Shown here piece after piece: positions 1-64,000 of a stretch of 64,000 nucleotides of DNA. The notes beneath the pieces were generated by a model that saw only the letters and a list, made by a program, of their open reading frames with translations, was not told the DNA's origin and ran no database searches. Position numbers and translations under genes: made by a program. Source of the DNA: Neisseria zoodegmatis. GTDB taxonomy: Bacteria; Pseudomonadota; Gammaproteobacteria; Burkholderiales; Neisseriaceae. The stretch is taken from NCBI RefSeq assembly GCF_900187305.1, contig NZ_LT906434.1:1612001-1676000 (forward strand). Reading direction: 5' to 3'. How positions within the stretch are numbered: the stretch's first letter is position 1; every line of letters starts with the position of its first letter.

Positions 1-91
1 TCCACACGTTTTTACAGGTAACGGAGCAGGTGTGGCAGCCGATACATTTGTCTAAGTTCAGAACCATGCCGACTTGTGCTCTGATTTTCAT
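1..91 (-). CDS. narH: Respiratory nitrate reductase beta subunit NarH (5' end only)
   Basis: Only the first 30 codons lie in the window; the gene continues past position 1. The visible product starts MKIRAQVGMVLNLDKCIGCH and contains the first ferredoxin-type cysteine run (C16, C19, C22, C26 spacing) that binds an Fe-S cluster in NarH. NarH passes electrons from the NarI cytochrome b to NarG on the cytoplasmic face of the membrane. The start at 91 is preceded by AAGGAA at good spacing. In the usual narGHJI order narG lies immediately upstream; here the upstream neighbour is a DUS hairpin and the divergent recA, while narG is found 13 kb away on the same strand. Confidence 0.9.
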   Translation of the reverse strand, partial: MKIRAQVGMVLNLDKCIGCHTCSVTCKNVW

Positions 92-113
92 GGTAGTGTT
101 CCTTTTGGTTTGG

Positions 114-154
114 TTTTCAGACGGCCTCTCCGGTAGTGGCAGGCCGTCTGAAAA
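114..154. terminator. Inverted AG-DUS pair upstream of narH
   Basis: TTCAGACGGCCT at 116-127 and AGGCCGTCTGAA at 141-152 form a 12-bp stem with a 13-nt loop. Such pairs serve as uptake signals and terminators in Neisseria. Here it lies between the recA upstream region and the narH start, just outside the narH ribosome binding site, where narG would normally end. Confidence 0.6.
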
Positions 155-585
155 ACGGCTTCGTCAAGTGGTTGCTATCGCTGTATTAAAACTTTTTCAC
201 AGATAGAAGCTTAGTAGATGGCGTGCAAGAAAAACATGCGTCTAAAGAGCAGGCGCAGGCAGCAAAGGAATGTAGGCCGGCTAGCTGAAAAGGGGAACGG
301 AGGTAGTTATTTGGGAGTATGGCGGGCAGTTGGAATACCTATTTGAATGCACGGGCAGCACCCGATCCGAGCGAATAAAACCAATCGTTTCGGCATACGA
401 TTGAACTTGAGTATTCACCCGCCTGCCTGAAATACGCCGCAAAAATATTCAGACGGCCTCAACCGCTACGGCAGGCTATATACCCATCAGGCCGTCTGAA
501 AGCCCGATGAAAACTTTTTCGGAAAGCAGCGATTTATGCGATAATCTGCGCCGAAATCCTTACCATCATTCCACACGGAAACATC
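155..585. other. Intergenic region between narH and recA
   Basis: No convincing gene is seen. The stretch holds a further inverted DUS pair at about 450-500 (TTCAGACGGCCT ... AGGCCGTCTGAA) and the presumed recA promoter at its right end. Nothing resembling the end of narG is found. Confidence 0.6.
515..546 (+). promoter_or_regulatory. Probable recA promoter
   Basis: A GATAAT hexamer at 540-545 preceded by TATGC looks like a sigma-70 -10 element. The -35 region (CTTTTTC near 514-520) is weak. The recA start follows about 40 nt downstream. No LexA-type operator was recognised, as expected for Neisseria. Confidence 0.4.
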
Positions 586-1632
586 ATGTCAGACGAAAAA
601 AGCAAAGCACTAGCCGCCGCGCTCGCGCAAATCGAAAAAAACTTCGGCAAAGGCTCCATCATGAAGATGGACGGCAGCCATAAAGACGAAAATTTAGAAG
701 TCATCTCCACCGGCTCGCTCGGTTTGGACTTGGCGCTCGGCGTGGGCGGCCTGCCCCGCGGCCGTATCGTCGAAATCTTCGGTCCCGAATCATCCGGTAA
801 AACCACCCTGTGTTTGGAAGCCATCGCCCAATGTCAGAAAAACGGCGGTACCTGCGCCTTTATCGATGCCGAAAACGCATTCGACCCTATCTACGCCCGC
901 AAACTCGGCGTGAAAGTGGAAGAACTGCTGGTTTCCCAACCCGACACCGGCGAGCAGGCGCTTGAAATCTGCGACATGCTGGTACGCTCCGGCGGCGTGG
1001 ATATGGTCGTAGTCGATTCGGTCGCCGCGCTCGTGCCCAAAGCCGAAATCGAAGGCGAAATGGGCGACAGCCACGTCGGCCTGCAAGCCCGCCTGATGAG
1101 CCAAGCCCTGCGCAAACTCACCGGCCACATCAAAAAAACCAACACCTTAGTCGTATTCATCAACCAAATCCGCATGAAAATCGGCGTGATGTTCGGCAGC
1201 CCCGAAACCACCACCGGCGGTAACGCGCTGAAATTCTACGCCTCCGTGCGCCTCGACATCCGCCGCACTGGTTCCATCAAAAAAGGCGACGACGTTTTGG
1301 GTAACGAAACCAAAGTCAAAGTCATCAAAAACAAAGTCGCCCCACCCTTCCGCCAAGCTGAATTCGATATCCTTTACGGCGAGGGCATCAGCTGGGAAGG
1401 CGAACTGGTCGATTTGGGCGTGAAATACGATATCGTTGAAAAATCAGGCGCATGGTACAGCTACAACGGTGCCAAAATCGGCCAAGGCAAAGACAACGTG
1501 CGCGTATGGCTGAAAGAAAACCCCGAAGTCGCCAACGAAATCGACGCCAAAATCCGCGCCAAAGTCGGTGTGAATGTGCAAATCACCGAAGGCACGCTGG
1601 ACGATACCGACGGCGAACAGCCTGAAGAATAA
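586..1632 (+). CDS. recA: Recombinase RecA
   Basis: RecA is the ATP-dependent strand-exchange protein of homologous recombination and is needed for natural transformation. The 348-residue product has the Walker A motif GPESSGKT at residues 66-73, the Walker B strand VVVDS at 141-145, the core signature around [14 protein letters not shown] and an acidic C-terminal tail ([10 protein letters not shown]), as expected for the family (about 350 residues). The ATG at 586 gives the standard MSDEKSKAL start. It is the first of a same-strand run with the radical-SAM pair, but a DUS hairpin terminator right after the stop suggests it is transcribed alone. Confidence 0.98.
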
Positions 1633-1651
1633 TCGGCAAAGCAAATCCATT

Positions 1652-1681
1652 CAGGCCGTCTGAATTTTCAGACGGCCTTCT
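1652..1681 (+). terminator. recA terminator (inverted DUS)
   Basis: AGGCCGTCTGAA and TTCAGACGGCCT face each other across a 2-nt spacer, followed by TTCTCTT. It lies 20 nt past the recA stop. Confidence 0.75.
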
Positions 1682-1774
1682 CTTACGCCTCAAACTAAGA
1701 AAAAATTTAGCTGACTAAATAAAATCTCACAACTATAATAAAAAAACATGATTTTCTTTAATCAAAGCTAAGCT

Positions 1775-3037
1775 ATGGACTATCAAAAAATCAGCCGCAA
1801 GCTCGAAATTTTAGCCGACGCGGCCAAATACGACGTTTCCTGCTCGTCAAGCGGCGGTTCGCGCAGCAACGACGGGCAAGGCTTGGGCAACGCTTCGCGT
1901 GCGGGCATCTGCCACAGCTTCACCGAAGACGGCCGCTGCGTATCGCTGCTGAAAATCCTGCTGACCAACCATTGCATCTACGACTGCGCCTACTGCGCTT
2001 CCCGCCGCAGCAACGACATCCCGCGCGCGGCGTTTACGGTCGATGAAGTGGTGGATTTGACCATGAGCTTTTACCGCCGCAACTATATCGAAGGGCTGTT
2101 TTTGAGTTCCGGCATCTTCAAAAACGCCGATTACACCATGGAACGCTTGGTGCGGATCGCCAAAAAACTGCGCGAAGAACACCGCTTTCACGGCTACATC
2201 CACCTCAAAACCATTCCCAAAGCGTCTGCCGAAATCCTGCACGAAGCCGGGCTGTATGCCGACCGCCTCAGCGTCAACATGGAAATCCCCACCGTTTCCG
2301 GCCTCAAGCTGCTCGCGCCCGAAAAAAACCACAGCGATATGACGCAGCCGATGGCGTTTGTCCGCAACGAAATCGCCGCCTTTGCCGACAGCCACAAAAC
2401 CATCAAATCCACGCCCAAGTTCGCTCCCGCCGGACAAAGCACGCAGTTCATTATCGGCGCGGCAGGCGAAACCGACCGCCAAATTATCCGCGCCGCCGGC
2501 GGCTTTTACCGCCATTACGGCCTCAAGCGCGTGTATTACTCGGGCTATGTGCCGGTATTGGAAGACAAACGCCTGCCGCCTTTATCGACGCAAGTGCCGC
2601 TGCGGCGCGAAAACCGGCTCTATCAGGCCGACTGGCTGATGCGTTTTTACGGCTTTTCCGACCATGAAATCTTAGATGACCAACAACCTTTCCTCGACTT
2701 AGATTTCGACCCCAAACTCGCTTGGGCGCTGCGCCACCGCGAATGGTTTCCCGTGCCGCTGCAACACGCACCGCTCGAAACCATCTTGCGCGTGCCCGGC
2801 ATCGGCGTGAAGTCCGCCCGCAAAATCGTGCAGGCCCGCCGCTTCCGTATGATTACGATGGCACAGCTGCGCAAAATGGGCGTGGCGCTCAACCGCGCGC
2901 GCTATTTCATCACCCTACCCGAACCCAACCGCTACGCCGACTTAATCGACAGCCCGCAACTGCGCGGCCTGCTGCTGCAAAACACACGCTCCAAGTTCAG
3001 CCAAAGCGATGCCGTGCAAAGCGATTTATTTGGCTGA
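1775..3037 (+). CDS. Radical-SAM protein, putative DNA modification/repair family
   Basis: The 420-residue product carries a radical-SAM cluster motif CX3CX2C at C67, C71 and C74 (CIYDCAYC) and near the C terminus (about 330-355) a helix-hairpin-helix DNA-binding segment (LRVPGIGVKSARKIV). This matches the family described as a putative DNA modification/repair radical-SAM protein linked to a uracil-DNA-glycosylase-like partner. The substrate is not known. The next gene starts 24 nt downstream and is the partner family that co-occurs with it, so the two probably form an operon. The ATG at 1775 begins MDYQKISRKLEIL and follows an AT-rich promoter-like region. Confidence 0.85.
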   Translation: MDYQKISRKLEILADAAKYDVSCSSSGGSRSNDGQGLGNASRAGICHSFTEDGRCVSLLKILLTNHCIYDCAYCASRRSNDIPRAAFTVDEVVDLTMSFYRRNYIEGLFLSSGIFKNADYTMERLVRIAKKLREEHRFHGYIHLKTIPKASAEILHEAGLYADRLSVNMEIPTVSGLKLLAPEKNHSDMTQPMAFVRNEIAAFADSHKTIKSTPKFAPAGQSTQFIIGAAGETDRQIIRAAGGFYRHYGLKRVYYSGYVPVLEDKRLPPLSTQVPLRRENRLYQADWLMRFYGFSDHEILDDQQPFLDLDFDPKLAWALRHREWFPVPLQHAPLETILRVPGIGVKSARKIVQARRFRMITMAQLRKMGVALNRARYFITLPEPNRYADLIDSPQLRGLLLQNTRSKFSQSDAVQSDLFG

Positions 3038-3061
3038 ACCGTGCCGACAGGAATCCCATTC

Positions 3062-3826
3062 ATGCGTTTCATCTTGCATTACGACGGCAGTTTCGACGGC
3101 CTCTTAACCGCCGTGTTCCAAGCCTATGCACGCAAATACCCGCTCGACAGCGTACACATTACCTGCGATGCCGACGACACCGATTTATTCGGCCAAAGCG
3201 AAACCATCGCCACCGAGCCGGAGCAGGCACAGCGCGTGTTTCAACGCTTGGAACGCCAAATCGGCTGCCGCGGCACGCTCAAATTGCTCTACGGCTTTTT
3301 ATCCGCCACCCCCGAAATGCCCGACACCTTTTTACGCATCGTCCGCCTGGCGTTGGCGCAATCCGGCCGCCGCGACATTTTGAGCGACTACGGCCATTAT
3401 GATGTGATGCAGTGGGCGAAATGGGTGAAAAGCGTCGGCCACGAAAAGCACCGCATGGAAGCCTTTGTGCGCTTTGAAGAAATGGAAAACGGGCTTTACC
3501 TCGCCCGCATCGAACCGCAATACGACGTACTGCCGCTGACCGTGCGCCATTTCCGCCAACGCTATCCCGCACAACAATGGGCGGTTTACGACATGCAGCG
3601 CGGCTACGGCATCTTTAACCATTCAGACGGCCTCCATCCAATCAGCGACTTAGCGCAATCCGGCATCGAAGCCCACTATTCCGACCGCGAACGCGATTAC
3701 CAGCGGCTGTGGCAACGCTATTTCCACAGCACCACCATCCTCTCCCGCCGCAACCCGCGCCTGCACCGCCAGCAGATGCCGCAGCGTTACTGGAAATACC
3801 TAACCGAAAAACAGCCGGCATTCTGA
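3062..3826 (+). CDS. Probable DNA metabolism protein, partner of the radical-SAM gene
   Basis: The product (254 residues, MRFILHYDGSFDGLLTAVFQ) matches the family annotated as 'probable DNA metabolism protein' that sits beside the radical-SAM gene in many genomes and is fused to a uracil-DNA-glycosylase-like domain in some. No glycosylase domain is fused here. I start it at the ATG at 3062, with AGGAA 8 nt upstream, rather than the in-frame GTG at 3041. A DUS embedded at about 3620 encodes part of the chain (HSDGLH). The reaction catalysed is unknown; pairing with the radical-SAM enzyme suggests joint action on DNA. Confidence 0.75.
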   Translation: MRFILHYDGSFDGLLTAVFQAYARKYPLDSVHITCDADDTDLFGQSETIATEPEQAQRVFQRLERQIGCRGTLKLLYGFLSATPEMPDTFLRIVRLALAQSGRRDILSDYGHYDVMQWAKWVKSVGHEKHRMEAFVRFEEMENGLYLARIEPQYDVLPLTVRHFRQRYPAQQWAVYDMQRGYGIFNHSDGLHPISDLAQSGIEAHYSDRERDYQRLWQRYFHSTTILSRRNPRLHRQQMPQRYWKYLTEKQPAF

Positions 3827-3952
3827 TTCAGACGGCCTCCCTAATTTGATTGGTCAACATGAATGATTTTTTAAGCCCAACTCCAAGCAGTCAAAGCATA
3901 ATCCGCTGTATCCGCAGCAGCTTTTATCCGCCGCTGTAAACCTTTGCCTTCG

Positions 3953-4010
3953 AGGCCGTCTGAAACATTGTTCCCATTCCTGCAAAACCCTGTTTTCAGA
4001 CGGCCTTTTC
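3953..4010 (+). terminator. Inverted DUS pair before tex
   Basis: AGGCCGTCTGAA at 3953-3964 and TTCAGACGGCCT at 3995-4006 followed by TTTCC. The long loop makes it a moderate terminator candidate for the preceding gene pair. A single DUS half also sits at 3828-3838. Confidence 0.5.
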
Positions 4011-4073
4011 CTTTGCCAAACCTCCCCAAAACCGCTATCCTTTTCCCTTTTTTTCAGCTTCAACACCTTCACC

Positions 4074-6362
4074 ATGAACATCATTTCCACCATCGCATCA
4101 GAATTAAACGCCACTGCCGCCCAAATCCAAGCCGCCGTCGAACTGCTTGACGACGGAGCCACCGTACCCTTTATCGCCCGCTACCGCAAAGAAGCCACCG
4201 GCGGGCTGGACGACACCCAACTGCGCCATCTCGCCGAGCGTCTGCAATACCTGCGCGAATTGGCAGAGCGCAAACAAACCGTTTTAAAAAGCATTGAAGA
4301 ACAAGGCAAACTCACGCCCGAGCTTCAGACGGCCATCGAAGCAGCCGACAACAAAACCGCGCTCGAAGACCTCTACCTGCCCTACAAGCCCAAACGCCGC
4401 ACCAAAGCCCAAATCGCCCGCGAAAACGGTTTGCAGCCTTTGGCGGAATTATTGTTACAAACGCCGTCTGAACACCCCGAAACCGCCGCCGAAGCCTATC
4501 TGAACGCGCAAGTGCCCGACACCAAAGCCGCGCTCGACGGCGCGCGCGCCATTCTGATGGAACAGTTCGCCGAAGATGCCGAGCTGCTCGGCAACTTGCG
4601 CGAAAAACTGTGGAGCGAAGCCGAAATCCATGCCCAAGTGGTTGTCGGACAAGAAGATGCCGGCGAAAAATTCAAAGACTATTTCGACCACCGCGAACCC
4701 GTCCGCAACATGCCCAGCCACCGCGCGTTGGCCGTATTGCGCGGCCGCAACGAAGGCGTGCTGCAAGTCGCCCTCAAATACCAGCCCGACGAAACCCCGA
4801 TCACCGAGCAGAGCGAATACGAAAAAATCATCGCCAAACATTTCGGCATCGCCGATCAAGGCCGCCCCGCCGACAAATGGTTGCGCGACACCGTGCGCTT
4901 CACATGGCGCGCCAAAATCTTCCTCTCGCTGGAGCTTGAAGCCTTAGGCCGTCTGAAAGAAGCCGCCGACACCGACGCCATTACCGTATTCGCCCGCAAC
5001 CTCAAAGACCTGCTGCTCGCCGCCCCAGCCGGCCGCCTCACCAGCATGGGTCTCGACCCCGGCTTCCGCACCGGCATCAAAACCGCCGTGGTGGACGACA
5101 CCGGCAAACTGCTCGACACCGCCGTCGTCTATCTGCACCAAGAAAACAACGCCTTAACCACCCTTGCCCGCCTCATCAAACAACACGGCGTGAAACTGAT
5201 TGCCATCGGCAACGGCACCGCCAGCCGCGAAACCGACAAACTCGCCGGCGAATTGGTCAAAGGCCTGCCTGAAATGGGGCTGCACAAAATCGTCGTTTCC
5301 GAAGCCGGCGCGTCCGTTTATTCCGCCTCCGAGCTGGCTGCCAAAGAATTCCCCGAGCTGGACGTTTCCCTGCGTGGCGCCGTCTCCATCGCCCGCCGCC
5401 TGCAAGACCCGCTGGCCGAATTGGTGAAAATCGACCCCAAATCCATCGGTGTCGGCCAATACCAGCACGATGTCAACCAAAGCCAACTCGCCAAATCACT
5501 GGATGCCGTGGTGGAAGACTGTGTGAACGCTGTCGGCGTAGACGTGAACACTGCCTCCGCCCCCCTGCTGGCGCGCATTTCCGGCCTCAACAGCACGCTG
5601 GCACAAAACATCGTTGCCTACCGTGACGAAAACGGCGCATTCGACAGCCGCAAAAAACTCCTCAAAGTACCGCGCCTCGGCGAAAAAACCTACGAGCAGG
5701 CCGCAGGCTTCTTGCGCATCAATGGCGGCAAAGAACCGCTGGATGCATCTGCCGTCCACCCCGAAGCCTACCCCGTCGTCGCCAAAATGCTCGACGACCT
5801 GCACATCAAAGCCGCCGATCTCATCGGCAACCGTGAAAAAATCAAACAAATCAAGCCCACCAGCTACACCACCGAGCAATTCGGCCTGCCCACCATCATG
5901 GACATCCTCGCCGAACTCGAAAAACCCGGCCGCGACCCGCGCGGCGAATTTCAGACGGCCACCTTTGCCGAAGGCATCAACGAAATCAGCGATTTACAAG
6001 TCGGCATGATTTTGGAAGGCGTCGTGAGCAACGTCGCCAACTTCGGCGCATTCGTCGACATCGGCGTACACCAAGACGGCCTCGTCCACATCTCCGCCTT
6101 GTCGAATCGGTTCGTCCAAGACCCGCGCGAAGTCGTGAAAGCCGGCGACGTAGTCAAAGTAAAAGTGCTGGAAGTCGACGCCGCCCGCAAACGCATCGCC
6201 CTAACCATGCGCTTGGATGACGAAGCAGGCAACGCTTCGGTAAGAAGCGACAGGCCGTCTGAAAACCGACGCAATGATAGCGGTAGAAGCCAGCGTAACC
6301 AGCGCGAGCAGACACCGGCTAATTCGGCAATGGCGGATGCGTTTGCGAAGTTGAGACGATAG
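4074..6362 (+). CDS. tex: Tex family RNA-binding transcription accessory protein
   Basis: Tex is a cytoplasmic nucleic-acid-binding protein implicated in transcription and toxin-gene expression in Bordetella and Pseudomonas. The 762-residue chain has the N-terminal Tex region ([15 protein letters not shown]), a YqgF/RNase-H-like domain in the middle ([20 protein letters not shown] near 322-340), helix-hairpin-helix repeats (near 490-570) and a C-terminal S1 RNA-binding domain ([20 protein letters not shown], about 643-715). A DUS lies inside the end of the gene and encodes RPSENR in the basic, low-complexity tail. Length and domain order are normal. Confidence 0.95.
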
Positions 6363-6415
6363 AAATTTCTTTAAATTATCAAGATTATATTTCAATAATT
6401 ACAAAGGAAAATATT

Positions 6416-7996
6416 ATGAAATCAAATAGTAAATATATAAACAAGTACACGAGAATGGTTAAAGATGTTGAAAGTTTTAAGAGCCATATGAAGAACACAA
6501 TGCAAAAACGTATTACTGACTTGTTAAGTCAACTAACTGACGGTATTCACGAACGTGATCAAATTATGGCACTTTCTTTACTAGGAGCTATTGCAGGCCA
6601 CAACACATTTTTATTTGGCCCTCCCGGAACTGCTAAAAGTCTGATTTCTCGCCGTTTAGCAAGTGCATTTGAAAATCCGCATTATTTTGAATATTTAATG
6701 AACCGTTTCAGTACTCCCGAAGAAGTATTTGGACCGGTGTCTATCAAAGCTTTAAAAGAAGATCGTTACATTCGCCAAATTCAAGGTTATTTACCAACCG
6801 CTGATTTTGCGTTTTTAGATGAAATTTGGAAAGCAAGCCCTGCTATTTTGAATAATCTATTAACAATTATTAATGAACGTATATTTAAAAATGGTGATGA
6901 GCAAATCGAAGTGCCTCTAAAGGCTTTAATTGCAGCTTCCAATGAAATTCCACCTGAAAATCAAGGTTTGGAGGCTTTATATGACCGCTTTATTCTTCGC
7001 TTATTTGTACCACCCATTGAACAAGAGGAAAATTTCAACCAGCTTTTAGACAGTAAACCAAGTAATGATAAGCTTGAAATTAGCTCTAATTTGCGAATTA
7101 ACTACCACGAGCTTACTAAATGGCGCGACCAGCTTCATGAAGTCAAGTTGAATGAAGATACTCTTTTAATTATCAAATCTATCCGAAAAGAACTGACTGA
7201 ACGATTTGATGAATTGGGTGTTTATATATCAGATCGCCGTTGGCAACGTGCTGCTACACTTTTAAAAGCCGCTGCATTTTGTAATGGGCGGAGAGAGACT
7301 AATCATAGTGATGTTACTTTATTAAAATATTGTTTGTGGACAACACCTGATAATCGAGAAGCAGTGGAAAAAATTGTGATGAATTCGGTAAAATCTTGTG
7401 GATTTAATACTGATGTTGATTTAGCTGCCTTAGATAGAGAGAAAGAGAGCTTAGATAAAGAAATTAATAAAGAACTCTATTATTCCAAAGACATTTATCA
7501 AACAATAACATTACCTGATGGGCGACAATATTTTAAAGTTATTTGGGAAGATGTAGGTAATGACCCTTTGTATATTAAATGTTCATATTTAAAAACTAAT
7601 CAAGATTTTAATCTTGTCAACAGTAATGGCAATGGATACCCACATATAACTGGTAACTTTAATGGTCAAGGATCTTGTAAATTAGAATACAAAAATTACT
7701 ATCATAGAACCGCCACTTTTACTCCTAAAGTTTTGTTTCATAAAGGTGATAAGAAAGAAGATATAAACATTAGATTAATTGAATCTCTTGCCCAGTCTGT
7801 TTCAGAAATTCGTAAGCAACTTGTCGATGTGTTAAAACAGGTTGAGAAAAAACATACAGACTACCAGAAATTCCTACAAAGCCCGTTTGTCACACAATCC
7901 GATATTGATGTTGCCGTCTCAGGAATCTTAGATCAAATTGATAAACTTAATTTGCGAATTAAAGATTGTGAGCGTTTGGAATCATTATGTCGTTAA
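6416..7996 (+). CDS. ravA: RavA-type MoxR AAA+ ATPase
   Basis: The 526-residue product is a MoxR-family AAA+ ATPase with Walker A GPPGTAKS at 68-75, Walker B FLDEI at 133-137, sensor-1 region ALIAASNEIP and a C-terminal extension as in RavA. In E. coli RavA forms hexamers and works with ViaA in fumarate-reductase/Fe-S protein and stress physiology. The viaA start overlaps the ravA stop by 10 nt, so the two are translationally coupled. An AGGAAA ribosome site precedes the ATG. Codon use is distinctly AT-rich compared with recA and tex just upstream, suggesting a different origin. Confidence 0.9.
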   Translation: MKSNSKYINKYTRMVKDVESFKSHMKNTMQKRITDLLSQLTDGIHERDQIMALSLLGAIAGHNTFLFGPPGTAKSLISRRLASAFENPHYFEYLMNRFSTPEEVFGPVSIKALKEDRYIRQIQGYLPTADFAFLDEIWKASPAILNNLLTIINERIFKNGDEQIEVPLKALIAASNEIPPENQGLEALYDRFILRLFVPPIEQEENFNQLLDSKPSNDKLEISSNLRINYHELTKWRDQLHEVKLNEDTLLIIKSIRKELTERFDELGVYISDRRWQRAATLLKAAAFCNGRRETNHSDVTLLKYCLWTTPDNREAVEKIVMNSVKSCGFNTDVDLAALDREKESLDKEINKELYYSKDIYQTITLPDGRQYFKVIWEDVGNDPLYIKCSYLKTNQDFNLVNSNGNGYPHITGNFNGQGSCKLEYKNYYHRTATFTPKVLFHKGDKKEDINIRLIESLAQSVSEIRKQLVDVLKQVEKKHTDYQKFLQSPFVTQSDIDVAVSGILDQIDKLNLRIKDCERLESLCR

Positions 7997-9420
7997 ATAG
8001 CAAATTATCTGAACAAATCCGTTGGATTAAAGCCTCATTGAAAACAGATTATGCAGATCTGTTCAAACGGTATGGGTCTTTAAATGAGCAAATTCAACAA
8101 CGATTGGTTGATTGGCAACATAAAATTCGATTGAATCTATTGCAGAAAAATCCTTTTATTGTGCATGAAAACAACTTAGCTAAAAGTAAGACAGGAACTT
8201 TTGATCAAACATTGATCAATGACTACCAAAATTTCTGCCAGCAAATAGGGAGGCCGTCTGAAAAAGATTTTTGGCAGGCAGAGTTGAAGAAAAATGAAAA
8301 AGTAAAAAAAGACCAAAAAAGCTTGCTTTTGAAACTTTTTACTGATAAATGGCAGCAGCAATTAGACCACGCAAAAGCACAATGGTATTTAGAGCAGTTA
8401 AATCAACTGAGACAGGAATTTCTAACAGGAGTTAAACAGGATTTAGATCTCATTCGGCAACTTGCCCAACAATTAGAGCAATTCGGGCTTGAGGCAGGAT
8501 TATGGCTGGATAATAGTATTGGCAACCTAAGTGATCAAAATATTGAAGAAATGAAGCGCTGGTTGAATTATCTAAGTCAAGATAAGACCGCCAAACAAAT
8601 TGCAGAATTACTTGGAAAAATGCGCCAAATTGAACAGTCTGAAAAAATTGAGCAAGTAAAGCAAACTGTATATATGAATAATCCTAAAGTGGATATTAAT
8701 TCACGAGAGGAAATCATCGGATTACGCTTAAGTAAAGATTTAGAACATGTATTGCCATCCGAATTGGCTTTAATGGCAGATGAAGATACTTCAGTCTTAT
8801 TTGATTTGAAGTTTTTAGAATCTAAGTTAATGTGTTTTGAATTACAAGGTATTATTTATGAAGATGCACCTGTAGAAATCACCGTGGAGCAAACAACCAA
8901 AGATGATGAAACACTTGGCCCGATGATTTTATGTATAGATACCAGTGGTTCCATGCAGGGATTGCCTGAAAATATTGCTAAGGCGATGGCTTTATTTTTA
9001 GGTATAAAAGCAAAAAGTCAAAATCGCTCTTGTTTTATTATCAATTTTTCAACCAAAATTGAAAGTTTTGAAATTACCGATACAACGGGAATATCAAAAC
9101 TAATTGAGTTTCTACAAAAATCTTTTCATGGCGGTACAGACGCTGCTCCAGCATTAAATTATGCTTTAGAAATGATGGGGCAAGATAACTATAAAAAAGC
9201 AGATTTGCTGATGATTTCTGATTTTATTATGAGTAGTTTATCTGAAGACGTACTAGATGCAATAGCGCTTCAACGTAAAGAAGGTAATCAATTTAATTCT
9301 TTAGTCATTGGTAATACATTTATGTATGAGCGATTAAAAACTCATTTTGATCATGAGTGGATATTCAATCCACATGAACAAAAAATTCATGAACTTACAT
9401 ACTTTACACAAAACCTCTAG
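7987..9420 (+). CDS. viaA: ViaA-type VWA domain protein
   Basis: The 477-residue product has a long helical N-terminal region and a C-terminal von Willebrand A domain with a complete MIDAS start DTSGS at 318-322 (ILCIDTSGSMQG), the hallmark of ViaA, the RavA partner. The ATG lies inside the last codons of ravA. The gene shares the AT-rich composition of ravA but contains one AG-DUS at about 8251, read as GRPSEK (residues 88-93), so it has been in a DUS-bearing background long enough to carry one or was acquired with it. A hairpin terminator follows. Confidence 0.9.
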   Translation: MSLNSKLSEQIRWIKASLKTDYADLFKRYGSLNEQIQQRLVDWQHKIRLNLLQKNPFIVHENNLAKSKTGTFDQTLINDYQNFCQQIGRPSEKDFWQAELKKNEKVKKDQKSLLLKLFTDKWQQQLDHAKAQWYLEQLNQLRQEFLTGVKQDLDLIRQLAQQLEQFGLEAGLWLDNSIGNLSDQNIEEMKRWLNYLSQDKTAKQIAELLGKMRQIEQSEKIEQVKQTVYMNNPKVDINSREEIIGLRLSKDLEHVLPSELALMADEDTSVLFDLKFLESKLMCFELQGIIYEDAPVEITVEQTTKDDETLGPMILCIDTSGSMQGLPENIAKAMALFLGIKAKSQNRSCFIINFSTKIESFEITDTTGISKLIEFLQKSFHGGTDAAPALNYALEMMGQDNYKKADLLMISDFIMSSLSEDVLDAIALQRKEGNQFNSLVIGNTFMYERLKTHFDHEWIFNPHEQKIHELTYFTQNL

Positions 9421-9456
9421 TTAAACAAACAACTAGACTAGAAAAATATCATTAAA

Positions 9457-9483
9457 AAGGCACCTGTGTATACAAGTGCCTGT
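9457..9483. terminator. Terminator between viaA and the transglycosylase gene
   Basis: AGGCAC at 9458-9463 pairs with GTGCCT at 9476-9481; it is flanked by A and T tracts and sits between convergent genes. It may serve both. Confidence 0.55.
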
Positions 9484-9509
9484 TGTAAAGATAGCAAATA
9501 TAGCTTAAA

Positions 9510-11516
9510 TCAGCTACCCATCAATTTCAAACGTTGGCCCGGAGTCACTGTGCGGGTATTACGGTTCCAACGGCGGATATCATTAATATCCACATTGAAG
9601 CGGCTTGCAATGGTATTCAAAGTATCGCCTTTACGCACGGTATAAGAAACATTACGCACGGCATTACGTTGGGTTGATGCCGCAGTAACTTTCAGCACTT
9701 GGCCTTTACGGATGCTGTTACCTTTGATGTTATTTACCGTGATCAAATCAGCAACACTGAGATTGTAGCGTTGGGAAATATTAAATAACGTATCTCCTGC
9801 TTCTACGCGGTGAGTGTTATTTGCCAGTTTCGCAGCAGCATTGGCACGAGCCAATCGGGTTTCGGTACGTTGCTGTTGTTTTGCTCGACTTGCGATAATT
9901 CGATCAGTGCGGGCTTTGGTAGCTGAATCTGCTTCAAATTGAGCCAAGCTGTTTCTCACGCTTTCAGCAGCATTCAAACGATTTTGTTCTGCATCATCAA
10001 CCAGGGCCAATAAAGGATCTTGTGCTTCGGAAGATGCCGGAGCACGGTTAGGTAAAGTAGCATCATTTTCAGCTACATCCACAGGCGCGTCTGAAGGTGC
10101 CGGTTTTTCAGGAGCAGGAGTGGCTGATGTTTGGGTTGGCAACGGTAAAGGTTCTGCTACTGCTACAGTAATGGCATCAACCGGAGCTGAGTTTTCGGCA
10201 ATCAATGAGGCTGCAATGGAAATCGGTGCGGGAGCTGCTGGAGTTTCAGCAGTTTCTTTTACCGGCTCTGATTTAGCTGCCAAAATGGTAATCGGCGAAA
10301 GATTCGATTCTACTTGTTTACTGTCAGAAATACCGTTAATTTGCTGAACGGTCACTACGTTAGTTTCGTAACGTTCGGGAAGTTGAATGTTTTCGGGAAG
10401 TTGAATGTTTGTAGCTTGCGCAACCTGTACGATTTCAGGAGTATTAACCTCTTTTTTGCTTGGTTGGGTTAATGCAGCAATATTAATGCCTGAATCAATA
10501 GCGGGTTTGCCTGTGAACTTGCGGTCGGTTGAGTCATTATCCCACGCAAGCTGAATATCATTTCTAATGCTTCGATAGTTTTTCTCGAAAGTAGAAGTAG
10601 CATGAGCCGGCAAAAGAAGTTTGCGGTTTGCTTTGGGAACAAATACAGAACCATTAAAAGCCGGATTCAAAGCTAAGAATTCACTTTCGCTGATGTTGGC
10701 CATTTTGGCGATTGAATTTGTGTCAAGCGGCTTATCTAATGCAACTGCTTTAAAGTAAGGTTTATTTTCAATTTCACTCAAACCCATACCAAAGGCTTGG
10801 GGATTATTGACAATATTTCTTACGGCCAGCAATTTGGGAACATAATTGCGAGTTTCGGCAGGCATACGAAGATTTTCATAAACCGGGTTCAAACCTTGTG
10901 CGCGGGCACGTTTGATTGCTCGGCTTACGTTACCTTCCCCCCAGTTGTATGCGGCTAGAGCAAGCGACCAGTCGCCAAACATACCGTGCAGATATTCGAG
11001 ATAGTTCAATGCTGCGTTAGTGGCAGCATACACATCGTGACGACCATCATATTGTGCGGTACGCTCTAAACCGAAGTGACGGCCGGTAGCAGGCATAAAC
11101 TGCCATAAACCGGAAGCGCCAACATGAGATTTAGCTTTGGTAACAAATGCGCTTTCAATAAAGGGAAGTAAAGCGATTTCCGCAGGCATATTGCGCTTTT
11201 TGACTTCATTGGCAATATGGTACATATAAGGTTTGCTGCGGTTGATGGTGCGGTCGAAATAAGCGCGACCTGCTGAGAATTTGCTTTCGTGACGGCGTAC
11301 AAGTTCTGAGTTTACTTCTGCCATGCGGAAGTCTTTACGCATAACATTCCAAAGGCTGCCTGAAGCAATATTTTTTTGCTCTTGGTCCAGTAATGATGAG
11401 TTTAACCGCATCATTGCCATGCCTGTTTGAGTAGAAGGAGCTGCATGAGTATATGCGGCACCAGAAACTGCCGATACGCCTGTAACGGCTAGGGCTATAG
11501 ATTTTAGTTTCGCCAT
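9510..11516 (-). CDS. mltD: MltD-like lytic transglycosylase with LysM repeats
   Basis: This periplasmic enzyme cleaves peptidoglycan glycan strands to 1,6-anhydromuropeptides. The 668-residue precursor begins with a signal peptide (to about A26), followed by a GH23/SLT domain with the catalytic glutamate E121 in LLPFIESAF and the downstream GLWQFMPATGRHFGL motif, a long low-complexity linker rich in A, P, E and T, and two LysM peptidoglycan-binding repeats at the C terminus (HRVEAGDTLFNI and YTVRKGDTLNTI). A short tandem repeat in the linker encodes NIQLPENIQLPE. No lipobox is seen, unlike E. coli MltD. Neisseria homologues are also called LtgE. Confidence 0.9.
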   Translation of the reverse strand: MAKLKSIALAVTGVSAVSGAAYTHAAPSTQTGMAMMRLNSSLLDQEQKNIASGSLWNVMRKDFRMAEVNSELVRRHESKFSAGRAYFDRTINRSKPYMYHIANEVKKRNMPAEIALLPFIESAFVTKAKSHVGASGLWQFMPATGRHFGLERTAQYDGRHDVYAATNAALNYLEYLHGMFGDWSLALAAYNWGEGNVSRAIKRARAQGLNPVYENLRMPAETRNYVPKLLAVRNIVNNPQAFGMGLSEIENKPYFKAVALDKPLDTNSIAKMANISESEFLALNPAFNGSVFVPKANRKLLLPAHATSTFEKNYRSIRNDIQLAWDNDSTDRKFTGKPAIDSGINIAALTQPSKKEVNTPEIVQVAQATNIQLPENIQLPERYETNVVTVQQINGISDSKQVESNLSPITILAAKSEPVKETAETPAAPAPISIAASLIAENSAPVDAITVAVAEPLPLPTQTSATPAPEKPAPSDAPVDVAENDATLPNRAPASSEAQDPLLALVDDAEQNRLNAAESVRNSLAQFEADSATKARTDRIIASRAKQQQRTETRLARANAAAKLANNTHRVEAGDTLFNISQRYNLSVADLITVNNIKGNSIRKGQVLKVTAASTQRNAVRNVSYTVRKGDTLNTIASRFNVDINDIRRWNRNTRTVTPGQRLKLMGS

Positions 11517-11709
11517 AGTCTCAAGAAATTCTAAATAGTTAATTTATAATGGGGCAGATGTTAATGTTTTGAAAGGATTCAGTCAAGAAGATATTGCAAA
11601 ATATTTGAGATAATTTATATATTTACCCAGTAAACCATACTGATTGGGAATATTTTTAAGAGTATATTTTATCCCTTTGTCTTTCTGTTTTTTACAAAAG
11701 GTACTTTGA

Positions 11710-12396
11710 ATGGAATATGAAAAATTGTCGCGGTGGTTCACCGATACCGATATGGGGATTTATACATCGACACTGGAGCGGCATTTTTTTGAGCAGTCTT
11801 CCGCTGATTTTTTCGTAAATAAATCCGTGCAATTCGGTATGGAAGAATGGTTGAGGCCGTCTGAAAAATGTATTTGTATCGGCAAGGATATCTATATGGA
11901 TACGGCCGTATGGGCTTGGGAACAAAGCACATTAGATTTGCTGCTAATGCCGCATACTTTGGAAACAAATACTTCAACAGAACAAATACTTTCTCAAGCT
12001 TTTCAAACTTTAAAGCCTGAAGGCAGAATCATTCTGACAGGGTTTAACCCTTATTCGCTTTGGCGTTTGCGCAATTGGTTTAACGGTAAATATCTGCCGG
12101 AAGCACGATATTGCCACCCTCTTCCGGATTTGAAAAAACAACTTGAAGCAATCGGTTTTCAAATAGAACTTGGCAAATTTATGGTGTACCTGCCACCTTT
12201 TAAAACCAACGACGCAATGAAGCTTTTCCAATTTATGGAAGCAGCGGGAAACCGTTGGTGGCCACATGCTGCCTCTGTATATGGCTTGGTGCTGAAAAAA
12301 CGCGTGGCAGGTATGAGGCTTACCGAGGAATGGTCGGAAGCGGTTGAAAACAATATAGAAGTGGTTTTAGGTAGTGCAAAATGGAAAGTTGATTAA
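11710..12396 (+). CDS. YafS-like SAM-dependent methyltransferase-fold protein
   Basis: The 228-residue protein resembles the class I methyltransferase family represented by YafS (TLKPEGRIILTGFNPYSLWRLRNWF is the conserved late-strand region). The glycine-rich SAM-binding motif I expected near residues 50-70 is not obvious (CICIGKDIYMDTAVWAWE), so catalytic activity is uncertain. A DUS at about 11853 is read as LRPSEK. It is divergent from the transglycosylase gene. Substrate unknown. Confidence 0.65.
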   Translation: MEYEKLSRWFTDTDMGIYTSTLERHFFEQSSADFFVNKSVQFGMEEWLRPSEKCICIGKDIYMDTAVWAWEQSTLDLLLMPHTLETNTSTEQILSQAFQTLKPEGRIILTGFNPYSLWRLRNWFNGKYLPEARYCHPLPDLKKQLEAIGFQIELGKFMVYLPPFKTNDAMKLFQFMEAAGNRWWPHAASVYGLVLKKRVAGMRLTEEWSEAVENNIEVVLGSAKWKVD

Positions 12397-12602
12397 AAGT
12401 CTACACTCAGAATATTCAAACCAAAGCTAGAACAAACAGACCAACTTCAAAACTAATAATCGGCAATAAAATGTAAAGATAATGAAGCATTAATTTGTAA
12501 AATTTAAAAATTTCTTTACATTTTGAAAATTTATTTGTTACAATCACTCTGGAAACAACATTGGTGAAAACGTTTAATAACTAAAAAATGAAAGGTGTTA
12601 AG

Positions 12603-13190
12603 ATGAACTCTACACTCACTTTCTTCTTCGTGATTTTCTGCGGCCTGTTGTTGATTGTTATCAATAAGAAATTGTTAATGGGGAAAAAACAATATATCCA
12701 TGCTTTCAATAATATCTATGAGCAGCTGAAATGCCGCCACGATATCATTCCTAATTTAATAGATGCTTCAAAGGTTTATTTAGGTCGTGATCAAGCTGCT
12801 ATTTCAGCGGTTGCTTGTGCCAGACAGCGCGCCGAAGCAGTTTTATCAGCAGCTTCTGCCAATCTTGATGAAAATTCCGTTTCTTCCCTCGGAGCGGTAG
12901 AAACCGAATTAAATGAGGCTTTATCTAATTTACAATCCGTAATTAAAACCTATCCCGAATTGAAAAAAGATAAATTAATTATCGATTTGATGGATATTTT
13001 AGAAAGTTCTGAAAACCGCGTGGCGTATGCCAAGCAAAATTACAATAATTCAGCCGTCTCATACAACGAAATGCGCAATGCTTTCCCTGCAAATATTTTC
13101 GCCGGATTTCTCGGCCATGGTAGAAAAGCTGCTTTGTTATCATTTGAAGACAGTGCTGCCGTACGGATGACATCAAGAATTCTACTGTAA
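12603..13190 (+). CDS. LemA family protein
   Basis: The 195-residue product has one N-terminal membrane segment (TLTFFFVIFCGLLLIVIN) and a helical domain with the LemA signature (NNIYEQLKCRHDIIPNLIDA, then LQSVIKTYPELKKDK and YNNSAVSYNEMRNAFPANIFA). LemA proteins are membrane-anchored with the helical domain outside; their biochemical role is not settled. The ATG at 12603, preceded by AAAGGTG, is preferred to the in-frame ATG 15 nt upstream. Many LemA genes neighbour a TPM-domain gene; none is here. Confidence 0.8.
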   Translation: MNSTLTFFFVIFCGLLLIVINKKLLMGKKQYIHAFNNIYEQLKCRHDIIPNLIDASKVYLGRDQAAISAVACARQRAEAVLSAASANLDENSVSSLGAVETELNEALSNLQSVIKTYPELKKDKLIIDLMDILESSENRVAYAKQNYNNSAVSYNEMRNAFPANIFAGFLGHGRKAALLSFEDSAAVRMTSRILL

Positions 13191-13210
13191 ATCTTTAATC
13201 CAACTTATTC

Positions 13211-13238
13211 AAAGGGAACCATGTATGGTTCCCTTTTT
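13211..13238 (+). terminator. Strong terminator after the lemA-type gene
   Basis: AAAGGGAACCAT and ATGGTTCCCTTT form a perfect 12-bp stem with a 2-nt loop followed by TT. Confidence 0.9.
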
Positions 13239-13295
13239 ATCATCTAAATCTTTTCAAAATGATTAGATAACATAAACACATGAAATAAAGTCAAA

Positions 13296-13338
13296 AAATA
13301 CCTGCCTGAAAACTCCCTTTCAGACAGGCATTTTTTTA
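13296..13338 (-). terminator. narG terminator built on a TGCCTGTCTGAA element
   Basis: On the minus strand TGCCTGTCTGAAA (rc of 13318-13330) pairs, with a 2-nt bulge, with TTTTCAGGCA and is followed by a run of six T. The hairpin arm is an exact copy of the N. wadsworthii-type uptake sequence rather than the AG-DUS used elsewhere. It would end narG transcription before any downstream gene. The reverse complement also has a T-run, so it may be bidirectional. Confidence 0.7.
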
Positions 13339-13361
13339 CATACCAAGCTTTTCAGACGGCC

Positions 13362-16300
13362 TTACCTTGCCGGTTCATCCATCCAATCCACTTTATTCAT
13401 CTTACGCACAATAACCCATTCGTCACGGTTGGAACCTACCGTGCCGTAGTAGTTGAAACCGTAGGCAAGCTGGGCGTAGCCGCCGATCATGTGGGTGGGT
13501 TTCAGAATGGCGCGGGTAACGGAATTGTGGATGCCGCCGCGTTTTTGCGAAACCTCACCCGCTGGGGTGTGGACGATTTTTTCCTGTGCGTGGTACATCA
13601 GGATCATGGTTTCGGGGATGCGTTGGCTCACCACGGCGCGGCAGGCGATGGTGCCGTTGGCGTTGAACACTTCCACCCAGTCGTTATCGACAATGCCGGC
13701 TTTCTTGGCATCGATTTCGGAAATCCACACGTGCGGGCCGCCGCGGAACAGGGTGAGCATGCGCAGGTTTTCCGAATAGGTGCTGTGGATGCCCCATTTT
13801 TGGTGCGGCGTGAGGAAGTTAAGCGTAATTTCCTTGTTGCCGTTGGGGTATTTGCCGAGCAGTTTTTTGGTGGTTTTGAAATCGACGGCGGGCTTGTACA
13901 CGCACAGATGTTCGCCGAAATCACGCATCCATTTGTGGTCTTGGTAGAACTGCTGGCGGCCGGTGATGGTGCGCCACGGAATCAATTCGTGCACGTTGGT
14001 ATAGCCGGCGTTGTAGCACACCTCTTCGCTTTCCACGCCCGACCAAATCGGTGAGGTAACGATTTTGCGCGGCTGGGCGACGATGTCGCGGAAACGGATG
14101 GCGGTGTGCTCGCTCGATTTAATCAGGTGCGAGTGGTCGCGGCCGGTGGCTTTGCTCAACGCTTCCCATGCTTTAACGGCAACGTGGCCGTTGGTTTCGG
14201 GCGCGAGGGTCAGCACCATTTCGCAGGCATCAATGGCGGTTTCGATTTTCGGCTGGCCTTTGCCCACGCCGGTTGCTTGTACGCCGTTGAGTTTGCGCAG
14301 GAATTCGACTTCGTGCTTGGTATCCCAAGCCATGCCTTTGCCGTTGTTGTTGATTTTTTCCAGCAACGGGCCGACCGAAGTGAATTTTTCGTAAATCGCG
14401 CCGTAATCACGTTCGACGACGGTAATTGCGGGCATGGTTTTGCCGGGAATCGGATCGCATTCGCCGTGTTTCCAGTCTTTCGGGTCAAACGGCTGGCCGA
14501 GTTCCTGCGGGCTGTCATGCATCAGCGGAGTGAGCACGATGTCTTTGCGCACGCCGATGTAATCTTTGGCCAACTCGCTGAATTTTTTGGCGAAACCTTT
14601 GTAAATTTCCCAGTCGGTTTTACTTTGCCACAGCGGCTGCACGGCCTCGGTGAGCGGGTGGATAAACGGGTGCATATCCGAGGTGTTGAGGTCGTCTTTT
14701 TCGTACCATGTGGCGGTCGGCAATACGATATCGCCGTACAGGCAGGTGGTGGACATGCGGAAATCGAGTACGGTCAGCAGGTCGAGTTTGCCTTCTGCGG
14801 CGGGGCGCACGGTAATTTCAGACGGCTTGATGCACTCTTCGTCGTTTTCGTCGCTCAACACGGCGTTTTGCGTGCCCAGCAGGTATTTCAGGAAATACTC
14901 ATGGCCTTTGCCCGAAGAACCGAGCAGGTTTGAACGCCACACAAATAGGTTGCGCGGGAAGTTTTGCGGGTTGTCGGGGTCGTTACACGCCAGATCCAGC
15001 GAACCGTCTTTCAGACGGCCTGCCACATATTGAGCCGTATCCACTCCTGCGGCATCGGCTTGGTCGGCAATATCCAAGGGGTTTGCACCCAATTGCGGCG
15101 CGCTCGGCAGCCAGCCCATGCGTTCGGCTTTGGCGTTGTAATCGATCATGGAGAGCTTGCTCATATCGCCGTCGGCATCCGGTGCAAGAATTTCATCTAC
15201 ATGCACTTTTTCATGCCGCCATTGGCTGGTATGGGCATAGAAGAACGAGGTGCTGTTCATTTGGCGCGGCGGGCGGTGCCAGTCGGTGGCAAACGTCAAC
15301 GGAATCCAGCCGCTTTGCGGGCGCAGTTTTTCTTGGCCTACATAGTGGCACCAGCCGCCGCCGGATTTACCGATAGAGCCGCACATCATCAGCATATTGA
15401 TGATGCCGCGATACGCCATGTCCATGTGGTACCAGTGGTTCAATCCGGCACCGACAATCACCATGCTGCGGCCTTCGGTGTCGTGGGCGTTTTGGGCGAA
15501 CTCGCGGGCTACCTGAATCACCAGCTCCGGTTTCACGCCGGTGTGTTTTTCCTGCCATGCCGGCGTGTAAGGCTTGTCGTCGAAATAATCTTTGGCAACA
15601 TTTTCGCAGCCCAAACCGTTGTCCACACCGTAGTTGGCCACCATTAGGTCGAACACGGTTGCTACCAACGCGGTTTCGCCGTTGGCCAGCGGAATGCGTT
15701 TGGCGGGCACTTTGCGGTAAATCATGTCGTCGCACTCGCCGCCGAAGTAGGTAAAGCCTACGTTTACCACTTCATCGGCGCGTTCTTTCAGCGATAAAGC
15801 GGCATGAACTTCTTTATCTTGTGCGCGGGTTTCCAAGTTCCATTTTTGACTGCCGTCCCAGCGGAAACCAATAGAGCCGTTGGGCAGGCAGAGGCCGTCT
15901 GAAAGCTCGTCCCATACCAAAGTTTTCCAATCGGCATTTTGTTCTTCGCCGAATGCGGCCAATTCGGACGCGCGCAAGAAATATTTAGGCGCATAGCCTT
16001 TGCCGTCGGCATCCAAGCGCACCAATACGGGCATATCGGTTAAGCGGCGCACATAATCGGTGAAATAAGGAGAAAGATTGTCGATGTGGAACTCTTTCAG
16101 AATCACATGACCCATCGCCATCGCCAAAGCTGCGTCGGTACCTTGTTTCGGCGCCAGCCAAATATCGCCGAACTTCGCCATTTCGCCGAAGTCGGAAGAC
16201 ACGGCCACTGTTTTGGTGCCTTTGTAGCGCACTTCGGTGTAGAAGTGGGCATCGGGCGTGCGCGTCATCGGCACGTTGGAACCCCACACCATCAGATAGT

Positions 16301-17039
16301 TGGCGTTATACCAGTCGGCAGATTCGGCAACGTCGGTTTGCTCGCCCCAAATTTGCGGGCTGGCAGGCGGCAAGTCGCAATACCAGTCGTAAAACGACAG
16401 CGGCACACCGCCGATTAAGCCCAAATAACGCGCACCGGCAGCGTAGCTTACCATCGACATAGCGGGAATCGGCGAGAAACCGAACACGCGGTCGGGGCCG
16501 TAGTTTTTAATGGTGTAAGCATTGGCCGCAGCCACCATTTCATTGGCTTCGTCCCAAGACGTACGCACGAAGCCGCCCAAGCCGCGTTGGGTTTTGTACG
16601 ATTTGGCGCGGTTTTCGTCTTCTACAATCCATGCCCAAGCTTCAATCGGCGACATGGTTTTTCGCGCTTCACGCCACATTTCCGCCAACACCCCGCGCAT
16701 CATCGGGTATTTCACACGTTGGGCGGAATACACATACCAGCTGTAAGAAGCACCGCGCGGACAGCCCCGCGGCTCGTGGTTGGGCAAATCGGGGCGGGTA
16801 CGCGGATAGTCGGTCTGCTGGGTTTCCCAAGTAATCAGGCCGTTTTTCACATAAACTTTCCAACTGCACGAACCGGTACAGTTCACACCGTGGGTGGAGC
16901 GCACCACTTTATCGTGCTGCCAGCGGCTGCGGTAGGCATCTTCCCATTTGCGGTCTTCTTCGGTGAGCACACCGTGCCCGTCGGCAAAGGGTTCGTGTTT
17001 TTGGCTGAAAAATTTCAGGCGGTCTAAAAAGTGGCTCAT
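13362..17039 (-). CDS. narG: Respiratory nitrate reductase alpha subunit NarG
   Basis: NarG is the catalytic subunit that reduces nitrate to nitrite at a molybdenum bis-MGD centre. The 1225-residue product is close to E. coli NarG length. Visible ligands are the FS0 cluster set H50, C54, C58 and C93 and the Mo-coordinating aspartate D222 in YDWYCDLPP. No twin-arginine signal precedes them beyond the usual NarG leader-like start, consistent with the cytoplasmic-facing enzyme. AAGGAA precedes the ATG. Downstream the gene meets a DUS at its stop codon and its own hairpin terminator, with no narH; narH starts at position 91 of the window. Upstream there is no narK. An FNR-like site lies at about 17213. 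Confidence 0.97.
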   Translation of the reverse strand: MSHFLDRLKFFSQKHEPFADGHGVLTEEDRKWEDAYRSRWQHDKVVRSTHGVNCTGSCSWKVYVKNGLITWETQQTDYPRTRPDLPNHEPRGCPRGASYSWYVYSAQRVKYPMMRGVLAEMWREARKTMSPIEAWAWIVEDENRAKSYKTQRGLGGFVRTSWDEANEMVAAANAYTIKNYGPDRVFGFSPIPAMSMVSYAAGARYLGLIGGVPLSFYDWYCDLPPASPQIWGEQTDVAESADWYNANYLMVWGSNVPMTRTPDAHFYTEVRYKGTKTVAVSSDFGEMAKFGDIWLAPKQGTDAALAMAMGHVILKEFHIDNLSPYFTDYVRRLTDMPVLVRLDADGKGYAPKYFLRASELAAFGEEQNADWKTLVWDELSDGLCLPNGSIGFRWDGSQKWNLETRAQDKEVHAALSLKERADEVVNVGFTYFGGECDDMIYRKVPAKRIPLANGETALVATVFDLMVANYGVDNGLGCENVAKDYFDDKPYTPAWQEKHTGVKPELVIQVAREFAQNAHDTEGRSMVIVGAGLNHWYHMDMAYRGIINMLMMCGSIGKSGGGWCHYVGQEKLRPQSGWIPLTFATDWHRPPRQMNSTSFFYAHTSQWRHEKVHVDEILAPDADGDMSKLSMIDYNAKAERMGWLPSAPQLGANPLDIADQADAAGVDTAQYVAGRLKDGSLDLACNDPDNPQNFPRNLFVWRSNLLGSSGKGHEYFLKYLLGTQNAVLSDENDEECIKPSEITVRPAAEGKLDLLTVLDFRMSTTCLYGDIVLPTATWYEKDDLNTSDMHPFIHPLTEAVQPLWQSKTDWEIYKGFAKKFSELAKDYIGVRKDIVLTPLMHDSPQELGQPFDPKDWKHGECDPIPGKTMPAITVVERDYGAIYEKFTSVGPLLEKINNNGKGMAWDTKHEVEFLRKLNGVQATGVGKGQPKIETAIDACEMVLTLAPETNGHVAVKAWEALSKATGRDHSHLIKSSEHTAIRFRDIVAQPRKIVTSPIWSGVESEEVCYNAGYTNVHELIPWRTITGRQQFYQDHKWMRDFGEHLCVYKPAVDFKTTKKLLGKYPNGNKEITLNFLTPHQKWGIHSTYSENLRMLTLFRGGPHVWISEIDAKKAGIVDNDWVEVFNANGTIACRAVVSQRIPETMILMYHAQEKIVHTPAGEVSQKRGGIHNSVTRAILKPTHMIGGYAQLAYGFNYYGTVGSNRDEWVIVRKMNKVDWMDEPAR

Positions 17040-17072
17040 GGCGGGTTCCTTATGCTTATGTCCGGCAGGAAA

Positions 17073-17084
17073 TGCCTGTCTGAA
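17073..17084 (+). repeat. TGCCTGTCTGAA uptake element upstream of narG
   Basis: Exact 12-mer of the wadsworthii-type DUS 34 nt upstream of the narG start, pointing away from the gene. Its mate lies at 13319-13330 past the other end of narG. Confidence 0.8.
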
Positions 17085-17201
17085 AATAATTTTTTTACGC
17101 CTTAAAATATAATCCAGCCACCTGCAGGAAAATATGCGCCGAAAGGGTTTAATCCGAAAGAAAAAGGCGGAGAAAAAAAACGCTTTTTAAGTAGATGCCT
17201 A

Positions 17202-17225
17202 GTTCTTTGGAAGTAATCAAAGAAC
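17202..17225. promoter_or_regulatory. Inverted repeat with FNR-box resemblance upstream of narG
   Basis: GTTCTTTG at 17202-17209 and CAAAGAAC at 17218-17225 are perfect inverted arms. Its core read on the minus strand, TTGATTACTTCCAA, matches 8 of 10 defined positions of the FNR consensus TTGAT-N4-ATCAA. It lies about 175 nt upstream of narG. Regulation of nitrate reductase by FNR is expected, but the promoter hexamers at the matching distance are not clear. Confidence 0.4.
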
Positions 17226-17437
17226 CGGCATAAAAAGAAATACATCGGCAACCGGCATAATTTTAAAACACGGCCTTTCGCCTTACATCAAAGCTGCGTT
17301 GATGAAACCGGAACAGAAATCCGATTCTCAAGTGTGTTTTCAGAGAGCTTGCTAAGCGGTTTTCTGGCTTTGAAAATCCGCTGCGCTACCGAAGCAAAAG
17401 CTACAGATGCAAAGCAAAGAGTAGAGCAAGATTGGGT
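17226..17437. other. Intergenic region between narG and the tRNA genes, left part
   Basis: No gene supported. The stretch has weak ORFs only and no uptake sequence; it leads into the degenerate repeat copy that follows. Confidence 0.5.
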
Positions 17438-17644
17438 GAGGTCTTTATTCACATACGCGGTGGATTTCTGCATTGTGCGCTGCTCACTTGCGTATCACGT
17501 GATATAACAAATCAACTTGTTTTGATACAAGGCGGCAAAGCGCGGCTACGCCAAAACAGAGATAAGTTTATTCGCGATATGTCCGCACTCGCTGTACTGC
17601 TTCAGCTTGAACGGCATCCACATCTGTTCTTTTGCAAAAGTCTC
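17438..17644 (+). repeat. Degenerate MITE-like copy C, interrupted by a second repeat
   Basis: The left end (GAGGTCTTTATTC) and right end (TCTTTTGCAAAAGTCTC) correspond to the ends of the repeat at 57865-58005, and the inner parts match it (GCATTGTGCGCTGCTC, TATGTCCGCACTCGCTGTACTGCTTC with mismatches, GGCATCCACATCTG). Between them about 70 nt (17505-17573) are extra and resemble the short repeat at 45532-45592 in opposite orientation. Confidence 0.65.
17505..17573 (-). repeat. Second short repeat inserted in copy C
   Basis: About 60-70 nt ending GATAAGTTTATT and starting near ATCAACTTGTTTTGAT. Aligned by eye with the reverse complement of 45532-45592 it shares the AACTT...TTTTGAT...CGGCAA...AAGTTTA backbone. 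Probably a small non-autonomous element that entered the older MITE copy. Confidence 0.45.
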
Positions 17645-17653
17645 AATAAAAAC

Positions 17654-17686
17654 AAACCTCTTAAGAAAATATTCTTAAGAGGTTTG
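17654..17686 (-). terminator. Terminator of the tRNA-Arg/tRNA-Glu transcript
   Basis: AAACCTCTTAAGAA and its complement form a 14-bp stem with a 4-nt or smaller loop; on the minus strand it is followed by GTTTTTATT. It sits just past the tRNA-Glu 3' end. Confidence 0.85.
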
Positions 17687-17692
17687 AAAATT

Positions 17693-17767
17693 TGGCACGC
17701 CCACGGGGAATCGAACCCCGGTTACCGCCGTGAAAGGGCGATGTCCTAACCGCTAGACGATGGGCGC
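17693..17767 (-). tRNA. tRNA-Glu (anticodon TTC)
   Basis: The minus strand folds as a cloverleaf: acceptor GCGCCCA pairs with TGGGCGT (one G-U), anticodon loop CCTTTCAC gives TTC, T-loop GGTTCGAATCC is canonical and CCA is encoded. It is 18 nt downstream of tRNA-Arg and probably cotranscribed with it. Confidence 0.95.
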
Positions 17768-17785
17768 GGATTTGATTTTGATTCT

Positions 17786-17862
17786 TGGCGCACCCGGAGC
17801 GATTCGAACGCCCGACCCTCTGGTTCGTAGCCAGATACTCTATCCAACTGAGCTACGGGTGC
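17786..17862 (-). tRNA. tRNA-Arg (anticodon ACG)
   Basis: The minus strand has acceptor GCACCCG paired with CGGGTGC, D-loop AGCTCAGTTGGATAGAG, anticodon stem CTGG/CCAG around CTACGAA (ACG, read as ICG after deamination), T-loop CGTTCGAATCG and encoded CCA. Confidence 0.96.
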
Positions 17863-17905
17863 GTATCTCACTACGCTTCGTTAGTGCTGTGAATCAAGAA
17901 TTGAA

Positions 17906-17934
17906 ATAATAATAGCATTGCTTTATGTTGTCTA
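17906..17934 (-). promoter_or_regulatory. Promoter of the tRNA-Arg/tRNA-Glu operon
   Basis: Minus-strand TAGACA (17929-17934) and TATTAT (17906-17911) are separated by 17 nt and lie about 45 nt upstream of tRNA-Arg. Confidence 0.6.
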
Positions 17935-18040
17935 GCCTTTATTGGCAAAAAATTTATAATAATATGAATTTATTTAAATTTATTTTTTTGAATATATTGT
18001 CATTTATCTTATATTCAATTTAAAGAGCCTAAAAGCTAAA

Positions 18041-18069
18041 AAAGCCGCTTTCAATAAGCGGCTTTTTTT
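18041..18069 (-). terminator. Terminator of the carboxypeptidase gene
   Basis: AAAGCCGCTT and AAGCGGCTTT with a 6-nt loop and flanking A/T runs, 12 nt past the stop on the minus strand. Confidence 0.9.
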
Positions 18070-18080
18070 AACCAATGAGT

Positions 18081-19274
18081 TTATTCGTCGGCAAATAAAC
18101 TCTTAAACCAAAGAACGATGCTGTCGTAAGTACGGCCAAACCAACCCGCTTCTTCTACGGTATTTAAAGCTACCACGTTTTTTTCAGCCAAGACGGTATT
18201 GCCATTCATAACTTTCAGCTTGCCTAAAACCTGCCCTTTTTGAATAGGTGCCAATACGGGCTGTACCGTTTCCAAAATCGGTTTAATATTTTGCCCTTCA
18301 CCATGAGGAATCGTCACATACGAAGCGTTTAAGAAACCTACATTTACGGCATTGGAACTGCCTTTATATACCTTCACCTGGGAAATGGTTTGATTAGCAT
18401 CGTATAATTTGGGCGTATCGTAAGCCTGCAAAGCCCAGTTCAATAATTTGCTGCTTTCTGACGCACGAGCTTCTGTGCTTTCCGTGCCGACGACAACGGA
18501 AATCACACGGCGGCCGTTGCGTTTGCTGGAGGCCACCAAGTTGTAACCTGCGCTACTGGTATGGCCGGTTTTCAAACCGTCTACGTTGGGATCGCGATAC
18601 AGCAGCAAATTGCGGTTCGGCTGTTCGATGTTATTGTATTTAAACGATTTCATCGCATAAATCGGATAATATTTAGGGAAATCGCGGATAATTGCACCTG
18701 CCAAAATCACCAAATCGTTAACGCTAGTGAGATGGCCTTCTCCCGGCAAACCGGTACTATTGGTGTAAACAGTATTTTTCATGCCCAAGCGTTTGGCTTC
18801 CGCATTCATCATGGTAGCGAAACCCTCTTCGCTACCGCCGATGGCTTCTGCCAAAGTAATGGCGGCATCGTTACCTGACTGAACAATCAAACCTTTAATC
18901 AAATCGCTAACGCTGGCCGGTTTTTTAGGATCCAAAAACATGCGTGATCCTTCGGCTTTCCAACCTTTTTCAGACACGGTCAGCATTTGGTCGGGTTTTA
19001 ACGTGCCGTTGTCTAATGCTTTAAAAGCCAAATAAGCAGTCATCAGTTTGGTAAGAGAAGCCGGCTCGATTTGGGCATTCAGATTTTTTTCAGCGAGAAT
19101 TTGGCCGCTTTGCGCATCTTTCACGATATAAGCTGTGGCGGAAATTTCAGGCAGGGGAACTGCCGCAGGTGTGGCTGTTTGCGCGGGAGCGTTAGCTTGC
19201 GGAGCAGGAACAGTGGCAAAGGCTGAGCTGCAAACAAAAGCGGCCGTCATCAGGCCGAGTAAGGTTTTCTTCAT
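18081..19274 (-). CDS. D-alanyl-D-alanine carboxypeptidase, PBP5/6 family (S11)
   Basis: The enzyme trims the terminal D-Ala of peptidoglycan stem peptides in the periplasm. From the chosen ATG at 19274 (397 residues) there is a signal peptide (MKKTLLGLMTAAFVCSSAFA), the SxxK motif at S73-K76 (SLTK), SGN at S133 and KTG at K234, then the C-terminal PBP5 domain and an amphipathic tail (FGRTYDSIVLWFKSLF) for membrane attachment. AAAGAAG lies 9 nt before this ATG; an in-frame TTG 9 nt upstream is less likely. Paralogue name (dacA/dacC) cannot be decided from sequence alone. Confidence 0.9.
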   Translation of the reverse strand: MKKTLLGLMTAAFVCSSAFATVPAPQANAPAQTATPAAVPLPEISATAYIVKDAQSGQILAEKNLNAQIEPASLTKLMTAYLAFKALDNGTLKPDQMLTVSEKGWKAEGSRMFLDPKKPASVSDLIKGLIVQSGNDAAITLAEAIGGSEEGFATMMNAEAKRLGMKNTVYTNSTGLPGEGHLTSVNDLVILAGAIIRDFPKYYPIYAMKSFKYNNIEQPNRNLLLYRDPNVDGLKTGHTSSAGYNLVASSKRNGRRVISVVVGTESTEARASESSKLLNWALQAYDTPKLYDANQTISQVKVYKGSSNAVNVGFLNASYVTIPHGEGQNIKPILETVQPVLAPIQKGQVLGKLKVMNGNTVLAEKNVVALNTVEEAGWFGRTYDSIVLWFKSLFADE

Positions 19275-19432
19275 GTAGTTCAACTTCTTTAAATGTTTAT
19301 GAGTGATACAAGCCGTCTGTATTTTCAGACGGCCTGTTAATAGTTGGGTAAACTATGCAGACGCGGTAAAGCGGTTTCACGCCTGATTTAGCCGGCTTGC
19401 GGTTTGAAGCAAGCCTTTGGTTATAGAGGCGC

Positions 19433-19462
19433 ATTATACCTATTAATGTGTTCATTTGCTAA
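19433..19462 (-). promoter_or_regulatory. Promoter of the carboxypeptidase gene
   Basis: Minus-strand TTAGCA (19457-19462) and a perfect TATAAT (19433-19438) with an 18-nt spacer. Between it and the gene lie a possible leader hairpin (GGCTTGC/GCAAGCC near 19393-19415) and a DUS at about 19322. The rest of the 19275-19649 gap holds a second DUS at about 19475 and AT-rich sequence before ilvA. Confidence 0.6.
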
Positions 19463-19649
19463 GATTTTTCTTGCTTTCAGACGGCCTGCGGAGTATGGTT
19501 TCAGGTTTATTCAGATATTATTTAACTTGGTGCTTACCAAGTTTGCACGGGCGGCAGAATATTAAAAATGCAGCTTTAGACTTGGGCGGTTTGTTTTTTA
19601 CACACGGCTCAAATAAATAAGAATATATACTTTTGATTATCATAATATT

Positions 19650-21173
19650 ATGAGCACTCTTTCTTATTCCGACTATCTTATCCGCATTCTCAACGCATCT
19701 GTTTATGATGTAGCCGTAGAAACACCTCTTGAACCAGCCCGCGGCCTTTCGCATCGTGCCGGTAATCATATTTTACTCAAGCGCGAAGATTTGCAGCCTG
19801 TGTTTTCTTTCAAAATCCGTGGCGCGTATAACAAAATGTCCAAACTTTCTAAAGATGCGTTGGCTCGCGGCATTATTGCAGCCAGCGCGGGAAATCATGC
19901 ACAAGGGGTTGCTTTGTCGGCGCAGCGCTTGGGTTGCCGTGCCGTAATCGTGATGCCGGAAACAACTCCACAAATCAAAGTGGACGCAGTACGAAACCGC
20001 GGCGGCGAAGTGGTGCTTAAAGGCGTGTCGTACAATGATGCCTATGATTATGCGGTCGAACTTGCCGAAAAAGAAGGCTTAACCTACATCGCGCCGTTCG
20101 ATGATCCGGATGTGATTGCCGGACAAGGAACCATCGGCATGGAAATCTTGCGCCAAACTTCCAGCAAAATCGATGCGATTTTTGTACCTATCGGCGGCGG
20201 CGGTTTGGCTGCGGGCATTGCCGCTTTTATCAAGCAAGTCCGCCCTGAAATCAAAATTATCGGCGTGCAAACCCACGATTCATGTTGTATGAAGGTTTCT
20301 ATTGCCGAAGGCAAACGGGTCGAGCTGAAAGATGTAGGGTTGTTTTCAGACGGCACGGCTGTGAAGCTGGTTGGAGAAGAAACATTCCGTATCTGTCGCG
20401 ATTTGTTAGACGATATCATTACTGTCGATACCGATGCTATTTGCGGTGCTATCAAAGATATTTTCGACGACACCCGCAGCATTATGGAGCCTGCCGGTGC
20501 GCTCGCACTGGCAGGCTTGAAGGCTTACGTTAACCGTAATCAAGCGGAAGGCGAAACCTTGATTGCTGTCACCAGCGGTGCGAACATCAACTTCCACCGT
20601 TTGCGCCATGTGTCGGAACGTAGTGAGTTGGGCGAAGGTAACGAAGGCATTTTTGCCGTGTCCATTCCCGAAAAGCCCGGCAGCTTCTTGAAGTTTGTCA
20701 ACGTTATTGGCAGCCGCAATATCACGGAATTCAACTACCGCTACGGCGACGATCAAATCGCGCATATTTTCGTCGGTATTCAGACGGCCGGTTTGCAAGA
20801 CTTGGCCAAAATCAGTGCCGAACTTACCGCCGCCGGCTTGCCGAACACCGATTTAACTAACAACGAAATTGCCAAAATCCACACGCGCTACATGGTTGGC
20901 GGTCGCACGCACAAAGTAGCCAACGAGCGCGTTGTCAGCTTCGAGTTTCCCGAACGCCCGGGCGCATTGGCTAAATTCTTAAGCAATATGCAAACCGACT
21001 GGAACATCACCCTCTTTCATTACCGCAATCACGGGGCGGATTACGGCAGAGTGCTGGTCGGCGTGGACGTGCCCGAACAAGATTGCGAAGCCTTTGCGGA
21101 ATTTCTCGACGGGCTGGGCTATGTTTACGAAGACGAAACCCATAATGCAGCCTATAAGCTCTTTTTGGGCTGA
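19650..21173 (+). CDS. ilvA: Threonine ammonia-lyase, biosynthetic
   Basis: IlvA converts L-threonine to 2-oxobutanoate, the first step to isoleucine. The 507-residue protein has the PLP-binding lysine K55 in FSFKIRGAYN, the glycine loop PIGGGGLAAG, and two C-terminal ACT-like regulatory repeats (about 330-400 and 425-500, IPEKPGSFLKFV and FPERPGALAKFL), which marks the allosteric biosynthetic form rather than catabolic TdcB. The ATG at 19650 starts MSTLSYSDYLIRILNASVYD as in relatives. A DUS follows the stop. Confidence 0.97.
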   Translation: MSTLSYSDYLIRILNASVYDVAVETPLEPARGLSHRAGNHILLKREDLQPVFSFKIRGAYNKMSKLSKDALARGIIAASAGNHAQGVALSAQRLGCRAVIVMPETTPQIKVDAVRNRGGEVVLKGVSYNDAYDYAVELAEKEGLTYIAPFDDPDVIAGQGTIGMEILRQTSSKIDAIFVPIGGGGLAAGIAAFIKQVRPEIKIIGVQTHDSCCMKVSIAEGKRVELKDVGLFSDGTAVKLVGEETFRICRDLLDDIITVDTDAICGAIKDIFDDTRSIMEPAGALALAGLKAYVNRNQAEGETLIAVTSGANINFHRLRHVSERSELGEGNEGIFAVSIPEKPGSFLKFVNVIGSRNITEFNYRYGDDQIAHIFVGIQTAGLQDLAKISAELTAAGLPNTDLTNNEIAKIHTRYMVGGRTHKVANERVVSFEFPERPGALAKFLSNMQTDWNITLFHYRNHGADYGRVLVGVDVPEQDCEAFAEFLDGLGYVYEDETHNAAYKLFLG

Positions 21174-21341
21174 ATGTAACTAAGGCCGTCTGAACAGTAA
21201 ACTTGACATAGCGCAATCAAGATTGAAATAAAATACCCGAAAATTTAATTTTTCAGCTTTTTTCATGAATAATATGGTCTAAATCAAATTATTCAAAACA
21301 GCTAACCCAAACAACTCAATACACATAAGGAGTATGTTCAC

Positions 21342-21914
21342 ATGAAACTTTATTTAGCTTTTATTTCCGCAGCCGTATTAGGTTTGACTGCTTGTTCGCA
21401 AGAGCCTGCACAACAAGCTCCGGCAGCCGAAGCCCCTGCCGCAGCCAGCGCAGCTGCATCTGAACCTGCTGCGGCCGAACCCGCTGCTGCCGCTTCCGAA
21501 GCGGCTCCTGCGGCTGCCGCCGATGCTGCGTGCAGCACCGTAGTGGAATCCGACGATGCGATGAAATACAACGTGTCTGAAATCAATATCAGCAAGGCAT
21601 GTAAAGAGTTCACCATCACTTTGAAACACGTCGGCAAAATGCCTAAAGCCGCAATGGGTCACAATATTGTGATTACCAAAGCGGAAGATGTGGATGCTGT
21701 AACCAAAGACGGTGCTTCTGCAGGTGCTGAAGGCGACTACATTAAGGCGGGCGATGAGCGCATTGTTGCTTCTACCAAACTCATCGGCGGCGGCGAAGAA
21801 ACCAGCATTACCGTAGATACCGGTAAATTTGCGGCCGGCAACCAATATGAATTCTTCTGCTCGTTCCCCGGCCACCTCGGTTTGATGCGCGGCAAAGTGA
21901 ACTTGGCAGATTAA
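21342..21914 (+). CDS. laz: Lipid-modified azurin H.8 (Laz)
   Basis: Laz is an outer-membrane-attached blue copper protein that can donate electrons to cytochrome c peroxidase or nitrite reductase. The 190-residue precursor has a lipobox LTAC with C18, an Ala/Pro/Glu-rich H.8 linker (about 20-62, including AAEAP), and an azurin domain with copper ligands H107, C173, H178 and M182. AAGGAG lies before the ATG. A TTGACA with AT-rich downstream sequence near 21204 is the probable promoter. Nitrate reductase in the same window fits an anaerobic electron-transport role. Confidence 0.96.
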
Positions 21915-21932
21915 TTTTCACCGGCTGAAATA

Positions 21933-21969
21933 AAAACACTCACAAGCTTTCATGGCTTGTGAGTGTTTT
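21933..21969 (+). terminator. laz terminator
   Basis: AAACACTCACAAGC and GCTTGTGAGTGTTT form a 14-bp stem with a 7-nt loop and T tail. It also faces the convergent aspartokinase gene. Confidence 0.9.
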
Positions 21970-21990
21970 TTATAGCGGAATGAAACGGAA

Positions 21991-23208
21991 TTAGCCCAAA
22001 TCAAATGCCTTGTGCAGCACGCGGGTTGCCAATTCCATGTATTTTTCGTCGATTAGCACCGATACTTTGATTTCCGAAGTAGAAATCATTTGAATGTTGA
22101 TGCCTTCTTCGGCCAAAGTGCGGAACATTTTAGACGCAACGCCAACATGCGAACGCATACCCAAACCAACGATAGACACTTTGCATACAGTATCATCGCC
22201 GTCGATTTCTGCGGCACCGATGCTCTCTTTCAAGCCGTTCAGCAACTCCAACACGGGCTTGTATTCGCCGCGCGGTACGGTGAATGAAAAGTCAGTTGTG
22301 CCTTCCGCGCCGACATTTTGGATAATCATGTCCACTTCGATGTTGGCATTGGCTACCGCGCCGAGAATTTGGTAAGCCACACCGGGTTTGTCCGGCACGC
22401 CGCGCACGTTGACACGGGCTTGGTTTTTGTCGAATGCAATACCGGATACGGCTGCTCTTTCCATGTTGTTGTCCTCTTCAAAGGTAATTAATGTACCGCT
22501 ACCGCCCTCTTGCAGGCTGCTCAACACGCGCAGGCGGACTTTGTATTTGCCGGCGAATTCCACCGAACGGATTTGTAAAACTTTCGAGCCTAAGCTTGCC
22601 AGCTCCAGCATTTCTTCAAAAGTTACCGTATCCAGACGACGGGCCTCCGGCACGACGCGCGGGTCGGTGGTATAGACGCCGTCCACATCGGTATAAATCT
22701 GGCACTCATCGGCTTTTAAAGCGGCAGCCAATGCAACGGCCGAAGTATCCGAACCGCCGCGGCCCAATGTGGAAATGTCGCCGTTGGCATTCACGCCTTG
22801 GAAACCGGCCACAATCACCACTTTGCCTTCTTTCAAATCGGCACGCATGACTTTGTCGTCGATGTCTTCGATACGCGCTTTGGTGTGGGCGTTGTCGGTT
22901 CTCACCGGTACTTGCCAGCCGGTATAGCTCTTGGCATCTACGCCGATGTTTTTCAACGCCATCGCCAACAGGCCGATGGTAACTTGTTCGCCCGTGGATA
23001 ATACAACGTCCAATTCGCGCGGGTCGGGGAAATCCTGCATTTCGTGCGCCAATGCAACCAAGCGGTTGGTTTCACCGCTCATGGCAGATACCACCACAAC
23101 GACATCGTGGCCTTCTGCGCGGGTTTTGGCGACACGTTTGGCTACGTTTTTGATGCGTTCGGCGGAGCCTACTGAAGTGCCGCCGTATTTTTGTACGATT
23201 AACGCCAT
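21991..23208 (-). CDS. lysC: Aspartate kinase
   Basis: This enzyme phosphorylates L-aspartate, opening the pathway to lysine/diaminopimelate, threonine and methionine. The 405-residue protein starts MALIVQKYGGTSVG with the kinase signature (residues 7-14), has the catalytic-domain motif GRGGSDTSAVALAAALKA and two C-terminal ACT domains (about 265-405) for feedback control. It is monofunctional, with no homoserine dehydrogenase fused. The gene ends convergent with laz. Confidence 0.95.
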   Translation of the reverse strand: MALIVQKYGGTSVGSAERIKNVAKRVAKTRAEGHDVVVVVSAMSGETNRLVALAHEMQDFPDPRELDVVLSTGEQVTIGLLAMALKNIGVDAKSYTGWQVPVRTDNAHTKARIEDIDDKVMRADLKEGKVVIVAGFQGVNANGDISTLGRGGSDTSAVALAAALKADECQIYTDVDGVYTTDPRVVPEARRLDTVTFEEMLELASLGSKVLQIRSVEFAGKYKVRLRVLSSLQEGGSGTLITFEEDNNMERAAVSGIAFDKNQARVNVRGVPDKPGVAYQILGAVANANIEVDMIIQNVGAEGTTDFSFTVPRGEYKPVLELLNGLKESIGAAEIDGDDTVCKVSIVGLGMRSHVGVASKMFRTLAEEGINIQMISTSEIKVSVLIDEKYMELATRVLHKAFDLG

Positions 23209-23439
23209 TTTTCGTGCTTTCTTGATTGATGTTATGGATGCAACGGAAGATTAGTTGCGCTTGGAAAAATTCGTAACATTATTACTATTTTTACCGTTAA
23301 ACACAAGGTGCTGCCGCGCGTAAAAAGGTCTCATTATGCGCCTTATTTCGCGGCTGATAAAGTATAAAAACGCTTCCTTTGCCGCCTCGTCGGCATGGTG
23401 TCTTTTTTGCACACAGCATAATGACGCTTATACATCAAC

Positions 23440-23473
23440 GAGGCCGTCTGAAAAACTTTTTTCAGACGGCCTC
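23440..23473 (-). terminator. cysJ terminator (inverted DUS)
   Basis: GAGGCCGTCTGAAAAA and TTTTTTCAGACGGCCTC form a stem of more than 15 bp just past the cysJ stop on the minus strand. Confidence 0.75.
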
Positions 23474-23502
23474 ACGGCTTCAAATTCAAGCGATTCAAAT
23501 CG

Positions 23503-25299
23503 TTAATAAACATCGCGTTGGTAACGCCTGTCTTCACGCAAACCGTTCAGATAGTCTTCGGCATCGTCGCGGCTGAGTTTGCCCTGTTCGGCGATGATGT
23601 CCAGCAAAATATTTTCCACATCGCGCGCCATGCGGGTCGCGTCACCGCACACATACACATGCGCGCCCTGCTGCAACCATGCCCATACTTCGGCGGCGTT
23701 TTCGGCCAGTTTGTGCTGCACATACACTTTTTCTTCGCCCTGCCTGCTCCACGCCAAATCCGCGCGGGTCAGCAGGCCGTTTTTGCGGTATTGCAGCCAT
23801 TCGGCCTGATACAGAAAGTCGTTGGTAAACCGTTGGTTGCCGAACACCAGCCAGTTTTTACCCGTGTCGCCGTTGGCTTCGCGCTGCTGCATAAAGGCGC
23901 GGAAAGGTGCGATGCCGGTGCCTGCGCCGATCATGATCACCGGCGTGTCGCCGTTTTCGGGCAGGCGGAAATGCGGATTGGGTTCGACAAACACGCGCAC
24001 GCTGCCGCCCTCTTCCAAAGTGCTGCCGACAAAACCCGAAGCCGCGCCGGTGTAGGTGTGGCCGTGGTGTTCGTAACGCACCATGCCTACGGTTAAATGC
24101 ACTTCGTCGCCCACTTCGTCTTGCGCGGAAGCAATCGAATACAGCCGCGGCGTTTGCGGGCGGAACAGCCCGAACAGGGTTTGTGCCTCCAACGGATGGG
24201 GAAAATCGGCCAGCACGCCCACCGGCGGGGTAACGGCAAGGTAAGTATCCAATGCTTCGGCATTTTCTACAGTGCGCTGCAAGTCTTCGCTGCCCGATAA
24301 AGCGGCATATTGCTGCACAAAAGCAGGCGTATTTTGAGTAATGTCGGCATGCTCGGTTAAGGCAGTCTGAATATCGGTTTCGCTTCCGTCGGCAAGGCGC
24401 ACGGTTTCGCTGCCGTTTAAGTTGTTCAAGGCTAGAATTTCCGCCACCAAGTCGGGGGCATTCATCGGCCAAATGCCTAAAGAATCGCCGGCTTGATAGC
24501 GGATGTCGGAGCCGCTCAAGTCGATTTCGATATGCTGTACATCTTTTTCGGCATTGCGGGCGGTAATTTTCTGGCGCACGGAAAGGGAGGCGGTAAACGG
24601 CTGCTCTTTCGTGTAAACCTGTGCGGCAGATGACGGTGTTTGAACAGGCTTGAGGCCGTCTGAAACCGACGTTGCGGCTTGGGCGCACAGTTCGGCCACT
24701 TTGGCGGAAACGGTTTCCACCCAAGCATTGGCGGCCGTCTGAAAATCCAAATCGCATTCGCCCAACGCGCTTAAACGGGTTGCGCCTAATTCGGCAAGTT
24801 TGGCATCGAAATCTTTACCGGCCTGACAAAACTTGGGATAAGAAGAATCGCCCAAACCGAGCACGGCAAAGCTGAGTTTGCTCAAATCGGGGGCTTTTTT
24901 GCCGAACAGCAGTTTATACAGCGGCACCGCTTCTTCCGGCGGCTCGCCCTCGCCCTGCGTGGACGTTATCAACAGCACAATGTCTTCTTCGGGCAGCGTT
25001 TTGCTCTTGAAATCGGCCGCCGCCACCAAGCGCGCGTTGATGCCCGCCGATTCCAGTTTCACCAGCAAATCGGCGGCTACACGGCGGGCGTTGCCGGTTT
25101 GCGAGGCCGAAAGCACGGTTACGCGGCGCGGTTCGGCAGCGAGGGGAACTGCTTCGGGCGCGGCAAAGGCCGTCTGAACAGCCGCTCCGTTCTGCTGGCT
25201 TTGCGCCCAACAATAGCCCGACAGCCATGCAAGCTGGGTGGAAGAAAGTGAAGAAAGCCGGTCGGCAATTTCAGACGGCAGCGGATTGGCTTGGCTCAT
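23503..25299 (-). CDS. cysJ: Sulfite reductase [NADPH] flavoprotein alpha-component
   Basis: CysJ moves electrons from NADPH through FAD and FMN to the CysI hemoprotein for sulfite reduction to sulfide. The 598-residue product has an N-terminal flavodoxin domain (about 58-200, TVLSASQTGNARR and LLITSTQGEGEPPEE), an FAD-binding domain with RLYSIASAQDE, and a C-terminal NADPH-binding part (MIGAGTGIAPFRAFM, VYVCGDATRMARDVE). Length is normal. No cysI follows; the gene stands alone between a DUS hairpin and agmatinase, so its partner must be encoded elsewhere. Several DUS are embedded in the coding sequence. Confidence 0.95.
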   Translation of the reverse strand: MSQANPLPSEIADRLSSLSSTQLAWLSGYCWAQSQQNGAAVQTAFAAPEAVPLAAEPRRVTVLSASQTGNARRVAADLLVKLESAGINARLVAAADFKSKTLPEEDIVLLITSTQGEGEPPEEAVPLYKLLFGKKAPDLSKLSFAVLGLGDSSYPKFCQAGKDFDAKLAELGATRLSALGECDLDFQTAANAWVETVSAKVAELCAQAATSVSDGLKPVQTPSSAAQVYTKEQPFTASLSVRQKITARNAEKDVQHIEIDLSGSDIRYQAGDSLGIWPMNAPDLVAEILALNNLNGSETVRLADGSETDIQTALTEHADITQNTPAFVQQYAALSGSEDLQRTVENAEALDTYLAVTPPVGVLADFPHPLEAQTLFGLFRPQTPRLYSIASAQDEVGDEVHLTVGMVRYEHHGHTYTGAASGFVGSTLEEGGSVRVFVEPNPHFRLPENGDTPVIMIGAGTGIAPFRAFMQQREANGDTGKNWLVFGNQRFTNDFLYQAEWLQYRKNGLLTRADLAWSRQGEEKVYVQHKLAENAAEVWAWLQQGAHVYVCGDATRMARDVENILLDIIAEQGKLSRDDAEDYLNGLREDRRYQRDVY

Positions 25300-25490
25300 G
25301 CGGATTCCTTTATTCTCTTTATTCAGCGTTTTATTTTTGCGGCAGACACGTTAGGCACGCGCTTCCCAAACATAGCCGCCACTTTAAACAGGCCGTCTGA
25401 AAAAAGGAAAGAATGGTTGGTTTTAACCACATGCACTTTTGTTATATCAAACCGCACGGCATGCGGTCGGCGCATTTCTGCTGCTCATAA

Positions 25491-25538
25491 AAAATCCTCC
25501 GAACCGGCAGCAGTTTTCCGGCAAGTTCGGAGGATTTT
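25491..25538 (-). terminator. Terminator of agmatinase gene
   Basis: AAAATCCTCCGAAC and GTTCGGAGGATTTT form a perfect 14-bp stem with a 20-nt loop that contains its own small hairpin (CCGGCAG/TTCCGG). Confidence 0.8.
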
Positions 25539-25577
25539 GATGAAATGCAGCTTATCTCAATGTCGAGAACGTTTGTT

Positions 25578-26546
25578 TTACAACTTGCCCGCTACTTTCT
25601 TATTGCGCATCAGGCACAGCATATCGGCGGCCACATGCGCGGCGGCAATGGCGGTAATCTCGGCGTTATCATAAGCGGGAGACACTTCCACCACGTCCAT
25701 ACCGACAATATTCAAATCGCCCAGCGCGCGGACAATGCCCAGAGCGGTATGCGAATTCAAACCGCCGGGAACGGGCGTGCCGGTGCCCGGAGCGAAAGCG
25801 GGATCGAGGCAGTCGATATCGAAGGTCAGGTAAACGGGGTTGTCGCCGATGATGTCGTAAATGCGTTTTACTGTCGCCTCAACACCATTTTCATTAATCC
25901 ACGGCGCAAACAGCATGTTCATGCCCATGAAGTCGCTGTTCCAAGTGCGGATGCCGACTTGGGCGGAAGTTTTCGGCTCAATCAAACCTTCTTTGATGGC
26001 TTTGTAAAACATGGTGCCGTGGTTTAAAGATTCGGGCGCGTCATCCGGCCAAGTGTCGCAATGTGCATCGAAATGCAGCAGGCTCAAAGGTTTGCCGTAT
26101 TTTTCGGCATGTGCCTGCAACAGCGGATAAGTGATGAAATGGTCGCCGCCGAAGGTGAGCATTTTGGCGTTGCTGTTGTTGATGATGTCGCGCGCGTGTT
26201 GAACGATGGTTTCACGAATTGTCCACGGCTGATGCGCATCAAACCAGCAGTCGCCGTAATCGATTACGGCCAAATCGTCAAACGGGTCGAAACCCCACGG
26301 AAACAGGTTCAATTCGGCCAACTGCACGCTGGCGGCACGGATAGCCGCCGGCCCTAAACGCGCACCCGGGCGGAAAGTGGTGGCCAAATCCAGCGGCACG
26401 CCCGAAACCACTACATCGGTCCCGCTCAAATCGCGCGTGTAGCGGCGGCGCATAAACGACAATGCGCCGGAATAAGTGTTTTCAATGGTTGAACCTTTGA
26501 GTGATTCGCGACGGAATGCACCGTCGCCGTAAATTTTACCGCTCAT
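25578..26546 (-). CDS. speB: Agmatinase (ureohydrolase family)
   Basis: Agmatinase splits agmatine to putrescine and urea with a dinuclear Mn centre. The 322-residue protein has all ligand motifs: GGDH with H136, DAHCD with D160, H162 and D164, and FDIDCLDP with D243 and D245. Specificity for agmatine rather than arginine, guanidinobutyrate or similar substrates is inferred from overall likeness. No speA is adjacent. A DUS hairpin lies between it and the upstream dedA gene. Confidence 0.85.
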   Translation of the reverse strand: MSGKIYGDGAFRRESLKGSTIENTYSGALSFMRRRYTRDLSGTDVVVSGVPLDLATTFRPGARLGPAAIRAASVQLAELNLFPWGFDPFDDLAVIDYGDCWFDAHQPWTIRETIVQHARDIINNSNAKMLTFGGDHFITYPLLQAHAEKYGKPLSLLHFDAHCDTWPDDAPESLNHGTMFYKAIKEGLIEPKTSAQVGIRTWNSDFMGMNMLFAPWINENGVEATVKRIYDIIGDNPVYLTFDIDCLDPAFAPGTGTPVPGGLNSHTALGIVRALGDLNIVGMDVVEVSPAYDNAEITAIAAAHVAADMLCLMRNKKVAGKL

Positions 26547-26572
26547 GTCTGTCTTTCATACTTTATTGCTTA

Positions 26573-26614
26573 AAGGCCGTCTGAATCAATAAACCAAAGG
26601 CTTTCAGACGGCCT
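26573..26614. terminator. Inverted DUS pair between dedA and speB
   Basis: AGGCCGTCTGAA and TTCAGACGGCCT with a loop of about 18 nt, in the gap between the two minus-strand genes. Confidence 0.6.
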
Positions 26615-26643
26615 GAAAGCCTTTTGCCGGACAGCAACCTTGC

Positions 26644-27327
26644 TTAATCCGCCGTATGGTTGGCTTTGGCTGCGGCTTGACGCTCTTTGCGTTTTAAACG
26701 CAGCTCGCGGATGTGCTGGCGGAAAAAACGTTGGCGTTGGCGTTTTTTCCAAAAGAAATACAGCAGCACCGCCGCACCGATGCCGATTACGATAAACAAG
26801 CCGTATTGGAACTGGTGGATTTTTTCCATCAGCCATGTACGGTTTTCCGCACCGTAAGAACCCAGATACACCCACACCGGCACCGAAATCAGGGCGGCAA
26901 GGCCGTCCATCATCAAAAAGCGCATATACGATACTTTGCGGCTGATACCGGCGGTGATGAAAATGGGCGTACGCAAGCCGGGCAGGAAACGTGCCGCAAA
27001 CAGCACGCGGTTGCCGTATTTATCGAATTTTTCCTGAACTTGTGCGTAGCGCTGCGGCGTCATCACACGGGCAATCAGGCGTACTTTCAATATTTTATGG
27101 CCGAACACCCGTCCGGCGGCGAACATCAGGCCGTCGCCCACCAACACGCCGAGCATGCCTACAACAACCATAATATGCACGTTGGTGTAGCCCAAACCCG
27201 AAATCACGCCGCCTGCCACCAGCGTAACGTCTTCGGGAATCGGCACACCGAATCCGCATGCCAACAGCACCAAAAATACTGCGGCATAACCGTATTGAAT
27301 GAAGAAAGCTTCTAAAATAGCAAGCAT
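26644..27327 (-). CDS. DedA family membrane protein
   Basis: The 227-residue product has several hydrophobic segments and the DedA/SNARE-associated signature (FGVPIPEDVTLVAGGVISGLG, FGHKILKVRLIARVMTPQRYAQVQEKFDKYGNR, ARFLPGLRTPIFITAG). DedA proteins are polytopic inner-membrane proteins linked to undecaprenyl-phosphate or phospholipid flipping. The C terminus is strongly basic (KKRQRQRFFRQHIRELRLKRKER). Which paralogue it is cannot be told. Confidence 0.88.
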   Translation of the reverse strand: MLAILEAFFIQYGYAAVFLVLLACGFGVPIPEDVTLVAGGVISGLGYTNVHIMVVVGMLGVLVGDGLMFAAGRVFGHKILKVRLIARVMTPQRYAQVQEKFDKYGNRVLFAARFLPGLRTPIFITAGISRKVSYMRFLMMDGLAALISVPVWVYLGSYGAENRTWLMEKIHQFQYGLFIVIGIGAAVLLYFFWKKRQRQRFFRQHIRELRLKRKERQAAAKANHTAD

Positions 27328-27590
27328 AACGCTTGTCCCTTATTGGTTTGATTGTGTGAAATAAAATATCGGTTTGAGTAGGCAGGCCGTCTGAAAACAT
27401 TGCTTATCGGCCTGCCCGGATATTTCGCAGTTTAAACTTCATTGTATTGCAAACGGGCTTGATACTGCTCTTGAGGCCGTCTGAAAATAAGGTGAAATTT
27501 GATGCTGCCCAACAGTTTCTCATGTTATTTCAGACGACCCGGAAACCATTGCCCTCGGCCGTCTGAAACACCTTAAGATTAATACCTGAA

Positions 27591-28949
27591 TTACTTCTTG
27601 TCTTTGGCAGAATCCGAAGCGTTTTGAATCGCCTCGGCAATCCGCTCCGCACCTTTCTTCGCCCAATCGGCCTGACGTGCTTCTACCATCACGCGCACCA
27701 CAGGCTCGGTGCCGGAAGCGCGCAGCACGACGCGGCCTTTGCCTTCCAACTCTTTTTCCACTTCGGCCAACACATCTTTCGATGCGCCCTGCCAATCTTG
27801 GCCTTTTTGAATGCGCACATTGATCATGGTTTGCGGGAAAGCCTGCCAGTCGGCGCAAACGGTAGCCAAATCCTGATTCAGCGTGCGCAGGGCGGCCAGC
27901 ACTTGCAGGGCGGAAATAATGCCGTCGCCGGTGTTGTGCTTGTCCATGCACAAAATATGGCCGCTGGCTTCGCCGCCAATCAGCCAACCGCGCTGCTGCA
28001 ACTGCTCTAGCACATAGCGGTCGCCGACTTTGGCACGGCAAAAGGCCACGCCCTGCTCCTGCAAAGCCAATTCCATCGCCATATTGGTCATCACCGTGCC
28101 GACCACGCCGCCGATGACGGAACCTTCTGCGGCGCGGGCTTTGGCGATCACATAAATCAAGCTGTCGCCGTCATACACTTTACCGTGGCGGTCAACCATA
28201 ATCAGGCGGTCGCCGTCGCCGTCGAGCGAAATGCCGTAATCGGCTTCGTTTTGCAGCACCGCCGCCTGCAAAGCTTTCGGATGCGTGGCGCCGCATTTTT
28301 CGTTGATGTTGTAGCCGTTGGGTTCGTCGCTGATGGCCACTACATTTGCGCCCAGTTCGTGAAACACTTTCGGCGCAACATGATAGCCCGCTCCGTTGGC
28401 AGTATCGACCACCAGTTTTAAGCCGCGCAGGTCGTAGTTGGCGGGGAAAGTGGATTTGCAGAATTCGATATAGCGGTCGTCGGCACCGCTGACACGGCGC
28501 GCCCTGCCCAAACGGTCGGACGGGCGGGTTTTGATTTCTTCGTCCAGCTTGGCTTCGATTTCCAACTCGATTTCGTCGCTCAACTTCACGCCGCCTTCGG
28601 CAAAAAACTTGATGCCGTTGTCGGAATAAACATTGTGCGAAGCGGAAATCATCACGCCGGCAGAAAGGCGCAACGCACGGGTAAGATAGGCGATGCCGGG
28701 CGTCGGCAGCGGGCCGGTTTGAATCACGTTAACGCCTGCGGCGGTAAAACCTGCCACCAGAGCGGCTTCGAGCATATAGCCGGAAATACGGGTGTCTTTA
28801 CCGATGATAACGGTCGGCTTTTGGCCGCTGTCGTGCTGCACCAGCACCTGTCCGGCCGCATAACCGAGTTTCAATACAAAATCGGGCGTAATCGGAAACT
28901 GGCCTACTTCGCCGCGCACACCATCGGTTCCAAAATATTTTTTTGCCAT
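27591..28949 (-). CDS. glmM: Phosphoglucosamine mutase
   Basis: GlmM interconverts glucosamine-6-phosphate and glucosamine-1-phosphate on the way to UDP-GlcNAc for peptidoglycan and LOS. The 452-residue protein starts [13 protein letters not shown], carries the phosphoserine loop ISASHN with S104, the metal loop DGDGDR and the C-terminal sugar-phosphate loop [12 protein letters not shown]. The usual Pro after SASHN is Val here. It follows folP on the same strand, as in many bacteria, although a hairpin separates them. Confidence 0.97.
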
Positions 28950-29050
28950 ATAAAAACACTCCGTTCAGACTTGAACCCGTATTGTAAAGCAGCCCAGCAG
29001 CGGTATCCAGCGGTTTACAAGGTTTTTCGGTTGGTATTCGGCACAATAAA

Positions 29051-29085
29051 CGATGCCGTCTGAAAGAAAGTTTCAGACGGCATCG
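29051..29085. terminator. Perfect inverted AT-DUS pair between folP and glmM
   Basis: CGATGCCGTCTGAAA and TTTCAGACGGCATCG form a 15-bp stem with a 5-nt loop. Unlike most copies here this is the ATGCCGTCTGAA dialect of N. meningitidis and N. gonorrhoeae. No T run follows, so termination may be partial. Confidence 0.65.
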
Positions 29086-29098
29086 GCAAGCGCGGTAT

Positions 29099-29953
29099 TT
29101 AATTTGCGTTTATTCCCAACGCATTCCACACTTTCAAAGCATCGGCTGTGGCTTTTACATCGTGCACACGCACTATTTGCGCGCCGCGTGCTACGGCAGC
29201 CAATGCCGCCGCCACGCTGCCGTGCACGCGGTCGGCCGCGTTTTCTTCGCCGGTGAGCGCACCGATCATGCGTTTGCGCGAAACGCCGATTAACAGCGGC
29301 AGGCCGGATTGTTTGGCCAGTTCGTTTAAATGCCGCATCAATAAGATATTGTGTTGCAAGGTTTTTCCGAAACCGAAGCCGGGGTCGAGCACGATGCGGT
29401 TTTTCGCGATACCCGCTTGCACACACGCTGCCGTCCGCTCATTCAAATAATCGGCCACTTCCCGCACAACATCTTGATATTGCGGATTTTGCTGCATGGT
29501 TTCAGGCATGCCCTGCATGTGCATCAGGCAGATGCCGGTTTGCGCCTGCTGCGCCAATAAATCTACTGCACCTTCATCGCTTAATGCCGACACATCGTTG
29601 ATGATGTCCACACCGCCCTGCTCCAAAGCCTGCTTCATCACCACCGTGCGGCGTGTGTCCAAGCTAACCGGCACGCCCCACGTTGCCAACTCTTTCAACA
29701 CCGGCCACACCCTCGCCCATTCTTCTTCGGGCGGTACATAATCCGATCCCGGGCGGGTGGATTCGCCGCCGATATCGAGTATATCCGCACCTTCTTTCAA
29801 AAGCTGCTCGGCGTGCTTCAAGGCCGTCTGAACGGTTTGCGAATACACGCCGCCGTCTGAAAACGAATCGGGCGTGAGGTTTACAATGCCCATTATTTTC
29901 GGCGCACTTAAATCAATAGCAAAACGCCCTGCCTGCCAAATAAGAGAAGTCAT
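29099..29953 (-). CDS. folP: Dihydropteroate synthase
   Basis: FolP condenses p-aminobenzoate with dihydropterin pyrophosphate in folate synthesis and is the sulfonamide target. The 284-residue protein has [15 protein letters not shown] (residues 21-35), [18 protein letters not shown], and [13 protein letters not shown] with the expected lysine. A DUS sits inside the conserved motif, read as SFSDGG, a nice fit of uptake signal to protein sequence. Its ATG at 29953 gives [20 protein letters not shown]. Confidence 0.96.
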
Positions 29954-29992
29954 CGGTTTTCTTTCGGGAAGAAATACAGCTTAAACACGGAG

Positions 29993-30031
29993 AGGCCGTC
30001 TGAAATCATGCAAAACTGTTCAGACGGCCTG
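29993..30031. terminator. Inverted DUS pair between DUF2788 gene and folP
   Basis: AGGCCGTCTGAA and TTCAGACGGCCT with a loop of about 14 nt. Confidence 0.6.
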
Positions 30032-30040
30032 CCTTGATAT

Positions 30041-30247
30041 TTATTTCGACAATACGAAAAATTCGATCAATACGTTTTTGAAGATAAAGCCGAACACGCC
30101 CAGCCCCAACACCAAAAACAAAACAAACATGCCGAATTTGCCTGCTTTCGATTCTTTACCGAGATTCCACACGATAAAGCCCAAAAACACAATCAGCACG
30201 GTTAAGCAGATTTTCAATGCCCAATCGGCAAATACTGCCTCATCCAT
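30041..30247 (-). CDS. DUF2788 small membrane protein
   Basis: The 68-residue product MDEAVFADWALKICLTVLIV... has two hydrophobic segments separated by the conserved WNLGKESKAGKFG hinge, the DUF2788 pattern common in Neisseria and other beta- and gammaproteobacteria. Function unknown. I start at the ATG at 30247 because GGAGTAGGAAT sits directly before it; a longer reading runs back through a DUS hairpin. Confidence 0.8.
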   Translation of the reverse strand: MDEAVFADWALKICLTVLIVFLGFIVWNLGKESKAGKFGMFVLFLVLGLGVFGFIFKNVLIEFFVLSK

Positions 30248-30271
30248 ATTCCTACTCCTCAACTGTTTTCT

Positions 30272-30313
30272 TTCAGACGGCCTCTGTACACAACCGCAAG
30301 AGGCCGTCTGAAA
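30272..30313. terminator. Inverted DUS pair after metZ
   Basis: TTTCAGACGGCCTC and GAGGCCGTCTGAAA facing each other across about 16 nt, between the metZ stop and the DUF2788 start on the minus strand. Confidence 0.65.
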
Positions 30314-30314
30314 C

Positions 30315-31484
30315 TTATCCCAGAGCCTGCTGCAAATCGGCAATCAAGTCCTGCACGTTTTCCAAACCTACCGACAAGCGCAGCAAACCCGCTTCAATAC
30401 CTGCCTGCTGTTTCGCTTCCGGTGCCATTCTGCCGTGGGTGGTCGTCCACGGGTGCGTAATGGTGGAGCGCACATCGCCGAGATTGGCAGTTTTCGAGAA
30501 AATGTTTACCGAATCAATCACTTTCCACGCCGCTTCTTGGCCGCCTTCCACCTCGAAAGCCACCACGATGCCGCCGGAAACCTGCTGCTTTTGCATCAAC
30601 TCTGCCTGCGGGTGATCATCCAAACCGGCATAATAAACGGCTTTCACTTTGGCCTGACCGCGCAGCCATCGGGCAATCTGCAAAGCATTGGCCGCCTGCT
30701 TTTCCATGCGCACAAACAGCGTTTCCACTCCGCTGAGCAGCACCCACGCACTAAACGGCGACAAAGCCAAACCTGCCGAATTGCTGTACATCGCGATTTC
30801 TTTAATCAAAGCGGTTTTGCCGCAAATCACACCGCCCAACACCCTGCCCTGACCATCGATACCTTTGGTTGCCGACTGCACCGACAAATCCGCACCGAAT
30901 TTCAAAGGCTGCTGAATAGCCGGCGTACAAAAACTGTTGTCCACCACCAAAAGCGCGCCCGCATCATGCGCCACGGCGGCCAATGCTTCGATATCGGCGA
31001 TTTCGTTCAAAGGATTGGAAGGCGTTTCCAAAAACAGCATCTTGGTGTTTTCTTTCACCGCCGCCCGCCATTCGGACACATCGGTTTGCGACACCAGCGT
31101 GATTTCGATACCGAATTTCGACACGATACCGTTGATAAACCCCGCCGTAGTGCCGAACAGGCTGCGGCTGGCAATCAGATGGTCGCCCGTTTTCAAAAAC
31201 GTCAACATCGCCGCCTGAATCGCCGACATGCCCGTAGAAGTCGCCACACCGCTCTCGCCCGCTTCCAAACAGGCCACGCGCTTTTCAAAAGCCGCCACGG
31301 TAGGATTGGCCGTGCGCGAATAAGTGTAGCCCTCGATTTCCCGGGCAAACAAAGCCGCGCCCTGTGCCGCGTCGTCAAACATAAAACTGCTGGTTAAAAA
31401 CAATGCCTGATTGTGCTCGTTGTATTCGGTTTGGCTTTTCGCACCGCGTATCGCTAAAGTTTCGGGATGGAGTGTGTCGGTCAT
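30315..31484 (-). CDS. metZ: O-succinylhomoserine sulfhydrylase
   Basis: This PLP enzyme makes homocysteine directly from O-succinylhomoserine and sulfide. The 389-residue protein belongs to the Cys/Met metabolism family with the PLP lysine K207 in SATKGIDGQGR, and the tyrosine-rich phosphate-binding stretch YTYSRTANPT. The SATK-x-IDGQGR form is characteristic of MetZ rather than MetB. It would use sulfide from the sulfite reductase whose flavoprotein is encoded at 23.5-25.3 kb. Confidence 0.88.
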   Translation of the reverse strand: MTDTLHPETLAIRGAKSQTEYNEHNQALFLTSSFMFDDAAQGAALFAREIEGYTYSRTANPTVAAFEKRVACLEAGESGVATSTGMSAIQAAMLTFLKTGDHLIASRSLFGTTAGFINGIVSKFGIEITLVSQTDVSEWRAAVKENTKMLFLETPSNPLNEIADIEALAAVAHDAGALLVVDNSFCTPAIQQPLKFGADLSVQSATKGIDGQGRVLGGVICGKTALIKEIAMYSNSAGLALSPFSAWVLLSGVETLFVRMEKQAANALQIARWLRGQAKVKAVYYAGLDDHPQAELMQKQQVSGGIVVAFEVEGGQEAAWKVIDSVNIFSKTANLGDVRSTITHPWTTTHGRMAPEAKQQAGIEAGLLRLSVGLENVQDLIADLQQALG

Positions 31485-31801
31485 GATTCTTTCTCGTTAT
31501 CAACAACAGGCCGTCTGAAAAAGCACGGCAAAAAATTGTGAACATTTTGCGCTTATTTGGACGGGGTTTCAACCTTAAAAGCCCGCCGAAGGCTTCGTCA
31601 ATCGAAAATTTTATGACTTTCAAATAAAACAAGGGGTTGACATCATTTATTTTTAAATTATTTTTCCAACAAAATCATCTATATAATTTACAAAAACTAA
31701 AAAATAAAAATAAGCCGTTGAAAAAAAATGAAATAATTTTTACGCATTATTTAAGTAATGCTGAAGATACAAACAAACGATATACAAAAGGAATTTGATC
31801 G
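31485..31801 (+). promoter_or_regulatory. Promoter region of the lipoprotein pair
   Basis: This 317-nt gap holds a DUS at about 31508, then a very AT-rich stretch. TTGACA at 31635-31640 with TATTTT about 16 nt later is a promoter candidate, with another TATAAT at about 31681-31686. AAAGGAA precedes the ATG at 31802. Nothing else recognised. Confidence 0.45.
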
Positions 31802-32404
31802 ATGAGTATCAAGAATTTTTCATTAATCGGCTTATCTTCCTGCCTGCTGGCAGCCTGCGGCAGCGGCGGTGCGGGCACAACCACCACGCCCGACGGCACC
31901 AAAATCAACCTTGAGTTAAGTCCGAAGGGAGCGGTCGAAGCGCAAACAACCGACGGTAAATTACAAGGCTGGAATCAAGATTCATCGTTTTACGGAGCAT
32001 GGGTAAACAACAGCGGCCAGTTTCAGGAAATGCGCTATCAAGGCACTCTGACACCTGAAAAAAATGTACCTAATTCCGGTACGGCAACCTATTACGGAAA
32101 TGCCGTACGCAACGACAGTATTAGCGGCGACGTCCTCCTTGACGCAAAAAGCCGCATTCATGTTGATTTCGGGCGGAAAACCGTTAGCGGAAACATCGAA
32201 ATGCCGGGTTTGCGCCGTGATATTACCCTACATGAAGGCCGTCTGAACGGAGCGCAATACTCAGGCAATGCAAGTGTGATCGGCAATAGCGGCGGACGCT
32301 ACGAAGGCGGTTTGTTCGGCAAAGATTATAAAGAAACTGCCGGCGTGGTGAAATTCAACAATAATCCCGACTTAGACACAGCCTTTGGCGGCAAACGTTA
32401 TTAA
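31802..32404 (+). CDS. Predicted surface lipoprotein with TbpB-like beta-barrel
   Basis: The 200-residue precursor has a lipobox LAAC (C19) followed by a Gly/Thr-rich anchor (GSGGAGTTTT). Its C-terminal half resembles the eight-stranded barrel domain of transferrin-binding-type and Slam-dependent surface lipoproteins, with the closing motif GGRYEGGLFGKDYKETAGVVKF and ending FGGKRY. Such proteins display a binding domain on the cell surface; the ligand here is unknown. It is much shorter than TbpB or HpuA and would hold one small N-terminal handle plus one barrel. A DUS is embedded as EGRLNG. A second lipoprotein follows 16 nt later. No slam or TonB receptor gene adjoins. Confidence 0.65.
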   Translation: MSIKNFSLIGLSSCLLAACGSGGAGTTTTPDGTKINLELSPKGAVEAQTTDGKLQGWNQDSSFYGAWVNNSGQFQEMRYQGTLTPEKNVPNSGTATYYGNAVRNDSISGDVLLDAKSRIHVDFGRKTVSGNIEMPGLRRDITLHEGRLNGAQYSGNASVIGNSGGRYEGGLFGKDYKETAGVVKFNNNPDLDTAFGGKRY

Positions 32405-32420
32405 TTAAAAAGGACTAGCA

Positions 32421-32846
32421 ATGACAATCGGAAAGATACTTTCTTTCAGCACCCTGTCTATTCTTTTGGCTGCCTGCGGTGCAACCGGTAAATCTTTTTC
32501 TTCTCTCGAAGCACCTGCCGAAGGCCAAAGCAAATTATATGTATACCGCTCGCCTTCTTTGAAAGGTAGCGCCATTCATTACGATGTTTATGCAGGAGAA
32601 CACAAAATCGGCAATATCCGCAACGGCGGCTATCTCAGCAAAGAATTAGCCCCCGGCGAATACGAGATTTGGGCGAAAACCGAAGCCCGCCGCAGCGTAA
32701 CCATTCCATTGCGCGCCAATGAAATCCAATGCGTTAAAGCAAGTGTAGGCTTCGGCGCATTTGTAGGCCGTCCAAAACTTGAAAGCGTATCGTTGGATCA
32801 ATGCAAAGCCGAAATAGCGGCAACTAAAGAAAGTTTGGATATATAA
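32421..32846 (+). CDS. DUF2846-type lipoprotein
   Basis: The 141-residue precursor has a lipobox LAAC (C19) and a domain matching DUF2846 (LYVYRSPSLKGSAIHYDVYAGEHKIGNIRNGGYLSKELAPGEYEIWAKTE followed by VGFGAFVGRPKLESV). It is probably lipid-anchored in the periplasm or outer membrane. AAAGGAC precedes the ATG. It is almost certainly cotranscribed with the lipoprotein gene upstream. Function unknown. Confidence 0.75.
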   Translation: MTIGKILSFSTLSILLAACGATGKSFSSLEAPAEGQSKLYVYRSPSLKGSAIHYDVYAGEHKIGNIRNGGYLSKELAPGEYEIWAKTEARRSVTIPLRANEIQCVKASVGFGAFVGRPKLESVSLDQCKAEIAATKESLDI

Positions 32847-32863
32847 AAGCCAAATAAAGCCGA

Positions 32864-32893
32864 GAGGCCGTCTGAAATATTTTCAGACGGCCT
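32864..32893 (+). terminator. Terminator of the lipoprotein pair (inverted DUS)
   Basis: AGGCCGTCTGAAA and TTTCAGACGGCCT with a 3-nt loop, 18 nt past the stop. Confidence 0.8.
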
Positions 32894-32929
32894 TAATATT
32901 AAATACAATCTCTAGGCAGGTTGATTTAT

Positions 32930-32972
32930 GTAAACAGTAACGATACAATTGACGTAAACAATAGCGATACAA
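32930..32972 (+). promoter_or_regulatory. Direct repeats before higB, probable HigA operator
   Basis: GTAAACAGTAACGATACAA at 32930-32948 and GTAAACAATAGCGATACAA at 32954-32972 are direct repeats with 17 of 19 matches, starting 24 nt apart and ending just before the higB ATG. Toxin-antitoxin operons are commonly autoregulated by the antitoxin, so these are good operator candidates. Confidence 0.5.
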
Positions 32973-32974
32973 CC

Positions 32975-33253
32975 ATGATTATTTCCTTTCAACACAAAGG
33001 GCTGGAACGGTTTTACAAAACAGGCAGCAAGTCGGGCATACAAGCTGCTCATGCCGCCAAACTTGCCCGCATCCTCGCCCGATTGAATGCGGCAAGCGTG
33101 CCGTCTGATATGAATATTCCCGGCTGGAATCTGCACCCGCTTTCCGGCGATTTGAAAAATCATTGGAGTGTGAAAGTAAACGGAAATTGGCGCGTTACTT
33201 TCAAGCTGGAAAACGGCCATGCCGAAATCGTGGATTATCAGGATTACCATTAG
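32975..33253 (+). CDS. higB: HigB-type mRNA interferase toxin (RelE/ParE fold)
   Basis: The 92-residue basic protein [19 protein letters not shown]... with [43 protein letters not shown] matches the HigB branch of the RelE superfamily, ribosome-dependent mRNA cleaving toxins. I use the ATG at 32975; a TTG 54 nt upstream would start in the operator repeats. The antitoxin follows 10 nt after the stop, giving the toxin-first order typical of higBA. Confidence 0.85.
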
Positions 33254-33263
33254 GAGCAAGATT

Positions 33264-33566
33264 ATGTTGATGCACACCCCCCCCCATCCTGCGGAGGTTA
33301 TCCGTGAAGACATCCTGCCCGAATTGGGCTTGAGCGTAACCGAAGCCGCCAAGCAGCTGGGCGTTTCCCGCGTTACCTTATCGCGCCTGCTAAACGGCAA
33401 GGCGGGCATCAGCGCAGATATGGCCATTCGCCTGCATAAATGGCTGGGAGACGACAGTCCCAGCCCTGAAAGCTGGCTGCACCAACAGGCCGACTATGAC
33501 TTATGGCAGGCTATGCAGAAAAACATACCCGAGGTTACTCCCGCTTATACGGCTTCACCTGCTTGA
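33264..33566 (+). CDS. higA: HigA family antitoxin with poly-C tract
   Basis: The 100-residue protein [20 protein letters not shown]... is a helix-turn-helix HigA antitoxin (HTH about 27-55, [25 protein letters not shown]). AGGAG overlaps the toxin stop and serves its ATG. The codons for T5-P6-P7-H8 contain nine consecutive C at 33277-33285, so a single-base slip would shift the frame almost at once. The HTPPHP motif itself is normal for HigA; the run of C in its codons is what is unusual. Confidence 0.85.
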
Positions 33567-33613
33567 TAATGGGAAATACGGGCTTTGGCAATTTTTAAGT
33601 TGAAATTAAACAA

Positions 33614-33648
33614 GAGGCCGTCTGAAAATATTTTCAGACGGCCTTTTA
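33614..33648 (+). terminator. higBA terminator (inverted DUS)
   Basis: GAGGCCGTCTGAAAATA and TATTTTCAGACGGCC facing with a short loop and a following TTTT. Also convergent with the UPF0210 gene. Confidence 0.75.
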
Positions 33649-33663
33649 ACCCATACGAACCAA

Positions 33664-35025
33664 TCAATTCTTCATCGACTGCACAGGCGCAGGAATGCGT
33701 CCGCCGCGGTTCACAAACACTTCGCACGAGCCTTCTTTCACGGGCATGATCGGTGCGTATCCGAGTAGGCCGCCGAATTCTACGCTGTCGCCCACGTCTT
33801 TGCCCGGCACGGGGATAATGCGCACGGCGGTGGTTTTGCTGTTGATCATGCCGATGGCGGCTTCGTCGGCGATGATGCCGGAAATAGTGGCGGCGGAAGT
33901 CGTGCCCGGCACGGCTACCATATCCAAGCCTACGGAGCAGACGGCGGTCATGGCTTCGAGTTTGTCCAAAGTCAACACGCCCGATTCGGCGGCGGCAATC
34001 ATGCCTTCGTCTTCGGAAACGGGGATGAACGCGCCGCTCAAGCCGCCGACTGCGCTTGAGGCCATCATGCCGCCTTTTTTTACGGCATCGTTCAGCAAGG
34101 CTAAGGCGGCGGTGGTGCCGTGGGTGCCGCACACGCTCAAGCCCATTTCTTCGAGGATGCGGGCTACCGAATCGCCGACGGCAGGCGTGGGAGCCAGCGA
34201 CAAATCGAGAATGCCGAACGGAATGCCGAGCATTTTGCTGGCTTCGTGTCCGATCAATTCGCCGACGCGGGTGATCTTAAAAGCGGTTTTTTTCACCACT
34301 TCGGCCACCTCGGTCAACGTGTGCGTGTAAGTGTTTTCCAAAGCAGCTTTAACCACGCCGGGGCCTGATACACCGACGTTGATAATCGCATCGGCTTCGC
34401 CTGCGCCATGAAACGCGCCGGCCATAAAGGGGTTGTCTTCGACGGCGTTGCAGAAAACAACGATTTTGGCGCAGCCGAAGCCTTCGGGCGTGATTTCGGC
34501 GGTTTCTTTAATGATTTCGCCCGCCAGTTTTACCGCGTCCATGTTGATGCCGGCGCGCGTGCTGCCGATATTGACGGAACTGCACACGATATCGGTGGTT
34601 TTCATGGCTTCGGGAATGGAGCGGATCAGCACTTCGTCCGACGGCGACATGCCTTTTTGCACCAATGCGGAAAAACCGCCGATAAACGACACGCCGATGT
34701 CTTTGGCTGCTTTATCCAGCGTTTGGGCGATGCTCACATACGAATCGGCGTGGGTAGCCGCAGCGATTTGGGCAATCGGGGTGACGGAAATGCGCTGGTT
34801 TACAATCGGCACGCCGTATTTGGCGGAAAGGTATTGCGCGGTCTTCACCAAATCTTTGCCGATGCGGGTGATTTTGTTGTAGATGTTTTGGTTGAGGATG
34901 TTGATGTCGGCACTGATGCAGTCGTGCAGGTCGATGCCGATGGTGATGGTGCGCACGTCGAAATTCTGGTCGGCCACCATGCGCACGGTTTCTAATATTT
35001 CGCTGGATTGAATGCTGGTTGTCAT
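33664..35025 (-). CDS. PFL family protein, UPF0210 (DUF711)
   Basis: The 453-residue protein ([36 protein letters not shown]) is a full-length member of UPF0210, a conserved family distantly related to pyruvate formate-lyase folds, without known reaction. It is glycine/alanine-rich and has no signal peptide. Its start is 12 nt after the stop of the ACT-domain gene, the arrangement seen in most genomes that have the pair, so the ACT protein probably regulates it. Confidence 0.9.
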
Positions 35026-35037
35026 GGTTTCAATCCT

Positions 35038-35310
35038 TTAAATGCGGTGCATGGCGTTGAAAATTTCTTCGTTTTGCATACGGATGTCGAGCGCGAGTTT
35101 TTTGCTCTCTTCTGCAAACAGATCCAGCATTTCCTGACGGGTTTTCGGGCATCTTGCCGTGTCAACCAAAATAATCATGGTGAAAAAATCGTCCATCAGT
35201 TGTTGGCTGATGTTGAGGATGTTGATTTGGTTTTCGGCAAGCAGTTTAGACACGTCGTACACGATGCCGACACGGTCTTTGCCGATCACGGTAATCACTG
35301 AATTGATCAT
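35038..35310 (-). CDS. ACT domain protein, UPF0237
   Basis: The 90-residue protein MINSVITVIGKDRVGIVYDV... is a single ACT domain (UPF0237) of the type that binds small ligands such as amino acids. It is the first gene of a tight two-gene operon with UPF0210. GGAAAC precedes the ATG. Confidence 0.9.
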   Translation of the reverse strand: MINSVITVIGKDRVGIVYDVSKLLAENQINILNISQQLMDDFFTMIILVDTARCPKTRQEMLDLFAEESKKLALDIRMQNEEIFNAMHRI

Positions 35311-35322
35311 ATTGCGTTTCCT

Positions 35323-35988
35323 TTAATTAGATTTAACGTTTGAGGCAGCTATTTTTATTGCTATAAAATCAGCACAATCCATAAAAATATAAAACATTAA
35401 AGATATTAAAAAAATTATAAACATAGATTTAAGTTTAAAAATTTTTTCTCGATTTTGTTTTAGAATGGGCTGATTCAAATCTAAATTTTTAATACAAAAT
35501 ATAAAAATAAACTTTAATGCCAAATAACAACTAATATAGATCAAATAAAATATTATTAAAAAAGCTAATAACCAAAATTGCCAAGCATCATAGTTGCTAA
35601 CAGCTCTAGGCCCTAATCCAGCATACCAAATTGTAAGTAATGAAATATAAATAAAATATTTATCCACACTAGAAAATATGAGATTAGATTTAGCCTGAAA
35701 AAATATGTTTCTTTTAGAATCAATATAATAATTAATATCCAATAATTCACATAATTTTGGCACATCCTCTCTTAAATACCGTATCAATATATAATCTAAT
35801 ACATAAAAAGAAATCAAAGGAGAAAGAACAAAAGCATACAAGCCATCGAGATATGGTCTCCCTCCTCTTAAAACAAGATATATCCCTGTTATAAAACAAA
35901 TCAAAAACAAACAAAACAAATAAGACAGCCAATTCCAAAAAGGTATTGAGCTATTTATATGTATGAATTTTGATTTTTCATCATCCAT
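35323..35988 (-). CDS. AT-rich orphan membrane protein
   Basis: I do not recognise this gene. From the ATG at 35988 it encodes 221 residues with about five to six hydrophobic segments (WLSYLFCLFLICFITGIYLV, LYAFVLSPLISFYVL, YFIYISLLTIWYAGLG, FWLLAFLIIFYLIYISCYLALKFIFIFC, SMFIIFLISLMFYIFM). Codon use is extremely AT-rich compared with the flanking core genes, and it separates the UPF0237 gene from acpS, genes that are otherwise compactly packed. A longer start inside acpS is possible but would overlap it. No DUS inside. Likely a horizontally acquired or fast-evolving gene. Confidence 0.6.
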   Translation of the reverse strand: MDDEKSKFIHINSSIPFWNWLSYLFCLFLICFITGIYLVLRGGRPYLDGLYAFVLSPLISFYVLDYILIRYLREDVPKLCELLDINYYIDSKRNIFFQAKSNLIFSSVDKYFIYISLLTIWYAGLGPRAVSNYDAWQFWLLAFLIIFYLIYISCYLALKFIFIFCIKNLDLNQPILKQNREKIFKLKSMFIIFLISLMFYIFMDCADFIAIKIAASNVKSN

Positions 35989-36011
35989 AATTTCTATTAT
36001 CTCTCTCTTTA

Positions 36012-36389
36012 TTATTTCTCTGCTACCGCAAAAGCCAGCACCTTGTCTTCTTCGTCGCTCATGCTCAGATGCACGCGCTTGATGCCTTTTTCTTTCAGCC
36101 ATTTTTGCAGTTCTGGTTCGCAATGAAACTCGGGTTTGCCCAATGCGTCATGGCCGATGCCGATGTTGCGCAGGCTGACGGGCGAACGGATACCGGTGCC
36201 GACGGCTTTGGCAAAGGCTTCTTTGGCGGCAAAGCGTTTGGCCAAGAAATTCACGGGGCGGCCGGCTTGCGGATATTCGAGCAGTTCGATACGGCTGAGC
36301 AGGCGTTCGGCAAAGGCTTGTCCGTATTTTTTATGCAGCTTTTCGATGCGGCTCAGGGCAACGATGTCGGTACCGATTCCGTAAATCAT
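36012..36389 (-). CDS. acpS: Holo-[acyl-carrier-protein] synthase
   Basis: AcpS moves 4'-phosphopantetheine from CoA to acyl carrier protein. The 125-residue protein has the start MIYGIGTDIVALSRIEKL and the Mg-binding/catalytic motif FLAKRFAAKEAFAKAVGTG typical of the family. It is 47 nt downstream of pdxJ on the same strand, the conserved pdxJ-acpS order. Confidence 0.96.
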   Translation of the reverse strand: MIYGIGTDIVALSRIEKLHKKYGQAFAERLLSRIELLEYPQAGRPVNFLAKRFAAKEAFAKAVGTGIRSPVSLRNIGIGHDALGKPEFHCEPELQKWLKEKGIKRVHLSMSDEEDKVLAFAVAEK

Positions 36390-36436
36390 GGTGTTTCCTT
36401 TGAATGGTTATTTCAGACGGCCTGAATCAGTCTCAA

Positions 36437-37168
36437 TCAATAAGGCAGCGAGCGTGCTCTGAACATCACTTCCTTCATCTGGCGGATGGCTTCGGGCAGG
36501 CCGATAAAAATTGCCTGAGCCATCAGCGAATGGCCGATGTTCAGTTCGTGAATGGCCAGAATTTTGGCAATCGGGCTGACGTTGTGGATAGTCAGGCCGT
36601 GGCCTGCGTTTACCACCAACCCCAAATCGCTGCCGAAATTCGCGCCTTCTTCAATCCGCAGCAATTGCGCCTGACGCTCTTGCGGCGTTTCGGCATCGGC
36701 ATACGCGCCGGTGTGCAGTTCGATTACCGGCGCGCCGACATCGCGTGCCGCCTGAATCTGGGCTTCATCGGCATCGATAAACAGGGAAACGCGGATGCCG
36801 GCATCGGTGAGGGTTTTGGCGAACTCGGCGATTTTGTCTTGCTGCGCCAGCACGTCCAAGCCGCCTTCGGTAGTTACCTCTTCGCGCTTTTCAGGCACGA
36901 TACACACGTCTTCGGGCATCACCTGCAAAGCGTTTTCCAGCATTTCTTCCGTTAAGGCCATTTCCAGATTCATGCGTGTGCGGATGGCCTGTTTGATGGC
37001 GAACACGTCGGCATCTTTGATATGGCGGCGGTCTTCGCGCAAATGCAGGGTAATCAGGTCTGCGCCGTGGGTTTCGGCAATCAGCGCGGCTTCAAGCGGG
37101 CTGGGATAAATGGTGCCGCGTGCATTGCGCAGGGTGGCAACATGGTCGATGTTTACGCCTAACAACAT
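36437..37168 (-). CDS. pdxJ: Pyridoxine 5'-phosphate synthase
   Basis: PdxJ condenses 1-deoxyxylulose-5-phosphate with 3-amino-2-oxopropyl phosphate to pyridoxine phosphate. The 243-residue TIM barrel begins [18 protein letters not shown] and includes [12 protein letters not shown] and GHGLTIHNV, as in the family. It lies between recO and acpS in the common order recO-pdxJ-acpS. Confidence 0.97.
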
Positions 37169-37293
37169 GGGAAATCCTTTCGTGTTTTGTCTTTTCAGAC
37201 GGCCTGTTTATCAGTCGACTTAAAAACCACCCACGTCGAAAGATACTCGGGTCAAGCCCGAGTATGACGAGCCGTGATATTTGCCGTCCTAAA

Positions 37294-38040
37294 TCAGGCC
37301 GTCTGAAACTGCTGCATCTGCTGCAATACCTGCCGCGATTTGATGCCCTCCGGCAGGCGGAAGTCCAACAACATACGGGTAAGCCGTAGTGCCTGCTGCA
37401 TGTTTTCGCCGTTTTCAAACTCGCCGTTACGAAGCTGGATCAGGCTGCTGCCGTCCACCGCAATCCCTTCCGCTTCAGCCGGCGGCAAACCGTTTGCCTG
37501 CTCGAGCGGCAGCGGTGCGTGCTCGGGGCGCAGCCAGTAGCGGCGTTCCGCAATAACCGCCTCGCCGTGTTCGTCTTGGTGCAAATCAGGGGCAAAGCCG
37601 AGTTCGGTCAACAACGTCCACTCAAAACGGCGCAAGGCGGCAACATGGTTGGCTTCGTTGGCAATCGTCTGCATCACGGTATGCAGCGCATCGTAAAGGG
37701 CAGGATGCGGATCTTCGCGGGCGGTGAGTTTATACACCAACTCGTTCACATACAAACCGCTAAACAGCGCCCTGCCCTGCGGCTGCCGCCAACCGCCCAG
37801 CCATTCGGCACGGTGCAGGGTTTTCAATTCCTGCGAACCATACCACGAGGCACTCATCGGCACAAACGGCACCAGCACGCCGCGCAATTCGCTCTGCCGT
37901 TTGCGCGCGCTGCGTGCCAGCAAAGCCACGCGCCCGTAGCGGCGGCTGAACACTTCCAGCCACAAACTGCTCTCGCGCCACGGCTTGGCGGTGAGCAGAA
38001 AAGCAGGTTCGTGATTGATGCGGTGGGTTTGGACAGACAT
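37294..38040 (-). CDS. recO: DNA repair protein RecO
   Basis: RecO loads RecA onto SSB-coated single strands in the RecF pathway. The 248-residue product has the N-terminal OB-fold (HRINHEPAFLLTAKPWRESSLWLEVFSRRYGRVALLARSARKRQSELRGVL) and the helical C-terminal part. RecA is in the same window but not linked. A DUS hairpin lies upstream at 38106-38146. Confidence 0.93.
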   Translation of the reverse strand: MSVQTHRINHEPAFLLTAKPWRESSLWLEVFSRRYGRVALLARSARKRQSELRGVLVPFVPMSASWYGSQELKTLHRAEWLGGWRQPQGRALFSGLYVNELVYKLTAREDPHPALYDALHTVMQTIANEANHVAALRRFEWTLLTELGFAPDLHQDEHGEAVIAERRYWLRPEHAPLPLEQANGLPPAEAEGIAVDGSSLIQLRNGEFENGENMQQALRLTRMLLDFRLPEGIKSRQVLQQMQQFQTA

Positions 38041-38105
38041 AAAAAATGATGCGGGAAAATATCGCGGGATTATACTCCGTATCTTTCGCGAAAGTGAAAA
38101 GTATC

Positions 38106-38146
38106 AGGCCGTCTGAAAACAAACTGCACGAGCTTTCAGACGGCCT
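38106..38146. terminator. Inverted DUS pair between hpnC and recO
   Basis: AGGCCGTCTGAAA and TTTCAGACGGCCT across a loop of about 15 nt. Confidence 0.6.
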
Positions 38147-38176
38147 AAATTCAATCAACAAACATCAAACACGGCA

Positions 38177-38992
38177 TCACTTTTTCAACACCGCTCGTTT
38201 CACAATTTTCCACCAGTCGGCCGCTTGCAGTTTGGGGCGGCGGTTGAACACATCGTAACGCTCGGCATCCAGCTTGTTCAAAATCTGCTGGCCGCCGAGA
38301 ATGATCATACGCAACTCAAAACCGATGCGCCCCTTCAAAGTTTTTGCTAACGGAGAACCGGCTTTCAGCATCTGATGCGCCCTCCCGCATTGGTAAGCCA
38401 TCAAGCGCTGAAAGGCGAAATCGGCTTTGCGTGCAGCGATTTGCGCTTCGGTTACGCCAAACTTTTCCAAATCTTCCTGCGGAATGTAAACGCGGCCTTT
38501 TTGCCAATCGATTGCCACGTCCTGCCAGAAGTTAATCAACTGCAAGGCCGTACAAATGCCGTCACTCTCGGCGATGCTGCGCGGGTCGGTTTCTCCGTAA
38601 AGATGCAGCATGATGCGCCCCACCGGATTGGCAGAACGGCGCGCGTAGTCCACCAACTCGCCGAAATGCCGGTAACGCTTTTTCACTACGTCCTGACTAA
38701 AGGCCGACAGCAAATCGTAAAAAGGCTGCAAAGGGATGGCAAACGGCTGCAAAGCTTCACGCTGCAAGCGGCGCATCAGATCGGTTTGCGGCGTCTCGCC
38801 ACGCGAAATTTTGTCCAATTCCTGCCGCAGATTATCCAATTCCTGCAAACGCTTTTCGTTGGGCACATCGCCCTCATCGGCAATATCGTCTGCCGTGCGC
38901 GCAAACGCATACACGGCATGAACCGGCTTTCTCAAACGACAGGGCAATACCAAAGACCCGACGGGGAAGTTTTCATAATGGTTAACCGACAT
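38177..38992 (-). CDS. hpnC: Squalene/phytoene synthase family protein, HpnC type
   Basis: HpnC acts with HpnD and HpnE in making squalene from farnesyl diphosphate in bacteria. The 271-residue protein from the ATG at 38992 (MSVNHYENFPVGSLVLPCRLR) has the first Asp-rich motif DDIADEGD (D35-D36, D39) and a second region QLINFWQDVAIDW. The HYENFPV start is characteristic of HpnC. The reading frame continues upstream to 39022 but that start sits in a DUS. No hpnD, hpnE or cyclase gene is nearby, so the pathway cannot be confirmed here. Confidence 0.8.
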   Translation of the reverse strand: MSVNHYENFPVGSLVLPCRLRKPVHAVYAFARTADDIADEGDVPNEKRLQELDNLRQELDKISRGETPQTDLMRRLQREALQPFAIPLQPFYDLLSAFSQDVVKKRYRHFGELVDYARRSANPVGRIMLHLYGETDPRSIAESDGICTALQLINFWQDVAIDWQKGRVYIPQEDLEKFGVTEAQIAARKADFAFQRLMAYQCGRAHQMLKAGSPLAKTLKGRIGFELRMIILGGQQILNKLDAERYDVFNRRPKLQAADWWKIVKRAVLKK

Positions 38993-39093
38993 GGCAGATA
39001 TTCCCAATAAAAACAAAATCATTCAGACGGCCTTTACTTAATAATATATAAAGCAAAAGGCCGAGCCTTGCTCTTAAGGCCGTCTGAAAAGTA

Positions 39094-39127
39094 AAACACC
39101 GACGGCTCAGACAAGCCGTCGGTGTTT
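39094..39127 (-). terminator. ffs terminator
   Basis: AAACACCGACGGC and GCCGTCGGTGTTT form a 13-bp stem with an 8-nt loop; on the minus strand TTTTACTTTT follows. Confidence 0.9.
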
Positions 39128-39137
39128 GGTAAAGGGT

Positions 39138-39231
39138 GGCGAGCCCAACCCCCGGCACTGGCGCATCAGAGTGGGCTGCTGGCTTCCGCCCCTGACCCGT
39201 TGTTCCGAATTACCATGCGGGGAGACCCGCC
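39138..39231 (-). ncRNA. ffs: SRP 4.5S RNA
   Basis: The minus strand carries the signal recognition particle core GGTCAGGGGCGGAAGCCAGCAGCC-like stretch (symmetric loop GGTCAG/GGAAGC/AGCAGCC) in which Ffh binds. The ends GGCGGGTC and GGGCTCGCC pair to close the rod. The size of about 94 nt fits the small bacterial SRP RNA. A near-consensus promoter and a strong terminator bracket it. End positions are from pairing and could be off by a few nt. Confidence 0.92.
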
Positions 39232-39242
39232 GTAAGCCTTGC

Positions 39243-39271
39243 ATTATAGCCGCTTTGTGTGAAAATACCAA
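39243..39271 (-). promoter_or_regulatory. ffs promoter
   Basis: Minus-strand TTGGTA (39266-39271) and TATAAT (39243-39248) with a 17-nt spacer, ending about 11 nt before the RNA start. Confidence 0.8.
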
Positions 39272-39534
39272 TAGCCTGTTGCCTGAGGCGCACAAAAATA
39301 CCGCAATTGTCGACAAAAATGCCGTCTTTATGAACGCGCTGCATAATGTTCAGCCATATTTTTCCATTGAAAAACAATCGGAATTACATTAAATTACGAT
39401 TTTGTTTACATGAACATTTTTTCAGACGGCCTGATTCGGGCCGTCTGAATCCTTAAATAAAAAATAAACTGTTACGGATAAAAAACTTACGCTTGCCGCA
39501 CAGTTTAAAAAAGAATGATACGGAACCGCCCGCC
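39272..39534. other. Intergenic region between ffs and the DUF3683 gene
   Basis: Contains an inverted DUS pair (TTCAGACGGCC at 39421 and GGCCGTCTGAA to 39449, 8-nt loop) and AT-rich sequence; the promoter of the following plus-strand gene must lie here but no clear hexamers were assigned. Confidence 0.5.
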
Positions 39535-42500
39535 ATGACCACAGCCACACAGCAACGCATACGCGAAATCCCCTACAACTACACATCTTATTCCGACCGC
39601 GAAATCGTCGTCCGCCTGCTGGGTTCGGAAGCGTGGAACGTATTACAGGACTTGCGCGGCCAACGCAGAACCGGCCGTTCGGCACGGATGCTTTTTGAAG
39701 TATTGGGCGATATTTGGGTCGTTACCCGCAACCCCTATCTGGTGGACGACCTGCTCGACCACCCCAACCGCCTTGCCGCACTGGTGCGGGAGATGCGCCA
39801 CCGTTTGAACGAAATCCAAAAACGCCGCGACAACAACGAACAGGTATCCGAACTGTTGCAGGCGGCAGAAGCGGCGGTTCAGCGTTTCGACGAAAGCTTT
39901 GAAAGCACCCGCAGAAAGCGTGAACAGATTCTGGCGCGCTTGTCCAAAATCACCAAAAAACACAACATCATGTTCGACGGCCTCGCCCGCGTGGTACACG
40001 TTACCGATGCGACCGACTGGCGCGTGGAATATCCGTTTGTGGTCATCAACCCCGACACCGAAGACGAAATCGCGCCTTTGGTGAAAGCCTTAATCGAACT
40101 CGATTTAACCATCATTCCGCGCGGCGGCGGCACAGGCTATACCGGCGGCGCGGTACCGCTCGATGCCATGAGCGCGGTCATCAACACCGAAAAACTCGAC
40201 AAACACAACGGCGTGGAATATGTGGAACTGCCCGGCTTGGAAGGCAAACACCCGATTATCCATTGCGGCGCGGGCGTGGTAACGCGGCGGGTGGAAGAAA
40301 CCGCCACGACCAACAAGCTCGTGTTTGCGGTTGACCCTACTTCCGCCGATGCTTCCTGCGTGGGTGGCAACGTGGCCATGAACGCGGGCGGCAAAAAAGC
40401 CGTGTTATGGGGTACCGCGCTCGATAACCTTGCCTACTGGAAAATGGTCAACCCGCAAGGCGAATGGCTGAAAATCGAGCGTGTGCGCCACAACTTCGGC
40501 AAAATCCACGACGAAGAAACCGCCGTTTTCGATGTGCATACTTTGGATTCAGACGGCCGCCTTGTCGTTAAAACCGAACGGCTGGAAATCCCCGGCCGCC
40601 AATTCCGCAAAGTCGGCCTCGGCAAAGACGTTACCGACAAATTCCTCAGCGGCCTGCCCGGCGTGCAGAAAGAAGGCACCGACGGCATCATCACCAGTGT
40701 GGCCTTTGTGCTGCACACCATGCCGAAACACATCCGCACCATTTGTTTGGAATTTTTCGGCACAGTCGCCAACGCCACTCCGTCTATCGTAGAAATCCGC
40801 GATTATCTGCTCGGCCACGAACAGGTACAGCTGGCGGGCTTGGAACATCTCGACTGGCGTTATGTGCGCGCGGTCGGCTATGCCACCAAAGCGGCGGGCA
40901 AAGGCCGCCCGAAAATGGTGCTGATTGCCGACATCGTGAGCGATGACGAGGCCGCCGTCGCCGATGCCGCCGAGCATATCGTCAAACTGGCGCAAGCCCG
41001 CGACGGCGAAGGCTTTATCGCCGTTACCCCCGAAGCGCGCAAAACCTTCTGGCTCGACCGCAGCCGCACCGCCGCCATCGCCAAACACACCAATGCCTTT
41101 AAAATCAATGAAGACGTGGTGATTCCGCTCGAACGCTTGGGCGAGTATTCAGACGGCATCGAGCGTATCAATATCGAGTTGTCGATCAAAAACAAACTGG
41201 CCTTGTGCGAAGCCTTAATCCAATATCTGCAAGGCAACCTGCCCGTCGATAAAATGGGCACCGACCTGCCCAGCAACGAATTGCTGGGCGAACGCGCCAA
41301 ACACGCATTGGCACACGTTCAATCGGTTAAAGAGCGCTGGGAATGGCTGCTCGCCAATCTCGACGCACCGTTGGCCGAATACAAACAGCGTTACGGCCAT
41401 GCCGTTCACGCCGCTCCCGAAGCGAAAGACGAAGAAAGCAGTTTTATCGCTTTCCGCGATTTCCGCCTGCGCGTGTCGATTAAAGCCGACGTCATGAAAC
41501 CCCTGTCTGAAATCTTCAGCGGTAAGGCCGACACCAAAATCATGGAAGGCTTGGCTAAGATTCACAGCCGCGTGGTGCGCGGGCGTGTGTTCGTTGCCCT
41601 GCACATGCACGCGGGCGACGGCAACGTCCACACCAATATCCCTGTCAATTCAGATGATTACGAGATGCTGCAAACCGCCCACAAAGCGGTGGAACGCATC
41701 ATGAACATCGCCCGCAGCTTAAACGGTGTGATTTCCGGCGAACACGGCATCGGCATTACCAAACTCGAATTTTTAACCGACGAAGAAATGCAGCCCTTCT
41801 GGGACTACAAAGCCAAAGTCGATCCTCAAGGCCGCTTCAACCGCCACAAACTGATGAAAGGCTCGGATTTACGCAACGCCTACACGCCCTCGTTCGAGCT
41901 GCTCGGCGTGGAATCGCTGATTATGGAGCAGTCCGACCTCGGCACCATCGCCGAATCGGTAAAAGACTGCCTGCGCTGCGGCAAATGCAAACCCGTGTGC
42001 AGCACCCATGTGCCGCGTGCCAACCTGCTGTACAGCCCGCGCAACAAAATTCTCGGTGTCGGCTTGCTAACCGAAGCGTTTTTATACGAAGAACAAACCC
42101 GCCGCGGCGTATCGCTGCGCCATTTCGACGAACTGAACGATGTCGGCGACCACTGCACCGTATGCCACCGCTGCGTGAAGCCCTGCCCCGTCAACATCGA
42201 CTTCGGCGACGTAACCGTGGCCATCCGCAACTATCTGCGCAAAGCCGGCAAACGCAAGTTCAACCCCGCCGTGGCCGCCGGCATGGCTTTTCTCAACGCC
42301 AAAGACCCGCGCACCATCCAAGTATTGCGCAAAGGCGTGGTGGAAGCCGGTTTCAAATTTCAGAATATGGCCTACAACTGGGGCAAAAAAGCCCACATCG
42401 GTGCAGGCCGTCTGAAAAAAGCCCCAAAAGCCACCACGGGCGGCTCGCCGATTAAAGAGCAAGTGGTGCATTTCATCAACCGCCCGCTGCCGCGCCATGT

Positions 42501-43365
42501 GCCGATAAAAACCGCCCGCGCTTGGTTGAACATCGAAGACAACAAAACCGTGCCGATTATCCGTAACCCGCAGCTTTCCGAAGACAGCGAAGCCGTGTTC
42601 TACTTCCCCGGTTGCGGTTCCGAGCGCCTGTTCAGCCAAGTCGGACTGGCCACGCAAGCGATGCTCTGGCATGCCGGCGTACAAACCGTGCTGCCGCCGG
42701 GTTACCTCTGCTGCGGCTATCCGCAAGACGCAGGCGGCAACAAAGACAAAGCCGAACAGATGACCACCGAAAACCGCGTGCTCTTCCACCGTTTGGCCAA
42801 CACCTTAAACTACCTCGACATCAAAACCGTGATCGTGAGCTGCGGCACTTGTTACGACCAGCTGGAAAAATACCGCTTCGAAGACATTTTCCCCGGTTGT
42901 CGCATCATTGATATTCATGAGTTTTTATTGGAAAAAGGCATCAAGCTCGACGGCATCACGGGTCAGCAGTATCTCTACCACGACCCCTGCCACAGCCCCA
43001 TCAAAACCATGAATGCTACCAAAATGACCAGCGAACTGATGGGCAAAGAAGTGGTGTTGAGCGACCGCTGCTGCGGCGAATCGGGCATGTTTGCCGTCAA
43101 ACGCCCCGACATCGCCACACAAGTAAAATTCCGCAAGCAGGAAGAAATCGAGAAAAACCTCAAGCAGCTGCCGCAGGGCGAGCCGGTCAAAATGCTCACC
43201 TCCTGCCCCGCCTGCCTGCAAGGTTTGAGCCGCTACACCGACGACAACGCCATGCCCGCCGACTACATCGTGGTGGAAATGGCAAAACACATCCTCGGCG
43301 ACAACTGGCAAAACGAATTTGTTGAAAAAGCCAATAACGGCGGTATTGAAAAAGTGTTGCTGTAA
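39535..43365 (+). CDS. DUF3683 FAD-linked oxidase / Fe-S oxidoreductase fusion
   Basis: This 1276-residue protein joins an N-terminal DUF3683 region (about 1-120), a GlcD-type FAD-binding domain ([18 protein letters not shown] about 195-212, [17 protein letters not shown] near the end of that half), a 4Fe-4S segment with [11 protein letters not shown] and [13 protein letters not shown], and GlcF-like CCG domains ([20 protein letters not shown]). It resembles D-lactate or 2-hydroxyacid dehydrogenases that feed the quinone pool, but the substrate is not established. Common in Neisseria. I use the ATG at 39535 with GGAA upstream; a TTG at 39493 is in frame. DUS copies are read as DSDGRL, YSDGIE and GRLKKA. 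Confidence 0.9.
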
Positions 43366-43384
43366 ACCTTCCCGCCGATGAGAT

Positions 43385-43419
43385 GAGGCCGTCTGAAAAC
43401 CATTTCAGACGGCCTCGTT
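43385..43419 (+). terminator. Inverted DUS after the DUF3683 gene
   Basis: GAGGCCGTCTGAAA and TTTCAGACGGCCTC with a 6-nt loop and GTTT tail. Confidence 0.75.
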
Positions 43420-43463
43420 TGCCAAAATCAGTTAAAATAACCCATTTTTGTACACCCGATATT

Positions 43464-45371
43464 ATGAACATCCTGCAAGCAGAAAACCTATCCTTTGCTG
43501 TCGGCCACGTTGCCCTTTTAGACAAAGCCTCTTTCCAACTCGACAGCGACGAAAAAATCGGCTTGATTGGCCGCAACGGTGCGGGCAAATCCTCTTTTCT
43601 GAAAATTCTCGCCGGTGTGCAAAAAGCAGATGACGGCCAACTCATCCTACAAAACGGCCTGAAAACCGTTTATGTGCCGCAAGAATCTTTTTTCGACCCG
43701 CAAGCCACCGTATTCGATGTAGTGGCCGACGGGCTGGGCAGCCTGCGCGACATCTTGCGCCGCTACCATCATGTCAGCCAGCAACTCGAAAACGGCGAAA
43801 ACGCAGCCTTGCTGAAAGAGCTGAACGAACTGCAAACCAAATTGGAAGTGCAAAACGGCTGGCAGTTCGATGCCGCCATCAAACAAACCATCAGCGAAAT
43901 CGGCTTGCCCGAAAACGAAACCATCGCCAACCTTTCAGGCGGCCAGAAAAAACGGCTGGCCTTAGCCCAAGCATGGGTGCAGAAGCCCGATGTGCTGCTG
44001 CTCGACGAGCCGACCAACCATCTCGATATCGACGCGATTCTGTGGCTGGAAAACCTTTTACAGCAATTTTCCGGCAGCATCGTCGTCATCACCCACGACC
44101 GCCGCTTTCTCGACAATATCGCCAACCGCATCGTCGAATTAGACCGCGGCATACTGCGCTCCTACCCCGGCAGCTTTTCCAAATACAGCGAGAAAAAAGC
44201 CGAAGAATTGGCCGTTGAAGCCGAGCACAACCGCCTGTTCGACAAATTTCACGCCCAAGAAGAAGCATGGATACGCAAAGGCATCGAAGCCCGACGCACC
44301 CGCAACGAAGGCCGCGTCAAACGCTTGGAAGAACTGCGCAAACAGCGCGCCGCCCGCCGCGAACGCCAAGGACAGGTCAACTTCAAACTGGATGCCGGTG
44401 AAAAAAGCGGCAAAATCATCGCCGAACTCGAACACGCTTCGTTCCAATATGGCGACAAAATCATCATGGACAAATTCTCCACCGTGATCCAGCGCGGCGA
44501 CAAAATCGGCCTTATCGGCCCCAACGGCATCGGTAAAACCACTTTTCTGAAGCTGATTTTGGGCGAGCTGCAACCCACTTACGGCAGAATCCGTTTGGGC
44601 AGCAAACAGGAAGTCGCGTATTTTGACCAGTTTCGTAGTGCGCTGAACGAAAACGACACCGTGTTTTATACTCTCGGCCAAGGCAACGATTATGTGGAAG
44701 TCGGCGGCAAAAAAAAGCATGTGATGAGCTATTTGGAAGACTTCCTTTTCCACCCCGCCCGCGCACAAAGCCCCGTATCATCGCTGTCCGGCGGCGAACG
44801 CAACCGCCTGCTGCTGGCCAAACTGTTTACCCGTCCGGCCAATATTCTCGTGCTCGACGAACCAACCAACGACTTGGATATCGAAACTCAGGAATTGCTC
44901 GAAGAATTACTGCGAGATTATCAAGGCACGGTATTCTTGGTCAGCCACGACCGGATGTTTTTAGACAACGTGATCACGCAAAGCATTGTGTTTGAAGGCG
45001 AAGGCCGTCTGAAAGAATATATCGGCGGTTATGAAGACTATCTCGATGCCAAAAAACGCGAACAATCAATTCAGACGACCTCAGAGCAAAAATCCGCAGA
45101 ACCTGCCGCCGAAAAGAGCAAACCCAAAGCCAACCGCACCGTAAAACTCTCCTACAAAGAGCAGCGCGAGCTTGAAGCCCTTCCCGAAGAAATCGCTGCG
45201 CTTGAAGCCGAACAGGCAGAAATCAATACCCGCCTTTCCGACCCCGAAGTCTTTAAGGACTACGAACAAGCCGGTGCATTGCAAACGCGTGCGGAAGAAA
45301 TCGAAATGCTGCTGCTGGAAAAATTGGAACGCTGGGAAATTTTGGAAAACAAACAAAACAGAGTGGTGTAA
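43464..45371 (+). CDS. uup: ABC-F ATPase Uup
   Basis: Uup is a soluble duplicated ABC ATPase of the ABC-F group acting on ribosomes and linked to transposon excision and replication-associated repair in E. coli. The 635-residue protein has two ATPase halves: Walker A GRNGAGKS at 36-43 and GPNGIGKT at about 352-359, signatures LSGGQKKRL and LSGGERNRL, and LDEPTNHLD and LDEPTNDLD. The C-terminal coiled region (about 545-635) fits Uup's DNA-binding domain. The ATG at 43464 follows a promoter-like stretch after the DUS hairpin. A DUS is read as EGRLKEY. Confidence 0.93.
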   Translation: MNILQAENLSFAVGHVALLDKASFQLDSDEKIGLIGRNGAGKSSFLKILAGVQKADDGQLILQNGLKTVYVPQESFFDPQATVFDVVADGLGSLRDILRRYHHVSQQLENGENAALLKELNELQTKLEVQNGWQFDAAIKQTISEIGLPENETIANLSGGQKKRLALAQAWVQKPDVLLLDEPTNHLDIDAILWLENLLQQFSGSIVVITHDRRFLDNIANRIVELDRGILRSYPGSFSKYSEKKAEELAVEAEHNRLFDKFHAQEEAWIRKGIEARRTRNEGRVKRLEELRKQRAARRERQGQVNFKLDAGEKSGKIIAELEHASFQYGDKIIMDKFSTVIQRGDKIGLIGPNGIGKTTFLKLILGELQPTYGRIRLGSKQEVAYFDQFRSALNENDTVFYTLGQGNDYVEVGGKKKHVMSYLEDFLFHPARAQSPVSSLSGGERNRLLLAKLFTRPANILVLDEPTNDLDIETQELLEELLRDYQGTVFLVSHDRMFLDNVITQSIVFEGEGRLKEYIGGYEDYLDAKKREQSIQTTSEQKSAEPAAEKSKPKANRTVKLSYKEQRELEALPEEIAALEAEQAEINTRLSDPEVFKDYEQAGALQTRAEEIEMLLLEKLERWEILENKQNRVV

Positions 45372-45377
45372 CCCGAA

Positions 45378-45492
45378 AAGACCTTTGCAAAACCTTCGGA
45401 TGTGAACGAGTGCAGGCATATCCTATATGGTCAATCCATTTATTATTAATGCAAAACAGCAAACCGCAGATAAGCGGTTTTGCAAAAATCTC
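45378..45492 (+). repeat. Short or degenerate MITE-like copy D
   Basis: GACCTTTGCAAAACC at its left end and GGTTTTGCAAAAATCTCC at its right end match the terminal repeats of the copies at 55550 and 57865, but the middle is shorter and mostly different (about 115 nt in total). It begins only 7 nt after the uup stop codon. Confidence 0.55.
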
Positions 45493-45494
45493 CG

Positions 45495-45517
45495 GCCGTC
45501 TGAACATTTCAGACGGC
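45495..45517. terminator. Inverted DUS cores after uup
   Basis: GCCGTCTGAA and TTCAGACGGC with a 3-nt loop. Confidence 0.5.
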
Positions 45518-45531
45518 GGTTGGTTATCGCC

Positions 45532-45592
45532 AATAAACTTCATTGCTACGGCGTCGCACGGCTTGCCGTTTTGCATCAAAAATAAGTTTATT
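45532..45592 (+). repeat. Short inverted-end repeat (second family)
   Basis: AATAAACTT at 45532-45540 and AAGTTTATT at 45584-45592 close a 61-nt unit. Its reverse complement resembles the extra segment inside repeat copy C at 17505-17573. Confidence 0.45.
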
Positions 45593-45613
45593 TGCTATAT
45601 GGTGTCTCAAACT

Positions 45614-45790
45614 TCAACCTGCCGCCAACGCATACCAGCCCAAAGCCAACGCAGATGCTGCCAGCAGCACCCACGCTCCGGTTTGCACTGTCTCGTGTAT
45701 TGCCCGTTTATGTTTGCGGTTAAGTAAGCGGTTAACCGCCAAGCCAAGCAAGGCGACTAAAAAAACAATGCGTAAAATGCGGCCTATCAT
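45614..45790 (-). CDS. Small two-helix membrane protein
   Basis: A 58-residue product: it begins MIGRILRIVFLVALLGLAVN, has a basic hinge NRLLNRKHKRAIHE, and ends with a second hydrophobic helix (WVLLAASALALGWYALAA). The two membrane segments and positive loop are clear; I do not recognise the family. It lies downstream of the FMN reductase on the same strand, past a hairpin. The ATG at 45790 has no strong ribosome site (CAGCTGAACC), so expression is uncertain. Confidence 0.5.
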   Translation of the reverse strand: MIGRILRIVFLVALLGLAVNRLLNRKHKRAIHETVQTGAWVLLAASALALGWYALAAG

Positions 45791-45827
45791 GGTTCAGCTG
45801 TTCCGCCCACAAAGTAAAGCAACCCGT

Positions 45828-45862
45828 AAAACACCGATGTCCGCCGTTACCGGCGGTGTTTT
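45828..45862 (-). terminator. Terminator of the FMN reductase gene
   Basis: AAAACACCG pairs with CGGTGTTTT around an inner CCGCCG/CGGCGG alternative stem, directly past the stop on the minus strand. Confidence 0.7.
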
Positions 45863-45867
45863 CGGTT

Positions 45868-46404
45868 TTATTTTGCCGCCCAAGCATAAAACGCGGCGGC
45901 GAATTTATTTAAGAAGCCTGCCGTGCGTTCGTCTGCCACTTTGCCGTTATCCAACGCAGCGGATGCACGGCTGAGAAATACTTCGGGCGCAATCAGCACA
46001 TCCGCGCCCATCGCCTGCAAACTTTGGCGGATGTGTAAGGCCGCATTGATGCCGCCGTAACTGCCGGGCGAAGCGGTGGCAACAGCCACTTTTTTGCCTG
46101 CCCATACGCTTTGACCGCTGGGGCGCGAAGCGATGTCGATGAGGTTTTTCAGAGCCGCCGGCATGGTGCGGTTATGTTCGGGGCTGACCATCAGCACGGC
46201 ATCGGCGGCTTTCAGCTGGGCACGCACGCGCTCGTAAGCCGGTACGTTCTCGCCGTCGAGGTCTTGGGTATAAAGCGGCAGATCACCGATGTTTACTTCT
46301 TCGATTTCCACACCTTCGGGCACTTGGGCGGTAATGTGTTCTGCAACTGCTCGGTTGATGGATTTGCGGCTCAAACTGCCGATAACGAGAGCGATTTTAG
46401 TCAT
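45868..46404 (-). CDS. NADPH-dependent FMN reductase family protein
   Basis: The 178-residue flavodoxin-like protein (MTKIALVIGSLSRKSINRAVAEHI, then ADAVLMVSPEHNRTMPAALKNLIDIASRP) belongs to the NADPH-dependent FMN/chromate/quinone reductase family. The pattern VSPEHNRTMPAALKN is the flavin-binding loop. It may reduce quinones, azo compounds or chromate; physiological substrate unknown. AGGAG lies 6 nt before the ATG at 46404. Confidence 0.85.
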   Translation of the reverse strand: MTKIALVIGSLSRKSINRAVAEHITAQVPEGVEIEEVNIGDLPLYTQDLDGENVPAYERVRAQLKAADAVLMVSPEHNRTMPAALKNLIDIASRPSGQSVWAGKKVAVATASPGSYGGINAALHIRQSLQAMGADVLIAPEVFLSRASAALDNGKVADERTAGFLNKFAAAFYAWAAK

Positions 46405-46557
46405 GAATACTCCTGATAAATTGCTGGTTGACGGTTTATCCTGCCCGCACATTTCATCATGCGGAACAGCCGGAAACCTTTACAAAGCCCTCTCTGCGCA
46501 ACGTTTCTGCTCGGTGCGCTGCAAAACGGGGATGGCAAAGGTTTCAATTAATTGTAG

Positions 46558-47100
46558 TTAAAACGATGATCCCGGCTCTTGCAGAAAGGTGATTTCTTCT
46601 TCGGTGCTTTCCCGACCTAAAACGGCATTGCGGTGCGGGTAGCGGCCGAAGCGGTCGATAATCACTTTATGTTTGATTTCAAATTCAAGCGCATGGGGTG
46701 TGGTATAGCGTTCAAACCATGCCAACGCCTGTTCGTGAATCGCACGGCTTTCGCTGTGCATCAGCGGCATCAGCATAAAGTGACGTTCGGAAGACTCCAT
46801 CCCGGCAAAACCCGGCTGCTGCACAGCTTCCTGCGCCAGCGCCACCGCCATATTATCCTGCGCGAACGCCATAGGGCTGTCGCGGAACAGGTTGCGTGAA
46901 AATTGGTCGAGCACAATAATTTCCGCCAAACGACCATGCAGCGTGTCGCGCCAGCTGTAAAGCTCCGAATAAGCCGCCTGCCGCCACACATCGGCAAAGC
47001 GGCTGCGGATTTCCGCATCAAACTCATCGCTTTTGCTGAACCAAAACGGCCGGTTTTGTTCATCGAACCAAAAATCAAGTACGGTTTGGGGAGTCATCAT
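46558..47100 (-). CDS. DUF924 family protein
   Basis: The 180-residue protein has the DUF924 features: VLDFWFDEQNRPFWFSKSDEFDAEI at the start, GRLAEIIVLDQFSRNLFRDSPMAFAQD in the middle and RFGRYPHRNAVLGRESTEEEITFL near the end. It is an all-helical TPR-like fold of unknown function found widely in proteobacteria. Two Met codons are adjacent at the start. Confidence 0.88.
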   Translation of the reverse strand: MMTPQTVLDFWFDEQNRPFWFSKSDEFDAEIRSRFADVWRQAAYSELYSWRDTLHGRLAEIIVLDQFSRNLFRDSPMAFAQDNMAVALAQEAVQQPGFAGMESSERHFMLMPLMHSESRAIHEQALAWFERYTTPHALEFEIKHKVIIDRFGRYPHRNAVLGRESTEEEITFLQEPGSSF

Positions 47101-47215
47101 TCATTCCTTTTTGAAAACCGATAAAGCTCGGGTAAGGGTTTTCCGATATCACATCGGCTGAAAAAATGCGAAAAACATCAAGATGTAAGGCAAGATTAAG
47201 ATTTGCTAAATGCTT

Positions 47216-47260
47216 TTTCAGACGGCCTCATCAAGTTTAAAATGAGGCCGTCTGAAAATC
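47216..47260. terminator. Inverted DUS pair before the small acidic gene
   Basis: TTTCAGACGGCCTCAT and ATGAGGCCGTCTGAAA form a 16-bp stem with a loop of about 11 nt. Confidence 0.55.
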
Positions 47261-47290
47261 CCCCACGCCAATAAAACAAAAGGAGCCTGT

Positions 47291-47485
47291 ATGAAACCGA
47301 CCGAACAAGACAGCACATTCGACCTCACGCCTGCGGAAGAAATGGAAGCCGAAGAACGCGAACTGATTATCGAAGATTCAGTAGATGATTTGGTTACTTA
47401 TTCCGACCATCCCTTAAGCGATTGTGAAATCGAAAACAAAAGGCTGCATTTGGAAGACATCAAACCCGAGCCTGAAGACGAATAA
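47291..47485 (+). CDS. Small acidic protein of unknown function
   Basis: The 64-residue product is strongly acidic (EEMEAEERELIIEDSVDD, EDIKPEPEDE) with no membrane segment. AAAGGAG lies 8 nt upstream of the ATG, and it follows a DUS hairpin, so it looks like a real standalone gene. It ends convergent with trpS. I do not recognise the family. Confidence 0.65.
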   Translation: MKPTEQDSTFDLTPAEEMEAEERELIIEDSVDDLVTYSDHPLSDCEIENKRLHLEDIKPEPEDE

Positions 47486-47528
47486 TCCCTTCGCCAAACT
47501 CAGGTTCAACGCCTTTTCGTTTCAAATC

Positions 47529-48848
47529 TTATTTCAAAGCCCGGATACCCACGGCATCGCGCACTTGATCAAGCAGCACGCGCGCCTGTTTCCGGGCTTT
47601 TTGTGCGCCTGCCTGCAAAATATCTTCGATTTGCGCGGGGTTGGCGGTTAAGGCGCTGTAACGTTCGCGCGGTTCGGCCAATTCGGCATTGATTTTCGCG
47701 GCAAGCATTTTTTTGGCTTCGCCCCACGCCAAGCCTTCGGCCAGCATTTGCGTGAATTCGGCGGTTTCGGCAGGCGTGGCAAAGGCTTTGTAAATCTCAA
47801 ACAACGGGCTTTCGTCGGGCTGTTTCGGTTCGCCCGGTTCTTTTAAGTTGGTAATGATTTTATTCACCGATTTTTGGGTTTTCTTATCGTTTTCCCACAG
47901 CGGAATGGTGTTGCCGTAGCTCTTACTCATCTTGCGGCCGTCCAAGCCCACCAGCAATTCTACGTTTTCGTCGATTTTCACTTCGGGCAGCGTAAACACT
48001 TCTTTAAAGCGGTGGTTGAAACGGCCTGCAATATCGCGCGCCATTTCAACATGTTGGATTTGGTCGCGGCCCACCGGCACTTCTTGCGCGTTAAACATTA
48101 AAATATCGGCAGTCATCAGAATCGGGTAGCTGTACAAGCCCATCTCGATACCATCATCATTCAAATCCAAAAGATAACCATATTTTTTGAAAAAATTTCT
48201 CAATTCATCAACAGATTTATTCCTAATTTGATAAGCTCCACTATCATCAAAAGGAATCTCTACAAACTCTTTTTCAAAGTCTTCCAATATTGGAATAGTT
48301 ATTATTCCAGATGGTAAATATTCATCTATGTCAGCGAGAAAATCCCATAATAATTTGTATGAATTTGAGATTATTGAATCTGTTTGATAATTAAATAAAT
48401 TTTGAATCTCTTGTGACAATCTTAAATCAGCCCATTCATACTCTTGGTAACTTCCATTAATCCCAAACGTACGCTGAATTCTTTTTGCTAAATTTTCCTG
48501 CACCGCCGCTTTGTAGGCATGGGCGCGGTTCATCAGACCTTTGGCGGTGATGCAGGTCAGAATCCAGTTCAACTCCATGATTTCGGGAATGTCGCTCTGG
48601 CGGTAAAACGTGGTTTTTTCGGGGTCTAAACCGCAAGCCAGCCAAGTGGCGGCAACGGCTTGGGTGGATTCGTGAATCAGCTCGGGATCATGGCATTTGA
48701 TAATGCCGTGGTAATCGGCGAGAAACAGGAAAGATTCGGTATCCGGCGCATGCGAGGCTGCAATCGCAGGGCGGATAGCGCCGACGTAGTTGCCCAAATG
48801 CGGAATGCCGGTGGTGGTTACTCCGGTTAAAACACGTTTTTTATTCAT
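47529..48848 (-). CDS. trpS: Tryptophan--tRNA ligase with a large internal insertion
   Basis: TrpRS charges tRNA-Trp. The class I signatures are present: PHLGN (HIGH-like, 16-20) and GRKMSKS, with [27 protein letters not shown] between them. The chain is 439 residues against about 335 normally. The excess is a segment of roughly 117 residues (about 118-234, [12 protein letters not shown]... to ...YLLDLNDDG) placed between [10 protein letters not shown] and the GLYSYP motif, where typical sequences have only about a dozen residues. The DNA of this segment (about 48152-48499) is strikingly AT-rich whereas both flanks have host composition. The frame stays open across both joints. The ATG at 48848 ([14 protein letters not shown]) matches relatives. 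Confidence 0.93.
48152..48499 (-). other. AT-rich in-frame insertion inside trpS
   Basis: This segment encodes about 117 residues not expected in bacterial TrpRS. It starts after AYKAAVQ and ends before IEMGLYSYP. Sequence features: aromatic- and acid-rich ([68 protein letters not shown]). It lacks intein marks (no Cys/Ser first residue, no terminal His-Asn). Origin and role unknown. Confidence 0.8.
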
Positions 48849-48868
48849 TTTGTTCTCTTTAAATAAGA

Positions 48869-48903
48869 TTTCAGACGGCCTGTTCAAACAGAGGCCGTCT
48901 GAA
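48869..48903. terminator. Inverted DUS pair upstream of trpS
   Basis: TTTCAGACGGCCTG and GAGGCCGTCTGAAA across about 10 nt. The rest of the gap to clpB is AT-rich leader and promoter sequence. Confidence 0.55.
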
Positions 48904-49075
48904 ACGGCAATCATAAAAATCAAGTGGCGGATTATACATCAAACACGGTTTTCAGACGGACTTTACACACAATCCGCCGCGTTTCCTGTAGAGGCATACC
49001 AAACTTATCCACAAGCATATTTTATTAATATTCATAAATTTATAAAATATTTCAATCTGTTTGATAGAAAAGATA

Positions 49076-49103
49076 TTGACTTACCCACAGGCGAACCCAT
49101 ATA
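49076..49103 (+). promoter_or_regulatory. Heat-shock (sigma-32) promoter of clpB
   Basis: TTGACTT at 49076-49082 and CCCATATA at 49096-49103 with a 13-nt spacer match the RpoH consensus (CTTGAAA, N13-17, CCCCATNT) well. The clpB ATG is 43 nt further on. Confidence 0.7.
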
Positions 49104-49146
49104 GCTTTCATCTAAACAATACACAAACTTTAAAGAAAGAAAACAG

Positions 49147-51720
49147 ATGAGATTCGACAAACTAACCGCAAAATTCCAACAAGCGCTGGCCGATGCCCAA
49201 AGCATGGCTTTGGCTGCCGACAACAGTTATCTCGAAGCAGGCCATGTATTGAAAGCCCTGCTCGACGATAACGAAGGCGGCACTGCCGCTCTGCTCTCGC
49301 ACGCCGGTGTAAACGTGCCGCAAGTAAAACAACAACTTACCCAAGCCTTAAACGGCCTGCCCAAAGTATCCGGCACCGGCGGCGAAATCCTGCCCAGCCG
49401 CGAATTACAGGCCGTCTTAAACCTGATGGACAAAGCCGCCATGAAACGCGGCGATGCCTATATCGCCAGCGAACTGTTCCCACTGGCATTGGTACAGCAA
49501 AACGACAGCACCGGTAAAATTCTGAAAAATGCCGGAGCCACCGAACAAAACATCAACGCCGCCATTGACGCGGTACGAGGAGGAGCCTCTGTGGATAACC
49601 CCAACGCTGAAGACCAACGCGAAGCCCTGAAAAAATATACCACCGACTTAACCCAGCGCGCCCGCGAAGGCAAACTCGACCCCGTGATCGGCCGCGACGA
49701 CGAAATCCGCCGCGCCATCCAAGTATTGCAACGCCGCACCAAAAACAACCCGGTGTTAATCGGCGAGCCCGGCGTGGGTAAAACCGCCATTGTTGAAGGC
49801 TTGGCTCAACGCATCGTCGATGGCGAAGTGCCCGATTCCCTGCGTAACAAACGCCTGCTGGTGCTTGATTTGGCCGCATTGATTGCCGGTGCCAAATACC
49901 GCGGCGAGTTTGAAGAACGCTTAAAGGCCGTCTTAAACGATTTGGCTAAAGACGACGGCAACACGCTGATTTTCATTGATGAAATCCATACTTTGGTTGG
50001 CGCGGGCAAAACCGACGGCGCGATGGACGCGGGTAATATGCTCAAACCCGCCCTTGCCCGCGGCGAACTGCACTGTATCGGTGCCACTACTTTGGACGAA
50101 TACCGCCAATACATCGAAAAAGATGCCGCGCTGGAACGCCGCTTCCAAAAAGTATTGGTAGGCGAACCGAGCGTGGAAGACACCATCGCCATTCTGCGCG
50201 GCTTGCAGGAGCGTTACGAAATCCACCACGGCATCGACATCACCGACCCGGCCATTGTCGCTGCTGCGGAATTGAGCAACCGCTATATCACCGACCGTTT
50301 TCTGCCCGATAAGGCCATTGATTTGATCGACGAAGCCGCCAGCCGCATCAAAATGGAATTGGATTCCAAACCTGAGCAGATGGACAAACTCGACCGCCGC
50401 ATCATCCAACTCAAAATGGAAAAAATGCACGTTGAGAAAGAAAGCGACGATGCCAGCAAAAAACGCCTCGATTTAATCGACGAAGAAATCGCCGGCCTGC
50501 AAAAAGAATACGCCGATTTGGACGAAATCTGGAAAGCCGAAAAAGCCGCTTCCGCCGGCACCGCCGACATCAAAAAACAAATCGACGACATCAAAGTCAA
50601 AATCGAGCAGGCCAAACGCCAAGGCGACTTCGCCCGCGCATCCGAACTGGAATACGGCGAACTGCCCAAACTCAGCCAACAGCTGCAAGCGCTGGAAAAC
50701 AATCCGCAAGAGCAGCAGGCCAACAAACTCTTCCGCACCAAAGTGGGCGCGGACGAAGTGGCCGAAATCGTATCGCGCATGACCGGCATTCCGGTAAGCA
50801 AAATGATGGAAGGCGAACGCGACAAACTCTTGAAAATGGAAGAAGTATTGCACAACCGCGTGGTGGGACAAGACGAAGCCGTGCGCGCCGTTTCCAACGC
50901 CATCCGCCGCTCCCGCTCCGGCTTGGCCGACCCCAACAAACCATACGGCAGCTTCCTCTTCTTAGGCCCGACCGGTGTCGGCAAAACCGAACTGTGCAAA
51001 GCCTTGGCGAGCTTCCTGTTTGACAGCGAAGACCATTTAATCCGCATCGATATGTCGGAATACATGGAAAAACACGCCGTTGCCCGCTTAATCGGCGCGC
51101 CTCCCGGCTATGTCGGCTACGAAGAAGGCGGCTACCTAACCGAACAAGTCCGCCGCAAACCTTACAGCGTGATCCTGCTCGACGAAGTGGAAAAAGCCCA
51201 CCCCGACGTGTTCAACATCCTGCTGCAAGTGTTGGACGACGGCCGCTTGACCGACGGTCAAGGCCGCACGGTGGACTTTAAAAACACCGTGATCGTGATG
51301 ACTTCCAACATCGGCAGCCACCACATCCAGCAAATGGGCACATCGGATTACGAAGCCGTGAAAGAAGTGGTCATGGAAGACGTGAAAGAACACTTCCGCC
51401 CTGAAATGATTAACCGTATCGACGAAGTGGTCGTGTTCCACGGCTTGGATCAGGCCAATATCCGCAGCATCGCCAAAATCCAGCTCAAAGGCTTGGAAAA
51501 ACGCCTTGCCGCACAGAACCTGCATCTCAAAGTCGACGATGCCGCACTGGATCTAATCGCCAAAGCAGGCTTCGACCCCGTGTACGGCGCACGCCCGCTC
51601 AAACGCGCCATCCAAGCGGAAATCGAAAACCCGCTGGCCTTGGCTCTGCTCGAAGGCAAATATAAGCCTGAAAGCGTGATTCATGTGAAAGCGGATGGGG
51701 ATAAGCTGGCGTTTGATTGA
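49147..51720 (+). CDS. clpB: ATP-dependent chaperone ClpB
   Basis: ClpB is the hexameric disaggregase working with DnaK. The 857-residue protein has the N-terminal Clp repeat domain (1-145), the first AAA+ domain with GEPGVGKT at 206-213, the coiled-coil middle domain (about 400-525), and the second AAA+ domain with GPTGVGKT at about 607-614 and sensor regions. Length is standard. A heat-shock-type promoter precedes it and a long perfect DUS hairpin terminator follows. Confidence 0.98.
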
Positions 51721-51750
51721 TTGGGTTGAACCGTAGCAACCGGTATGACT

Positions 51751-51788
51751 AAAGGCCGTCTGAAAATTTTCAGACGGCCTATTTTTTG
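51751..51788 (+). terminator. clpB terminator (inverted DUS)
   Basis: AGGCCGTCTGAAAA and TTTTCAGACGGCCT abut as a perfect 28-nt palindrome, followed by ATTTTTTG. Confidence 0.85.
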
Positions 51789-51886
51789 TTGAGCAAATGC
51801 TGGCATTGTTTACACTTTTCTTTTTCTTACTGATAAATTCATTTACACCTTTTTCCGCTATAAACCGACCAAAACATCATATACTC

Positions 51887-52282
51887 TTACTTAATTTTCA
51901 AAATCGGAAATTCAAGATTTCTTAATTCTTTTTTCTTAGGACACTCAGTAAAAAGAGAACCTCTCTTGCCGTTTTCAGATTCTAGACGCATCAATATATA
52001 GCAGTTTTTTTGATCATAAATATATTCGTCTACTTCATAAATTTCCATAGTATTTTGATCTGACTCAGTTTCAACATCTCCCGGTTTTAATTTTGCAACC
52101 CCTTTTAATAGCTCGGAACGTTTTCCCTTTGAAGATGAATAAATATTGAATGCAATATTATTTCCGTTTTCTAAATGCTTTACCTTGATATACGTATTGG
52201 TGTTCTTACCCTTATAGGTACTCGGGTAAGCCAACAACGGGATTGATAAAATGGTTGTATATATGATTTTTTTAATCATCAT
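51887..52282 (-). CDS. AT-rich secreted orphan protein
   Basis: I do not recognise this gene. The 131-residue product has a signal peptide (MMIKKIIYTTILSIPLLAYPSTY, cleavage near residue 20) and a polar, lysine- and glutamate-rich body with two cysteines (QKNCYILMRLESENGKRGSLFTEC). It may be periplasmic or exported. It stands alone and is much more AT-rich than clpB beside it. GAAGGTAC lies before the ATG. About 230 nt of AT-rich DNA without a gene separate it from the next hairpin. Confidence 0.6.
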   Translation of the reverse strand: MMIKKIIYTTILSIPLLAYPSTYKGKNTNTYIKVKHLENGNNIAFNIYSSSKGKRSELLKGVAKLKPGDVETESDQNTMEIYEVDEYIYDQKNCYILMRLESENGKRGSLFTECPKKKELRNLEFPILKIK

Positions 52283-52509
52283 TTTTTTCGTACCTTCTTG
52301 TTTGAAACTAAAATGTCCAAAATATTTTCTTGGATATGCCGAAAGATTAGCTGCATCAGCTTAATAACACTTAATGAAACCCACTTTTATTTGAACAACA
52401 ATGAAGCCAATAAAACATCAGAGAAGCGTGGTATTTCAGTAATGTGACAGGTATGCATACTTTTACAATATAGCAAAATAAATATCTTTACCCAGTGTAG
52501 ATATGACAA

Positions 52510-52539
52510 AAGGCCGTCTGAATTTTCAGACGGCCTTTA
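52510..52539 (-). terminator. Terminator of the LysR gene (inverted DUS)
   Basis: AAGGCCGTCTGAA and TTCAGACGGCCTT with a 2-nt loop, 5 nt past the stop. Confidence 0.75.
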
Positions 52540-52543
52540 CCAA

Positions 52544-53431
52544 TCACTCCTTAACCTTCTCACTCAAAAAATCAATAAAACTTCTTACCTTCGCACTTAA
52601 AAAAGCACGATCCACATAAGCGGCATAAAGTTTTGCCGTCAGGAAATGATAATCGGGCAGCAGCCGCACTACTCTGCCGGCGGTTAGGTCTTCGCAGACG
52701 CACCATTCAGGTTGGAAGCCGATGCCGGCGCCAGCGCGGATCAGGCTGCCGACCATGAGGGTGCTGTCGCTGTGTATGGCTGCGTTGAGTTCGAGCAGGC
52801 TACGTTGGCCGTTGTGTTTGTGTTGGATTTCGAGGCGGCTCATGTCGGTGTAGGAAGGCAGCACTGCGGGGTGCTGCGCGGCTTCTTCGGGGGTTTGCGG
52901 TACGCCGTTCCGCCGCAGGTAATCGGGCGAGGCGAGCAAGAAAAACTGGATGTCGGCCAAGGGTTTGACAATCAACGAGGGGCCGGGGTCGTTGGAGACG
53001 CGTAGTGCGAGGTCAAAACCGTCGGCGATGAGGTCGGTGTGGCGGTTGCTGAGTACCAAGTCGAGGGATACTTCGGGATAGCGTTGTTTGTATTCGCTGA
53101 TCCAGCGGCTGACGCGCGGGCTGGCAAACCATTGCGGCATGGTGATGCGCAGGATGCCTTGCGGTTTTTCGGTAACGCCTGCGGCTTTTTGGGCGGCGGT
53201 TTCAAGGGTTTCGAGGGCGTGGCAGCATTGGCGGTAGTATTCTTCGCCGGTTTCGGTAAGATGGAGGTTGCGGCTGTTGCGGTGTAAGAGTTTGGCTTGT
53301 AAGGTGTTTTCTAAATGGCTGACGTGTTTGCTGGCCATGGCGTTGGAAATGCCGAGATGGTCGGCGGCGCGGGTGAAGCTGCCGTTTTCGACCACTTGGC
53401 GGAACACTTTGAGGCTGAACAGGGTATCCAT
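52544..53431 (-). CDS. LysR family transcriptional regulator
   Basis: The 295-residue protein has an N-terminal winged helix-turn-helix (MDTLFSLKVFRQVVENGSFTRAADHLGISNAMASKHVSHLE, about 1-60) and a substrate-binding effector domain. It is divergent from the DoxX/nitroreductase/dioxygenase genes and shares a 100-nt upstream gap with them, so it is their probable regulator, as is usual for LysR proteins. The DNA between holds AT-rich sequence with several ATA and TAT runs. Effector unknown; an electrophile or quinone is plausible. Confidence 0.92.
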   Translation of the reverse strand: MDTLFSLKVFRQVVENGSFTRAADHLGISNAMASKHVSHLENTLQAKLLHRNSRNLHLTETGEEYYRQCCHALETLETAAQKAAGVTEKPQGILRITMPQWFASPRVSRWISEYKQRYPEVSLDLVLSNRHTDLIADGFDLALRVSNDPGPSLIVKPLADIQFFLLASPDYLRRNGVPQTPEEAAQHPAVLPSYTDMSRLEIQHKHNGQRSLLELNAAIHSDSTLMVGSLIRAGAGIGFQPEWCVCEDLTAGRVVRLLPDYHFLTAKLYAAYVDRAFLSAKVRSFIDFLSEKVKE

Positions 53432-53531
53432 GATTTCTTATTGGGAAGTGATTATTAAACAAAAAGAGTATATATCTACAAAAGGGAAATATCTATACTG
53501 TGCTCATCTTTCCACTATATGAGTAATCACC

Positions 53532-53942
53532 ATGACGAGTATCCATTCCAATTTGAGCCGTTTCCAACCCATGTTATTGTCTGTTTTGCGCATCGCTTCG
53601 GCTTATATGTTTATGCTGCACGGCACGGCGAAGCTGTTTGCGTTGCCGCATATTGAGATGTTCGACGGCTTGCAGCTGATGTCGATTTACGGTTTGGCCG
53701 GCGTTCTCGAAGTCGTGGGCGGCGTGTTGTTGCTATTGGGTTTGTTTACCCGCCCGGTGGCGTTTGTGTTGTCCGGCCAGATGGCGGTTGCCTATTTTAT
53801 GTCGCACGCGGCCAAAGCGCCTTTGTTGCCACTGCTAAACGGCGGCGAAGCGGCGGCGCTGTTCTGCTTTATTTTCCTGTATATCGCAGCGGCGGGCGGC
53901 GGTGCTTGGGCTTTGGATAATAAGTTGGGCAAAAAGCTATAA
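53532..53942 (+). CDS. DoxX family membrane protein
   Basis: The 136-residue protein has four hydrophobic segments and the DoxX pattern (LRIASAYMFMLHGTAKLFALP, YGLAGVLEVVGGVLLLLGLFTRPVAFVLSGQMAVAYFM). DoxX proteins are often part of thiol- or quinone-stress membrane complexes. It is 49 nt ahead of a nitroreductase gene and divergent from a LysR regulator. A single AT-DUS (ATGCCGTCTGAA) follows directly after its stop. Confidence 0.88.
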   Translation: MTSIHSNLSRFQPMLLSVLRIASAYMFMLHGTAKLFALPHIEMFDGLQLMSIYGLAGVLEVVGGVLLLLGLFTRPVAFVLSGQMAVAYFMSHAAKAPLLPLLNGGEAAALFCFIFLYIAAAGGGAWALDNKLGKKL

Positions 53943-53991
53943 TGCCGTCTGAAACCGCCCTTTCTTTTTACCATCATTTAAGGGAACCATC

Positions 53992-54597
53992 ATGACTTAC
54001 ACCGTACTCCAACAAGCCGCGGAAACCCGCCGCTCTGTTTACGCTTTAAACAAAAACCTGCCTCTGCCTGCTGCCGAAGTCGCCGAGATGGTGAAACATG
54101 CCGTGCTGCACACGCCTTCGTCATTCAATTCGCAATCTACCCGTGTGGTGGTGCTGTTCGGTGCGGAACACGAAAAGCTGTGGCAATTTGCCGAAGATGC
54201 CTTGCGCGCCATCGTACCCGCCGAAAACTTCGAGCCGACCAAGCAAAAGCTGGATATGTTTAAAGCCGCGGCCGGTTCGGTGCTGTTTTTTGAAGACCAA
54301 AACGTCGTAAAAGGCTTGCAAGAACGCTTCCCCAGCTATGCCGACAATTTCCCTATCTGGGCGGAACACGCCGATGCCATGCACCAATACGCAGTATGGA
54401 CCACGCTGGCCGCAGCCGGTATCGGCGCCAACCTGCAACACTACAACCCACTAATTGACAACGCCGTTGCCCAAGAATGGTCGGTTCCTGCCAACTGGAC
54501 ATTGCGTGCGCAAATGGTGTTCGGCGGCATTGATGCGCCTGCGGGTGAGAAAACATTCGATCCGCTGGAAGGCCGTCTGAAAGTATTCGGCCTGTAA
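53992..54597 (+). CDS. Nitroreductase family protein
   Basis: The 201-residue flavoprotein (MTYTVLQQAAETRRSVYALNKNLP, HTPSSFNSQSTRVVVLFG, WTTLAAAGIGANLQHYNPLID) matches the small nitroreductase family that uses FMN and NAD(P)H to reduce nitro compounds, quinones or similar electrophiles. AAGGGAACC precedes the ATG. Its last codons contain a DUS read as EGRLKVFG. Likely cotranscribed with doxX. Confidence 0.9.
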   Translation: MTYTVLQQAAETRRSVYALNKNLPLPAAEVAEMVKHAVLHTPSSFNSQSTRVVVLFGAEHEKLWQFAEDALRAIVPAENFEPTKQKLDMFKAAAGSVLFFEDQNVVKGLQERFPSYADNFPIWAEHADAMHQYAVWTTLAAAGIGANLQHYNPLIDNAVAQEWSVPANWTLRAQMVFGGIDAPAGEKTFDPLEGRLKVFGL

Positions 54598-54613
54598 GCC
54601 GTTCGATTGATTA

Positions 54614-54679
54614 TGCCTGTCTGAAACGGGTTAAGGGTTGGCTGCACAAAAACCTGCGTTATCCGTTTTCAGACAGGCA
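54614..54679. repeat. Inverted pair of TGCCTGTCTGAA elements
   Basis: TGCCTGTCTGAA at 54614-54625 and its complement at 54668-54679, with CGG/CCG extending the stem, around a loop of about 36 nt. This dialect differs from the AG-DUS used by most hairpins in the window. Confidence 0.75.
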
Positions 54680-54700
54680 TCGTTACATTTCAATAGCCCC

Positions 54701-55486
54701 ATGAACAAAACCCCCGCCCTATTTCTCGGCCACGGCAGCCCGATGAACGTTATCGAAGCGGATAATCCGTTTACCCGGGGCTTCAGGCAGGTTGCGGCGC
54801 AGTTTCCCAAGCCCCGCGCCATACTGATGATTTCCGCCCACTGGTACGGCGATGCTTTGCAAGTATCCGGCAGCACCGCTCCGGCCATGATTTATGATTT
54901 TTACGGCTTTCCCGAAGAGCTGAATCAAGTGCAGTATCCTGCTTCCGGCAGCCCCGAACTTGCCGCCGAAGTGCAGCGTTTGCTCGCGCCCGAACCGGTA
55001 TCCGTCGATATGCTTCGGGGGTTCGACCACGGCACATGGGGTGTACTCAAGCATCTTTATCCCGAAGCCGACATTCCCGTCGTACAACTGAGCCTGAACC
55101 GGAATCAACCCGCCGAATGGCATTTCGCATTGGCGCAAAAGCTCAAGCCCTTGCGCGAACAAGGCGTGTTGGTTGTCGGCAGCGGCAATATCGTTCACAA
55201 CCTGCGCACCATCAGCTTTGCCCATATCCGCCAAGCGGGTGCGGCTTACGAATGGGCGGAAACCTTCCGCCGCGACATCAACCAAGCCATTTTGAATCGG
55301 GACAACGAAACCTTGATCCACTACTTGCGCTTGGGCGAGGCTGCCGCTTTATCCGTACCCACGCCCGAACATTACCTGCCCCTGCTCTACATCATGGCGT
55401 TGCGCGATGAAGAAGATGAAGTCAAGCTGTTCAACGACGAGATTGTCGGCGGTTCGTTAAGCATGACTTCGGTGCTGCTGGGATAA
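54701..55486 (+). CDS. ygiD: YgiD-type dioxygenase (extradiol, class III-like)
   Basis: The 261-residue protein (MNKTPALFLGHGSPMNVIEADNPFT) belongs to the DODA/YgiD family of extradiol ring-cleaving dioxygenases using Zn or Fe. Visible ligands include H in FLGHGSPMN, H in ISAHWYG and H in NIVHNLRT. The natural substrate is unclear. The ATG at 54701 is preferred to an upstream in-frame ATG inside the preceding hairpin region. It may be regulated with the LysR-linked genes upstream. Confidence 0.85.
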   Translation: MNKTPALFLGHGSPMNVIEADNPFTRGFRQVAAQFPKPRAILMISAHWYGDALQVSGSTAPAMIYDFYGFPEELNQVQYPASGSPELAAEVQRLLAPEPVSVDMLRGFDHGTWGVLKHLYPEADIPVVQLSLNRNQPAEWHFALAQKLKPLREQGVLVVGSGNIVHNLRTISFAHIRQAGAAYEWAETFRRDINQAILNRDNETLIHYLRLGEAAALSVPTPEHYLPLLYIMALRDEEDEVKLFNDEIVGGSLSMTSVLLG

Positions 55487-55549
55487 TTTTTTCACTTATA
55501 CTTTGAATCAATGGCTTATACTTTTCAGACGGCCTCAGTTATATAGGAT

Positions 55550-55691
55550 GAGCCTTTGCAAAACCCTTAGATGTGGATGCAGTTCAAGGCGTAGCAGCGC
55601 AGCGAGTGCAGACATATCAGATAGATAGGCAAACGAGCGGGCAGCGCACAACGCAGAAATGCGCCGCAGATGGGGGTTTTGCAAAAGTGTC
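55550..55691 (-). repeat. MITE-like copy B
   Basis: About 142 nt, in reverse orientation to the copy at 57865 and nearly identical to it in the inner 110 nt. Ends are imperfect: GAGCCTTTGCAAAA at the left and TTTTGCAAAAGTGTC at the right. It lies between the ygiD stop and the cupin gene and creates a spurious N-terminal extension to the cupin frame. Confidence 0.8.
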
Positions 55692-55725
55692 AGGCCGTCT
55701 GAAAATCCCACATGGAGGACATGTT

Positions 55726-56070
55726 ATGAATATCCCCGACATTATCCGTTTTGCCGATTATCTGATTGACCGCCCCGCCGAATCGGTACGCACGGTGCTG
55801 CATCAAGGGCGGCAGATGAACATGGTGCTGTGGCAGATTCCGCCCGGCGGCAAACTGCCTGCACACCGCCATCCGCAAGGGCAGGATATTTGGCTGGTGC
55901 TGCAAGGCCGCGCCGAATTATTGGATGATGAAAACAGCGGCCGGATAATCGGCGCGGGCGAAAGCATTGTGATCGATTCAGGCTTGATACACGGAGTGCG
56001 CAATAACGGAACGGAGGATTGCGTGCTGGTTTCCGTGGTGTATGCCGAAGCGGGGTTTGAAGCGGTTTGA
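55726..56070 (+). CDS. Cupin domain protein
   Basis: The 114-residue protein (MNIPDIIRFADYLIDRPAESVRTVLHQG) is a single cupin barrel with metal-binding style motif PAHRHPQGQDIWLVLQGRAE and the second half SIVIDSGLIHGVRNNG. I start at the ATG at 55726 with GGAGG before it. The upstream part of the open frame (from 55573) is repeat DNA, not gene. Possible roles are sensing or small-molecule binding; not further assignable. Confidence 0.85.
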   Translation: MNIPDIIRFADYLIDRPAESVRTVLHQGRQMNMVLWQIPPGGKLPAHRHPQGQDIWLVLQGRAELLDDENSGRIIGAGESIVIDSGLIHGVRNNGTEDCVLVSVVYAEAGFEAV

Positions 56071-56109
56071 AAAAATGCCTGTCTGATAGAGTTTCGGACA
56101 GGCATTTTT
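56071..56109 (+). terminator. Terminator of the cupin gene, wadsworthii-type DUS stem
   Basis: AAAAATGCCTGTC and GACAGGCATTTTT form a perfect 13-bp stem with a loop of about 13 nt. The first arm extends to TGCCTGTCTGAT, 11 of 12 to the alternative uptake dialect. Confidence 0.85.
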
Positions 56110-56138
56110 GTTAGGAAACTGGCTTAAGTCGGCATCCA

Positions 56139-56786
56139 TCAGAGATACGCCAACAATTCCAGCGGCGTATCAATACGCGCATCATGCGGCCATTCTTCGG
56201 TTTTGTCTTCGGCAGCGATATAGCCCCAGTTTACCAATACGGTTTTCATGCCGGCATTTTTGCCTGCCTGCATATCGCGCTCGGCATCGCCTACATAGAT
56301 ACAATTTTCGGGTTTTACGCCGATTTGTTCGCAGGCGTAAAACATGGGCTTGGTGCTGGGTTTGGCTTCGCCGCAGGTATCGCCGCTGACAACCACGGCA
56401 GGCGCGACGCTGAAGCCGAGTTTCGGCACAAGGCGGTGGGTGAAGGTGTGCGGTTTGTTGGTGATGATGCCCCATTTGATGCCGCGTTTGTCGAGTTCGG
56501 CAATCAATCGGTCGATATCGTCGAACAACACGGTTTCATGGTCGAAGCAGCGTTCGTATTCGGCCAGATATTCCTGCCGCCAGCGGGCGTGTTCGGGATG
56601 GTCTTTGCTGATGCCCGCGCCCATCAGAATCAGGCCGCTTGCGCCGTGGCTGGCGACGGGGCGGATTTCTGCCATGCTTTTTTCGGGTAAATTGTGGCGG
56701 CGCAGCAAAGTGTTGAGTGCGCCGCCCAAATCGAGTGCGGTGTCGGCGAGGGTGCCGTCCAAGTCAAACAATACGGCTTCGGTCAT
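56139..56786 (-). CDS. gph: Phosphoglycolate phosphatase (HAD family)
   Basis: Gph dephosphorylates 2-phosphoglycolate from DNA repair and metabolism. The 215-residue HAD hydrolase has the catalytic DLDGT at 8-12 (FDLDGTLADT), the second motif GIITNK, and the third motif YVGDAERDMQAGKNAGM. The cap domain size fits Gph. Other HAD phosphatases cannot be excluded, but length and motifs agree. Confidence 0.88.
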   Translation of the reverse strand: MTEAVLFDLDGTLADTALDLGGALNTLLRRHNLPEKSMAEIRPVASHGASGLILMGAGISKDHPEHARWRQEYLAEYERCFDHETVLFDDIDRLIAELDKRGIKWGIITNKPHTFTHRLVPKLGFSVAPAVVVSGDTCGEAKPSTKPMFYACEQIGVKPENCIYVGDAERDMQAGKNAGMKTVLVNWGYIAAEDKTEEWPHDARIDTPLELLAYL

Positions 56787-56828
56787 GGGAGTCCTTAATG
56801 ATGATGGGTAACGGTTTTCTATGCGTTG

Positions 56829-56868
56829 AGGCCGTCTGAAAAGAGGTTAAGCAGGTTTCAGACGGCCT
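56829..56868. terminator. Inverted DUS pair between the CDF gene and gph
   Basis: AGGCCGTCTGAA and TTCAGACGGCCT with a loop of about 16 nt. Confidence 0.6.
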
Positions 56869-56881
56869 TAATTTTAGCAGA

Positions 56882-57835
56882 TTAATGTGAATGATGATGG
56901 CCGTGTGTTTCATGCCCATGCGGATGAATCGAGCACAATACGCTGTCTTCGTGCGGGTGTCGGCTGCTTTCCACCTGCACGGTGGTGTGTTGGATATTTT
57001 GATGCGCCAACGCATGCTCGATGCGGTAAACGATTTGTTCGGCCTCGACCACGCTCAAATCGCCGTCGACAACGATATGGCAGGATAAGGCGTTGATGTT
57101 GCTGGTAATCGTCCACACATGCAAATCATGCACCGACTGTACGCCTTCGGTTTGCCTGATGGTGTCGAGCAGCATGTCGACATCGACATTATCGGGCGTG
57201 CCTTCCATCAAAATGTGCAGGGTTTTGCGGAATACCTGCCAGCCGCTCCGCCCTACCAATGCGGCGACGAAAACGCTGGCCAACGGGTCGGCCCATTTCC
57301 AGCCGAACGCCATCATCAGCACGGCGGCGGCTATCGCGCCGAACGAGCCGAACAAATCGCTCAACACATGCAGATAGGCTCCGCGCATGTTGATATTGCC
57401 TTCGGTGTCGCCGCCGCGCAGCATGTACCACGCCACGAAAAGGTTCACCAGCAGCCCGATGATACTGATCACCAGCATGCCGGTGGTGGCGATTTCCGGC
57501 GGCTGGCGGAAACGTTCGACGGCTTCTAAAAAAATCATTGCGGCAATCACGATCAGAGTGATGCCGTTAAAAGCCGCCGTTAAAATTTCAAACCGCTTGT
57601 AGCCGAAGGTTTTATCGAGCGTGGTGGCTTTTTCGCTGAATTTGAACGCCAGCAAGGCGATACCGAGCGAGAATGCGTCGCTGAACATATGCCCTGCGTC
57701 CGACAGCAACGCCAGCGAGTTGGTGAGCCAGCCGCCGACTGCCTCCACCACCATGAAAGATGCGATCACCGCAAATGCTACCGCCAATACTTTTTTATTG
57801 GCCGTGTGGCTGTGGGAATGATGGTCGTGCGGCAT
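56882..57835 (-). CDS. Cation diffusion facilitator, zinc exporter type
   Basis: The 317-residue inner-membrane antiporter exports Zn (and perhaps Co/Cd). It has His-rich ends (MPHDHHSHSHTANKK and HPHGHETHGHHHSH), about six membrane segments with the metal site LLSDAGHMFSDAFSLGIALLA and HVLSDLFGSFGAIAAAV (H/D pairs), and a cytoplasmic C-terminal domain. Homologous to CzcD/ZitB. The ATG at 57835 has AAAGGAG; the open frame upstream to 57982 runs into a repeat element and is not part of the gene. Confidence 0.92.
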   Translation of the reverse strand: MPHDHHSHSHTANKKVLAVAFAVIASFMVVEAVGGWLTNSLALLSDAGHMFSDAFSLGIALLAFKFSEKATTLDKTFGYKRFEILTAAFNGITLIVIAAMIFLEAVERFRQPPEIATTGMLVISIIGLLVNLFVAWYMLRGGDTEGNINMRGAYLHVLSDLFGSFGAIAAAVLMMAFGWKWADPLASVFVAALVGRSGWQVFRKTLHILMEGTPDNVDVDMLLDTIRQTEGVQSVHDLHVWTITSNINALSCHIVVDGDLSVVEAEQIVYRIEHALAHQNIQHTTVQVESSRHPHEDSVLCSIHPHGHETHGHHHSH

Positions 57836-57864
57836 GGCTTTCTCCTTTGGAAATATAAGAGCCT

Positions 57865-58005
57865 GAGACCTTTGCAAACCCCCATCTGCGGCGCATTTCT
57901 GTGTTGTGCGCTGCTCGCTCGTTTGCCTATCTATCTGATATGTCTGCACTCGCTGTGCTGCTACGCCTTGAACTGCATCCACATCTGGGGATTTGCAAAG
58001 GTCTC
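57865..58005 (+). repeat. MITE-like copy A with perfect terminal inverted repeats
   Basis: 141 nt beginning GAGACCTTTGCAAA and ending TTTGCAAAGGTCTC, a perfect 14-bp terminal inverted repeat, with AGCCT on both outer sides consistent with a short target duplication. It has no coding capacity. It lies 29 nt upstream of the zinc exporter start. The ends recall IS5/IS1106-type terminal repeats of Neisseria from memory, not checked. Confidence 0.85.
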
Positions 58006-58110
58006 AGCCTGTTCAAAATCTCCATAGTGGCCGTGTTGTCGGCCGAAACCTCGAAAAACGCCTATACAAGAAGATTACAAACAGGCTCTAAGAAAGGCCG
58101 TCTGAAACGC

Positions 58111-59046
58111 TTATTGCTGCTCGCTTAAAATCGCTTGAATCAATTCTACTGCACCATCGTCCGCCAGCTTTTTGGCAACGGCGCGGCCCAACGCGTCGGC
58201 ATAGGCCGCGGGCGCTTCGGCTTCGGCCTGCAAAACCACCGAGCCGTCGGGATGGCCGACCAAGCCGCGCAAGGTCAAGAGACCGTTTTCTTCAGTGCAA
58301 TAAGCCGCCAACGGCACTTGGCAACTGCCGTCCAACGCGCGGGCAAGCGCACGTTCGGCGGTTACGCAGGCATTGGTCACGGCGTGGTTCAGCGGGTTCA
58401 ACACTTCCAGCAAATCATAGCGGTTGGCGGCAATCTCGATACCCAATGCGCCCTGCCCCGCGGCAGGTAGGCTGTCGAACGGCGACATAATCATGCGGAT
58501 GCGCTCGTCCAGCCCCAAACGCTGCAAACCGGCGGCGGCAAGAATAATGGCATCGTAGTCGCCGTTGTCCAGCTTCGCCAAACGGGTTTGCACATTGCCG
58601 CGCAACGGTTTGATAGTCAAATGCGGATAACGTGCGCGAATCTGCGCTTCGCGGCGCAAGCTCGCCGTACCCACCACCGCACCTTCCGGCAGTTCTTCCA
58701 AACGCGTATATCGGTTAGACACAAATGCGTCAAACGGGTTGGCACGCTCGCAAATGGCGGCCAGCGCAAAACCTTCGGGCAACACCATCGGCACGTCTTT
58801 AATCGAGTGCACGGCCAAATCTGCGCGGCCGTCTTGCAAAGCCTGTTCCAGCTCTTTGATAAACAAACCTTTGCCGCCGATTTTCGAAAGCGTTTTATCG
58901 AGAATCTGGTCGCCGCGCGTAGTCATGCCCAAAATGCTGACCTCGCATTCGGGATAAAGCTGTTTCAGACGGCCTTGTATATGCTCGGCCTGCCACATAG
59001 CCAACATGCTTTCGCGGCTGGCGATAACGAGTTTTTTAGGGTTCAT
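58111..59046 (-). CDS. hemC: Hydroxymethylbilane synthase (porphobilinogen deaminase)
   Basis: HemC joins four porphobilinogens into hydroxymethylbilane in heme synthesis. The 311-residue protein from the ATG at 59046 ([24 protein letters not shown]) has the dipyrromethane-cofactor cysteine in [11 protein letters not shown] and [15 protein letters not shown]. The ribosome site is weak (TATTCTT). A longer start at 59070 exists. A DUS lies just upstream of the start region. Confidence 0.96.
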
Positions 59047-59149
59047 AAGAATATATTTGCAATACGTCAAAATAACGGCACAAGTCTATCATGTTTTTCA
59101 GACGGCCTTATGCTATATTTCCGCCTGAACCACATTCCCGCAACGATTT

Positions 59150-59659
59150 ATGAAACGCGCCAAAAAATACCCTTTCCTTACCCTGCAACAACAACGCTTC
59201 ACCCTGCATTTCGACAACCAAAGCAGCCTTTCCGAACTGCCGTCTGAAAAAGACTTCTACCGCTGGGCATGGCACGCACTTAAAAACGAATACCGCCGCG
59301 CCGACATCAGCATCGTGCTGCTCGACGAAGAACCCGCCCGCGCCTACAACGCCGATTACCGCGGCAAAGACTACGCCACCAACGTATTGAGTTTCGCCCT
59401 CAACGAAGGCGAAATCATGCCCGACCAACTTTCAGACGGCCTCTACGGCGATTTAATCATCTGCCCGCAAGTGGTGCTGAAAGAAGCCGCCGAACAAAGC
59501 AAAACGCCCGCACAGCACTTCGCCCACCTCACCATACACGGCACGCTGCACCTGATGGGCTACGACCACATCGAAGACGGCGAAGCCGAAATCATGGAAA
59601 CACTTGAAACCCGCCTGCTGAATCAGTTAGGATACCCCAACCCTTACCGACAGGATTAA
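59150..59659 (+). CDS. ybeY: Endoribonuclease YbeY
   Basis: YbeY is a zinc endoribonuclease for 16S rRNA 3'-end maturation and ribosome quality control. The 169-residue protein has the metal motif HLTIHGTLHLMGYDH (three His in H-x3-H-x5-H spacing). Two DUS are in the frame (LPSEKDFY and LSDGLYGD). It is followed after 6 nt by corC, the conserved ybeY-corC pairing. Confidence 0.95.
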   Translation: MKRAKKYPFLTLQQQRFTLHFDNQSSLSELPSEKDFYRWAWHALKNEYRRADISIVLLDEEPARAYNADYRGKDYATNVLSFALNEGEIMPDQLSDGLYGDLIICPQVVLKEAAEQSKTPAQHFAHLTIHGTLHLMGYDHIEDGEAEIMETLETRLLNQLGYPNPYRQD

Positions 59660-59665
59660 TCAGAA

Positions 59666-60499
<834 letters not shown>

Positions 60500-60649
60500 C
60501 CTTCGGCTTGAAACATGAAACTGCGGGCAGCTGTCCGCAGTTTTGTGTGCAGCCTTAGTCTCTGCCAGCTCGGGCTTACTCCAAGCATGGCGGCGATAGC
60601 TTGTGAGCAACAGCAATGAAGCAAACGCTTCTATGACATGAATCAAAAA

Positions 60650-60680
60650 GAGGCCGTCTGAAAATTTCAGACGGCCTCTT
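60650..60680. terminator. Inverted DUS pair between corC and the alcohol dehydrogenase
   Basis: GAGGCCGTCTGAAA and TTTCAGACGGCCTC in near-palindrome, between convergent genes, so it can serve both. Confidence 0.75.
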
Positions 60681-60715
60681 AATATTGAGGATTTACTTCA
60701 ATCAGTCGTTACAGA

Positions 60716-61756
60716 TTAATCCGCTTCCAACACCACTTTCATCGCACCGTTTTCGGCCGCGTGTTTGAAAATGTCGTAAGCTTTTTCCAATTCGCTGAAC
60801 TTAAAGCGGTGGGTCAGCATTTTGGTGTAATCCACAGAGCTGGTAGAAATCGCTTTCATCAGCATTTCGGTTGTGTTGGTGTTGACCAAACCGGTGGTGA
60901 TGGTCAGGTTTTTAATCCACAGTTTTTCCAGTTTGAAATCAACGGGTACACCGTGCACGCCCACCACCGCTACGTTGCCGCCGGGTTTAACGATGTCTTG
61001 GCACATATCCCAAGTCGCCGGGATACCCACGGCCTCAATCGCCACGTCCACACCGTCTTCGCCTACGATATCAAACACTTGCTTAGACACATCGCCGGAA
61101 GCCGGGTTGATGGTATGGGTTGCGCCCAATTCTTTGGCGAGTTTCAAGCGGTTTTCGTCCATATCGCACACAATCAATACCGACGGGCTGTACAGCTGGG
61201 CGGTCAACAAAGCCGACATCCCCACAGGGCCTGCACCGGCGATAAATACGGTGTCGCCCGGGCGCACATCGCCGTATTGCACGCCGATTTCGTGGGCGGT
61301 GGGTAAAGCGTCGCTCAAAAGCAGCGCCACTTCTTCGTTCACGTTGTCGGGCAGCAGAATCAAGCTGTTGTCGGCAAACGGTGTGCGCACATATTCGGCT
61401 TGGGTGCCGTCGATCATGTAACCCAAAATCCAGCCGCCGTTACGGCAGTGAGAATAAAGTTGTACTTTACAGTTGTCGCAGGTGCAGCATTTGCTCACGC
61501 AAGAAATGATAACTTTATCGCCCTTTTTGATATTTTTAACAGACGAACCTACTTCTTCGACAATGCCGATGCCTTCATGGCCGAGAATGCGCCCCGGAGT
61601 GATTTCGGGGTTTTTGCCTTTCCAGATGCCCAAGTCGGTACCGCAAATGGTGGTTTTAACAATTTTTACCACTGCATCGGTCGGATCGATGATTTGGGGT
61701 TTGGGTTTTTCTTCAAAACGGATATCGCCTGCACCGTAATAGGCCATTGCTTTCAT
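60716..61756 (-). CDS. Zinc-dependent alcohol dehydrogenase
   Basis: The 346-residue medium-chain dehydrogenase has catalytic zinc ligands C38, H60 and E61 (ICGTD, GHEG), a full structural zinc set C90, C93, C96 and C104, and the NAD-binding loop FIAGAGPVGMSA with D after the second strand. It is NAD-dependent with an unknown preferred alcohol. It differs from the class III AdhC of Neisseria. AAAGGAAG precedes the ATG at 61756. A DUS hairpin is downstream. Confidence 0.9.
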   Translation of the reverse strand: MKAMAYYGAGDIRFEEKPKPQIIDPTDAVVKIVKTTICGTDLGIWKGKNPEITPGRILGHEGIGIVEEVGSSVKNIKKGDKVIISCVSKCCTCDNCKVQLYSHCRNGGWILGYMIDGTQAEYVRTPFADNSLILLPDNVNEEVALLLSDALPTAHEIGVQYGDVRPGDTVFIAGAGPVGMSALLTAQLYSPSVLIVCDMDENRLKLAKELGATHTINPASGDVSKQVFDIVGEDGVDVAIEAVGIPATWDMCQDIVKPGGNVAVVGVHGVPVDFKLEKLWIKNLTITTGLVNTNTTEMLMKAISTSSVDYTKMLTHRFKFSELEKAYDIFKHAAENGAMKVVLEAD

Positions 61757-61920
61757 GCGTCTTCCTTTCATAACAAAATGTGACATGAAACTACACGGGT
61801 AGTGTCGGACAGTTATAGGCCAAAACGGCAAGAGAAGTCAAATTATCTTTAATTTCATAATGTTATACTATAACAAAATGATAAGAGCTTATTTTTTTTA
61901 TTTGAGAAGATACAAACAAC

Positions 61921-61944
61921 CAGAGGAGCATCCCTGCTCCTCTG
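61921..61944 (-). terminator. Hairpin downstream of pglL
   Basis: CAGAGGAGCA and TGCTCCTCTG, a perfect 10-bp stem with a 4-nt loop, 38 nt past the pglL stop. T tract weak, so a moderate terminator. Confidence 0.55.
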
Positions 61945-61981
61945 TTAATTTCAATCCTCTTGCCTCAACCAAACCAACACA

Positions 61982-63805
61982 TCATTTGCACGGCTTGGCT
62001 TTTGGGAATTTTTGATCGTTGAACGCCGCACACGCTTCGAGCAGGCCCGCTTCCAAAGGCTTCAGCTCTTTGTTGCTGCGGATTTTGTCCAAATAATGCT
62101 GCATCATATACGGGTAATACAGATACATATTGTTCATCCATTCGACCGCTTTTTGGGTCTCCCCCGCGCGGTATTGATACAGCCCGACCTGATAAGCATT
62201 GGAATAAGGCCGGTAAGCCAAAGCCTCGCGTGCGGCCTCTTCCGCCCAAGGATAGACGGTCGGCGCGGCCGGATTGACCCTGCGGGTCAGCGACAGTTGG
62301 GCATAATAACGCAGCATCGGTTCGGTGTCGGCAATCCGTCGCAACCCTTCGATTTTCTCGGCGGACTGCTCAACCGTTTCATCTTTCGGCTGGCGGTTGT
62401 AAGCGGTCAAATCCGTGTAGGCGAAACTCAAACGGGCAATCCCCGCCAGCAGGCACACCGCCAATACCGCACCGCCGATGTTGTGACGTTTCGCAGTCTG
62501 AAGCCCGTCTGAAATATCGCGCTCGTCTGCAGGCGACAGGCCGGCCATCAAAGCAAACGGCACCAGAAAATAAATATACCAAAGCGGATACTCAAGCATA
62601 CTGTGACACAGCGATACGGTCATCATCGCCAATAACAACAGCGAAGCGTGATGCAGAGGCCGTCTGAACATACGCCAAATGGCGGCCAAGAAACCCAGCA
62701 CCGTCAACGCCGTGCCGACGATACCCATTTCCGCCAACAGCTGCAAAATCAGATTGTGCGAATGGGTAAACAACACATTCATCATGTTGCCGCTGAATCT
62801 TCCTTCTTCGATATGCGTCAGAAAGCCTTGCAGCGAATAACTGCCCCAGCCGTAGCCCCAAACCGGTGCGGAAAGAAATACCGCCCACGCTTTGCGCCAC
62901 TCTTTATCGCGCGCCGAACCGTCAAAAGTAGAGCCGCTCGCCCGCTCGACGGCGGTGTCGTACTGCATGCCCGAAATCATGTCCAACACATGACCGATGC
63001 CGAACTGCACCACCACCGTCATCACCAGCGCAAACAACATAATCAGCACCAAACGGTTGGCCTCGCGGCCGACACGCCAACGCCAAAACGGAAGCAGCAA
63101 ACCGACACCGATCACATAAGTGAGAATGGTGCGCGAGTTTACCAAGCCCAGCACCGAAGTCAGTGCCAGTACCATGAGAAAACCGAGCCAGCCGGGCATT
63201 CGGCGCATCGCCCACAAATACGAAGCCGCCAGCGTGCCCCACATCAGATAATGCCCCAAATGATTGCGCTGGCCGAGCTGCCCGCTCACTTCGCGCAGCC
63301 CGCGATAGGCGATGATGCCGCGGAACATTTCCGCCGAAGCCCAGCCGGTAAACTGCATCAACGCCACCGCCGCCTGTATCAGCGCGCCGGCCAGCAGCGT
63401 CCATGCCAACACCGACACCACGCGTTCCTGCCCCCATTCCGCCACCCAGCCGCGGCAGGCCCAAGCCGCCAGCGCAATGATCACAAAAGCCGATACCGCC
63501 AAATCGCTCATGCCCGGATAAGTCAGATTCATCAACCGCGCCTGAAGCCACCAAAAAGCAGCCAAAGCCAAAAAATAAACCGAAGCCGCAGGCAGGCGCA
63601 CATTCAGACGGCCTGTTAACGCAGTCAACAACAACAATAAAACCGCACCGGCCAAAGAACCTGCTTCAAGATAAAAGCTGGATAGCGGCCCTACGCGGTA
63701 CAGCGACACAAAAGGCGCGATGCAGATACACACAAAACACAGCCACACGGGCCACAACCGCCACGACCATACCGTAGCCGTGCCGTCTGAAAAACGGTTA
63801 AACAT
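61982..63805 (-). CDS. pglL: PglL-type O-oligosaccharyltransferase (Wzy_C ligase family)
   Basis: PglL transfers lipid-linked glycans onto periplasmic and pilin proteins in Neisseria. The 607-residue inner-membrane protein has about 11-12 hydrophobic segments, the large periplasmic loop with SGSTFDGSARDKEWRKAWAVF and the conserved H in THSHNLILQLLAEMGIVG, and a soluble C-terminal region. Its start (MFNRFSDGTATVW) includes a DUS and overlaps the DUF2069 stop by 8 nt. An O-antigen ligase (WaaL) is the main alternative, but neighbours and composition fit PglL. Confidence 0.82.
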   Translation of the reverse strand: MFNRFSDGTATVWSWRLWPVWLCFVCICIAPFVSLYRVGPLSSFYLEAGSLAGAVLLLLLTALTGRLNVRLPAASVYFLALAAFWWLQARLMNLTYPGMSDLAVSAFVIIALAAWACRGWVAEWGQERVVSVLAWTLLAGALIQAAVALMQFTGWASAEMFRGIIAYRGLREVSGQLGQRNHLGHYLMWGTLAASYLWAMRRMPGWLGFLMVLALTSVLGLVNSRTILTYVIGVGLLLPFWRWRVGREANRLVLIMLFALVMTVVVQFGIGHVLDMISGMQYDTAVERASGSTFDGSARDKEWRKAWAVFLSAPVWGYGWGSYSLQGFLTHIEEGRFSGNMMNVLFTHSHNLILQLLAEMGIVGTALTVLGFLAAIWRMFRRPLHHASLLLLAMMTVSLCHSMLEYPLWYIYFLVPFALMAGLSPADERDISDGLQTAKRHNIGGAVLAVCLLAGIARLSFAYTDLTAYNRQPKDETVEQSAEKIEGLRRIADTEPMLRYYAQLSLTRRVNPAAPTVYPWAEEAAREALAYRPYSNAYQVGLYQYRAGETQKAVEWMNNMYLYYPYMMQHYLDKIRSNKELKPLEAGLLEACAAFNDQKFPKAKPCK

Positions 63806-64000
63806 GGCGCACCGCCTTTCTCTGATACCTAACGAATGCCAAACAGGCTGCAAAAAACACACTGCTGCACAATAATGCGGCGGCGGCACAGGCGCGGCTG
63901 GCGGGCGCAGCGTCAAACAGCCTTACCACCGCTTCGGCAAAATAAAACAGTATCAGCAGGCAGCTGTATTGGAAAGTGTAAACCCTGCCTTTCAAAATGC
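63798..64000 (-). CDS. DUF2069 membrane protein (3' part only)
   Basis: The frame is open to the window edge, so the start is missing. The visible 67 residues end ...GRVYTFQYSCLLILFYFAEAVVRLFD, then a second hydrophobic segment (ACAAAALLCSSVFFAACLAFVRY) and a basic tail. The pattern fits DUF2069 small membrane proteins. Its stop overlaps the pglL ATG (ATGTTTAA), indicating coupled translation. Confidence 0.6.
   Translation of the reverse strand, partial: ILKGRVYTFQYSCLLILFYFAEAVVRLFDAAPASRACAAAALLCSSVFFAACLAFVRYQRKAVRHV

What the first reader, a model, noticed from the sequence alone, without database searches (positions are those of the whole stretch)
47529..48848. trpS carries an in-frame AT-rich insertion of about 117 residues
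Seen in sequence: the two halves of TrpRS are normal but separated by about 117 extra residues (about 118-234, DNA about 48152-48499) whose base composition is far more AT-rich than either flank, and the reading frame stays open. Established: bacterial TrpRS is about 330-340 residues with a short loop here. Inference: a foreign coding fragment was captured into an essential tRNA synthetase and kept functional, giving a new domain, or it marks selection by something that targets TrpRS (for example an indolmycin-like inhibitor, a toxin or a phage factor). It has no intein marks.
Basis: partly seen in the sequence, partly recalled or inferred. Interest (0 to 1): 0.82.

Follow-up and report, generated by a model that had tools for sequence, protein, structure and literature searches.

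The report
Foreign segment inside an essential synthetase
In one Neisseria genome the only copy of an essential enzyme, which loads tryptophan onto its tRNA, carries about a hundred extra amino acids of unidentified, foreign-looking origin in place of a short loop; this looks like a recent accidental capture that the enzyme tolerates, and no role for it has been shown.

Summary
trpS (47529-48848, minus strand, 439 aa) is the only TrpRS match in a one-contig 2.55 Mb Neisseria genome. In 33 of 35 other genus genomes searched the gene has a short loop after the helix ending AAVQxN; of the other two, one gene is disrupted and one not found. Here 342 nt (48150-48491; 28.7% GC, GC3 19%) stand where the two nearest relatives have 33 nt. 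So it is a replacement (11 residues out, 114 in), not a clean insertion. The frame is a coding frame, and the 95 positions invariant among 39 other TrpRS are kept. Searches found no significant homolog of the segment. In 464 kb of this genome no other long ORF has a comparable internal GC dip. Best explanation: a piece of an unidentified AT-rich gene entered by illegitimate recombination, probably during natural transformation, in a loop near the tryptophan pocket, and is most likely a tolerated passenger. A functional domain, or selection by a TrpRS-directed agent, is neither excluded nor supported; structure prediction of the segment was uninformative. Intein, duplication and second trpS were tested and rejected; an intron is very unlikely. 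Known kind of event (short segment replacement), striking in size and place.

The parts
47529..48848 (-). trpS, tryptophan--tRNA ligase, 439 aa including the foreign-looking segment; only TrpRS match in the genome
   Evidence: PF00579 and TIGR00233 above cut-off; one match in the own genome
48492..48848 (-). N-terminal part of TrpRS, residues 1-119, with the HIGH-type motif PHLGN
   Evidence: 96.9% and 96.1% DNA identity to L003 and L002; conserved positions kept
48150..48491 (-). AT-rich coding segment, residues 120-233 (114 codons), in place of the 33-nt (11-residue) loop of relatives
   Evidence: no significant homolog found
47532..48149 (-). C-terminal part of TrpRS, residues 234-439, with [17 protein letters not shown] (tryptophan-pocket helix, role recalled) and KMSKS
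   Evidence: 98.2% and 94.5% DNA identity to L003 and L002; conserved positions kept
48870..48903 (.). Inverted pair of AGGCCGTCTGAA (DNA uptake sequence, name recalled) upstream of trpS
   Evidence: exact matches at 48881 (-) and 48892 (+); 40 + 33 copies in the window
47217..47256 (.). Inverted pair of AGGCCGTCTGAA downstream of trpS, beyond a small ORF
   Evidence: exact matches at 47228 (-) and 47245 (+)

Best explanation
A fragment of an unidentified AT-rich protein-coding gene, in its own reading frame, replaced a short loop of TrpRS (11 residues out, 114 in). It entered by illegitimate recombination, most likely from DNA taken up by natural transformation, after this lineage split from its nearest sequenced relatives. 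The loop lies just before the helix that lines the tryptophan pocket and tolerates the bulge, so the sole TrpRS of the cell still works. The segment is most likely a passenger. Shown: replacement, coding frame, deviant composition, absence from the relatives searched, kept synthetase motifs, single copy. Inferred: route of entry, donor type, that the enzyme works, absence of function.
For: Ungapped matches to relatives up to gene nt 357 and from nt 700, with 342 nt against 33 nt between. The locus is collinear with L003: neighbouring stretches at 92.7-92.8% identity, one stretch that includes the 3' part of trpS at 95.8%; so only the segment is new. Short loop in 33 of 35 other genus genomes; one has a disrupted gene (G015), one no match (G002). 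Segment found in 1 of 46 genus genomes, its own. Coding signature and GC3 of 19%. Largest GC dip among 281 long ORFs. Only TrpRS match in a one-contig genome rated 100% complete, with 95 of 95 invariant and 53 of 53 nearly invariant positions kept. 73 copies of one 12-mer uptake-like sequence in 64 kb. Segments of 20-500 bp, put down to illegitimate recombination and some in frame, are described for E. coli, S. aureus and S. pyogenes (PMC2884548, abstract parts and passages).
Against: No donor was found, so foreign origin rests on composition and absence from relatives. Microhomology at the junctions cannot be tested without the donor. The composition (pI 4.28, net charge -10, 16% aromatic) does not look like simple filler, which leaves room for function. 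In the full model the helix leading into the junction (101-120) is only at 59-69 pLDDT, so effects on the neighbouring core are not excluded. Reads and other strains were not available.
Confidence: 0.72

Rival explanations
1. The segment is a functional accessory domain: an acidic soluble domain kept because it changes what TrpRS binds or protects it from an inhibitor, toxin or phage factor.
For: Open coding frame; acidic, aromatic-rich composition, as in many immunity-type proteins (recalled generality); position near the tryptophan pocket (register, residue roles recalled).
Against: No significant family, sequence or fold match; poor single-sequence model; known from one genome, so selection cannot be measured. 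Weak matches are at chance level: Skp1 E 0.03, a DUF7716 protein E 0.07-0.10, Drt3a E 0.046.
Confidence: 0.15
2. Homologous transfer of a trpS that already carried the segment, from another species, so that the capture is older and happened elsewhere.
For: Three synonymous differences within 13 nt after the right junction (gene nt 738, 744, 750) against both nearest relatives.
Against: Flanks otherwise 97-98% identical to L003, with no difference over nt 799-1121; no other trpS with the segment among genomes searched.
Confidence: 0.08
3. Assembly or strain-handling artefact: a chimera in the deposited sequence.
For: Known from one genome; no second strain and no reads could be checked.
Against: One-contig genome; frame kept across both junctions; 33 nt missing at the site; an accidental join would rarely give an open, coding-like AT-rich frame.
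Confidence: 0.04
4. Intein, self-splicing intron or programmed bypass element removed after transcription or translation.
For: Middle of an essential enzyme with frame kept.
Against: Native loop residues are missing, so precise removal would not restore the relatives' protein; no Cys or His in the segment; no intein model hit; no Rfam match over 47000-49300 at gathering scores.
Confidence: 0.01

Closest known systems
Bacterial TrpRS (TIGR00233; solved structure 5tev/5tew, which I recall as Neisseria gonorrhoeae)
   Same: Both catalytic halves, motifs and conserved positions; 5tev aligns to residues 1-120 and 231-439
   Different: 5tev has only seven residues between the two aligned parts (129-135) where this protein has 110
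Microdiversity variable segments of 20-500 bp (PMC2884548; abstract parts and passages seen)
   Same: 342-nt segment replacement with sharp borders, frame kept, no mobile-element signature; illegitimate recombination proposed as cause
   Different: Other species. In the passages seen the in-frame examples are surface or membrane protein genes; but one passage cites a study finding such regions more numerous in essential proteins, so an essential host gene is not unheard of
Homology-facilitated or double illegitimate recombination in natural transformation (titles, reference entries, one abstract start and one passage seen)
   Same: Foreign segment in, resident segment out, in a genus with dense uptake sequences
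   Different: Donor and microhomologies not identified
Insertion domains of aminoacyl-tRNA synthetases (editing and other domains; recalled)
   Same: Extra stretch inside the catalytic fold
   Different: Those are old and shared across lineages (recalled); this one is known from a single genome and has no relatives found

Membership tests
Tryptophan--tRNA ligase (class I) | Score above the curated cut-off of a TrpRS model | tested here: met
   TIGR00233 290.4 bits against 176.75, PF00579 173.7 against 21.1. The narrower models NF008923 (540.9 of 597) and NF009207 (446.4 of 479) fall below their cut-offs; whether because of the segment was not tested
Tryptophan--tRNA ligase (class I) | HIGH- and KMSKS-type motifs and family-invariant positions | tested here: met
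   PHLGN and KMSKS present; 95 of 95 columns invariant in 39 other rows and 53 of 53 nearly invariant ones kept
Tryptophan--tRNA ligase (class I) | Catalytic activity | not testable with these tools
   Inferred from being the only copy found
Short segment replacement by illegitimate recombination | Resident DNA replaced by unrelated DNA with intact flanks | tested here: met
   33 nt out, 342 nt in, flanks 94-98% identical to the two nearest relatives
Short segment replacement by illegitimate recombination | No mobile-element signature | tested here: met
   No significant Pfam, NCBIfam, PHROG, PADLOC or Rfam match to the segment; no other copy in the genome, only short chance matches
Short segment replacement by illegitimate recombination | Microhomology with the donor at a junction | not testable with these tools
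   Donor not found
Intein | Cys/Ser at the first position, terminal His-Asn and Cys/Ser/Thr after it (recalled) | tested here: not met
   No Cys or His in the segment; it starts with Leu and is followed by Ile
Polymorphic-toxin immunity protein | Match to a known immunity family | tested here: not met
   No significant match in Pfam, NCBIfam, PHROGs or PADLOC; only a chance-level resemblance to an Rhs-associated DUF7716 protein, E 0.07-0.10. Gene context of the donor could not be tested

The most novel reading that the evidence does not exclude
The segment is most of a small acidic domain of an unknown family (for example an immunity or inhibitor-binding protein) that became part of an essential synthetase, giving this lineage a TrpRS with a new regulatory or protective function.
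Probability: 0.13. Interest if true: 0.75.

Novelty: new variant of a known kind. Interest (0 to 1): 0.42.

Why it matters
It is a natural, apparently recent gain of about 100 foreign-looking residues close to the substrate pocket of an essential enzyme with no second copy found. That makes it a clean test case for how transformation-competent bacteria gain new protein parts and how far a core translation enzyme tolerates them. If the segment had a function, it would show the first step of the birth of a synthetase accessory domain.

Tried and rejected
Donor search. The segment was sought in the own genome as protein (within) and DNA (itself plus ten short chance matches, best E 0.066), in 46 genus and 83 family genomes, 369 class genomes, 398 phylum genomes, 10 genomes of one other family, genome contigs and viral contigs by exact short peptide patterns, which reach close relatives only (also two of the six patterns), phage and plasmid records as protein and DNA (best E 0.3) and E. 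coli genomes as DNA. Nothing significant. Weak hits looked at and rejected: two ABC-transporter ATPases (E 0.001 and 0.0035, sharing a WDF-type stretch; the second came up again as the 1 of 10), an unrelated protein next to a phospholipase-like gene (E 0.003; named by eye), a long repetitive protein (E 0.016), a helicase (E 0.11), an Rhs-associated DUF7716 protein (E 0.07-0.10), Skp1 in Pfam (E 0.03, 14.6 bits against a cut-off of 22.3), one PHROG (E 0.15) and Drt3a in the PDB (E 0.046; the Drt3a stretch itself found no plasmid match). Whole genomes outside the window's own phylum were not searched, only the contig, phage and plasmid collections, so an AT-rich donor elsewhere may have been missed.

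Structure. The segment alone gave pLDDT 53.5 for the best of five models (three were at 34-36) and pTM 0.51, mostly helical; Foldseek against the PDB gave 53 matches at E up to 10, none below 2.1, meaningless at that confidence. In the full model with 40 sequences 125-217 and 221-238 are under 50.

A second trpS, a copy within the genome, an intein and a family-wide feature were tested and rejected; an Rfam scan at gathering scores gave nothing. In the class sample (341 of 369 genomes with a match) I took the 82 listed single-piece matches that span nearly all of TrpRS: they have at most 54 nt more than the query. Partial matches and rows beyond the listing were left out; the own genome is split in two by the segment.

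Full report
What is there. On the minus strand, 47529-48848 encodes a 439-residue tryptophanyl-tRNA synthetase. It scores above the curated cut-offs of PF00579 and TIGR00233. The genome, one contig of 2,552,522 bases rated 100% complete, has no other match to it at E up to 0.001. The genus is Neisseria, judged from the named relatives; the species was not identified.

Exact anatomy. Against the two nearest relatives (L003 from G018, L002 from G017) the gene aligns without gaps from nt 1 to 357 and again from nt 700. Identities are 96.9% and 98.2% for L003, 96.1% and 94.5% for L002. Between them lie 342 nt here and 33 nt in the relatives, encoding LDKGQEDQDHQ. So residues 120-233 (window 48150-48491) stand in place of an 11-residue loop. 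The frame is kept because 342 and 33 are both multiples of three. The ends resemble the loop (ENLAK against ENLDK; DDGIEMG against DHGIEMG in L029), so each border is uncertain by a few codons.

It is foreign-looking and coding. GC is 28.7% and GC3 19%, against GC3 of 62-63% on either side; GC falls from codon position 1 to 3 as in AT-rich genes. Each of the other five frames has several stops, and 9 of 200,000 simulated sequences modelled on its dinucleotides left this frame open. In the window plus 20 stretches of 20 kb from the same genome (464 kb, about 18%), 281 mechanically listed ORFs of at least 250 codons were scored for an internal GC dip: trpS scores 0.226, the next 0.114. So, in the part sampled, this genome has no second case of this strength.

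It is confined to this genome as far as searched. Of 35 other genus genomes searched with the whole protein, 29 were read at the loop and all 29 have 11 residues there. Four more (G006, G019, G023, G030) show gaps of 21 nt or less between the two matching halves. One (G015) has a disrupted gene and one (G002) no match. With the segment as query, 1 of 46 genus genomes matches at E up to 0.01, the own one. In the family 8 of 83 match at E up to 1, the own one and seven chance-level hits. In the class 3 of 369 match at E up to 0.01, the own one and two ABC ATPases. In the phylum 2 of 398 match, the own one and one chance hit. These are one genome per species; other strains could not be seen. Insertions of this size are not seen elsewhere in the class sample: 82 listed near-full-length, single-piece TrpRS matches carry at most 54 extra nt, while this gene carries 309 more than its relatives.

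The locus is otherwise inherited. Neighbouring stretches are collinear with L003 at 92.7-92.8% identity, and a stretch that includes the 3' part of trpS at 95.8%, so this is a local event in the resident gene. Three synonymous differences within 13 nt after the right junction, against both relatives, may mark a recombination tract or be chance; no difference from L003 occurs over nt 799-1121.

Does the enzyme still work? In an alignment with 39 other TrpRS (39 of the 80 loci), the 95 columns invariant in those 39 and the 53 nearly invariant ones all keep the residue here, and 103 residues of this protein stand where at most three others have any. PHLGN and KMSKS are intact. In the full AlphaFold2 model 271 of 439 residues reach pLDDT 70 or more, but 125-217 and 221-238 are below 50, the helix leading into the junction (101-120) is at 59-69 and short stretches at 300-303 and 307-311 are also below 50. 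So the model shows a good core and says nothing about the segment or how the core accommodates it. The segment ends just before [17 protein letters not shown]. By the register (1i6k residue 116 at query 232; alignment not printed, no gap assumed) Y241, M245 and D248 would correspond to Y125, M129 and D132 of the Geobacillus enzyme, which I recall as tryptophan-binding; a paper search for these residues found nothing. That the enzyme works is inferred from its being the only copy found.

How it got there. The 12-mer AGGCCGTCTGAA occurs 40 and 33 times on the two strands of 64 kb, with inverted pairs on both sides of the locus; I recall it as a Neisseria DNA uptake sequence, which fits a naturally transformable host. 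Replacement of a short resident stretch by unrelated DNA fits homology-facilitated or double illegitimate recombination, of which I saw titles, reference entries, one abstract start (PMC3240628) and one passage (PMC13344027). PMC2884548 (abstract parts and passages) reports for E. coli, S. aureus and S. pyogenes that segments of 20-500 bp make up most diversity at species level, that these loci are mostly segment replacements, recombination hot spots or diverged homeologous DNA with few simple insertions, that illegitimate recombination is a likely cause and that some lie in frame in genes. It also cites work finding such regions more numerous in essential proteins. The present case fits that kind.

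What it might do. No significant Pfam, NCBIfam, PHROG, PADLOC or PDB sequence match was found. The segment has no Met, His or Cys, pI 4.28 and net charge -10. The lack of Met suggests an internal piece of a larger gene, or a gene that lost its start. The single-sequence fold is poor (pLDDT 53.5) and finds no fold neighbour. A functional domain therefore stays possible but unsupported.

Literature. Three searches for a TrpRS or synthetase insertion of this type (11, 1 and 1 papers) listed no paper whose title or abstract start describes one; most papers of subscription journals are missing from the library.

Verdict. A real, sharply bounded and probably recent replacement of a TrpRS loop by a foreign-looking coding fragment; most likely a tolerated passenger. 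A known kind of event, striking for its size and its place in an essential enzyme.

Noticed in passing
window 35323-36000 (-): Very AT-rich (24% GC) probable membrane protein of about 225 residues without a Pfam match, between genes that look by eye like acpS and an ACT-domain protein: another small foreign-looking piece.
   Followed up: partly
window 6416-9420 (+): AT-rich pair (34% GC) of a MoxR-type AAA ATPase (bpMoxR, PF20030) and a VWA-domain protein, between an upstream gene of 59% GC and a downstream one of 45%.
   Followed up: partly
L034 1471-1803 and L035 1471-1824: Proteins next to Rhs-type modules (by eye) in two other genomes of the family; the one in L034 is DUF7716. Both share a WDF...DEYLP stretch with the trpS segment, at chance level.
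   Followed up: partly
G015 contig 1, about 1315926-1316931: The trpS of another genome of the genus (85% complete) is split over several frames with a TGA inside; perhaps sequencing errors.
   Followed up: no
L036 48-3204: Two-gene unit in another genome of the genus that looks like a Hachiman-type defence pair (helicase by Pfam; the pair named from memory).
   Followed up: no
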